Of a stretch of DNA of 37,218 bases, positions 1 to 37,218 are shown piece after piece. The notes below the pieces were generated by a model. It was given only the letters and a program-made list of their open reading frames with translations, was not told where the DNA came from and did no database searches. The position numbers were made by a program, and so were the translations under genes. The stretch is from a virus: IMG/VR virus record IMGVR_UViG_3300046163_000059, positions 1 to 37,218 of that record; one strand, given 5' to 3'. Numbering within the stretch: the first letter of the stretch is position 1; the number at the start of each line of letters is the position of its first letter.

Positions 1-41
1 GCGAAATCTCTTTCTACACAACTCTTTCTCTCATTTATTTA

Positions 42-90
42 AAAGTATGACATTAGCCTATTAAGGTTAAATAGTAACAGGCTATTGTCA
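42..90. repeat. 49-nt imperfect repeat, copy A, with inverted-repeat ends
   Basis: This segment matches 942-990 without gaps at 39 of 49 positions by hand alignment, and the two copies are offset by exactly 900 bases. Each copy ends in near-inverted arms: TGACATTAGCC at 48-58 faces GGCTATTGTCA at 80-90, with one mismatch. A hairpin or a protein-bound palindrome is therefore possible. The arms are better conserved than the 21-nt middle. Function is unknown; it could be a terminator, a promoter/operator, a replication element or a recombination site. Confidence 0.7.
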
Positions 91-116
91 CAGTTTTATT
101 GATGACAAGTGCCACC

Positions 117-182
117 ACCTCATGTATTTATTCTGCCCAGTTTTCCCGTTGCCTGAAGGTTCGGACAGTCACCTGTTGAGGT
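117..182 (-). ncRNA. possible folded RNA segment closed by a 6-bp stem
   Basis: ACCTCA at 117-122 pairs perfectly with TGAGGT at 177-182. Read on the - strand, CTGTCC can pair with GGGCAG inside this stem, with one G-U pair, and smaller stems are possible within. The segment has no credible reading frame and is much richer in G+C than the A/T tract at 480-800. It lies just downstream, in leftward transcription, of the tRNA-like minihelix, so both may belong to one structured RNA. I recognise no known RNA family. Confidence 0.3.
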
Positions 183-193
183 AAATGTATAGC

Positions 194-238
194 TCGGCTG
201 AGCGGGTTTCGAACCCACTTACGAATCTATTCCAGCCG
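194..238 (-). ncRNA. tRNA/tmRNA-like acceptor plus T-arm minihelix
   Basis: On the - strand, CGGCTGG (238-232) pairs with TCAGCCG (201-195) as a 7-bp acceptor-like stem with one G-U pair, followed by A at 194 in the discriminator position. Between them are a 13-nt linker (231-219) and a canonical T arm (218-202): stem GTGGG/CCCGC around loop TTCGAAA. There is no anticodon arm, no base-paired D arm and no encoded CCA. The linker contains GATTCG at nearly the same distance from the acceptor as in the GATTCGAC block of many tmRNAs, so a reduced tmRNA tRNA-like domain is one reading. A tRNA-mimicking terminal structure, a decayed tRNA or an attachment-site relic are others. The pairing is seen directly; the identity is inferred. 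Confidence 0.4.
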
Positions 239-242
239 AATA

Positions 243-278
243 GTAATACTATATGACTTCTTTGTCACGTAGTATTAC
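243..278 (-). other. long hairpin at the 3' end of the leftward small gene
   Basis: GTAATACTA at 243-251 pairs perfectly with TAGTATTAC at 270-278, a 9-bp stem. After a 2x2 internal loop, TGAC (254-257) pairs with GTCA (264-267) around a 6-nt loop. The stem includes the stop codon of the leftward gene. No T-run follows on either strand, so it is not a classical intrinsic terminator. It may protect or process the 3' end of the leftward transcript just before the tRNA-like element. Confidence 0.55.
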
Positions 279-476
279 AGGCACACTTGTTGAAGAAGTG
301 TATGATTTGTACTTTTCAAAGCAATTCATTGATAACAATTTGTCTTTCATAATTTCATAGACTTTATCATGATTGTAAGTGAATGACTTACCATTTTTAA
401 AAGTTACTTCAATGATTTGATTTTTGCCGATTAGTGATTTGCGTACAACAAATCTTTTTGATTTTAAATTTTGCAT
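249..476 (-). CDS. small basic protein, weakly KTSC-domain-like
   Basis: This 75-residue, lysine-rich protein is the only leftward gene in the window. After a basic N terminus it reads VTFKNGKSFTYNHDKVYEIM and then a helical tail ending near a Tyr/Ser/Thr-rich stretch. The pattern of a beta strand, an Asn-Gly turn, an aromatic strand and a short helix resembles KTSC-type small proteins found in phages, but several expected residues are not obvious, so the assignment is weak. The start is preceded by an A/T-only leader, as in the rest of the genome. Its stop codon sits inside a 9-bp hairpin, and a tRNA-like minihelix follows directly. A duplicated promoter-like element lies 45-300 bases upstream in its orientation. 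Confidence 0.5.
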   Translation of the reverse strand: MQNLKSKRFVVRKSLIGKNQIIEVTFKNGKSFTYNHDKVYEIMKDKLLSMNCFEKYKSYTSSTSVPVILRDKEVI

Positions 477-521
477 AGTTAATTTATTTAATTTATTATT
501 ATTATTTATTTAGTTTACATT

Positions 522-556
522 TATATTATCCAATTACAATTTTATTTTGTTTGTAA
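522..556 (-). promoter_or_regulatory. duplicated promoter-like element, copy 1
   Basis: This copy matches 741-778, with a 3-nt indel. Over the 31-nt core the copies agree at 27 positions, including TTATCCAATTA and ATTTTGTTTGTAA. On the - strand the element reads TTACAAACAAAATA and then TAATTGGATAATA. It lies 46-80 bases upstream of the leftward start codon at 476, a reasonable promoter distance. The surrounding sequence is almost pure A/T, but the exact conservation of both blocks argues against chance. The promoter role and the - orientation are inferred from position. Confidence 0.4.
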
Positions 557-740
557 TTATTTTATTTTATAAGTTATATAATTACGTTTTAGTAATGATG
601 GAATATTTAAATTTGATGGATTATTTAGAATTATTAATTGATTTGTATTAATAAAAGTATTTGATATATTTTTATTTGTTAATAATTTGTAAGTTAATTT
701 AATTTGGTATTTGTTTATTATTATTTGCATATCGTTATTT

Positions 741-778
741 TATATTATTATCCAATTATAAAACTATTTTGTTTGTAA
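741..778 (-). promoter_or_regulatory. duplicated promoter-like element, copy 2
   Basis: This is the second copy of the element at 522-556, with the same conserved blocks and a 3-nt insertion (an extra TTA) at its left end. It is 265-300 bases upstream of the leftward gene. It could be a second tandem promoter, a regulator-binding site, or part of a replication or recombination region together with the 49-nt repeats. Confidence 0.4.
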
Positions 779-941
779 AACGTAAATGCATTGTAAATAT
801 GTCAGTAAAAAAGCTAAATGTTTATGAAAAATTCAATAAAAAGATGCCGGGGACTGTTTTTTTATGTTGATTTTGCTAAAATTTTGTATTATGTATAGGG
901 AGTGGCAACCCCATAACCCTCTATTAGTAATAATTTTTAAA

Positions 942-990
942 AAAGTGTGACATAAGCCTTATAAGGTATATAAGTAAGGGGCTATTGTCA
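942..990. repeat. 49-nt imperfect repeat, copy B, upstream of the rightward virion genes
   Basis: This is copy B of the repeat at 42-90. Its arms are TGACATAAGCC (948-958) and GGCTATTGTCA (980-990), with two mismatches when paired. It ends 70 bases before the first rightward virion gene, a plausible promoter/leader position. The left arm, AAGTGTGACATAA, also resembles AAGTGATGATATAA at the intergenic motif near 6780, differing by one indel and one substitution. That hints at a shared regulatory element but does not prove it. Confidence 0.65.
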
Positions 991-1059
991 CTATTTGTAA
1001 GTTTTTAACGTTATATGTAAGTATAAGAAGTATAAGTAAGAACAAGAAAACCACATATA

Positions 1060-2022
1060 ATGGCAATAATCAATACATATCCATCAGCTACACCAAAAGG
1101 AGCAGATCTACTGATAGGTACGCAAGTAAAAGACGATACAATAACTGAGAACTCAACAAAAAGCTTTTCTGTTGATGCTTTAGGTTCATACATAGTAACA
1201 TCGACTAGTGGTATCACTGGTTCTGGCACATTAAACACTATAGCTATGTTTACGCCTAATGGTCAAGCAATAGGTGATTCAATTATAACACAAGATTCTA
1301 GTGCTATTACGGTTGGAGGTTCTTTAATTGCAGGAAACACTACAATTAATAGTACATTAACTCTTAAAGATAACATAATATCATCAGGCAATGAGTATAC
1401 ATACTTAAGATTTATTGGTGATGGTGTTTCAAGTAGTAAAGGTTATATAACTACACAAATGTATGATGGTGTTGTTGTTATTGGAGCGCCTCCACAACCT
1501 GGTGGTGTTTGGGAACAAAACCTACAAGTAGAAGGTTATACAGAAACAACTGAATTAAGAGCAGATAAGATAATAGACGCTTTTAGTAGTAACGGAGGAA
1601 CTAACACGGGCACAAACGTTTTGACTGTTCAAAATATATTTGGTCAATTACAATGGGAGGACTCTACTGATCTTGTGTCAGGCTCAGTTGCTAAATTAAT
1701 ACCATTTACAATTACAGCATCGGCAGGAGGATCTTCAGCTTACAATGCTGATAACAACATAGTAGAAATAGGTTGGACAGGTGGTAACGGTACTTATACG
1801 TTATTTTTACCAACAGCAACAGGTGATAATCAATATAGAAATATAAGATTTGTAACTAACTCTACTTTTCCAAATGGAGCTTCAGATAAGGTTGAAATTG
1901 CAGCTCTACCAGGAGAAACTATAGATGGTGCTCAGGTTTTTGAAATATCAAAAATATATGAAGGTGTTAGTGTTTGGTCGAATGGCAGTGAATGGATAGT
2001 AATACAAGCAAAAGCACATTAA
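1060..2022 (+). CDS. fibre/adhesin-type virion protein, type-1 N-terminal domain
   Basis: This is the first gene of a four-gene fibre cluster. Residues 1-45 have the pattern Y-P...D..G(T)...TK.F...Y, which recurs at the start of the next protein, so this block is probably a shared anchor to the tail. The rest is Ser/Thr/Gly/Asn-rich beta-type sequence with little charge, typical of trimeric fibres. Its stop is followed within four bases by the next start, suggesting translational coupling. I recognise no enzymatic motif or named family for the C-terminal half. Receptor binding is inferred from composition and position. Confidence 0.65.
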   Translation: MAIINTYPSATPKGADLLIGTQVKDDTITENSTKSFSVDALGSYIVTSTSGITGSGTLNTIAMFTPNGQAIGDSIITQDSSAITVGGSLIAGNTTINSTLTLKDNIISSGNEYTYLRFIGDGVSSSKGYITTQMYDGVVVIGAPPQPGGVWEQNLQVEGYTETTELRADKIIDAFSSNGGTNTGTNVLTVQNIFGQLQWEDSTDLVSGSVAKLIPFTITASAGGSSAYNADNNIVEIGWTGGNGTYTLFLPTATGDNQYRNIRFVTNSTFPNGASDKVEIAALPGETIDGAQVFEISKIYEGVSVWSNGSEWIVIQAKAH

Positions 2023-2025
2023 TAA

Positions 2026-2721
2026 ATGGCTAGAATAAGTTCGTATCCTAAGGATACTACAATACAGGATAATGACGCTTGGGTAGGCACGGCTTTCCCC
2101 AATAGGCAGACAAAGAACTTTTTAGCATCTGATGTAGTAAAATACTTAAATACTAAAGGTAAGATATCTGTATCAGCTCAAATGTCTTATAAGTTTGAAG
2201 CTGATGAGAACGAAGCTACTGTAGGTGACTTTTATGGTGTTGCTAATGGAACTGCTTTTTCAGCAATAACATCGTTAAATGTGCATTCGGTTGATTCCGG
2301 TGGCCAAAACGTAGTTGATTTTGTAAATTACTTAGTAGGATCTGACATACTTATATCAGAACAGAACAACATCGGAGAATTTGGCCACTACAACGTAACC
2401 GCATATACCGACAATGGTGATGGGTTTTATACGCTAGCATTGTCGTATATCGGCGGCGACGGCGTTTTAGTTGATCAAACTTACTATGATGTAGCTAATT
2501 TTGTTATATCATCTGCTGATCAAGCTGATAAGCACTTTACATTTAATCAAGCAGTTCCAGCTAATCCTTGGAACGTACAGCACAATTTAAATAAATTTCC
2601 ATCAGTTACTGTAGCTTTACCATCTGGTCAAGTCGGGCAAGCTGATGTAACGTATATAGACGAAAACAACTTAACAATAACATTTGCCGGAGCAGAATCT
2701 GGTAAAGCATACATGAACTAA
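2026..2721 (+). CDS. fibre/adhesin-type virion protein with common fibre C-terminal domain
   Basis: The N-terminal ~45 residues (ISSYPKDTT...GTAFPNRQTKNF) match the pattern of the preceding protein, giving a paralogous anchor. The final ~60 residues include PWNVQHNLNKFPSVTV, then YIDENNLTITFAGAESGKAY. That is the widespread C-terminal module of phage fibres with the H-N-L-N-K-x-P-S-V-T-V core. The middle (residues 45-165) is unassigned. The protein is short (231 residues) for a fibre and may be an accessory or tip protein. The next gene starts after two bases. Confidence 0.7.
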   Translation: MARISSYPKDTTIQDNDAWVGTAFPNRQTKNFLASDVVKYLNTKGKISVSAQMSYKFEADENEATVGDFYGVANGTAFSAITSLNVHSVDSGGQNVVDFVNYLVGSDILISEQNNIGEFGHYNVTAYTDNGDGFYTLALSYIGGDGVLVDQTYYDVANFVISSADQADKHFTFNQAVPANPWNVQHNLNKFPSVTVALPSGQVGQADVTYIDENNLTITFAGAESGKAYMN

Positions 2722-2723
2722 CT

Positions 2724-4112
2724 ATGGCAATACCATTTTTAAATAACATTAATCTTGATGACAATCAGTTATTAAATGCAAAGCTGCATGTAACGTCATC
2801 AGCTCCTACAGCGGCTGCGGGTCAAATATACTTTGATAGTACAGCAGGTGTAACATCGGCTAAATACTATGACGGCTCTGCTTGGGTAAGCTTAATACAG
2901 CATACTTATAATAACGGTACATTTATAAATCTAACTGAAGCTGGAACTGATGCCACTAGAACTTTAACAGCTGATTTATCTGCTACAGGCACTCCTGATG
3001 CTACTGTGTATTTACGAGGTGATAACACTTGGTCTCCAATTAGTGCGATACCTGGAACTTACACATTTGATGTTGCAGCTGATTCTGGAACTGATCAAAC
3101 TGTAAATAGCGATGATACCCTCGAGATTCATGGAATATCGTATATCACAACAACAGTAGGAGCAGGTCCTGTAATAGAAATAAGACACGATGACACATCC
3201 AGAACAGACACAACTTCCACTGACGCTCCAGGTTATGGTGGAACTTTTGAAGCTGTAACAAGTGTAACTACAAACGCAACAGGTCACGTAACAGCTATCG
3301 ATGTGTCTACAGTAACAATACCAGCTTCTGATAATACTGACGATTACGTAGACTCAATTAGCTTTAGTACTGGAACAGGTGTTTTAACTTTAGGTAGAAC
3401 TGGTGCCTTAAGTGATTTAACTCAGGACTTAGACGGTAGATATTTAGAGCTAGATGGAGGAACTATGACTGGTGACATAGACATGGACACTAATCAAATA
3501 ACTAATCTTCAAGATCCAACCAACGCTCAAGACGCTGCTACAAAAGCTTATGTTGACGCTGCTACAGTTGGCGGCTTAGTATATCAAGGTGGTTATGATG
3601 CAAATTTAAACTCGCCTGATTTAACAACATCGCCTAATAGTATTGAAAAAGGTTGGACATATACTGTAACAAATGACGGTACGTTTTTTGGCGAGCAGTT
3701 AAGAGTTGGTGATGTACTTATTGCTGAAGTAGATGATCCAAGCGCTTTAGCCGATTGGACAACTGTTCAAAACAATATTGACTTAGCAAGTGCATCTCAA
3801 GTTGGTATTGGTAATGTAGCGGCTGGAACTGGTATATCTGTATCTTATAGTAATGGTACAGCTACAGTGACAAATACAGATACAAATACGTCTAATACAG
3901 CTTCAGGACAAATTACAGCTGGTAGCACTTCAGGTACTGTTACACATAACTTTGCTTCAAATAAAGTTATTGTTCAAACATATTTGGATAATGCAACTGA
4001 TAACTATCCTGTAGTATATTGTGATATAACTAGAACCGCAAATAGCGTTACCGCCACAATAGCGACAGCTGAAACTAGCGATATAATTATACTAGTTCAA
4101 AAAATAGGTTAA
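2724..4112 (+). CDS. tail fibre protein with T4-type fibre repeat
   Basis: The protein starts MAIPFLNNINLDDNQLLNA, sharing the MAI-FLN start with the next gene. An early block ending near YYDGSAWVSL is typical of phage fibre heads. Around residues 240-280 it carries LDGGTMTGDIDMDTNQITNL followed by Q-D-A-A-T-K-A-Y-V-D, the classic tail-fibre repeat in which a shaft turn leads into an A-T-K-x-Y-V-D helix. The C-terminal ~70 residues are a Thr/Asn-rich beta domain ending IIILVQKIG, a probable trimerising tip. It likely forms a host-contacting fibre. Confidence 0.8.
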   Translation: MAIPFLNNINLDDNQLLNAKLHVTSSAPTAAAGQIYFDSTAGVTSAKYYDGSAWVSLIQHTYNNGTFINLTEAGTDATRTLTADLSATGTPDATVYLRGDNTWSPISAIPGTYTFDVAADSGTDQTVNSDDTLEIHGISYITTTVGAGPVIEIRHDDTSRTDTTSTDAPGYGGTFEAVTSVTTNATGHVTAIDVSTVTIPASDNTDDYVDSISFSTGTGVLTLGRTGALSDLTQDLDGRYLELDGGTMTGDIDMDTNQITNLQDPTNAQDAATKAYVDAATVGGLVYQGGYDANLNSPDLTTSPNSIEKGWTYTVTNDGTFFGEQLRVGDVLIAEVDDPSALADWTTVQNNIDLASASQVGIGNVAAGTGISVSYSNGTATVTNTDTNTSNTASGQITAGSTSGTVTHNFASNKVIVQTYLDNATDNYPVVYCDITRTANSVTATIATAETSDIIILVQKIG

Positions 4113-4127
4113 TAAAAACCAAATTAA

Positions 4128-6434
4128 ATGGCAATTAAATTTTTAAATACAGTAGCCGTTGATACAGATGTTTTATATGTTGACGCGAGTAGTAATAGAG
4201 TAGGTATTGGAACGACTAGTCCATCAAGTAAGCTGCAAGTGAATGGAGATTTAACAGTTGGTGATAATTCTACTGTTGGCTCGTTTATCAATGTTATAGC
4301 CGCTGGAAGTAGTCAAGATGCTGGAATTAGATTTGGAAGTGAAAGCAATACAGACTCTAAAGCTGCGATTTATACTAACACTTCTAACAGCGATTTACAT
4401 TTTGATGTAACAGAAACCACTAGAATGTTAATTGACAGTGGAACTGGCAACGTTGGTATTGGAACAACTAGTCCTGGTGCTAAGTTAGAAGTAGAGCAAA
4501 GTAATTCTAGTACAAATACAGTTTTTCTTTCTAATAGTTACAACAATAAAGGATTTAGAACTGGAAACGCAGGATACGCTACTTTTTCAGGTTATCAAGA
4601 CGCAAACAATACCTCTTCTGGAGGCGCTTATGGGGCATTAATTGGCTTAAATACATTTTACAACGGAACAAATTTTTATAACGACAACCAATATGTAGAC
4701 CCTTCTAGCGTTTTATTTAAAGACGGTAATATACTATTCCATACTAACGATATTTCTGCTACTGGTAATTTTACCCCTAACGAAAGAGTTAGGATAACTA
4801 AAACAGGCAATGTTGGTATAGGTTTAACAGCGCCTCAAACAGGGTTGCAATTATATAACACAACAGATGACACTACAGTTGGGGGAACTTATAAAAGCGC
4901 TATAAGGTTAACAAGTACCTATTCCAGTACATTTGGAGGCGGAGGTGAGTTACAATTTGGATTAGCGCCATCTACAGCAGGTAGAGACGCTTTGTCAGTT
5001 GTAAAAGGAACATACTCTGCATATAGCTCAGGAAATTATGGTGGTGATTTAGAATTCCACACTAGAGATGCTGATGGCTTAGGTCTTAAACAAAGAATGA
5101 CTATAGCGCATGACGGCAACGTTGGTATTGGGACAACTAGTCCAAGTGAAAAATTGCACGTGCAAAACGGAAAAGCCTATGTAACACCAATATCATACGC
5201 ATCAAACCAATCTGCTTATGCGTTGAAAATTGGAGCTTATAACAATACTGCTTTTGATATGGGCTTACAAGCTAAGTCAACAAGTGGCGGCTCACCATAT
5301 ATGTCTCTTAGAACACCATCAAATGATGACACTCTTGTAATTTGGGGAGATAAAGTTGGTATTAAAACAGCCCCTAATTTATCATACAATTTAGATATTA
5401 ACGGAACATTAAGAACTGTAGGTGATTCTTATTTTGATGATGACATACATTTAGGCAGATATATATTTCACGCTGGAGACACTAACACTTGGCTTGGATT
5501 TCCTACGAGTGACACAATAAGCTTTAGAACGAACAACTCAGATAGAATGTATATTAATTCTTCTGGCAACGTTGGGATTGGGACGACTGGTCCTGGAGCG
5601 AAACTAGATGTAGTATCTGGTGATATAAGATTAGGTACAAATGGAACATACCTTAGAGTAAGAGATACAGCCTCAGCTCAGCCTAGAGTATTAGGTATGA
5701 ACGCTTCTAATACAACTTACATTGGACCTATAGATAGTTATGCAGGAGGAGGTATAATTTATGGTGCTTCAGGAAATGTTGCTTATCACGGCTTTTATGG
5801 AGGCGGTAGTGAAAAAGTTAGAATAACTTCAGCAGGCAACGTTGGTATCGGAACAACTAGTCCATCATACAAATTAGATGTTAATGGAGACGTAAGAATT
5901 ACACAAGACAATCAATTAATATTGTCAAGAAGTGGAGCTAGCGGCGCATCATCAAATTCTTGTATTTATGTAGATAATACATATACAAGTTATGGTAACC
6001 CAAGTAATATTGACAGTGATGTTAGTAGTTTTTACGGGAGTAGACATATTACTTTTAAATATAACGGAACTATAGTTGGGCATATTCAACAATCAAGCAC
6101 TTCTGGAGTGGCCTACAATACAACTGCATCAGACGAGCGTCTTAAAAAGAATATAGAAAATTGGCAAGAAAATATTTTAGATAAATTTGAGCAAATTGAG
6201 CCTAAAAAATTCAACTTTATATCAGAATATGAAGAAGAAAATAAAACAAAAGGATTTATAGCTCAAAAAATGGTTGCTGATTTTCCAGAGGCATATCCAA
6301 GTGATTACTCAGAGGAAAAATACTATAGTTTTAATCCATCAGGTATGGTTGTTTACTTGATGAAAGCGGTAAAAGAGCTTGTTGAAAAAAATAAAGAATT
6401 AGAAAATAGATTACAAATATTAGAAAATAAATAA
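4128..6434 (+). CDS. tail fibre with GIGTTSP repeats and C-terminal S74 intramolecular chaperone
   Basis: This 768-residue fibre begins MAIKFLNTV, like its neighbour. The shaft holds seven copies of a unit centred on NVGIGTTSPxxKL; some are diverged, such as NVGIGLTAPQTGL and KVGIKTAPNL. From about residue 665 it has an S74 domain: TASDERLKKNI, then KFNFISEY, GFIAQKM, Y-S-F-N-P-S-G-M-V-V-Y-L-M-K-A-V, and a final coiled coil. In this family the domain drives trimer folding and then cuts itself off, usually at the Ser-Asp bond; S668-D669 with nearby Lys residues fits that. The mature fibre would thus lose about 100 residues. It is probably the main receptor-binding or depolymerase-like fibre, but no enzyme motif is seen. 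Confidence 0.9.
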   Translation: MAIKFLNTVAVDTDVLYVDASSNRVGIGTTSPSSKLQVNGDLTVGDNSTVGSFINVIAAGSSQDAGIRFGSESNTDSKAAIYTNTSNSDLHFDVTETTRMLIDSGTGNVGIGTTSPGAKLEVEQSNSSTNTVFLSNSYNNKGFRTGNAGYATFSGYQDANNTSSGGAYGALIGLNTFYNGTNFYNDNQYVDPSSVLFKDGNILFHTNDISATGNFTPNERVRITKTGNVGIGLTAPQTGLQLYNTTDDTTVGGTYKSAIRLTSTYSSTFGGGGELQFGLAPSTAGRDALSVVKGTYSAYSSGNYGGDLEFHTRDADGLGLKQRMTIAHDGNVGIGTTSPSEKLHVQNGKAYVTPISYASNQSAYALKIGAYNNTAFDMGLQAKSTSGGSPYMSLRTPSNDDTLVIWGDKVGIKTAPNLSYNLDINGTLRTVGDSYFDDDIHLGRYIFHAGDTNTWLGFPTSDTISFRTNNSDRMYINSSGNVGIGTTGPGAKLDVVSGDIRLGTNGTYLRVRDTASAQPRVLGMNASNTTYIGPIDSYAGGGIIYGASGNVAYHGFYGGGSEKVRITSAGNVGIGTTSPSYKLDVNGDVRITQDNQLILSRSGASGASSNSCIYVDNTYTSYGNPSNIDSDVSSFYGSRHITFKYNGTIVGHIQQSSTSGVAYNTTASDERLKKNIENWQENILDKFEQIEPKKFNFISEYEEENKTKGFIAQKMVADFPEAYPSDYSEEKYYSFNPSGMVVYLMKAVKELVEKNKELENRLQILENK
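4203..5863 (+). repeat. seven dispersed copies of a ~20-nt repeat in the fibre gene
   Basis: Copies start at 4203, 4455, 4815, 5124, 5358, 5574 and 5844. The best-conserved form is GGTATTGGAACAACTAGTCC, and the copies at 4815 and 5358 are the most diverged. They encode the GIGTTSP shaft unit at irregular intervals. Nucleotide identity stays high even at silent positions in five copies, so recent duplication or recombination may keep them alike. Confidence 0.85.
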
Positions 6435-6440
6435 TAAACT

Positions 6441-6761
6441 ATGATAACTTACGATTGGAATTGTAAAACAGTAGATGTGCACCCTCAAGAAGAAGGTGAA
6501 ACAAATGTAGTGTATAACGTGCACTGGATTGTGACAGGGGTAAAAGAAGATTATTCAGTTAGTAATATTGGAACTCAAGTAGTACCTTTAGGTCCTGAAA
6601 CACCTTTTATACCTTTTGACGAACTAACTAACGAAGTTGTTGTTGGTTGGACAAAAGAAGCTATGGGAGAAGAACAAGTTAAAGCTATTGAAGACAGCAT
6701 TGCCTCTCAAATAGCTCAACTAGAAAACCCAACTTCTGTAACTATGACAATAGGAGAATAA
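6441..6761 (+). CDS. DUF7936-like small phage protein
   Basis: This 106-residue acidic protein starts MITYDWNCKTVDVHPQEEGE, continues with a V-V-Y-N-V-H-W strand, then PFIPFDELTNEVVVGWTKEA, and ends in a helical tail with a Gln/Asn-rich turn. I recognise the pattern of a Y/W-rich strand, then PFIPF-x-E-L-T and V-x-G-W, from small proteins near fibre genes of marine cyanophages and other aquatic phages (DUF7936 as I recall). No biochemical role is known to me. It sits right after the S74 fibre and may be a fibre-associated or assembly protein. The match is from memory of the family. Confidence 0.6.
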   Translation: MITYDWNCKTVDVHPQEEGETNVVYNVHWIVTGVKEDYSVSNIGTQVVPLGPETPFIPFDELTNEVVVGWTKEAMGEEQVKAIEDSIASQIAQLENPTSVTMTIGE

Positions 6762-6777
6762 GTAAAAAACACTTTTT

Positions 6778-6793
6778 ACAAGTGATGATATAA
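6778..6793 (+). promoter_or_regulatory. ACAAGTGAT intergenic motif, copy 1
   Basis: ACAAGTGATGATATAA begins 16 bases after the stop of the preceding gene. The same ACAAGTGAT followed by an A/T-rich TATA-like tail occurs at two other gene junctions (21533 and 27762). Here CACTT (6770-6774) and AAGTG (6780-6784) can also form a small stem. It precedes the block containing the chaperonin genes. A phage or host promoter or an RNA-processing site would fit. Confidence 0.35.
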
Positions 6794-6848
6794 AACATAA
6801 CCGGCACGGGTAAAGTGCAAACCAATTAATAACATAAAACCAAAACCA

Positions 6849-7139
6849 ATGACATTTTATTACTCGACTAATTCGTGGTCTAGTCAATCACAACCAGATG
6901 AAAACCGTTTAAAACTTTGGAAGCATATTGCTAATAAAGAAAATTGGAGAATAGTCCAATTACCAAACGGTTATTACCAAACAGAATACCAAGATCTTCG
7001 TGATGAAGAAAATTGGAAGGATGTTACGCGGCGAGAGACATTAGAAGCCGCAGAAACCTCGATTGATAAAACAATCGAACACTACAAAAAAAAGCTTGAA
7101 TTTATAAATGGGCCAAAAGTAGTAAAGACCTTTAAATAA
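6849..7139 (+). CDS. hypothetical small protein upstream of groEL
   Basis: I do not recognise this 96-residue protein. The N terminus is polar with several Tyr, Ser and Trp. The middle contains W-R-I-V-Q-L-P-N-G-Y-Y-Q-T-E-Y-Q, and the C-terminal half looks helical and is rich in Glu and Lys (ETLEAAETSIDKTIEHYKKK). It is preceded by an 87-base gap containing the ACAAGTGAT motif and may be the first gene of the transcript that includes groEL and groES. No signal peptide or membrane segment is visible. Confidence 0.55.
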   Translation: MTFYYSTNSWSSQSQPDENRLKLWKHIANKENWRIVQLPNGYYQTEYQDLRDEENWKDVTRRETLEAAETSIDKTIEHYKKKLEFINGPKVVKTFK

Positions 7140-7170
7140 AACCAATATTAAAATTAAATTAAATTAAATT

Positions 7171-8727
7171 ATGTCAGACGCAATTGTCAAGAACTTGAAC
7201 TTTGGTGACGAAGCCAGAGATCAAGTATTTAAAGGAATAGAAAAACTCACTAAAGCTGTTAGCTCCACGTTAGGAGCTAGCGGCAGATGTGTGATGTTAG
7301 AAGACGGAACTGGAAAACCAATAATAACAAAAGATGGTGTTACTGTAGCAGATTCAATAATACTGCTAGATCCAGTTGAAAATATGGGTGCAACGCTTTT
7401 AAAAGAAGCTGCACGTAAAACAGTGCAAGAAGCAGGTGACGGTACAACAACAGCTACCGTGCTGGCTCATTCAATACTAAAAGAAGCTTATAAAGTATCA
7501 GATAAAACAAACTCAAGAGAGTTGAAAGATGGTATAAATAAAGCAACTAAAAATGTTGTTAAGTTTCTAAAATCAATATCGGTTGATGTCAAAGGTGATA
7601 TGATAGATCAAATAGCTACTATATCAACAAACAATGACGCTGAGCTTGGTAAGATTATAGCTGATGCATTTAGATCAGTTGACAATACAGGTGTGGTTAT
7701 GATGGAAACAGCTTCAGATGGTAAAACATACGTTGAAGTTGTTGATGGTGTTCAATATGAAAAAGGACTTAAAAATTCACACTTTATAACTAACAAAGCA
7801 ACTAAGACTGCTGAGTTAGATAAACCGCTAGTGCTTTTATTAGAATCGCCAGTGGATACAATTAGACAAATACAGTCAGTGCTAGAGTATGTAATAAAAA
7901 ACAACAAACCTTTGCTGATTATCGGCGACTTAGAACAAGGTGTTTTATCGGCTCTGGCAATGAACAAAATGAAAGGTGCTATTAAAGTAAATGTTATTGA
8001 TGCTCCAACATACGGTATCAACAAACAACAAATGCTTCAAGACCTTTCACTTTTAACTGGTGCTACTATCATAAATGAAGATCTTGGAGATGATATGGAT
8101 ATGATACAACCAGAACACTTAGGGACTTGTATTAAGAGTGTAACCTCGCATGAAGACACTGTTTTGCAGGTTGATGAACCTAGCGAAGAAATACTAAGTG
8201 TTATAAAAGAATTAAAACAACAAGTGTTAGAAGAAAAAAATCCTAGCAAAGTTGTAAAGCTAGAAAAAAGATTAGCGATGCTATCAGCTAAAATAGCTAT
8301 AGTAAAAGTAGGTGCTAACTCTGAAATAGAATTAAAAGAAAAAACAGATAGAGTTGAAGACGCTATTTGTGCTACTAAAGCTGCTATTAAAGAAGGGATT
8401 GTTCCTGGTGGTGGTATTGCGTTACTAAATGCCTCTGAAAGAGTAAAAGCCAGTACATTAGGTGAAAAGCTCTTATTAAGCGCTATTACAGCGCCCTATA
8501 GAACTATTCTTGCAAATGCAGGAGTTGAAAATGTAGAATCTCCTTCTAGAAAAGGACAAGGCTACAATGTGGTTACAGGAAAAATGGTAAATATGACAAA
8601 GTCAGGTATTATAGATCCTTTGCTTGTCACCAAGAGCGCTCTTCAAAACGCAGCTTCCGTAGCGACTACGATTTTATCTACAGATTGTGTAATTAATAAT
8701 TTAAGAATTAATGAAGGCAATAGGTAG
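7171..8727 (+). CDS. groEL: phage chaperonin GroEL (Cpn60)
   Basis: The product folds proteins in an ATP-driven ring, presumably virion proteins. Aligned by eye with E. coli GroEL, it keeps the nucleotide site: ITKDGVTVA near residue 50, GDGTTTATVLA near 90, RVEDAICATKAA with the hydrolysis Asp, and the PGGGIALL and GIIDP blocks. It has 518 residues against about 548, lacking the C-terminal Gly-Gly-Met tail and a short equatorial loop. The P-loop-like TLGPKGR is TLGASGR here, and the peptide-binding segment GYLSPYF reads GLKNSHF, so substrate or partner specificity may differ. It has an A/T-only leader. Its last 17 bases overlap groES. Confidence 0.96.
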   Translation: MSDAIVKNLNFGDEARDQVFKGIEKLTKAVSSTLGASGRCVMLEDGTGKPIITKDGVTVADSIILLDPVENMGATLLKEAARKTVQEAGDGTTTATVLAHSILKEAYKVSDKTNSRELKDGINKATKNVVKFLKSISVDVKGDMIDQIATISTNNDAELGKIIADAFRSVDNTGVVMMETASDGKTYVEVVDGVQYEKGLKNSHFITNKATKTAELDKPLVLLLESPVDTIRQIQSVLEYVIKNNKPLLIIGDLEQGVLSALAMNKMKGAIKVNVIDAPTYGINKQQMLQDLSLLTGATIINEDLGDDMDMIQPEHLGTCIKSVTSHEDTVLQVDEPSEEILSVIKELKQQVLEEKNPSKVVKLEKRLAMLSAKIAIVKVGANSEIELKEKTDRVEDAICATKAAIKEGIVPGGGIALLNASERVKASTLGEKLLLSAITAPYRTILANAGVENVESPSRKGQGYNVVTGKMVNMTKSGIIDPLLVTKSALQNAASVATTILSTDCVINNLRINEGNR

Positions 8728-8971
8728 AAACATAATAATAAAAAAAGCTAAAGAAGGTACCACCAAGACAAAAGGTGGTCTTCTTTTAGCAGAAACACAT
8801 AGAGACGATATAAGATATGTAGAAGCAACAGTTGTTTCATCTGGAGATGAGATAGAAGCTTTAAAAGAAGGTAGTGTAATACTTTATGATAGGCATGCTG
8901 GACATAAAATTGAAGTTGAAAAAGAAACATATCACGTTATTAAAGTCGGTGATGTTGTAGTTGTATTATGA
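8711..8971 (+). CDS. groES: co-chaperonin GroES (Cpn10)
   Basis: This 86-residue protein has the Cpn10 layout: an N-terminal strand (AIGRNIIIKKAKE), a mobile loop TTKTKGGLLLAETHRDD carrying the hydrophobic GGLLL tripeptide region that docks on GroEL, then V-E-A-T-V-V-S-S-G-D and a C-terminal strand pair ending VIKVGDVVVVL. It is slightly shorter than the bacterial ~97 residues, and the roof loop is reduced. It overlaps groEL by 17 bases and lies downstream of it, opposite to the bacterial groES-groEL order. It should cap the phage GroEL and possibly the host one. Its stop overlaps the next start by four bases (ATGA). Confidence 0.9.
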   Translation: MKAIGRNIIIKKAKEGTTKTKGGLLLAETHRDDIRYVEATVVSSGDEIEALKEGSVILYDRHAGHKIEVEKETYHVIKVGDVVVVL

Positions 8972-9411
8972 GAAGGTTAGAGGCGGACGATATAAAAGAC
9001 CTCAATCTTATGAAACACTACAGAATCATAAGAAAATGGGCTTGTAGAAATAACGGTCTAAACGATGCAGATCTTGAGCTATTAATTTATTTAGACTGCT
9101 TAGATATGTTTAGAAAAAAAGACTTTCAAGATGGTAGTTACTCTTATAGCTGGGACAATCGTCGCTGGAACAGATTACTAAAACAAGGTTGGATAGTTGT
9201 TTGGAGACATAGAAATAGAACAACACAGAAATACCATATATATAAAACATCTATTAAATGCAAGCAGCTTATAAAGCGTGTTTACAGAATGATGTTAGGT
9301 AAAGAAGATATACCTACATCTGAAGCTAATAGTATAATTCGTGGTAATACATATACCGATAAAGTTTTAACAAAAGCAATATATAACGTCAATAAAGACA
9401 AATACAGATAA
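8968..9411 (+). CDS. winged-helix-like (MarR-type fold) putative DNA-binding protein
   Basis: This is a basic 147-residue protein. The N-terminal ~50 residues look like two or three helices (L-M-K-H-Y-R-I-I-R-K-W-A, then D-A-D-L-E-L-L-I-Y-L-D). Next come S-W-D-N-R-R-W-N-R-L-L-K-Q-G-W, resembling a recognition helix, and a beta wing rich in Arg (VVWRHRNRTTQKYHIYK). The layout resembles a single winged helix of the MarR type, but I cannot name a family. Its 4-base overlap with groES suggests coupled translation. It could regulate transcription of the late region, or be a virion component that only keeps the fold. Confidence 0.5.
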   Translation: MRRLEADDIKDLNLMKHYRIIRKWACRNNGLNDADLELLIYLDCLDMFRKKDFQDGSYSYSWDNRRWNRLLKQGWIVVWRHRNRTTQKYHIYKTSIKCKQLIKRVYRMMLGKEDIPTSEANSIIRGNTYTDKVLTKAIYNVNKDKYR

Positions 9412-9413
9412 TT

Positions 9414-9776
9414 ATGGCAAAATGCAAAAGCTGCGGATCACCTCTTTGTTCAGGTTGCTCGGCTGCACATATGAAATACGATTCACCGGCTAAACAAGTG
9501 GTAGATCCAACAATGCAACAGCAAATGATTCAACCAATGACTAATGTTCCACCAGCTGGTTCTAGCTTGGTTAATCCATTTGCACCAAGCGCTCAAGCTA
9601 CTGCTCAAGGTATTTATGGAACACAGCCAATGATGCAAAACGCAGCTGGCGCTCCATTTATGTACAAAGATGGTAGTCCATTAGAAGGCAACGCTTTTAT
9701 AGGTGCTAAAATGGCTGCTGAAAAAGCAGGTAAAGACACGTTTGAAGTAGGAGGTAAAACATTTCAAGTAAAATAA
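9414..9776 (+). CDS. small zinc-ribbon-like protein with SPxxQ motif
   Basis: This 120-residue protein has Cys at positions 4, 7, 12 and 15 (CxxC-x4-CxxC), a likely single metal site. It then carries SPAKQ at residues 24-28, a Gln/Met/Pro/Ala-rich low-complexity middle, and a C-terminal DTFEVGGKTFQVK strand pair. It starts two bases after the previous stop. The SPxxQ signature recurs in the genes at 9985 and 11197, suggesting a common binding partner. Function is unknown; the position between the chaperonin and packaging genes suggests an assembly or minor virion role. Confidence 0.6.
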   Translation: MAKCKSCGSPLCSGCSAAHMKYDSPAKQVVDPTMQQQMIQPMTNVPPAGSSLVNPFAPSAQATAQGIYGTQPMMQNAAGAPFMYKDGSPLEGNAFIGAKMAAEKAGKDTFEVGGKTFQVK

Positions 9777-9782
9777 TAAGAT

Positions 9783-9983
9783 ATGAAAAAAATAAAACAA
9801 CTAAAAGCAGAGTTATCGGGTCAAGTAGGTGAAGGAGCTATATGGGACGGCCCATTAAGCAAAGAAGGTTTTCCAATGGGTAAAGGTTCTAGCTCAGGTA
9901 AAAACGGACTAGAAGTATCTAAAGCGGAATGTGGTTGTGGTGGAAAAGGTCCAATTACTTCACGAGCTAAAGCATTTAAATAG
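9783..9983 (+). CDS. hypothetical 66-residue Gly/Ser-rich protein
   Basis: This small basic protein has a Gly- and Ser-rich middle (MGKGSSSGKNG) and a Cys-Gly-Cys-Gly-Gly element near the C terminus. It has no recognisable domain. It is spaced 6 bases after the previous gene, and its stop is one base before the next start, so it belongs to the same small-gene cluster. With few aromatic residues it is unlikely to form a stable globular domain alone. It may be an accessory protein or a short peptide that binds a larger virion component. Confidence 0.5.
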   Translation: MKKIKQLKAELSGQVGEGAIWDGPLSKEGFPMGKGSSSGKNGLEVSKAECGCGGKGPITSRAKAFK

Positions 9984-9984
9984 T

Positions 9985-10614
9985 ATGAGTTCTCCATTTG
10001 CACAAAAATTCATGGGTAAAAGACCTTTTTCCGATGAACAATACGAAAACCTTGCTAAGAAATACGCAAAGAAAGAAAAAGAGCAAAGTGTAGAAAATAA
10101 CGCGCCTGATTATGAAACAAGAATCAGGTTGCAAGAAGAGCTAGCTAAAGAGCTTGAGCAGAAAAAGCAAAAAGGTAGTTCTTCGCCTAATCAAATGTCT
10201 CCACTAAACCAAACTACAACATCAAAAAGTGGTAGTCCGTATGGTCAGTCATCTGGTTATGTGTCTATACAACCAGCGCTTCAAAATTTACACGCTAAAA
10301 TGCTAGATGATAAATATAAAGGAGAAGGTTTGATTAAGCATCTTAAAGACAAAAAAACAAATAAAAAGACTAAAGATTCTACTGCAAATTCTAATTCTGG
10401 GTCTAATGTTTCAAAGCCAACTGAAGATCTTAGTAAAAAAATAGATAAATATAATACTTTTCAAGATACTACTAGAGTTGCGTCTGTAGATGGTAATCTT
10501 ATGAGAATAGATGGAAAAGGTAACATGTATTCTATGAAATTTGACGAGTTAGGTAAAAAAGTTTTTGATATGGACGAAGTTTCTAAAGGCCTTAATAATA
10601 TTTTAAAGCGATAA
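9985..10614 (+). CDS. low-complexity virion-associated candidate with three SPxxQ motifs
   Basis: I place the start at the ATG one base after the previous stop. An in-frame ATG at 9931 would overlap the previous gene by 53 bases and is less likely. The 209-residue protein opens with SPFAQKFMGKRPF. It has a charged helical segment (residues 16-64), then a Ser/Gln/Thr-rich linker with SPLNQ (72-76) and SPYGQ (84-88), a Lys-rich stretch near 105-125, and a more ordered C terminus with VASVDGNLMRIDGKGNMYSM. Three SPxxQ motifs here, plus one in each of two neighbours, look like a repeated docking sequence. The molecular role is unknown. Confidence 0.6.
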   Translation: MSSPFAQKFMGKRPFSDEQYENLAKKYAKKEKEQSVENNAPDYETRIRLQEELAKELEQKKQKGSSSPNQMSPLNQTTTSKSGSPYGQSSGYVSIQPALQNLHAKMLDDKYKGEGLIKHLKDKKTNKKTKDSTANSNSGSNVSKPTEDLSKKIDKYNTFQDTTRVASVDGNLMRIDGKGNMYSMKFDELGKKVFDMDEVSKGLNNILKR

Positions 10615-10618
10615 CAAT

Positions 10619-10924
10619 ATGGCATTTAAAATAACTCCACCATATTCAATGGATAATACTCCAATTTACAAAGTAGATATGGAAGAAGGCGTTATGGGTA
10701 AAGCCAATAATAATGGATCTATAATATTAAATAAAGACTTGGATCCAGAGCAATGTGAAAAAGTTATTGCCCACGAAAAGATACATTTAGAACAAATGAA
10801 GCGTGGTGATTTAGATTACGACGATAACTATGTTTACTGGAAAGGTAAAAAATATTCAAGAGCGCAAATGAAAGAAGGTGCTAAAAACCTGCCTTGGGAA
10901 GCTGAGGCTTATAAAAGATCATAA
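10619..10924 (+). CDS. minimal HExxH zinc metallopeptidase-like protein
   Basis: This 101-residue protein carries HEKIH at residues 52-56, a zincin-type metal site. A candidate third ligand is Glu94 or Glu96 in LPWEAEAY. The preceding part (PPYSMDNTPIYKVDMEEGV, then NGSIILNKDL) gives the short strands expected in a minimal metallopeptidase. I recall the same pattern, including KGKKYSRAQMKEGAKNLPWEAEAY, in small proteins of uncultured marine phages. It could process scaffold or fibre proteins or act on the host wall at lysis; the sequence does not tell which. Its stop is followed directly by the next start. Confidence 0.75.
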   Translation: MAFKITPPYSMDNTPIYKVDMEEGVMGKANNNGSIILNKDLDPEQCEKVIAHEKIHLEQMKRGDLDYDDNYVYWKGKKYSRAQMKEGAKNLPWEAEAYKRS

Positions 10925-11131
10925 ATGAAAACATCTAAAAAAGGATATTTAAAAAACAGCCCTGATGTTAATAAACCTCAAAACATTATTGAAGGAGGTC
11001 ATATAACAATGAAAGGAGTTGACTTTAAAGTTCTTGGGGTAGATGATAGAGGTTATGCAAAGATAATGTATCCAGGTTATGACTATCATTTTCCGCACGC
11101 TAAATACGTTATTGAAACTCCTATAAAATAA
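10925..11131 (+). CDS. conserved 68-residue phage protein (ITMKGVxFxVLGVD family)
   Basis: After a basic N terminus with NSPDVNKPQN, the core reads GGHITMKGVDFKVLGVDDRG, then KIMYPGYDYHFPHAKYVIE. I recall similar short proteins (I-T-M-x-G-V-x-F-x-V-x-G-x-D ... M-x-P-G-x-x-Y-x-F-P) in several marine and gut phages, sometimes called structural, without a known function. The N-terminal SPDV resembles, but does not match, the SPxxQ motif of its neighbours. It abuts the metallopeptidase-like gene with no gap. It is probably a minor virion or decoration protein. Confidence 0.6.
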   Translation: MKTSKKGYLKNSPDVNKPQNIIEGGHITMKGVDFKVLGVDDRGYAKIMYPGYDYHFPHAKYVIETPIK

Positions 11132-11196
11132 TTAATAAAAATCTTACAAACCAATATTAAAACAATTTATAAAATAAACACTTAAAAACAAAAAAA

Positions 11197-11589
11197 ATGG
11201 CTTACAAACAAAAACCAGGAAGAAAAAACATGCCTAAAACTGGGCGGGGTATTGACGCACCTGTTTTAATGACAGGTTCACCCGCGCGGCAAAATGCTTT
11301 ACAAAAATTAAGAAACTTTGTAGAACCAGATTTGCCTGCTGACTATAGTGGTAATCGTTCTAATCAAATGTTTGATTATGATAACGATGGAGACACTATA
11401 TTTAACGATAGTAACAATGATGGCACAATGCTTAGTCGTGCAATTTCAAGTTTTTCAGGAGGCAGTAATCGCTCTGATGAGCAAGCGGGTAGAGCTAAAA
11501 GCACTCAACAGAATATAAATAATAGATTTAAAAAAGATATTAAAGAAAAAGGCTTTATTAAAGCAGTAAAAAATAATTTCAAATTTTAA
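11197..11589 (+). CDS. hypothetical protein with SPxxQ motif and EF-hand-like Asp loops
   Basis: This 130-residue basic protein starts MAYKQKPGRKNMPKTGRG and has SPARQ at residues 28-32. It then has DYDNDGDTIF followed by DSNNDGTM. Two closely spaced Asp/Asn-rich loops of the DxDxDG type resemble dockerin or EF-hand calcium loops, although flanking helices are not clear. The C terminus is Lys-rich and helical. It follows a 65-base A/T-rich gap, so it may start a new translational block, and its stop overlaps the next start by one base. It may be a structural protein that binds calcium during assembly. Confidence 0.5.
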   Translation: MAYKQKPGRKNMPKTGRGIDAPVLMTGSPARQNALQKLRNFVEPDLPADYSGNRSNQMFDYDNDGDTIFNDSNNDGTMLSRAISSFSGGSNRSDEQAGRAKSTQQNINNRFKKDIKEKGFIKAVKNNFKF

Positions 11590-11987
11590 TGAAAAAAATC
11601 TGGCAATGGCTAACCGGCAATGTAATTAAAGAAGTCGGAGACGTTATTGATAAGCTTACAACTACCAAAGAAGAAAAGTTAGAAGCACAGCGCCTTATTA
11701 CAGAAATTCTTGAGAAAGCCGACAAAGAGGCTCAAGAACAGGTTACAGCAAGATGGGAGTCAGATATGCAGTCTGATTCCTTCTTGTCTAAAAATATACG
11801 CCCAATGGTACTTATATACTTAACAGTTATATTTACTGTATGCGCGTTTTTCGATGGAAACATAGGAGAATTTAAAATAGCAGGAGAGTATATCCCAATA
11901 TTTCAAACATTATTAGTTACTGTTTACGGCGCTTATTTTGTGGGTAGAACATGGGAAAAAGCTAAAAGTATAAGTAATAATAAATAA
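11589..11987 (+). CDS. holin-like membrane protein (3TM/GTA holin family resemblance)
   Basis: This 132-residue protein has an N-terminal amphipathic part and a charged helical region (residues 20-62), followed by two hydrophobic segments, about residues 72-88 (MVLIYLTVIFTVCAFF) and 101-119 (PIFQTLLVTVYGAYFVG). It ends in GRTWEKAK. The N-I-R-P-M before the first segment and the TLL...YGAY-VGR-x-x-E-K ending match the holin family known from gene-transfer agents. It would permeabilise the inner membrane at lysis. No endolysin or spanin is adjacent, so an alternative membrane role remains possible. The start overlaps the previous stop (TAATG). Confidence 0.75.
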   Translation: MKKIWQWLTGNVIKEVGDVIDKLTTTKEEKLEAQRLITEILEKADKEAQEQVTARWESDMQSDSFLSKNIRPMVLIYLTVIFTVCAFFDGNIGEFKIAGEYIPIFQTLLVTVYGAYFVGRTWEKAKSISNNK

Positions 11988-12018
11988 AAGTTAAATAAAT
12001 TAAATTAAATAAAATCAA

Positions 12019-12261
12019 ATGGCAAAAATTACAGAAGAGCAGTTAAGCGAAATCGTTGAATTGCAAACTAAACTTAATGAAGTTATTTCAAGCATCGGAT
12101 TATTAGAAACTCAAAAACACGGGTTTTTACACGATGTAGCTGAAGTAAACAAGAAAATAGAAGAGTTTAAAATTAAACTAGAAAAAGAGTACGGAGCTAT
12201 TTCAGTAGATCTTAAAACTGGTGAGTATACGGAAGTAGAAAAAGATGGAAGCAGTAATTAG
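12019..12261 (+). CDS. small coiled-coil protein
   Basis: This 80-residue protein is nearly all helical with heptad-like Leu/Ile spacing from residue 5 to 57 (EEQLSEIVELQTKL..., NKKIEEFKIKLEKEYG), broken by a Gly-rich turn near the middle (QKHGFLHDV). It ends in a short strand, ISVDLKTGEYTEV. That suggests an antiparallel helical hairpin of prefoldin-like size, but it could also be a simple oligomerisation protein. It overlaps the next gene by 17 bases. I know of similar unnamed proteins in marine phages but no function. Confidence 0.5.
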   Translation: MAKITEEQLSEIVELQTKLNEVISSIGLLETQKHGFLHDVAEVNKKIEEFKIKLEKEYGAISVDLKTGEYTEVEKDGSSN

Positions 12262-12472
12262 AAAGATAAGTATTGGTTCTGATTACAAAAACGACGCAAT
12301 GCACTACTCTGTTGGTCAGCAAGTTTATGGTGGTCACGAAATAGCTTATATTTTATTTAAAGAAGAAGATACATCTTACAGTATTTACATTAAGAAAAAC
12401 AACGAGGTTTTACCTTGGAAAAAGTTTAATAAGAATATGGCTGTATCTATAGAATATGATTTAGAGTATTAA
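12245..12472 (+). CDS. hypothetical 75-residue conserved phage protein
   Basis: The sequence starts MEAVIRKISIGSDYKNDAMH, then Y-S-V-G-Q-Q-V-Y-G-G, and ends NKNMAVSIEYDLEY. It appears to be a small all-beta domain. I recall related unnamed proteins in uncultured aquatic phages next to packaging genes. No motif reveals a function. It overlaps the coiled-coil gene upstream by 17 bases and the next start by one base, so it is translationally embedded in the run of genes leading to terminase. Confidence 0.5.
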   Translation: MEAVIRKISIGSDYKNDAMHYSVGQQVYGGHEIAYILFKEEDTSYSIYIKKNNEVLPWKKFNKNMAVSIEYDLEY

Positions 12473-13074
12473 TGAATTGTTTATTCGACTTTATAGTAAA
12501 ACCAGTTGGGGAAAAATATAGTAACACAGTAAAAGTCGGGAACAAAGACTTAGTTGTTAATACTAAAATTGAAAACTGGAGATTTGTAAACAGATTAGCT
12601 GAGGTGGTACAAACTCCTTTAGCTTTTAGCGCTGGTATAAAAAAAGGGGATAAAGTTTTAATACATCAAAACGTTTTTAGAACTTTCTACAGTGTAAGAG
12701 GTGAAAAAAAGAAAAGTAGATCATTTCTAAGAGATGATCATCATCTTTGCTCTTTTGATCAAATATACCTTTATAACAATGGTATTTGGAACACCGTTGG
12801 TAACAGATGTTTCGTTCAGCCTGTTAAAGATAATAATGAACTAGAGAGTAAAAAAGAGCGTAGCCTTGTTGGCATATTAAAATATGGTAATAGCTCGTTA
12901 GAGGCTCTAGGAATAACTCCAGGTGACCTAATAGGGTTTACACCAAGTAGTGAATGGGAGTTTTTGGTTGACGGTGAACGTCTTTATTGTATGAAATCTA
13001 ATGATATTGTAATTAAATATGAGCGTAAAGGAAACGAAGAAAAATATAATCCAAGCTGGGCGCAAGGCAGTTGA
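12472..13074 (+). CDS. tandem GroES-like (Cpn10-fold) phage protein
   Basis: This 200-residue protein appears to contain two GroES-like halves. The first runs from FIVKPVG through VNRLAEVVQTP to GIKKGDKVLIHQNVFR and FDQIYLY. The second has LVGILKYG, then GITPGDLIGF and LYCMKSNDIVIKYE. In each half, a GD-x-V/I-x-h strand and a late D-I/Q-I strand fall as in Cpn10. Neither half shows the GGLLL mobile loop of the GroES at 8711, so it may not cap GroEL in the standard way. An alternative is a capsid-associated beta-barrel that shares the fold. It overlaps the next gene by 56 bases. Confidence 0.6.
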   Translation: MNCLFDFIVKPVGEKYSNTVKVGNKDLVVNTKIENWRFVNRLAEVVQTPLAFSAGIKKGDKVLIHQNVFRTFYSVRGEKKKSRSFLRDDHHLCSFDQIYLYNNGIWNTVGNRCFVQPVKDNNELESKKERSLVGILKYGNSSLEALGITPGDLIGFTPSSEWEFLVDGERLYCMKSNDIVIKYERKGNEEKYNPSWAQGS

Positions 13075-13294
13075 AGAGCTAATTAAAGTAGCTAAAGAAC
13101 CAATTGTAGATTCAGATGACGATATATCTGCTGACAGACTTAAAAACGCTGCAGCTACAAAAAAGCTAGCTATATTTGATGCTTTTGAGATACTTACTAG
13201 AATAGAAAACGAAGAAGAGTTATTAAACGATAAACCAAAAGAAGTTAAGAAACAAAAGACTTTTAAAGGTTTCGCTGAAGGAAGATCTAAGTAA
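13019..13294 (+). CDS. probable terminase small subunit
   Basis: This 91-residue, highly charged, mostly helical protein sits directly before terL and shares its last base with terL's first. Acidic residues cluster around 30-38 (DSDDDISADRL), followed by K-N-A-A-A-T-K-K-L-A-I-F-D-A-F-E-I-L, a long amphipathic helix. Small size, helical nature and position fit a TerS that binds the packaging site and regulates TerL. The N-terminal helix-turn-helix of classical TerS is not clear, so a TerL accessory protein is possible. The start lies inside the upstream gene, a 56-base overlap; the alternative would be a much shorter protein. Confidence 0.55.
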   Translation: MSVKETKKNIIQAGRKAVEELIKVAKEPIVDSDDDISADRLKNAAATKKLAIFDAFEILTRIENEEELLNDKPKEVKKQKTFKGFAEGRSK

Positions 13295-15504
13295 TGTACG
13301 AGCAAACACTATATAAAGTAGTTGAAGACTATATAAAACCTCACGCAATGGCTAAAATGAACAAGGCCAAGAAGTGGAAATACGGTTATAACGAAGATTA
13401 TGATTTAGTAGTTATAAGCAAGACTGGCGAAGTAGGTGAAATATACGAAATACAAAACCTTAAGATAGGATTACCAAAAGCTAGTAATGTTCATAAATTT
13501 AAAAGTAATAAGTGGCAACACACTGAATACCCTCAAGAGCTTAAAAAAATAAAGTCTGTTTTTGATTGGGAAGAATACCCAGTAGACTTTAAAGAAAAAT
13601 GGTATGATTACATTGATGATGAATTTAATAAAAGAGAACAAGGTTTTTGGTTCTATAATAAGGGTGTGGCTACTTACATTACTGGTACTCACTTTATGTA
13701 CCTGCAGTGGAGCAAAATTGACGTTGGGCAGCCAGACTTTAGGGAGTCAAACAGATTATTCTTTATATTCTGGGAAGCTTGCAGGTCAGACTCACGATGT
13801 TACGGAATGTGTTATCTTAAGAACCGCCGTTCAGGATTCTCGTTTATGTCTTCAGCTGAAACGGTCAATGCTGCAACGATTTCTAGTGATGCACGGTTCG
13901 GTATCTTGTCAAAGTCTGGTCCCGATGCTAAGAAGATGTTCACAGATAAGGTCGTACCGATCTCGGTCAACTACCCGTTCTTTTTCAAACCGATCCAAGA
14001 CGGTATGGACAGGCCGAAAACCGAACTTGCATACAGAGTACCGGCTACAAAATACACCAGAAGAAAACTTGAAACCAACGAAAAGCTTCAAGAGCTCGAC
14101 GGTCTCGATACCACAATTGACTGGAAGAACACGGGCGACAACTCGTACGATGGTGAAAAACTAAAACTACTAGTACACGATGAAAGTGGAAAGTGGGAAA
14201 AACCTAATAATATATTAAATAACTGGCGCGTTACTAAAACCTGTTTACGATTAGGTAGTAAAATTATAGGTAAATGCATGATGGGCTCAACATCAAATTC
14301 ACATGACAAAGGAGGCAAAAATTTTAAAAAACTCTATGACGACTCAGATGTTACGAAGCGAAACGCCAATGGACAGACTCGTTCAGGATTATATTCTTTG
14401 TTCATACCTATGGAGTGGAATTACGAGGGATACATTGATTCTTATGGACTACCTGTATTCGACACTCCAAAAAAACCGGTAGAAGGTCCACAAGGTGAAA
14501 AAATAAAAATAGGTGTAATAGAATACTGGGAGAACGAAGTAGAAGGATTAAAAGAAGACCAAGATGCTTTAAATGAATTCTACAGACAGTTTCCACGTAC
14601 AGAAAAGCATGCTTTTAGAGATGAAACAAAACAGTCTTTGTTTAATCTAACTAAAATATACGAGCAAATTGATTTTAATGAAGATATGCGCAACTCTATT
14701 AATGTTACGCAGGGATCATTTCAATGGGAGAACGGTCAACAAGATACTAGAGTTATTTTTAATCCAAATAAAAATGGTAGATTTTTAATATCTTGGGTTC
14801 CACCTGTACATTTGCAAAATAAAAAATATAGCAAAAATGGTAGGTTCTACCCTGGCAACGAACATATAGGCGCTTTTGGATGTGATCCTTATGATATTTC
14901 AGGTACGGTAGACAAAAGAGGTTCTAATGGATCTTTACACGGTTTGACAAAGTTTTCGATGGAAGATGTGCCACCTAATCATTTTTTCTTAGAATATATA
15001 GCAAGACCACAAACAGCTGAAATATTTTTTGAAGATGTTTTAATGGCTTGTGCTTTTTATGGCATGCCAATATTAGCTGAAAATAACAAACCAAGACTTT
15101 TATATTATTTCAAAAAAAGAGGTTATAGAGGTTTTGCAATGAATAGGCCAGATAGAAGTAGAAACAAATTATCTGTAACAGAAAGAGAGATAGGTGGTAT
15201 ACCTAACTCAAGCGAAGATATAAAACAAGCGCATGCTGCGGCTATTGAATCTTACATAGAAACATTTGTAGGTTTAAAAGAAACAGGTTATGGTGATATG
15301 TATTTTCAAAGAACATTAGAAGACTGGGCTAAATTTAATATAAACAATAGAACTTCTCACGATGCGTCTATTAGCTCAGGACTAGCTTTAATGGCTTGTA
15401 ATAAACATAGGTATACACCAGTAAATAGAAGAAAAACAGAACCGGTTGATATAGGTATCAAAAGATACGATAACAGAGGTTATACATCAAAAATAATAAG
15501 TTAA
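13294..15504 (+). CDS. terL: terminase large subunit (packaging ATPase-nuclease)
   Basis: This protein drives ATP-powered DNA packaging at the portal and cuts the concatemer. It has 736 residues with a ~130-residue N-terminal extension. A degenerate Walker A, LKNRRSGFSF, lies at 175-184, and Walker B, LKLLVHDES, at 290-298 with Asp296 and Glu297. The C-terminal RNase H-like nuclease is suggested by Asp531 (FGCDPYD), Glu596 (ILAENNK) and Asp690 (SHDASIS). Codon use changes sharply between about 13690 and 14160 (C-ending codons, ~46% G+C), covering the ATPase core up to Walker B. The frame stays open through the island. Portal follows immediately. Confidence 0.95.
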   Translation: MYEQTLYKVVEDYIKPHAMAKMNKAKKWKYGYNEDYDLVVISKTGEVGEIYEIQNLKIGLPKASNVHKFKSNKWQHTEYPQELKKIKSVFDWEEYPVDFKEKWYDYIDDEFNKREQGFWFYNKGVATYITGTHFMYLQWSKIDVGQPDFRESNRLFFIFWEACRSDSRCYGMCYLKNRRSGFSFMSSAETVNAATISSDARFGILSKSGPDAKKMFTDKVVPISVNYPFFFKPIQDGMDRPKTELAYRVPATKYTRRKLETNEKLQELDGLDTTIDWKNTGDNSYDGEKLKLLVHDESGKWEKPNNILNNWRVTKTCLRLGSKIIGKCMMGSTSNSHDKGGKNFKKLYDDSDVTKRNANGQTRSGLYSLFIPMEWNYEGYIDSYGLPVFDTPKKPVEGPQGEKIKIGVIEYWENEVEGLKEDQDALNEFYRQFPRTEKHAFRDETKQSLFNLTKIYEQIDFNEDMRNSINVTQGSFQWENGQQDTRVIFNPNKNGRFLISWVPPVHLQNKKYSKNGRFYPGNEHIGAFGCDPYDISGTVDKRGSNGSLHGLTKFSMEDVPPNHFFLEYIARPQTAEIFFEDVLMACAFYGMPILAENNKPRLLYYFKKRGYRGFAMNRPDRSRNKLSVTEREIGGIPNSSEDIKQAHAAAIESYIETFVGLKETGYGDMYFQRTLEDWAKFNINNRTSHDASISSGLALMACNKHRYTPVNRRKTEPVDIGIKRYDNRGYTSKIIS
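13690..14160 (+). other. GC-rich, codon-shifted island inside terL
   Basis: By hand count, 13801-14160 has about 46% G+C, against about 30% in 13561-13680 and 28-35% in 14161-14280. Phe is mostly TTC, Ile ATC, Val GTC or GTA, and Leu CTC or CTT, whereas flanking sequence prefers TTT, ATA, GTT and TTA. The right edge coincides with the codons of Walker B (residue 290). The left edge is softer, around 13690-13780. Recent homologous exchange with another phage's terL, or a constrained DNA element such as a packaging signal, could explain it. Confidence 0.8.
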
Positions 15505-17901
15505 ATGAACGTTTATACTAATAATAATAGCTCTTTTCCTAGTCAAGTTGTAAGTAACGAAGAAAAAGACACATTTGAATATGGAAAGCAAGTTGCTCAA
15601 GCTATAGAGTATGAGTGGTTTAGACAAGGTAGAACTAACGGTAATAGATATTTAACTAACTGGAATAACTTTCATAATTTAAGACTTTACGCTCGAGGTG
15701 AGCAATCAATACAAAAATATAAAGATGAGTTATCTATAAACGGTGACTTGTCCTATCTTAATTTAGACTGGAAACCAGTACCTATTTTATCTAAATTTGT
15801 AGATATTGTAGTTAATGGTATATCTAAGAAAAGTTATGACATAAAAGCATATGCTCAAGATCCTCAGTCAGTAAAGAAAAGAACTGATTACGCTGCTAAG
15901 CTATATGAAGATATGGTAGCTAAAGACTACATACAAAGCGTTAACGAGGTGTTAGGTATAAATCTTCATCAATCATCAGACCCTGGCAGCGTTCCAGAAT
16001 CCAAAGAAGAGCTAGAACTTAAGATGCAATTAAGTTACAAGCAATCTATAGAAATAGCAGAAGAAGAAAGTATATCTACTGTTTTTGCACAAAACAAATA
16101 TGATTTAGTTAGACGCAGACTTAATATGGATTTAACTGTATTAGGTATTGCTGCTGCTAAAACTAGTTTTAATATATCAGAGGGGATTAAAGTTGATTAT
16201 GTTGACCCTTCTTATATGGTTTATTCATACACAGAAGATCCTAATTTTGAAGATATATATTACGTAGGAGAAGTAAAGGCTATAACAATTGCAGAGTTAA
16301 AAAAAGAATTTCCAAATATATCTCAAAAAGAACTTGAGCGTATTCAAAATATGCCAGGTAATAAATCATATATAACTGGATGGGGTGATTACGATGAAAA
16401 CACTGTACAAGTTATGTACTTTGATTATAAAACCTATCACAATCAAGTTTTTAAAATAAAACAAACAGATCAAGGACTAATGAAGGCAATTGAAAAGCCT
16501 GACACATTTAATCCACCAGAAAGTGATATGTTTGAAAGAGTGTCAAGGACTATAGAAGTACTATATAGTGGAGCAGTTGTTTTAGGTACAGACACGCTTT
16601 TGAAGTGGGAGTTGGCAGAAAACATGTCAAGACCTTACGCTGACACGACTAAAGTAGCTATGAATTATGCTATCTGTGCGCCTAGAATGTACAAAGGTAG
16701 GATAGAGTCAGTCGTTAGTAAATGTATTGGTTTTGCTGATATGATACAAATAACACACTTAAAGCTACAACAAGTGCTTTCAAGAATGGTTCCAGATGGT
16801 GTATACCTTGACATGGACGGTTTAGCTGAAGTTGATCTTGGTAATGGTACAAACTATAATCCAGCTGAAGCATTAAATATGTATTTTCAAACTGGTTCTA
16901 TTGTTGGTAGATCATTAACACAAGATGGTGAAATGAATGCTGGTAAAGTACCTATTCAAGAACTTAGCAGCTCTAATGGTTACGGTAAAATACAAAGTTT
17001 AATACAAACGTATCAATATTACTTACAGATGATACGTGACGTAACCGGGCTTAATGAAGCTAGAGATGGTAGTACTCCTGATAAATCTACTCTTGTAGGA
17101 TTGCAAAAACTAGCCGCTAACGCATCTAATGTAGCTACTAGACATATTGTTCAGTCTAGCTTGTATTTAACTCTTAAACTAGCAGAAAACGTTTCTCTTA
17201 AAATAGCTGATGCTTTAAGATTTCCGTTAACAAGAGCATCGTTGCAGAACTCTATATCTAATTACAATATAAAGTCATTAGACGAGATTGTAGATTTAAA
17301 TTTACATGATTTTGGTATTTTCTTAGAGTTAGAACCAGACGAAGAAGAAAAAGCTCAATTAGAGCAAAACATACAAGTCGCTTTACAATCAGGTGGTATT
17401 GATCTTGAAGACGCTATTGATATACGTCAAATTAAAAACCTTAAACTAGCTAATCAAATGCTTAAAATTAAGCGTAAGGTTAAAATGGAAAGAGATCAAG
17501 CTAATCAACAAGCTAATATTGCTGCTCAAGCAGATGCACAAGCTCAAACAGCTGAAAGAACAGCTATGGCAGAAGTTCAAAAACAAGAAGCTATATCTGG
17601 CTCTAAAGTTCAGCTAGAACAAGCTAAAACAGCTATGGACATTAAAAAAATGGAACAAGCCTCGTTTATAAAGCAGCAAGAAATGGAAAGACAGTTTCAA
17701 TATGATATGCAGCTGAAGCAAATGGAAATGCAGGTTGTTAGTCAAAAAGAAACTTTTAAAGAAGATCGTAAAGACAAAAGAATAAAAATGGAAGGTACTC
17801 AACAGAGTAAAATGATTACTCAAAGACAAAACGACGGTCCTTCAATGAATTTTGAATTACAAGGAGAGGTTCCGACTGAAGATATAGATCCTTTCGTTTA
17901 A
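15505..17901 (+). CDS. portal protein
   Basis: This 798-residue protein sits between terL and the scaffold gene, the usual portal position. It would form the dodecameric DNA channel at one capsid vertex. The N-terminal half has W-K-P-V-P-I-L-S-K-F-V-D-I-V-V-N-G near residue 90, a pattern I associate with large portals of Bacteroidetes podoviruses. A helical crown region follows around 520-600 (QSLIQTYQYYLQMIRDVTGL, N-A-S-N-V-A-T-R-H-I-V-Q-S-S). The last ~170 residues form a long Gln/Met/Lys-rich coiled coil, an elongated barrel-like tail projecting into the capsid. Confidence 0.85.
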   Translation: MNVYTNNNSSFPSQVVSNEEKDTFEYGKQVAQAIEYEWFRQGRTNGNRYLTNWNNFHNLRLYARGEQSIQKYKDELSINGDLSYLNLDWKPVPILSKFVDIVVNGISKKSYDIKAYAQDPQSVKKRTDYAAKLYEDMVAKDYIQSVNEVLGINLHQSSDPGSVPESKEELELKMQLSYKQSIEIAEEESISTVFAQNKYDLVRRRLNMDLTVLGIAAAKTSFNISEGIKVDYVDPSYMVYSYTEDPNFEDIYYVGEVKAITIAELKKEFPNISQKELERIQNMPGNKSYITGWGDYDENTVQVMYFDYKTYHNQVFKIKQTDQGLMKAIEKPDTFNPPESDMFERVSRTIEVLYSGAVVLGTDTLLKWELAENMSRPYADTTKVAMNYAICAPRMYKGRIESVVSKCIGFADMIQITHLKLQQVLSRMVPDGVYLDMDGLAEVDLGNGTNYNPAEALNMYFQTGSIVGRSLTQDGEMNAGKVPIQELSSSNGYGKIQSLIQTYQYYLQMIRDVTGLNEARDGSTPDKSTLVGLQKLAANASNVATRHIVQSSLYLTLKLAENVSLKIADALRFPLTRASLQNSISNYNIKSLDEIVDLNLHDFGIFLELEPDEEEKAQLEQNIQVALQSGGIDLEDAIDIRQIKNLKLANQMLKIKRKVKMERDQANQQANIAAQADAQAQTAERTAMAEVQKQEAISGSKVQLEQAKTAMDIKKMEQASFIKQQEMERQFQYDMQLKQMEMQVVSQKETFKEDRKDKRIKMEGTQQSKMITQRQNDGPSMNFELQGEVPTEDIDPFV

Positions 17902-17931
17902 TTTTTTTTAATTATTTAATTATATTATATT

Positions 17932-19128
17932 ATGTCAGAAGTAAAAACAAATGAATCTGTTAAGCAGGAAGGTGATTTTAAATTAAAAAAGAAAACACCA
18001 AAAAAACTAATAGAAACCAAAGAAACGGTTACTAAAGTAAATGTAAACCCAAAAGAGCCTCTAGTAGAATTAGAGCCTGAGGTTAAAAAAGTAGTAATAC
18101 CAAAAAAAGAAGAAAAAAATGCCGTTCAAGCACAAGAGGCAAATGATAGCAATGTTGTTGTCGAAAAACCCAAAGACAGTGGCAACAGCGAAGCAGTGGT
18201 TGAAGAAGTACGGACCGCCGAAGAAGCAATAGAAATAATTGAAGAAGCTTCAGAGATTAAGCAAGAGCTTAAGGAAGCTATAAGAGATGAAAAAGTAATA
18301 GGTAAGCAATTACCTGAAAACATAGAAAAACTAGTTAACTTCATGGAAGACACTGGTGGATCTGTAGAAGATTACGTAAGACTTAACGCTGATTACTCTA
18401 GCGTAGACGATAACACATTGTTAAAAGAGTATTATAGAAAAGAAAAACCATATCTTGATAATTCAGATATTGATTTGTTGTTAGAAGATTTTGAATATGA
18501 TGAAGATTTAGACGAAGATAGAGATATACGCAAGAAAAAACTTGCATTTAAAGAAGAAGTTGCAAAAGCCAAAAACTTTTTAGAGCAAACTAAAGAAAAA
18601 TATTACGCTGATATCAAGTTGAAATCAAACGTAAATCCTGACACTCAAAAAGCTATGGACTTTTTCAATCGATATAATAAGCAGCAAGAAGCTACTAAGC
18701 AACAGCATGAAGAGTTTAAAAACAATACTAAAAAACTTTTTACTGAAGATTTCGAAGGTTTCGATATTAGTGTTGGTGAAAAGAAATATAGGTATAAATT
18801 ACAAAACGCTGACGGTGTTGCTGATAAACAATCAGACATTAACAACTTAATCGGGAAGTTCCTAGATAAAAACGGTTCTGTTAGTGACTATAAAGGTTAT
18901 CATAAAGCAATATATGCTGCTGAAAACGTAGATAAAATAGCAGCGCATTTTTACGAGCAAGGCAAAGCTGATGCAGTTAAAAATGTGGTTGATGGCTCTA
19001 GAAATTTAAGCGACGCAAAAGCAAGGCAGTCTAGTAATGGCGATGTTTTTGTAAATGGTTTTAAAGTTAGAGCTATTAGCGGTGCTGATTCTACAAAATT
19101 AAAAGTAAAAACAAAAAAATTTAACTAA
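17932..19128 (+). CDS. scaffolding protein candidate
   Basis: This 398-residue, very charged protein lies between portal and major capsid genes. The first ~115 residues are Lys/Glu/Val-rich and probably disordered. Residues 115-260 are strongly helical with acidic runs (EDFEYDEDLDEDRD), and the C terminus is basic (KLKVKTKKFN). An acidic helical body with a basic C-terminal tail that binds coat protein is the usual plan of internal scaffolds. No protease motif is visible, so it would exit intact or be cut by another enzyme. It has an A/T-only leader. Confidence 0.75.
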   Translation: MSEVKTNESVKQEGDFKLKKKTPKKLIETKETVTKVNVNPKEPLVELEPEVKKVVIPKKEEKNAVQAQEANDSNVVVEKPKDSGNSEAVVEEVRTAEEAIEIIEEASEIKQELKEAIRDEKVIGKQLPENIEKLVNFMEDTGGSVEDYVRLNADYSSVDDNTLLKEYYRKEKPYLDNSDIDLLLEDFEYDEDLDEDRDIRKKKLAFKEEVAKAKNFLEQTKEKYYADIKLKSNVNPDTQKAMDFFNRYNKQQEATKQQHEEFKNNTKKLFTEDFEGFDISVGEKKYRYKLQNADGVADKQSDINNLIGKFLDKNGSVSDYKGYHKAIYAAENVDKIAAHFYEQGKADAVKNVVDGSRNLSDAKARQSSNGDVFVNGFKVRAISGADSTKLKVKTKKFN

Positions 19129-19142
19129 AAAAATTAAAAATT

Positions 19143-20615
19143 ATGGCTTTAAGTCCTACATTTGGTTCTATAAAACCAAGTCAAAAACAACAATTAAACG
19201 ATGACAACTGGTTAAAGTTTAACGACGGCGCCGCTGCTGGCGATACAGATACTTTCGCACAACAGTATTTACCTGAAATTTACGAACAAGAAGTAGAGCG
19301 TTACGGAAACCGTACGTTATCTGGATTCTTAAGAATGGTTGGCGCTGAAATGCCAATGACATCTGATCAAGTTATTTGGTCTGAGCAAAACCGTTTGCAT
19401 ATTGCATACAATGATGTTTCTAACGATTTAGCAAACACTTTAACTTTTACAGTTGGTGGTGCTAACGATACTTTTGTTGAAAATGTTATTTCAAAAGGAG
19501 ACACTATTGTAATTTTAGATGATACTAATAATTCAGATACAAAAGCTGTTGTAACTGCTTCAAGTCAGACTGGTGCTGTAGCCACTGTCGTTGTAGCTCC
19601 TTACGCTTCTGCAGATTTATCTGGAGTTGCTGCTACTGGTCTAAAGATATTTGTATATGGATCTGAATACTCTAAAGGTGTTTCTATTGCTAACTCTACA
19701 GGTTTAACAGATACTGATGGAAGAAGAAGTATTACTCCTTCTTTTACTCAATTTTCTAACTCACCAGTAATCATTAGAGACAAATACGTTGTAAATGGAT
19801 CTGATATGGCTCAAATCGGTTGGGTTGAAGTTGCTACTGAAGATGGTACTTCTGGATACTTATGGTATTTAAAAGCTGAATCTGAAACTCGTTTGCGTTT
19901 TGAAGATTACTTAGAAATGTCTGTAGTTGAAGGTGAACTAGCTACTGGAACTGGTACTGGATCTGCTGCTGACGCTGGGTACAGAGGTACTCAAGGTTTA
20001 TTCGCTGCTATCGAAGATCGTGGTAACGTAAACACTGGATTTACCGCTGCTACAGGCTTAGCTGCTTTTGATGAAATACTTAAAAATCTAGATACTCAAG
20101 GAGCTATTGAAGAAAACATGCTTTTCTTAAATCGCCAAACTGCTTTAGATTTTGATGATATGTTAGCTGGAGTTGGGTCACCTACTACTGGAGTTTACCA
20201 AGGTGGTAGTTCTTTTGGATTGTTTGAAAATTCTGAAGACATGGCATTAAACTTAGGTTTTAGTGGTTTCCGTAGAGGATCTTATGATTTCTACAAAACT
20301 GATTGGAAATACTTAAATGACGCTTCAACACGTGGAGCTTATGGTGGAGCAACTGCAAGTATCGAAGGTGTTTTAGTACCTGCTGGAACTTCTACAGTTT
20401 ACGATCAAATCTTAGGAACTAATATCCGTCGCCCATTCTTACACGTGCGTTACAGAGCTTCACAAGCTGACGACCGTAGAATGAAGCAGTGGTTAACTGG
20501 TTCTGCTGGAGGAGCTTTCACATCTGATTTAGATGCTATGGAAGTAAACTTCCTATCTGAAAGATGTCTTTGTGTACAAGCCGCGAATAACTTCGTACTT
20601 TTCAAAGGAGCATAA
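19143..20615 (+). CDS. major capsid protein
   Basis: This 490-residue protein follows the scaffold gene and has features of an HK97-fold coat protein: an N-terminal arm, Y-L-P-E-I-Y-E-Q-E-V-E-R-Y-G-N-R-T-L-S-G-F-L near residue 45, an acidic mid region, and a C-terminal segment with G-T-N-I-R-R-P-F-L-H-V-R-Y. A Thr/Ala/Gly-rich stretch around 95-180 may be an inserted surface domain. Arg codons are about 13 CGT/CGC to 9 AGA by hand count, unlike most neighbours, where AGA dominates. That fits very high expression. No cleaved propeptide can be assigned. Confidence 0.9.
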   Translation: MALSPTFGSIKPSQKQQLNDDNWLKFNDGAAAGDTDTFAQQYLPEIYEQEVERYGNRTLSGFLRMVGAEMPMTSDQVIWSEQNRLHIAYNDVSNDLANTLTFTVGGANDTFVENVISKGDTIVILDDTNNSDTKAVVTASSQTGAVATVVVAPYASADLSGVAATGLKIFVYGSEYSKGVSIANSTGLTDTDGRRSITPSFTQFSNSPVIIRDKYVVNGSDMAQIGWVEVATEDGTSGYLWYLKAESETRLRFEDYLEMSVVEGELATGTGTGSAADAGYRGTQGLFAAIEDRGNVNTGFTAATGLAAFDEILKNLDTQGAIEENMLFLNRQTALDFDDMLAGVGSPTTGVYQGGSSFGLFENSEDMALNLGFSGFRRGSYDFYKTDWKYLNDASTRGAYGGATASIEGVLVPAGTSTVYDQILGTNIRRPFLHVRYRASQADDRRMKQWLTGSAGGAFTSDLDAMEVNFLSERCLCVQAANNFVLFKGA

Positions 20616-20625
20616 TTCAAACAGA

Positions 20626-20668
20626 GGTAATGTTTACCCTCGTTAAAACAACGGGGGTAACTGTTACC
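20626..20668 (+). promoter_or_regulatory. overlapping hairpins after the capsid gene
   Basis: An 11-bp stem with one G-U pair (20634-20644 with 20650-20660, 5-nt loop) is flanked by two alternatives that share its arms: GGTAA-TGT-TTACC (20626-20638) and GGTAAC-T-GTTACC (20656-20668). The structures are mutually exclusive. No T-run follows the main stem, so it is not a standard terminator. It may act as a partial terminator, a processing site, or a stabiliser of the abundant capsid mRNA. Confidence 0.6.
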
Positions 20669-20696
20669 CTTATTAACTATTTAATTTTATTATATT

Positions 20697-21530
20697 ATGG
20701 CTAAAAAAGCTAAAGCAAAAGAAACTGTTGAGGTTGCACCTCAAGAAACTGTAGTGCAAGAAGCACCAGCAAAAAAAGAAGTAAAACCAGCTAAACCAAG
20801 CTGGGAAATAAAAGATAGAACTTATTTTTTAAAAAGTAGAAAAACACCTTTAACCCATACATTAAACTGTAAACACACTTCAAAACATCCTTTACTTTGG
20901 TTTGATAAAGATAGTGGTCAACAGTACGAAATAAGATATGCTACTAACCAAACTTCTCCACTTAAAAGTGAACAAAAAGGAGAAGCAACGCTTGGGCATG
21001 TTATATTTAAAGAAGGAACTTTATTCGTTCCTAAAGAAAAACAAAATTTACAAAAGCTATTATCTATTTACCATCCAGCTAAAGAAAAACTATATATAGA
21101 ATACAATCCTGTTATAGTTGCTCAAGATGAATTAGGTATTTTAGATATGCAGATCGACGCGCTTAATTTAGCTAGAGAAATGGATATTGATTTCGCTGAA
21201 GCTATACTAAGGGTTGAGTTAGGTTCGACTGTTACAAAAATGAGCTCTAAAGAACTTAAAAGAGACTTGCTTTTGTTTGCTAGAAATAACCCAAAGTTGT
21301 TTATTGAATTAGCAAATGATGATAATGTTCAGCTTAGAAACTTAGCTATAAGAGCTTCTGAAGCTGGTGTTATAAAATTATCTCAAGATCAAAGAACATT
21401 TACATGGGGAGCAAATGGTAGAAAATTAATGAATGTACCATTTGATGAAAATCCATACTCGGCGTTTGCTGCTTTCTTAAAGACAGATGAAGGCGTAGAG
21501 GTTTTTAAATCTATAGAGAAAAAACTATAA
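20697..21530 (+). CDS. head-associated conserved protein downstream of the capsid gene
   Basis: This 277-residue protein has a low-complexity Lys/Ala/Pro/Val-rich N terminus (residues 1-38), then a globular part with I-K-D-R-T-Y-F-L-K-S-R-K-T-P-L and L-L-W-F-D. A central helical region includes the acidic A-R-E-M-D-I-D-F-A-E-A. The C terminus ends with N-P-Y-S-A-F-A-A-F-L-K. Position right after the coat gene suggests a capsid accessory, completion or internal protein. I do not recognise a named family. It is followed by a strong intrinsic terminator, so it ends a transcription unit. Confidence 0.6.
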   Translation: MAKKAKAKETVEVAPQETVVQEAPAKKEVKPAKPSWEIKDRTYFLKSRKTPLTHTLNCKHTSKHPLLWFDKDSGQQYEIRYATNQTSPLKSEQKGEATLGHVIFKEGTLFVPKEKQNLQKLLSIYHPAKEKLYIEYNPVIVAQDELGILDMQIDALNLAREMDIDFAEAILRVELGSTVTKMSSKELKRDLLLFARNNPKLFIELANDDNVQLRNLAIRASEAGVIKLSQDQRTFTWGANGRKLMNVPFDENPYSAFAAFLKTDEGVEVFKSIEKKL

Positions 21531-21532
21531 AA

Positions 21533-21550
21533 ACAAGTGATACTAATATA
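21533..21550 (+). promoter_or_regulatory. ACAAGTGAT intergenic motif, copy 2
   Basis: ACAAGTGATACTAATATA starts three bases after a stop codon and ends just before the terminator stem at 21552. It matches copy 3 (27762) at all positions except the ACT/AAT step in the middle. If it is a promoter, transcripts would meet a terminator immediately, so an RNA element or an attenuated promoter should be considered. Confidence 0.4.
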
Positions 21551-21551
21551 C

Positions 21552-21573
21552 AGGCGGTTTCGGCCGCCTTTTT
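21552..21573 (+). terminator. intrinsic (rho-independent) terminator
   Basis: AGGCGG (21552-21557) pairs with CCGCCT (21564-21569) around a TTTCGG loop, followed by five T residues (21569-21573). It is a textbook intrinsic terminator, very G/C-rich against its AT-rich surroundings, placed 21 bases after the preceding stop. It separates the capsid unit from the adaptor/nozzle unit. Confidence 0.88.
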
Positions 21574-21595
21574 AGTATTTATATAAAAATATAAA

Positions 21596-22363
21596 ATGGC
21601 AGTAAGCGTAAACACAGTATACACAACAGTCTTGTACATATTAAACAAAGAGCAAAGAGGTTATGTAACTCCTTCTGAGTTTAACAGTATTGCTGATTTA
21701 GTGCAAAAAGAAATATTCAATTCTTATTTTCCAAACGGAAACCAACAGAATAGAAAAAATCAAAACAACTCTGAAAACGACACGGAGTTTTTTAATATGT
21801 ATAAAGATATAGCTTACAAGCTGTATCCTTTTGAAAAAGAAATACCGCTTACACATGACGCTACTGGAGATTTCTTTTACAATAACACGTCGTCTACTAT
21901 ATATAAAATAGGTGAAGTCATTACTACATACGACGGTCAACCTAAATACGAGTCAATAACTCAATTGACTAGTAAAAAAGATTTTGACAAAATAACAAGA
22001 TCAAAACTAACAAAACCTACAAAACAATACCCTTTATTTTACACAACAAACGATACCGCTCAAAATGGAGTTATTTTAAAAATATCACCATCACCCGAAG
22101 CAAATGGTAGCGTATCTGCTAACTGTGTAACAAACCCAACATCTCCTAAATGGGATTATGTAGTTGGATCGGTTGGTCAATACGTGTTTAACCCTGTAGG
22201 TGTAGGAGCATCAACCTCTGTTGATTTTCAATTAGATATATCAGAACAAACAAATTTAATAATTAACATGTTAAAATATTTTGGTATTGTTGTAAATGAT
22301 CCTACTATAATTCAAGTGGCTGAACAAGAAAGTCAAGCTGTTCAAATAAACGAAAAATCATAA
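21596..22363 (+). CDS. head-tail adaptor/neck protein candidate
   Basis: This is the first gene after the terminator, with 255 residues. The N-terminal part (VNTVYTTVLYILNKEQRGYV, then P-S-E-F-N-S-I-A-D-L-V-Q-K-E-I-F) is helical and resembles the start of adaptor proteins that sit below the portal in short-tailed phages. The middle is beta-rich with many Lys, Thr and Tyr. The C terminus is helical (ISEQTNLIINMLKYFGIVV), ending in a Gln-rich segment. Position before the next neck protein and the nozzle supports a neck role; the family is not recognised with certainty. Confidence 0.6.
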   Translation: MAVSVNTVYTTVLYILNKEQRGYVTPSEFNSIADLVQKEIFNSYFPNGNQQNRKNQNNSENDTEFFNMYKDIAYKLYPFEKEIPLTHDATGDFFYNNTSSTIYKIGEVITTYDGQPKYESITQLTSKKDFDKITRSKLTKPTKQYPLFYTTNDTAQNGVILKISPSPEANGSVSANCVTNPTSPKWDYVVGSVGQYVFNPVGVGASTSVDFQLDISEQTNLIINMLKYFGIVVNDPTIIQVAEQESQAVQINEKS

Positions 22364-22367
22364 CTAA

Positions 22368-23582
22368 ATGAGTCTAATAACAGAAACAAACCAACAATAT
22401 TATCAAGGTGCTCAAGGCTTTAGAGGTGATGGATCAGAAGTAAACTTTACTACTACTTTTGATACTAATTTAGTTTTTGAAAGTTATGACCCTAATGATA
22501 TAAATTATACTTTAAACAACTTTAAAATATATACTAGCCCAAGCGGCTTACCAGGTTCTTGGGACGAGTATACTTCTGAGTATTCTGTAAAAAATAATAT
22601 TATAACATTTGTAACAGCTCCAGATGATTTAGACTTTATTGTTGTTCAACTAAAAAAATTAGACGGTGGAAACTACGCTAACACGCCAAGTGAAGAAGCT
22701 GTAGGTGATACTGTTGAAGACAACTACGGTAGTTATAGTTATATAACATTGAACGATGTTATAGATAACTTTATGGTTGGTTATGTCGGTGATGGAAAAA
22801 TTATACAGAAAGCTAAAAAATCAGATGTATTATTTTTTGCTAAAAGATCTCTACAAGAATTTAGCTATGACACGCTTAAAAGCATACACTCTCAAGAGCT
22901 TACAATACCAGCTAGTTTAAATATAGTTTTACCTCAAGATTACGTTAATTATGTTAAAGTATCTTGGATTGATCAGTATGGTGTAAAAAGACCTATATTT
23001 CCTACAAACAACTTAACAACCATACCTTACAATACACCTATACAAGATAATAAAGGTATTCCAACTCAAGATAACTTTGGTGAAAATATAGAAGGTACTT
23101 CTATAACGAAAGAAAGGTTTGACAGTATGAACACTGAAATTCTAAATAATGATTTTGATTTAGATGACTGGGCATATTTTAGCGAAGCATATGGTTACAA
23201 TGGCAATTGGAACTTAGGTCAGTTTTACGGAACAGACCCGCAGTACGCCAACGTTAATGGCTATTTCACAATAGATGAAAGAGAGGGTAAGATGTCTTTT
23301 TCTAGTGATTTAGTAGATAAATTAATTGTTTTAGAGTATATATCTGATGGCTTAGCTTACGATAAGGATACTAAAGTGCCTAAGCTTGCAGAAGAAGCTC
23401 TATATGCTTCTATACTACATTACATTGTATCTACTAGAGCAAATCAACCAGAGTATTTAGTACAAAGATTAAGAAGAGATAAAAGCTCTAAACTAAGAAA
23501 TGCTAAAATTAGATTATCTAACATTAAACTTACTGAAATAGTTCAAGTTATGCGAGGTAAATCTAAATGGATAAAACACTAA
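22368..23582 (+). CDS. neck or tail-tube-type virion protein
   Basis: This 404-residue protein starts four bases after its neighbour. The N-terminal ~90 residues are a beta domain with F-R-G-D-G-S-E-V-N-F-T-T-T-F. The middle holds Y-I-T-L-N-D-V-I-D-N-F-M-V-G-Y-V-G-D-G-K-I-I and A-K-R-S-L-Q-E-F-S-Y-D, followed by V-L-P-Q-D-Y-V-N-Y-V-K-V-S-W-I-D. The last ~90 residues are helical and basic. The Q-E-x-x-Y-D, V-L-P-x-D-Y-V and late A-L-Y-A-S-I-L-H-Y blocks resemble tail-tube/neck proteins between adaptor and nozzle in podoviruses. It probably connects portal and nozzle. Confidence 0.65.
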   Translation: MSLITETNQQYYQGAQGFRGDGSEVNFTTTFDTNLVFESYDPNDINYTLNNFKIYTSPSGLPGSWDEYTSEYSVKNNIITFVTAPDDLDFIVVQLKKLDGGNYANTPSEEAVGDTVEDNYGSYSYITLNDVIDNFMVGYVGDGKIIQKAKKSDVLFFAKRSLQEFSYDTLKSIHSQELTIPASLNIVLPQDYVNYVKVSWIDQYGVKRPIFPTNNLTTIPYNTPIQDNKGIPTQDNFGENIEGTSITKERFDSMNTEILNNDFDLDDWAYFSEAYGYNGNWNLGQFYGTDPQYANVNGYFTIDEREGKMSFSSDLVDKLIVLEYISDGLAYDKDTKVPKLAEEALYASILHYIVSTRANQPEYLVQRLRRDKSSKLRNAKIRLSNIKLTEIVQVMRGKSKWIKH

Positions 23583-23588
23583 AATTAA

Positions 23589-26500
23589 ATGGCAGAAGTT
23601 AAAAATAGTTTCATCAAGTCTAAAATGAATCAAGACCTTGATGAAAGATTAATACCTAACGGAGAGTATAGAGAAGCTTTTAATGTTTCTGTGAATAAAT
23701 CAGTTAGTGACAATGTTGGTACTTTGCAAACTGTGCTTGGTAACGAAAGCTTAATAGACTTTGATACATTGCTAAGTAAGTCTGGTTTAGAAGTTATAGG
23801 AGTTTACTCTGACGATGTTAGTGGTATTATATATTCTTTTTTAACTAACAACACTCGCTCTGAGTACGTGCCAACAGGTGCTGTTGATACTATAACACTA
23901 ACAAGTGGAGGAACTGGATATGATGCAACTCCAGCGACTGGACAAACTTCTACAACAGGTGGTGGTACTGGCTTGGTTGTATCTGTGCAAGAAACAGGTG
24001 GTATTATAAATACTGTTAATATAGTGAGGTTTGGATCTGGATATAACATTGGAGATACTGTAACTATTTTAGGAGGTAATGCCGACGCTACAATAAATAT
24101 TGATTCTATATTACCTTCTTGGGGCGCTATAGTTTCTTTTAACACTCAAACACAATCAACTAAAGTAATTGCTGAAGGAACTTGGTTGAACTTTTCTATA
24201 TTAAATCCTATAACCGGTATAAGTTTGCTTGAAGAATTATTGTTTTTTACTGACAATAGAAATCAACCTAGAAAAATAAACATAAACAGAGATAGTACGT
24301 ATTACACTACAGAAGATCAATTGTCTGTGGCTAAGTATTATCCTTTTGAATCAATAGAGCTGTATCAACCTAGTGATCTAACTAGTGCTGTAATCGCAAG
24401 TGATACAACTTCATCAGCTGTAAATAACTCAACAACAATACCGCTTACTACAGGATCTGCAAACATAAAAGTTAGTCAAGGTGTTATTGGTGCTGAAGTC
24501 GGGCAAAATGTTTTTGTTACGGATATAACAAATCTACCGACAAGCATAGAAGTTAATACACCTCAAACATTAACATCTGGAGCTTCTTTAGATTTTGTAT
24601 ATCCTGAAACTACAATGCAAGATGCTATAAATGAAGACTTAGGACCTTCGGCTACAGCTAATGTAAAAAGTGTTATAAGCTCAACAACTTTTGAAATAGC
24701 AACCGCTAGCTTTTTAGGAGCATTACCTTTAATAGGTCAAGATATATACTTACAACTACCTAATGGTAATTTTCAAGATTTAGGTATTTCAGTTATAAAC
24801 GTTTCGACTGGATCTGCTGTTTTAACTATAGAGGCTAGTGGTGCTCTTCCAGCAGGATTAGCGCCTAAAGATGTTGTTAAATTTGCTATAGAAAACCCTT
24901 ATTATGATCAAGACTTTGCTACTAAAGCTAACTTAGATTACTTAGAAGATAAGTTTGTTAGATTTTCATATAGATTTAAGTTTGATGATGGAGAGTATTC
25001 TTTAATAGCTCCTTTTACTCAACCATGTTTTATACCTAAGCAAGATGGTTATTTCTTAAAACAACAAGTTGGTGAAGATATTGTAACTGATGAAGAAAAA
25101 GCTTTTAGAAGTACAGAGGTTGAATTTATGGAAAATAAAGTCAATAAGATACTTTTAAATATACCTTTACCATATACAGCTAATAAATTAGGAAGTGACT
25201 TAAAAGTTACAGAAATAGACGTACTTTATAAAGAATCTGATAAGTTAGCTATAAAAGTAGTTGATACTATACCTTTAACTAATAACGTAACAGGTGACAG
25301 TGAATACTATCAATATGAGTACGGATCTAAAGCACCGTTTAAAACTTTACCAGAAAGCGAAAGCACTAGAGTGTTCGATAAAGTACCTGTAAAAGCGTTG
25401 TCACAAGAAGTATCTAGTAATAGAGTTATTTATGGTAATTACCAAGACAAGCATACTCCACCTCAGTTCTTAGATTACATATTAGGTGCTACTGAAAAAA
25501 GCCCTTTTTACACTAGTGAATATAAAAGTATAACTAAAAGCAGTAAAGTAGAATATCCAAATGCTACATTAAAGCAAAATAGAAGTTACGAGGTTGGTAT
25601 AGTTTTAGCAGATAGATTTGGTAGACAATCTACACCTATATTTTCAAGAACACAATTATCAGGTTCACCTAGCTTTTTAAGTTCAACAGTGTTTTCAGAT
25701 TATAAAACACAGTTTGATTCACCTGCTAATCTATCTAATTTTGACGGTAATTCTTTAAAAATACAATTTAACCAAACAATAAACGGTAGTTACGCTGGAA
25801 GCCCGCTATTATACAATGGAGATCCTGATTCACAATATTATAATCCACTTGGCTGGTATTCTTATAAAGTAGTTGTAAAGCAAACTCAACAAGAATATTA
25901 CAATGCTTATGTGCCTACAGCTATGGCAGCATATCCATTAGATTCAGCTAAAGAATTAGGTACTACATCTCATATATTATTATTTAATGATAATATAAAT
26001 AAAATACCTAGAGACTTAACAGAGGTTGGTCCTGCTCAAAGAGAATTTAGAAGCAGCGTAAGAATGTTTGGTAGAGTTACTAATTACTTAGAAGAGTTGC
26101 CAGCTAATCCAGATGATTTAGCGACTAATGTACAGTTTTATCCTGAAAAAACAGCTGATATAAGTACAAATGTAGCTACTATTAAAGATCTTTTTGATTA
26201 TAAGCAGTTTCCAGATTCTAGCAATAGTGATTATTTATTTTATAATTTTGACATTGATAATACATCAAGCACTACTGAAACTTTAGTTGCAGACTCTAGT
26301 TCATTAGTAGCTAAAGTAAGTACACAGAAACAATTTGGGGCGCAAATACCTTCAACTGGATTTTATCAAAACGGTCCATTTTTAAATGTTTATGAAATAG
26401 AACCAGTGGTATCTTTGTTAGATATTTATTGGGAAACATCGACATCTGGAACAATAAGTGATTTAAATCAAGCTATAAACGCATCAGGACCAACATCATT

Positions 26501-27749
26501 TGATAGAATAGATGATTGGAACTGGTATTTAAGAGAAGATAACGACGGCACTGATAATCCTGTTAGCTTTTTCAAACCAGTAAAACTAGATGGTACTCAA
26601 TTTGCTAATCCAGAACTTACAACTGGATCTATAGTAAGCATAGTAGATGGAGCTGGCAATAGTTCTAATGCTAATGGCTTTCTTTATTACGATTCTGTAA
26701 CACCGGCGAATGGTATATTTAACATAGAGAGCAATTTAAATGGTACTTTTAATATTATATTAAACTCCCCAGGTGGTGACGTTGGATTAGTTTATAACGA
26801 CACTACGCCAACAGATCCTAATAATTATACTATTGAAATGAGTTTTGACCACCCTGCTGCTAGTGGTGCTACGACTTTAACTCAAACAGGTAGTTTTTGT
26901 CCTTTAACGAACGCTTTACCAGAAATAACAAATTGTAGTGGAAGTGAAACTATAAACCAAGGTCAAACTGGAGTTATATACACTTACCAAGGTGTTAACG
27001 GATCTAGTACCGCATCTGGATCTCCAGCTTTAAACCAGTTAGGTTTAACTTTTCTAATATACAGTGTTTTTAAAAACACATCTAGTGGTCCTGTAGACGT
27101 AACTAGCAATCCTTCACTTAATCCGTTTACGTTAAACGCTAACACAGGTGAAATGACATTTATAGAGTCAATAGCGAGAGGAAACAGCTATGGTGTTCAG
27201 GTTAGAGCTTATGACTACGAAGGTGTTCAGCCAAGTACGGCTGGAATATGTGAAACAACTTATAGTTTTATAGTTTTAGAACAAGCGACTTTTTCTGGTA
27301 ATACAACTGTGTTTAGTAGAAATGAAGTTGGAGGTATATACGAAGGTGGTCAGCCTGCTACAATAGAAACCGGCCAAATTCAAATTACTGGCTATCCACA
27401 AGGAGATCCAAACGAAACTATATTTGAATTTAAAACTACAATACAGTTATCAGTAGCTGGTTTTGCAAACTGGACTAATCAAATTGGTACAGCTGAATTA
27501 ACGATAGGAACAACATCTAGTCAATTTGACCCCGTAGACACTGTTAGCGTAATAGTGTCTCCTGCGGTGAATTTACCATCAGGCTCTGCGCCACAACCAT
27601 CTATACCCCAACAATCAGCAGGTATAACAAGATATACTGGAACATATTATTATAAAATTACTGCTTCTAATCCAGTTGATGGATCAGCAACAAGTAGTAA
27701 TTATGTTCAAGCTAACACGAGTCTTCCACCTGGAGTGCTATTACCATAA
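23589..27749 (+). CDS. tail nozzle/stabilisation protein, long form with inserted domains
   Basis: This 1386-residue protein starts with N-S-F-I-K-S-K-M-N-Q-D-L-D-E-R-L-I-P-N-G, then EYREAFNVSV and VGTLQTVLGN, the signature start of P22 gp10/crAss-type stabilisation and nozzle proteins. Residues ~95-175 are Gly/Thr-rich with GTGYD and FGSGYNIGDTVTI, an inserted beta module of a type common in phage tails. The body from ~180 to 900 is nozzle-like. From ~1110 a new beta-sandwich region (NQGQTGVIYTY, then T-L-N-A-N-T-G-E-M-T-F) looks Ig- or cadherin-like. The typical C-terminal half of the nozzle seems to be the next gene. Confidence 0.75.
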   Translation: MAEVKNSFIKSKMNQDLDERLIPNGEYREAFNVSVNKSVSDNVGTLQTVLGNESLIDFDTLLSKSGLEVIGVYSDDVSGIIYSFLTNNTRSEYVPTGAVDTITLTSGGTGYDATPATGQTSTTGGGTGLVVSVQETGGIINTVNIVRFGSGYNIGDTVTILGGNADATINIDSILPSWGAIVSFNTQTQSTKVIAEGTWLNFSILNPITGISLLEELLFFTDNRNQPRKININRDSTYYTTEDQLSVAKYYPFESIELYQPSDLTSAVIASDTTSSAVNNSTTIPLTTGSANIKVSQGVIGAEVGQNVFVTDITNLPTSIEVNTPQTLTSGASLDFVYPETTMQDAINEDLGPSATANVKSVISSTTFEIATASFLGALPLIGQDIYLQLPNGNFQDLGISVINVSTGSAVLTIEASGALPAGLAPKDVVKFAIENPYYDQDFATKANLDYLEDKFVRFSYRFKFDDGEYSLIAPFTQPCFIPKQDGYFLKQQVGEDIVTDEEKAFRSTEVEFMENKVNKILLNIPLPYTANKLGSDLKVTEIDVLYKESDKLAIKVVDTIPLTNNVTGDSEYYQYEYGSKAPFKTLPESESTRVFDKVPVKALSQEVSSNRVIYGNYQDKHTPPQFLDYILGATEKSPFYTSEYKSITKSSKVEYPNATLKQNRSYEVGIVLADRFGRQSTPIFSRTQLSGSPSFLSSTVFSDYKTQFDSPANLSNFDGNSLKIQFNQTINGSYAGSPLLYNGDPDSQYYNPLGWYSYKVVVKQTQQEYYNAYVPTAMAAYPLDSAKELGTTSHILLFNDNINKIPRDLTEVGPAQREFRSSVRMFGRVTNYLEELPANPDDLATNVQFYPEKTADISTNVATIKDLFDYKQFPDSSNSDYLFYNFDIDNTSSTTETLVADSSSLVAKVSTQKQFGAQIPSTGFYQNGPFLNVYEIEPVVSLLDIYWETSTSGTISDLNQAINASGPTSFDRIDDWNWYLREDNDGTDNPVSFFKPVKLDGTQFANPELTTGSIVSIVDGAGNSSNANGFLYYDSVTPANGIFNIESNLNGTFNIILNSPGGDVGLVYNDTTPTDPNNYTIEMSFDHPAASGATTLTQTGSFCPLTNALPEITNCSGSETINQGQTGVIYTYQGVNGSSTASGSPALNQLGLTFLIYSVFKNTSSGPVDVTSNPSLNPFTLNANTGEMTFIESIARGNSYGVQVRAYDYEGVQPSTAGICETTYSFIVLEQATFSGNTTVFSRNEVGGIYEGGQPATIETGQIQITGYPQGDPNETIFEFKTTIQLSVAGFANWTNQIGTAELTIGTTSSQFDPVDTVSVIVSPAVNLPSGSAPQPSIPQQSAGITRYTGTYYYKITASNPVDGSATSSNYVQANTSLPPGVLLP

Positions 27750-27761
27750 ATAATTAAATAA

Positions 27762-27779
27762 ACAAGTGATAATAATATA
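27762..27779 (+). promoter_or_regulatory. ACAAGTGAT intergenic motif, copy 3
   Basis: ACAAGTGATAATAATATA lies 12 bases after the long nozzle gene and directly abuts the ATG at 27780. As a promoter it would give a leaderless or nearly leaderless transcript. As a translation leader it would have to act without a Shine-Dalgarno sequence, as other genes here do. The near identity with the copy at 21533 is the main evidence that it is a real element. Confidence 0.4.
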
Positions 27780-29243
27780 ATGGCAGCTACTATAGAAGTT
27801 AAATATTTTAACAGTTTTGTTTTAAAGAAACAGCCGGAGAACAATTCAGATGAGTTAATCTGGAATGGTTCTTTTGGTATACCTCAACCTTCTGGTGGTT
27901 TTAGAAGAACGTCTAATATAGATAATGATAAAACCTGGATAATTGAAGAAGCTAGAATTAGAGGCGGTTATAACAACACTTCTACAGATTATGGCGTTAG
28001 AGCTTATTTAGTTGAAGATGAGCCAAATGCTAATTTTAGGTTTAACTCTATGATATACTCAGGTATATACAACTCTAGAACTGGCATAAATCAAACCAAC
28101 GTATTTAGTGTTGGTGAAGAAATAACTAAAAGCTTAGACCCAGCTAATGGTTCAATACAAAAATTATACGCTGAAGATACTAACTTAATTATATTTCAAG
28201 AATCTAAAGTTAGTAGAGCATTGATAGATAAAGATGCTATATATTCAGCTGAAGGTGGAGGCTTGCCTGTTAGTTCTTTTAGAACTGTGATTGGGCAAAT
28301 AGTACCTTACGGTGGAAACTACGGTATTGGTAAACATCCTGAGAGCTTTGCGGTGTATGGTTATAATAAATACTTTGTAGATTCAAATCAAGGTGTTGTA
28401 TTAAGGTTAAGCGGTAACAGCGGTATAGATGAAATATCATCAGCAGGCTTAACATCTTTCTTTAGAAATAATATAATAAGTGTTGATTCTAATACTTTTG
28501 ACAGTGGTAAGCTTATAGGTGGTTGGGACATGTACAATAAAGAATATACTTTATCAATACAACCATCAAATCCAAGTTTAACATATAAAACACTTTCTTT
28601 TGATGAAAGAACAAAAGGTTGGGTTAGTTTTTACAACTTTAAACCAAGTCAAATATTTAGTGTTAAAAATAGAACATACACAAACAACGGAAGTAGTTTA
28701 TGGCTTCATGATTCAAGCAGTGTTAATCACGGGTCTTTTTATGGAACAACATATCCTTCATCTGTTAAGTTTGTAATGAATCCTCAACCAAGCACTCAAA
28801 AAGTGTTTAACACAGTTGCTTACGAAGGATCTAACGGCTGGGAAATAACTAGTTATCAATCAGATAGAACTGGAGCTGGTACATCAGCTGGAACTGGTAT
28901 ATCTGCTTTTGATCAAACAGCTACTGTATTAAGCTTTGTTGAAGGTGCTTATGATTCTGCTGTACCACCAAATACTGGCGCTGCAGCTACTGTTCAACCA
29001 ATATTTAGAGCAGGTTTTGATAGAAAAGAAAATAAGTATTGTGCTAATTTAATTAACAATACTCAAGTAAACTTTGCTACACAAGGAGCAATTGGTGGTG
29101 AAGTTATATATGGAGATCAAATTTCTGGTATTAAAGGATTTACTACTTTAGTAACAATACAAACAGACAGTGTTACAGATGTTGGTGGATTCAAAGAGTT
29201 ATTTGTAGTATCATCAAATTATACATATTCAAGTGGATATTAA
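27780..29243 (+). CDS. tail nozzle C-terminal-half-like protein
   Basis: This 487-residue protein carries motifs usually found late in crAss-like stabilisation/nozzle proteins: L-I-I-F-Q-E-S-K-V-S-R-A-L-I-D-K-D near residue 140 and G-N-Y-G-I-G-K-H-P-E-S-F-A-V-Y-G-Y near 180. These are followed by Y-F-V-D-S-N-Q-G-V-V-L-R-L-S and a K-E-Y-T-L-S-I beta-propeller-like section. The last ~100 residues are a separate Ala/Thr-rich beta domain. Its start codon directly follows the ACAAGTGAT element. I infer that it and the 1386-residue protein together make the nozzle, by gene fission or by separate expression of two rings. Confidence 0.75.
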   Translation: MAATIEVKYFNSFVLKKQPENNSDELIWNGSFGIPQPSGGFRRTSNIDNDKTWIIEEARIRGGYNNTSTDYGVRAYLVEDEPNANFRFNSMIYSGIYNSRTGINQTNVFSVGEEITKSLDPANGSIQKLYAEDTNLIIFQESKVSRALIDKDAIYSAEGGGLPVSSFRTVIGQIVPYGGNYGIGKHPESFAVYGYNKYFVDSNQGVVLRLSGNSGIDEISSAGLTSFFRNNIISVDSNTFDSGKLIGGWDMYNKEYTLSIQPSNPSLTYKTLSFDERTKGWVSFYNFKPSQIFSVKNRTYTNNGSSLWLHDSSSVNHGSFYGTTYPSSVKFVMNPQPSTQKVFNTVAYEGSNGWEITSYQSDRTGAGTSAGTGISAFDQTATVLSFVEGAYDSAVPPNTGAAATVQPIFRAGFDRKENKYCANLINNTQVNFATQGAIGGEVIYGDQISGIKGFTTLVTIQTDSVTDVGGFKELFVVSSNYTYSSGY

Positions 29244-29261
29244 AATTAAAAATATAAAATT

Positions 29262-30008
29262 ATGCCAATAGCATCAGTAATAGGCGCAGCCGCTAATATA
29301 GCGGGTGGTTTATTTGGGGCTAGTAAAGCTAAAAAAGCAGCTAGGCGAGCAGCTGCAGAAAGAGCTAGACTAGAAACTAAATTAAATAGCTTAGAAAAAA
29401 ACAGACAAGAGATTGTTAACCCTTACGCCGGTGTAACTAGCTTAGCTAGTTTGGCAACAGATTTATCTAGTCAAATTTCTAATCCTTTTTCAAATTTAAG
29501 CGTAGCTACTCAAGCAGCTGAAATGCAAATAGAACAATCTGATATATCTTTGGCTAATACTTTAGATACGTTAAGAGCTACTGGCGCAGGAGCTGGTGGT
29601 GCAACTGCTTTAGCTAACGCTGCCTTAAAAAGCAAACAAAATGTTGCTGCTAGTATTGAATCTCAAGAAGCTCAAAATGAAAAATTAAGAGCACAAGGTG
29701 AACAAGCTATGGAAGCTGCTCAAGTTGCACAACAGGCTAGATTACAAGATATACAAATATCTGAAGGTGGTAGAGCTCAAACAGCACAAGCTCAAGGTGA
29801 AGCTATTAAAATGCAAATGACAGAAACTAGAGAACAAGATCAAGTTGATTACGTTAGAGAGCAACTAGCAGGCGCAGCCGCTGCTCAAGCACAAGCTGAA
29901 GCAGATCAAACATCTGGCATAATGGGTGCTATTGGAGGAATTGGTAATTTAGCTGGTTCAGTATTTGGAGCTGGTGGTAGTGGGTCAGCTTCAGCATCAA
30001 CACCTTAA
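29262..30008 (+). CDS. internal virion protein candidate, Gly/Ala-rich
   Basis: This 248-residue protein opens with a Gly/Ala-rich hydrophobic segment (ASVIGAAANIAGGLFGASKA) followed at once by a basic cluster (KKAARRAAAERAR). It then has a helical, Gln/Ala-rich body with N-P-Y-A-G-V and N-P-F-S-N-L turns. It ends in a second Gly-rich hydrophobic segment (MGAIGGIGNLAGSVFGAGG). This two-ended, amphipathic, membrane-prone architecture is common to podoviral ejection proteins such as T7 gp14. It is likely packaged in the head and inserted in the host envelope on infection. Confidence 0.7.
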   Translation: MPIASVIGAAANIAGGLFGASKAKKAARRAAAERARLETKLNSLEKNRQEIVNPYAGVTSLASLATDLSSQISNPFSNLSVATQAAEMQIEQSDISLANTLDTLRATGAGAGGATALANAALKSKQNVAASIESQEAQNEKLRAQGEQAMEAAQVAQQARLQDIQISEGGRAQTAQAQGEAIKMQMTETREQDQVDYVREQLAGAAAAQAQAEADQTSGIMGAIGGIGNLAGSVFGAGGSGSASASTP

Positions 30009-30021
30009 ATAATAATTTATA

Positions 30022-31071
30022 ATGGAGAATAAAAATATAGTCAATAATACTATTATAAAGCAAATAAACGAAAGTAATGCTTTAGCTTTTAATAAGGATT
30101 TTGTTTCTAAAGGTCATGATGTAAATTTTGATGTTCTTGGTAAAGCTTTTAAAAATACTGGTGAAATATATGCTAAACTTAAAATAGCTATAGAAAATAA
30201 CACATGTGTATCTGAGAACTGCCAGTATGAGCGTGAACAGTTAAAAAGATTAAGCGATGCTCCTAGAGAAGCTTTAAATTTTTTAGAATTACTAATTTCT
30301 CAAACTGAAACAACTGAAGATTCAAATTTTGACCCTAACAACAATTACGAATACAATGTAGTTAATTGTATATTTAAAGAAAGGCCTGGTTTTTCTAAAA
30401 GTGATGGTTATGATATGGTTATGAATTTATTAGAAGACGGATCTCAAGAATTGATTTTTATTGGACCAATGTTTGAGAAACCTCTAGTTATAAACAGTGT
30501 AGCATTGGCTCTTTTAAACGAATCAGGAACAACGTTAGTTTCAGAAACACCTAACATAACTGACGAAATGATGGTTTTACTAACAAAAGTTGGGTTATTT
30601 GATCCAAGTGATATTTTAGAAGATGGTACATTGTCTCCCACGGCTGTTATAGCTGATGAGTTTATATTAAAAAATCCAGACGGTTCTTATGACTATGAAA
30701 TTATAGATATAGGTAATGGAAAAGGTAGAAATATTCTTAAGTTTGATTTGGATAAAATTAATAAAAAATCAAGTCCATTTATAGAAGCTGAAATAGGCGC
30801 TTTAGTAAGCATAGAGCAAGAAGCTATAGCAGCATGGAATGTTTATTTATCAGAAGGAGATTTTTGGTCTTATGAAGAAAATCTTCCATTAGACATAAGT
30901 AAAAAAGAATTATTTGGAAAAAAATATAAAGATTATTTTTTCAATAACTACTTAATTCCATTTACAACAAACCAACTACCCACTGTCGCAGAGGACGCTG
31001 CTATTTTTGATATAGCAGAAGGTAGAAAAGCAAAAGCACAAAAATTTTTACAAGATAATAATTTAAATTAA
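30022..31071 (+). CDS. hypothetical virion-associated protein
   Basis: This 349-residue acidic protein is unrecognised. It begins with Asn/Ile-rich sequence and a helical region containing C-V-S-E-N-C-Q-Y-E-R-E-Q-L. A mixed region follows with Y-D-M-V-M-N-L-L-E-D-G-S-Q-E-L-I-F-I-G, then P-N-I-T-D-E-M-M-V-L-L. The last third is mostly helical and ends R-K-A-K-A-Q-K-F-L-Q. No signal peptide or membrane span is obvious. It lies between the internal protein and the giant polyvalent protein, so it is probably part of the injected or internal set; a role as a cytosolic cofactor cannot be excluded. Confidence 0.5.
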   Translation: MENKNIVNNTIIKQINESNALAFNKDFVSKGHDVNFDVLGKAFKNTGEIYAKLKIAIENNTCVSENCQYEREQLKRLSDAPREALNFLELLISQTETTEDSNFDPNNNYEYNVVNCIFKERPGFSKSDGYDMVMNLLEDGSQELIFIGPMFEKPLVINSVALALLNESGTTLVSETPNITDEMMVLLTKVGLFDPSDILEDGTLSPTAVIADEFILKNPDGSYDYEIIDIGNGKGRNILKFDLDKINKKSSPFIEAEIGALVSIEQEAIAAWNVYLSEGDFWSYEENLPLDISKKELFGKKYKDYFFNNYLIPFTTNQLPTVAEDAAIFDIAEGRKAKAQKFLQDNNLN

Positions 31072-31076
31072 ATTAA

Positions 31077-34000
31077 ATGACTTTAGAAGAAAAAATCATT
31101 GAACTGCAAAGCGTTAATCCTCCACTTTCTAGAGAGGAAATAATAGCTGAAGTTGAAAAATTTAAAGCTTCTCAACCAAAGGTTGGTATTGATAGTTTTG
31201 CCGAAGAGGCAGCAAAGAAACAGGGTGTTGTAGAACAAACGGATGCAACTGTAACACCCGATCAAACGCCGGAGGCATCCGAGAGCGAAGATACGGTTTC
31301 TCAATCGGATCAGCCTTTATCGGCATCACTGTCGCAGCAGGTTAGTGATTTTAGTAGAAAAATTCAATCTAAACCTGTAGACAAAACTAAAGTAATTAAC
31401 GATTATTTACAAAAAGAATACGAGGGCGTACCAAAGATAGATGAAGTAGTAACAGCTAACGATTACCAATATAAATATCAAGCCGATGTAGACGAAGAGG
31501 GTAATTTAGATATGCAGGTTTTATATAAAGGACCTGAAGATGAGGGCTTTATTAATGCTAGTGAAAAAGCTAGAAACAATCCTAAAAACATTAAACTACA
31601 AAACGCTGAGGCATCTATATTGTCTCAGTTAGGTTTTTTACCAGAAGAAATAAAAGAGCAGGCTGTTGCTCAGCTTCAACCACAGCAAGCTCAACCTCAA
31701 GATTTTGATCCAAATAGAGAAGGTGCGCAGTCTTTTGATGATGTATTGTTTTACGATTATCTTACTAGAGAAACTAGAAGAGAAGCTGAAATAAGTTCAT
31801 TGGGAGTTAAATTAGCTGAAGCTGATGTAGAAAAAGCACAAACTAGACTTGATGAGATAAGAAAAAAATATCCTGACGCTGATAAATATATAGAAGAGTT
31901 AAGAAAGCAAAAAGGTAACTACGAGTTAGAAAAAGCAAAAATACAAGAAAAAATAAATAATCTTCCAGCTGGAGAAGTAAAAAAATTAAAACAATATCAG
32001 CAAGAATTATCTGATTTAGAAGAAAAATATTCTGATGTTTCTTTACTTGAAGGCGCGAGTTTAAGAATAGACATAGATAAAAAATTATCTGATTTAGAAT
32101 CTGAAATATCTACTAGAGCTTATGAATCTTCTATAATAAAAGAAGAAGAAGAACCTAGCTATTTAAATCTACTTGGCGAAAAAATAAGATCAAATATACC
32201 TTCAGTTGATATTGCTGGGATATCAGATCCTGGAAGTAGAGCTGTCGCTACATTTGTAGCTGATGCTTTAGATCCAACGAATGTTGAAGCTCAAACTCAA
32301 TTAGATTTTTATAATCAAGCTAAAGCCGCTTATGCTAAAGAAAAAAATATAGACATATCTGAAGTAACCAATGAAATGGTTCAAGATGAAGTTATAGACA
32401 TGTATATTAAAAAATATACAGAAGAAGAAAAATCTAAGCTTTATGAAGATATAGGTGACAAAGAATTAATTGAAAGTGATTTTGTTCTTTCTACAGTTTT
32501 AGGTGTTAAAAGTTTTGAAGATTTATTTGGCGACACAACTCAAGAAAAAAGAGAAGAATTAATAGCAGCTGTTAAAAATTTAGATTTAAAAAAAGAAACA
32601 GCTAAAATATACTTAGGAAGAGAAGCTGTTGCTTTTGATACAATGAAAAAAACTGGCTTAGCTTTAACAACATATTCTACAGAAGAAGAAGCTGCAGCTG
32701 CTAGAGAAAAAATTAGACTTTTAAATTTAGATATTAACGCTAATTATAATATAGTTGAAAAATCTTTTGACAGTATTAGTGAAAAAACTAAAACAACTGA
32801 AGACGCTGAACTATTTAATGATTTATATTCTAGAAACTACGGTTGGTTAACAAACACAGCTGGCTCAATAGCCACGTCAACTGTAGATTTATTCGTTAAT
32901 GGGCTATTAGAGCAGGCTACAAGATTGGGTGTAACTGATTTTGTTTTAGCAGCTAATCCTTTTACGCCTAATCCAATTTTAGCTAAAAAACTTGGTGTGC
33001 CAACACAGGGTAGAATTGCTACTGAAAAAATAATCAATAGTACCGATGGTTTTATTCAAGCTATAAACCAAGAAATGGCCGTGCCTAAAGAGTTTAGTAA
33101 ACTTGAAAGTGGTCAAGATTGGGCTAGATGGTTAGGAACAAGTTTTGGCCAGCAAGTGCCTATATATGCTGTGTTAAGTATGACTGGAGGAACTGGGCTT
33201 GGTTTAATAGCTGCAGCCACGTCTGGTAATAAGTTTAGAGAAATGCAGGAAGAAATAGATCTTGGTACTTCCGATTATAATATTTATCAGATGTATGCTG
33301 CAGCTACTTTAACAGGTGTTTCAGCAGCAGCAACAGAATACGTAACACAAGGTATGTTAAAAAGGCTTGATTTCGCCTATAAAAACTTACCTGGATTTAA
33401 AACCGGCTTTAATGAAACAATGAAAGGCTTTTTAAGTAGCGCTGGACGTTGGGCTAGAGACATGGGTGAAGAAATACCTAGTGAAATGCTTGACAACCTT
33501 GTAGGTAATATAGCTGATAGATATATTCTTGGTAAAAAAGACGTCAACCTTTTTGACAACATGGCAGAAACAGCTTTTAGCACTCTCTGGACAGCTGGTG
33601 TTGCTATTAGAATGCCATTAATTGGAAAACAATTAGTAGCACCGTTTAGAAGTAAACAATCTTATCAAGTTGTTGGCGAAAACACATCAAGAATAAAATA
33701 TTTAACCAACAAGCTTAATACTGATAAAAATCTAGATGTTTCAGCGGTTAATGATATTAAAGACGAAATAAATCAACTTGAGGTTGAAAACATGAAAGCA
33801 TTAAAAGTCGAGTTCGATCGTCTTGACAAAATGACTAGTGCTGAGAAAAAAGTTTTATTAGAAAATAAAGCTAAAGAATATGAAGTAAAAAGAGATATTC
33901 AATCTATATTAAATAATAAATCTATAGATGAAAAAACTAAAAAAACTCTTTTAGAATCAAAAAACAAACAACTTTATAATATAGGCACTTCGTCCGCTAA

Positions 34001-37000
34001 TGTATTAGCTAAATATGTTCTTGAAGAAAACAAACAAAAGAACATGCCTAAAGTTGAAAAAGACATTGAAACTGTTAAGAAGTTTGCTGGTGAAGACAAC
34101 GTCACAGTAATAGACACAGAAGAAGAGTTCGCTGAAAGAACTGGAAAACCAAAAGACTCTGATGCTTTTATAGATGAGAAAACTGGTCAAATATTTATAA
34201 ACAAATCTTGGGCAGCTAAAGTTAATGCTGTTACAGCTGCTAACCACGAGTTATTTCATAAGATTGTTAGAGCTAAAATGAGTTCTGATCCAGCAGCTGC
34301 GGTTCAACTTGTTGAAGATTTTAAAAATATTTTAAGCGATAAAGAACTATCAATAGTGCAAAAGCGTATTGATGATAACTATCGTTACGTTAGAGATGAA
34401 AATGGCGTAATACAAAAAGACAGCGAAGGTAATCCTATAGAAAATGATATATCTGAATATGCTGAAGAGTATTTAACAGCATACTCTGATGCTATAGGTA
34501 AAGGGGAAATAACTTGGTCTGACAATTTAAGTGAAAGCTTTTTGAGGTTAGGTAAAAAACTTATAAACTTTCTTAAAGGTAAAGGCTTTGATCAAATAGA
34601 GTTTGAGACTGGTAGAGATGTTTATAACTTTATAAGAGACTATCAAGCGAATATACAAAAAGGCAAGTTAACTGAAGCTGGTCAAAAAATGCTTACTGAG
34701 TCTGAGCAGTTTATAGCTGATAGAGATAAAAAAGCTCAAGCTAAAGGTGGTAAACTATCAATAACTAAAAGAGGTCAAGAGTTTATAGATTTAACAAAAG
34801 AAGGTGTATATAATAATGAAGATTTAGTTAACATTATTAACTCTCCATCTTCAAATCAAACTGATAGGTTTGGAGCTATGGATGCTGTAGTTGAAAACAA
34901 CTGGCCTGTCATTAGCAAAGGCCTCAAGTTTAATCCAACAGGTAGTATACCTATGGATGCTATTAAAACAGCTGTAACAGAGCAAATGCAAGGTATATTT
35001 CCAGGTAGAAACAAAGAACTGTTAGCTGATTTTAATGCTGATACAGCTCAGGTTAATACATATCTTGGATCTTTAATGCGTCAGCGTCAAGCTGAGATAC
35101 TAGAAAGAGCTAAACAAATAGGTGGCGTAACACAAGAAGGCACTAGTATTGATTCAGAAGCCGCTAGACAAGTTGCCGCTAAAGCTCCAACTACAACAAC
35201 CACAAAAGAAGCTAAAGTTGCTAAAAAACCTACTGAGACAGTAGAGTTTTCACAAGCACAAATAGAAAAAATCGGCGCTAAAGATAAGAGCGAAGTTGAA
35301 ACTAGAATAACAGAAGCTACAACACAAGCTTTTGAAGGTAAAGATATAACTAGATACGGCGAGACTAGAAACGTACCAAAAGCTGTTGCTGATATATACG
35401 CTAATATGTTTGGTTTAAACCCTCAGACTATAACTGATAAAACTAGAAACTATCAGAAAACAGACTCCGAGGGGTTGACAACAGCTAAACAGTTTTTACT
35501 TAAAAATGCTGCTAATGACTTTTCTAGATTACCTAAAACTAAAGACGGTTTTGGTAAAGGCACTTTCTTGCCTAGAAACGTAATGAACGCTTTATATACA
35601 AACGGCAAGCTTACAGGTACTTTAAAAGATTATATGGATCTTATTAGACAAAAGCCTGTTAAGCCAATATATAGAGATGCTGTTGGTCAAACAATACGTG
35701 GTTTATTAAACACTCATATTAGAAACCGCATGTTTGAAACTTTAGTACCTACAACACCCGAAAGACTTCGTGGCGGCGCTAAGTTTAGTATAACACAAAA
35801 AGCTAAAGCTGTTGAAGATATAAACATATTTATAGAAAATCAAGCTTTTGAAAAAGTTTCAGACGAATTAGCTGCAGAAAATAAAAGATGGAGTTATATC
35901 GCTAAAAAGGCTGGCGTAGATTTTATAAGTTCTAAAAAACCAGAAGATGTTAAAAGAATGCAAGAATGGGTTGTTAACGTATTAGCGCCTAGAGTTCCAA
36001 GATCTTTTTTCACTAACGGGACTTTTGCTAACGCAGGCGCGAGCGCTGCTGAAAGAAACTTCTTTTTTACTTCTGGTTTAATAAAAAAAGATGGCACGTT
36101 AGGTGAGCTAGGTATTTTACTGAAAGATGCTGTTTTTGCTAAAGAAAATGAAAATATAAATAAAGCTGTTACTAGACAAACCTATGTCACTGGCGGCAGA
36201 CAAGGTAAAGTAAGTGAAAGATTTATAAATAAATTTAACAGCGAACAGTTTAAAAAAGAACAACAAGCTAAACTTCAGGGTCTTAAAGATGTATTTAAAG
36301 TTTTTGAAACTTTAATGAAAGAAGATAAAAATAATATTTCATTTGTAATAGCTTTACTATCTAGTACAAGCCAAGGAATGAATCATTTTGTCAGAACATC
36401 TGCGCCTATAAAGTTTTATTCTAAAGATGTTTCTAGCGGTATAGTAGAAGAACATACAATGCCAGCAAGTTTAGTTGCTAAATATTTATTTAATTCTGCT
36501 TTTGCTGGAACATTAAATAAAGATTTTAAAGGTATTGAAAAAAATTATTTTCAAGGTGCTTTAGCTTTAGCTGATGATAAAAAATTAAAAGGTAAAAAGC
36601 CAAACGGTAAACCTTTTAATTATATAGCTATGACCCCTGAAGGTTGGAATATAAGTGACAATATTTGGGCTAGATACTTTAATATAAATGTTGCAAACAC
36701 TAGAGGTGGTATAGATCCTAGTAATATAGTTTTGTCTACAGGTAAAACAGTTTTCGAAACATTTAGTATAACACCAAGTGGTTTAAAACTTAACGAACAA
36801 GGTATTAAAGACGTGCCTAAAGTTGAAAAAGCTTTAGACGCTGTTTTACCTAAAACTTTTGAAAGTAAGACTAGAAAAACTGCTCAACAAAATATATATG
36901 ATCAAGGTGTTTTCGATAATGCTTTAAATGAAGCTAGAAAACCTGATGCTCCGGTTAAAAAGATTAGAGTATTTGACTTTGACGATACGCTAGCTAGATC

Positions 37001-37218
37001 AAAAAGCAAGGTGTTGTATACTGTACCAAACGTTGAAGGTGGGTTTAGTGAAGGCTCTACAAAGCTAAAAGCTATATTTATGGTTGGTGGTCCTGGCGCT
37101 GGTAAAACAAACGTTGGCAAAGGATTACAACTCGGTAGACGTGGTTATAAAGTTGTTAATCAAGATATAGCGTTAGAAGCTATGAAAGCTGAATCAGGTT
37201 TACCAGCTAAAGAATCTG
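31077..37218 (+). CDS. giant polyvalent virion protein, 3'-truncated by window end
   Basis: The frame opens at 31077, five bases after the previous stop, and remains open for 2047 codons to the window edge, so the C terminus is missing. In order I see an acidic Gln/Pro-rich N terminus, coiled coil around residues 220-345, a region of Ala/Gly-rich membrane-prone segments (~588-850), a zincin motif HELFH at 1057-1061 with Glu candidates in S-E-Y-A-E-E-Y ~70 residues later, several unassigned alpha/beta regions, a HAD motif DFDDT at 1967-1971, and a Walker A GGPGAGKT at 2004-2011 followed by V-V-N-Q-D. The layout matches phage polyvalent proteins that are packaged and injected. Substrates are unknown. 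Confidence 0.85.
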   Translation, partial: MTLEEKIIELQSVNPPLSREEIIAEVEKFKASQPKVGIDSFAEEAAKKQGVVEQTDATVTPDQTPEASESEDTVSQSDQPLSASLSQQVSDFSRKIQSKPVDKTKVINDYLQKEYEGVPKIDEVVTANDYQYKYQADVDEEGNLDMQVLYKGPEDEGFINASEKARNNPKNIKLQNAEASILSQLGFLPEEIKEQAVAQLQPQQAQPQDFDPNREGAQSFDDVLFYDYLTRETRREAEISSLGVKLAEADVEKAQTRLDEIRKKYPDADKYIEELRKQKGNYELEKAKIQEKINNLPAGEVKKLKQYQQELSDLEEKYSDVSLLEGASLRIDIDKKLSDLESEISTRAYESSIIKEEEEPSYLNLLGEKIRSNIPSVDIAGISDPGSRAVATFVADALDPTNVEAQTQLDFYNQAKAAYAKEKNIDISEVTNEMVQDEVIDMYIKKYTEEEKSKLYEDIGDKELIESDFVLSTVLGVKSFEDLFGDTTQEKREELIAAVKNLDLKKETAKIYLGREAVAFDTMKKTGLALTTYSTEEEAAAAREKIRLLNLDINANYNIVEKSFDSISEKTKTTEDAELFNDLYSRNYGWLTNTAGSIATSTVDLFVNGLLEQATRLGVTDFVLAANPFTPNPILAKKLGVPTQGRIATEKIINSTDGFIQAINQEMAVPKEFSKLESGQDWARWLGTSFGQQVPIYAVLSMTGGTGLGLIAAATSGNKFREMQEEIDLGTSDYNIYQMYAAATLTGVSAAATEYVTQGMLKRLDFAYKNLPGFKTGFNETMKGFLSSAGRWARDMGEEIPSEMLDNLVGNIADRYILGKKDVNLFDNMAETAFSTLWTAGVAIRMPLIGKQLVAPFRSKQSYQVVGENTSRIKYLTNKLNTDKNLDVSAVNDIKDEINQLEVENMKALKVEFDRLDKMTSAEKKVLLENKAKEYEVKRDIQSILNNKSIDEKTKKTLLESKNKQLYNIGTSSANVLAKYVLEENKQKNMPKVEKDIETVKKFAGEDNVTVIDTEEEFAERTGKPKDSDAFIDEKTGQIFINKSWAAKVNAVTAANHELFHKIVRAKMSSDPAAAVQLVEDFKNILSDKELSIVQKRIDDNYRYVRDENGVIQKDSEGNPIENDISEYAEEYLTAYSDAIGKGEITWSDNLSESFLRLGKKLINFLKGKGFDQIEFETGRDVYNFIRDYQANIQKGKLTEAGQKMLTESEQFIADRDKKAQAKGGKLSITKRGQEFIDLTKEGVYNNEDLVNIINSPSSNQTDRFGAMDAVVENNWPVISKGLKFNPTGSIPMDAIKTAVTEQMQGIFPGRNKELLADFNADTAQVNTYLGSLMRQRQAEILERAKQIGGVTQEGTSIDSEAARQVAAKAPTTTTTKEAKVAKKPTETVEFSQAQIEKIGAKDKSEVETRITEATTQAFEGKDITRYGETRNVPKAVADIYANMFGLNPQTITDKTRNYQKTDSEGLTTAKQFLLKNAANDFSRLPKTKDGFGKGTFLPRNVMNALYTNGKLTGTLKDYMDLIRQKPVKPIYRDAVGQTIRGLLNTHIRNRMFETLVPTTPERLRGGAKFSITQKAKAVEDINIFIENQAFEKVSDELAAENKRWSYIAKKAGVDFISSKKPEDVKRMQEWVVNVLAPRVPRSFFTNGTFANAGASAAERNFFFTSGLIKKDGTLGELGILLKDAVFAKENENINKAVTRQTYVTGGRQGKVSERFINKFNSEQFKKEQQAKLQGLKDVFKVFETLMKEDKNNISFVIALLSSTSQGMNHFVRTSAPIKFYSKDVSSGIVEEHTMPASLVAKYLFNSAFAGTLNKDFKGIEKNYFQGALALADDKKLKGKKPNGKPFNYIAMTPEGWNISDNIWARYFNINVANTRGGIDPSNIVLSTGKTVFETFSITPSGLKLNEQGIKDVPKVEKALDAVLPKTFESKTRKTAQQNIYDQGVFDNALNEARKPDAPVKKIRVFDFDDTLARSKSKVLYTVPNVEGGFSEGSTKLKAIFMVGGPGAGKTNVGKGLQLGRRGYKVVNQDIALEAMKAESGLPAKES

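Follow-up and report, generated by a model that had tools for sequence, protein, structure and literature searches.

The stretch of DNA analysed here, hereafter the window, is a virus record of 37 kb (37,218 nucleotides) from a marine Bacteroidota phage. By structural-protein matches, its closest kin are the Callevirus and Elemovirus phages of Cellulophaga and Flavobacterium. The first gene of its early operon is a 75-aa ORF on the minus strand (positions 249 to 476), preceded by a promoter-like motif, ACAAACAAAATA...GGATAATAT, at about positions 523 to 554. Relatives of this ORF were confirmed at 85 viral stretches. For 56 of 80 relatives the 150 nt upstream contain GATAATAT, against a background of 0.115 per 150 nt. 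In relatives, the site of this gene holds many tRNA-like elements. Among 50,697 records of isolated phages, no match was found to either the 75-aa protein or the 200-nt region. A 15-bp inverted repeat (positions 243 to 278) overlaps the end of the ORF and lies directly before the element described below.

We identified a genuine 45-nt tRNA-like structure on the minus strand (positions 238 to 194), which starts 10 nt past the stop of the 75-aa ORF and has the sequence CGGCTGG AATAGATTCGTAA GTGGG TTCGAAA CCCGC TCAGCCG A. The structure consists of an acceptor stem of six to seven base pairs and a T-arm, and the anticodon domain is absent. The whole minihelix, supported by sequence, fold, and covariation in four relatives, spans positions 193 to 239, with 238–233 paired to 200–195 and a possible additional pair, T239–A194. 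The T-arm (positions 201 to 219), supported by sequence and fold, has a stem of five base pairs, GTGGG/CCCGC, extended by A219–T201, and the loop TTCGAAA. A mini-hairpin of three base pairs, GAA-UAGA-UUC (positions 223 to 232), replaces the D and anticodon arms, and its middle pair is A-U, U-A or C-G among relatives.

The acceptor/T-arm likeness named in the original prediction is borne out, although several of its details need qualification. The acceptor, predicted to be seven base pairs, reaches that length only if T239–A194 is counted. The predicted discriminator A is correct if it is A194, but becomes G193, followed by C-U-A, if A194 is paired. The predicted linker does have a length of 13 nt, but it is not unstructured, since it forms the covarying mini-hairpin. 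Both stem and loop of the predicted T-arm are present; however, of 239 true tRNAs in these phage loci only 4 have the loop TTCGAAA, and the UU of this loop can pair with AA to leave a CGA triloop, as happens in the minimum-energy fold.

The region from 190 to 242 folds with −20.7 kcal/mol (z = −3.19), and 2 of 200 shuffled sequences were equally stable. In a pattern scan, this was the sole site in the window with an acceptor of six to seven base pairs, a five-base-pair T-stem, and a T-loop; the same scan of reversed sequence gave no matches in the first loci and a single match in 1.3 Mb of later loci. Of the features of a canonical tRNA, the acceptor and the T-arm with its T-loop are present, and the D-arm, anticodon arm and anticodon are missing, with the UAGA-loop hairpin in their place. 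ARAGORN called no tRNA at the element, and nothing was called there by Rfam at gathering score. An intrinsic terminator is disfavoured, as the stem has no U-run after it.

Close relatives of the element are rare. Three pattern searches found its subfamily in only four contigs beyond the window: L003/G001 (identical to the window's copy), L053, L087, and L108. Their acceptors are, respectively, CGGCTG/CAGCCG, CGACTG/CAGTCA, TGACTG/CAGTCA, and CGACAG/CTGTCA, where the first pair is C·A in the second and fourth. The corresponding linkers contain GAATAGATTC, GTATAGATAC, GAATAGATTC, and GCATAGATGC, each of which forms a three-base-pair hairpin with the loop UAGA, in the variants GAA-UAGA-UUC, GUA-UAGA-UAC, and GCA-UAGA-UGC. 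In the alignment, which has only four rows, 96.7% of cells are paired and four pairs are altered on both sides, whereas slid controls were 20–35% paired with no pair altered on both sides. Compensatory changes had been proposed as support for both stems. Within the subfamily they occur in the acceptor, which has pairs altered on both sides; the T-stem is invariant and therefore contributes no covariation, but the wider family described below shows strong covariation of its T-stems. In L002, a near-identical phage with flanks very similar to those in the window, the element is cleanly missing and is therefore dispensable.

A wider family of anticodon-less minihelices

At the same site in related phages we found a larger, unannotated family that consists of an acceptor, a D-loop-like UGG, and a T-arm, with no anticodon arm. 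A strictly defined acceptor plus T-arm element lies within 350 nt downstream of the 75-aa ORF in 27 of 68 distinct relatives, or in 34 with relaxed rules. The main class (class 1) has the layout acceptor-AUGGUUAAU-T arm-A-CUAA. A pairing-blind pattern in which only AUGGUUAA and GUUCGAUUC are fixed was found in at least 120 viral stretches, versus 26 in a genome collection of 257 Gb. Of 90 distinct viral sites selected with this pattern, the T-stem is complete at 83, and at 61 the acceptor is complete as well, in a fixed register; when 5' and 3' halves were exchanged as a control, the figures were 15.4% and 1.4%. In a further alignment (A2), 10 of 11 pairs are altered on both sides, although the 100% pairing there merely reflects a scan that required it, and the 90 pairing-blind sites are the unbiased version.

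The element in the window shares the features of this family, having an acceptor, a short linker and a T-arm, no anticodon arm, and an intergenic position past the 75-aa gene. A covariance model built for class 1 (R1) detects further family members; it reported no match to the element, even at an E-value of 10 with filters off. The element therefore resembles class 1 in architecture and shares its genomic site, but it is not a proven homologue. R1 was also used to consider the minihelices as a bacterial feature, which was rejected: the model matches 1 of 296 Bacteroidota genomes, namely the MAG that the pattern had already found and that was used as a centre. One contig (L117 / G016:19398-20090, minus strand) carries five tandem minihelix matches at a spacing of about 150–200 bp. 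The first 50 kb of each of the phages phi38:1 and elemoF contain ordinary tRNAs. In phi38:1 they also include a tmRNA, and the only short-linker match there proved to be the 3' portion of a tRNA-Arg call.

The neighbours of the minihelices are on the same strand upstream in 92 of 102 cases and downstream in 81 of 102, and the next ATG is at a median of 51 nt. In 87 of 113 minihelices the base after the discriminator is a C. The same holds for 218 of the 239 true tRNA genes in these loci, although CCA is encoded by only 15 of the tRNA genes. UGG, which resembles G18-G19 of the D-loop, is present in 98 of 114 linkers, although many loci were picked by a pattern containing UGG.

Tag-less tmRNA-like RNAs in the same phages

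The original prediction compared GATTCG in the linker to a tmRNA 5' end. This resemblance does not survive comparison with relatives, which have GATACG and GATGCG at this position. The sequence is one arm of the covarying mini-hairpin and changes together with the opposite side. The best match of the tmRNA model RF00023 to the element scores 6.6 bits, with a gathering score of 47, and covers only the T-arm. A G·U at 3-70 is the alanine identity pair; of the combination G3·U70 and A73, the element lacks the former, its pair 3-70 being G-C. A tmRNA link is thus not supported for the element.

A tag-less tmRNA-like decoy had also been suggested, and tag-less tmRNAs do exist in these phages, although the element itself resembles a tmRNA only in its T-arm. 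In G001, a 60.7-kb contig in which the 75-aa gene heads a long, same-strand series of small genes, an 82-nt match at positions 45596-45677 (L257) spans tmRNA model positions 1-374 and scores 53.1 bits. It lies in the same operon and on the same strand as the identical copy of the element, 3.5 kb downstream. Matches of 73–109 nt that run through the model end to end were found in 10 of 10 contigs tested (G001, L018:6058-6138, and eight more), and three of these score above the gathering threshold. A related series has the form GGGCGTG - AAATGGTTA - variable body of 36–117 nt - AAC - GCAGG TTCGATT CCTGC - CACGTCC - A. When located by the 3' end alone it comprises 60 stretches, and a matching 5' acceptor is present at 53 of 54 sites. 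In most Ala-type elements the G·U at 3-70 is retained, and the pair 4-69 is variable.

Tag-less tmRNA-like RNAs with G3·U70 and hypervariable bodies are widespread in the same phages, and are possibly a more interesting find than the element itself. Standard annotation overlooks the minihelices, none of which ARAGORN called, and among the neighbouring tag-less tmRNAs Rfam detected only three.

Possible functions of the element

RNase P, RNase Z, and CCA-adding enzymes recognise the tRNA elbow, and some viral and long noncoding RNAs draw in RNase P through tRNA mimicry (PMC4810234). By analogy, the elbow of the element may be read by these enzymes, and the covarying mini-tRNAs of the related phages probably recruit host tRNA-processing or tRNA-binding machinery. 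For the element we favour, with a probability of roughly 0.4, the interpretation that it is a transcribed mimic of the tRNA acceptor/T-arm that is read by host tRNA-maturation enzymes and acts as an mRNA-punctuation cassette. Within the early-operon transcript, RNase P would cut 5' of the acceptor and RNase Z 3' of the discriminator, after which CCA could be added to the released RNA. These cuts would split the mRNA of the 75-aa gene from the remaining operon, or give it a defined, protected end; the punctuation would be tRNA-like and would involve no decoding tRNA.

The structure, its covariation and placement, the wider family, and the polymorphism in presence and absence are directly observed, whereas it is inferred that the element is transcribed and processed and that its RNA has any function once released. 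Several of the observed features point to punctuation. The minihelices are on the coding strand between the stop of one gene and the next gene, and what they retain are the parts by which tRNA-maturation enzymes know their substrates, with the anticodon domain either missing or replaced at will. The C past the discriminator is as in true tRNA genes of the same loci, and most linkers carry a D-loop-like GG, partly by choice of loci. Counting against punctuation, the element has either a G after A194 or an acceptor one pair longer than in relatives, its loop can extend the stem, R1 misses it, and a near-identical phage does without it.

A broader reading, which we put forward tentatively, is that in Bacteroidota phages the anticodon-less minihelices and TLD-only tmRNA derivatives serve as intergenic cassettes that can stand in for one another. 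By capturing host tRNA enzymes, they would either have polycistronic phage mRNA cut or disturb tmRNA and tRNA pathways. The set would be large and rapidly diversifying, and the element would represent one subfamily with a mini-hairpin body.

Considerably less probable than punctuation is a role in trans, in which a released tRNA or TLD mimic would act as a decoy, occupying SmpB, EF-Tu, an aminoacyl-tRNA synthetase, or a tRNA-attacking enzyme of host defence. A molecule similar to the tmRNA of phage DS6A is reported to inhibit tmRNA strongly, perhaps by titration of SmpB (Hudson et al. 2014, PMC4131195), and tag-less tmRNAs occur in all ten contigs tested of the same phages, in G001 alongside the element. 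However, the element is tmRNA-like in its T-arm only, lacks the G·U at 3-70, and does not conserve GATTCG. The decoy idea thus fits the neighbouring tag-less tmRNA better, given the model matches there and the precedent of phage DS6A.

It is somewhat less likely again that the element is a functionless relic, the remains of a tRNA or TLD gene after a deletion, as would be common in phages whose tRNA-like sequences turn over quickly. The rarity of the subfamily (four contigs besides the window), its presence or absence among near-identical phages, and the variety of tRNA-like bodies that occupy this site agree with this, but compensatory changes in acceptor and mini-hairpin, the invariant T-arm, and the strong covariation of the wider family speak against it. 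A plain 3' hairpin with only incidental likeness to tRNA, serving to protect the mRNA of the 75-aa gene or to mark its end, seems more doubtful still. Such a hairpin would account for the stable fold and the closable CGA triloop, and other hairpins do occupy this intergenic site in other relatives; it would not need the true T-loop, five-base-pair T-stem, GG linker, and post-discriminator C that the site's other elements retain. Finally, an attP derived from a host tRNA gene, as a copy of its 3' end, is highly improbable even though tRNA-like attP sites (e.g., in halovirus HF2, PMC8707807) and tRNA gene fragments left by integration (PMC9897764) are known, since an attP needs neither the two acceptor strands present here nor their covariation, and GTGGGTTCGAAACCCGCTCAG, with up to two mismatches, occurs in none of 295 genomes from the class to which a Flavobacteriaceae MAG belongs.

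Structures resembling tRNA are already a known kind of RNA. The tmRNA of mycobacteriophage DS6A is reported to be little more than a TLD (Hudson et al. 2014), and is, like the element, a tag-less phage RNA cut down to the acceptor/T-arm half (PMC4131195). Unlike it, the element lacks tmRNA sequence signatures and G3·U70, and has a three-base-pair hairpin as its body. The C4 RNA precursor of P1 and P7 and the M3 RNA of phi80 are phage substrates of RNase P, as shown biochemically. They are likewise phage RNAs with a tRNA-like part, and RNase P is predicted to read the element also; however, the family to which the element belongs is a repeated intergenic cassette. In eukaryotes, mascRNA and menRNA (about 60 nt), which lie at the 3' ends of MALAT1 and MEN-beta, are cleaved by RNase P and RNase Z. 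These too are small tRNA-like RNAs with a reduced lower half that form the end of an mRNA or lncRNA, as is proposed for the element, which belongs to a bacterial virus and has no sequence relation to them. The tRNA-like structures of plant RNA viruses also mimic the acceptor/T-arm half, but they are located at the 3' ends of RNA genomes and often have a pseudoknotted acceptor, whereas the phage family is intergenic in dsDNA genomes and has an ordinary acceptor stem.

No phage RNA of this exact shape, of which the original prediction likewise knew no example, was found in the open-licence literature, and neither the papers searched nor Rfam 15 yielded a description of anticodon-less tRNA-like minihelices from phage operons. 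Minihelices are known chiefly as laboratory fragments of tRNA and as the supposed ancestral half of the molecule. Natural minihelices that are widespread in phages would offer a living model for the ancestral-half idea, and would suggest a phage route to punctuating operons or disarming ribosome rescue.

Neighbouring structured elements

Just downstream of the element we found a second structured RNA, motif B (positions 131 to 175, minus strand; GGTGACT..CCGAACC..AACTGG). It is present in 21 distinct places besides the window, mostly adjoining a minihelix, and its outer stem is 97% paired with two pairs altered on both sides. Carriers include L002, L008, L018, L027, L028, L034, L042, L052, L120, and L124, among others. 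A hairpin bounded by GTGACAATAGCC...GGCTAATGTCAC, which is absent from Rfam, has two copies in the window (positions 48 to 92 and 948 to 992) and a variable inner stem. It also occurs at this intergenic site in many relatives, namely L009, L013, L020-L023, L044, L048, L054, L058-L063, L072, and L075.

A second tRNA-like element ends in ..CTAGTT-A and has a body with CGACGG or TGACGAG hairpins; its 5' partner strand is ambiguous. Examples are G001:45418-45505, L018:5882-5967, L053:5298-5386, and L060:4783-4866. In G001 and L018 it lies a few hundred bases ahead of the tag-less tmRNA.
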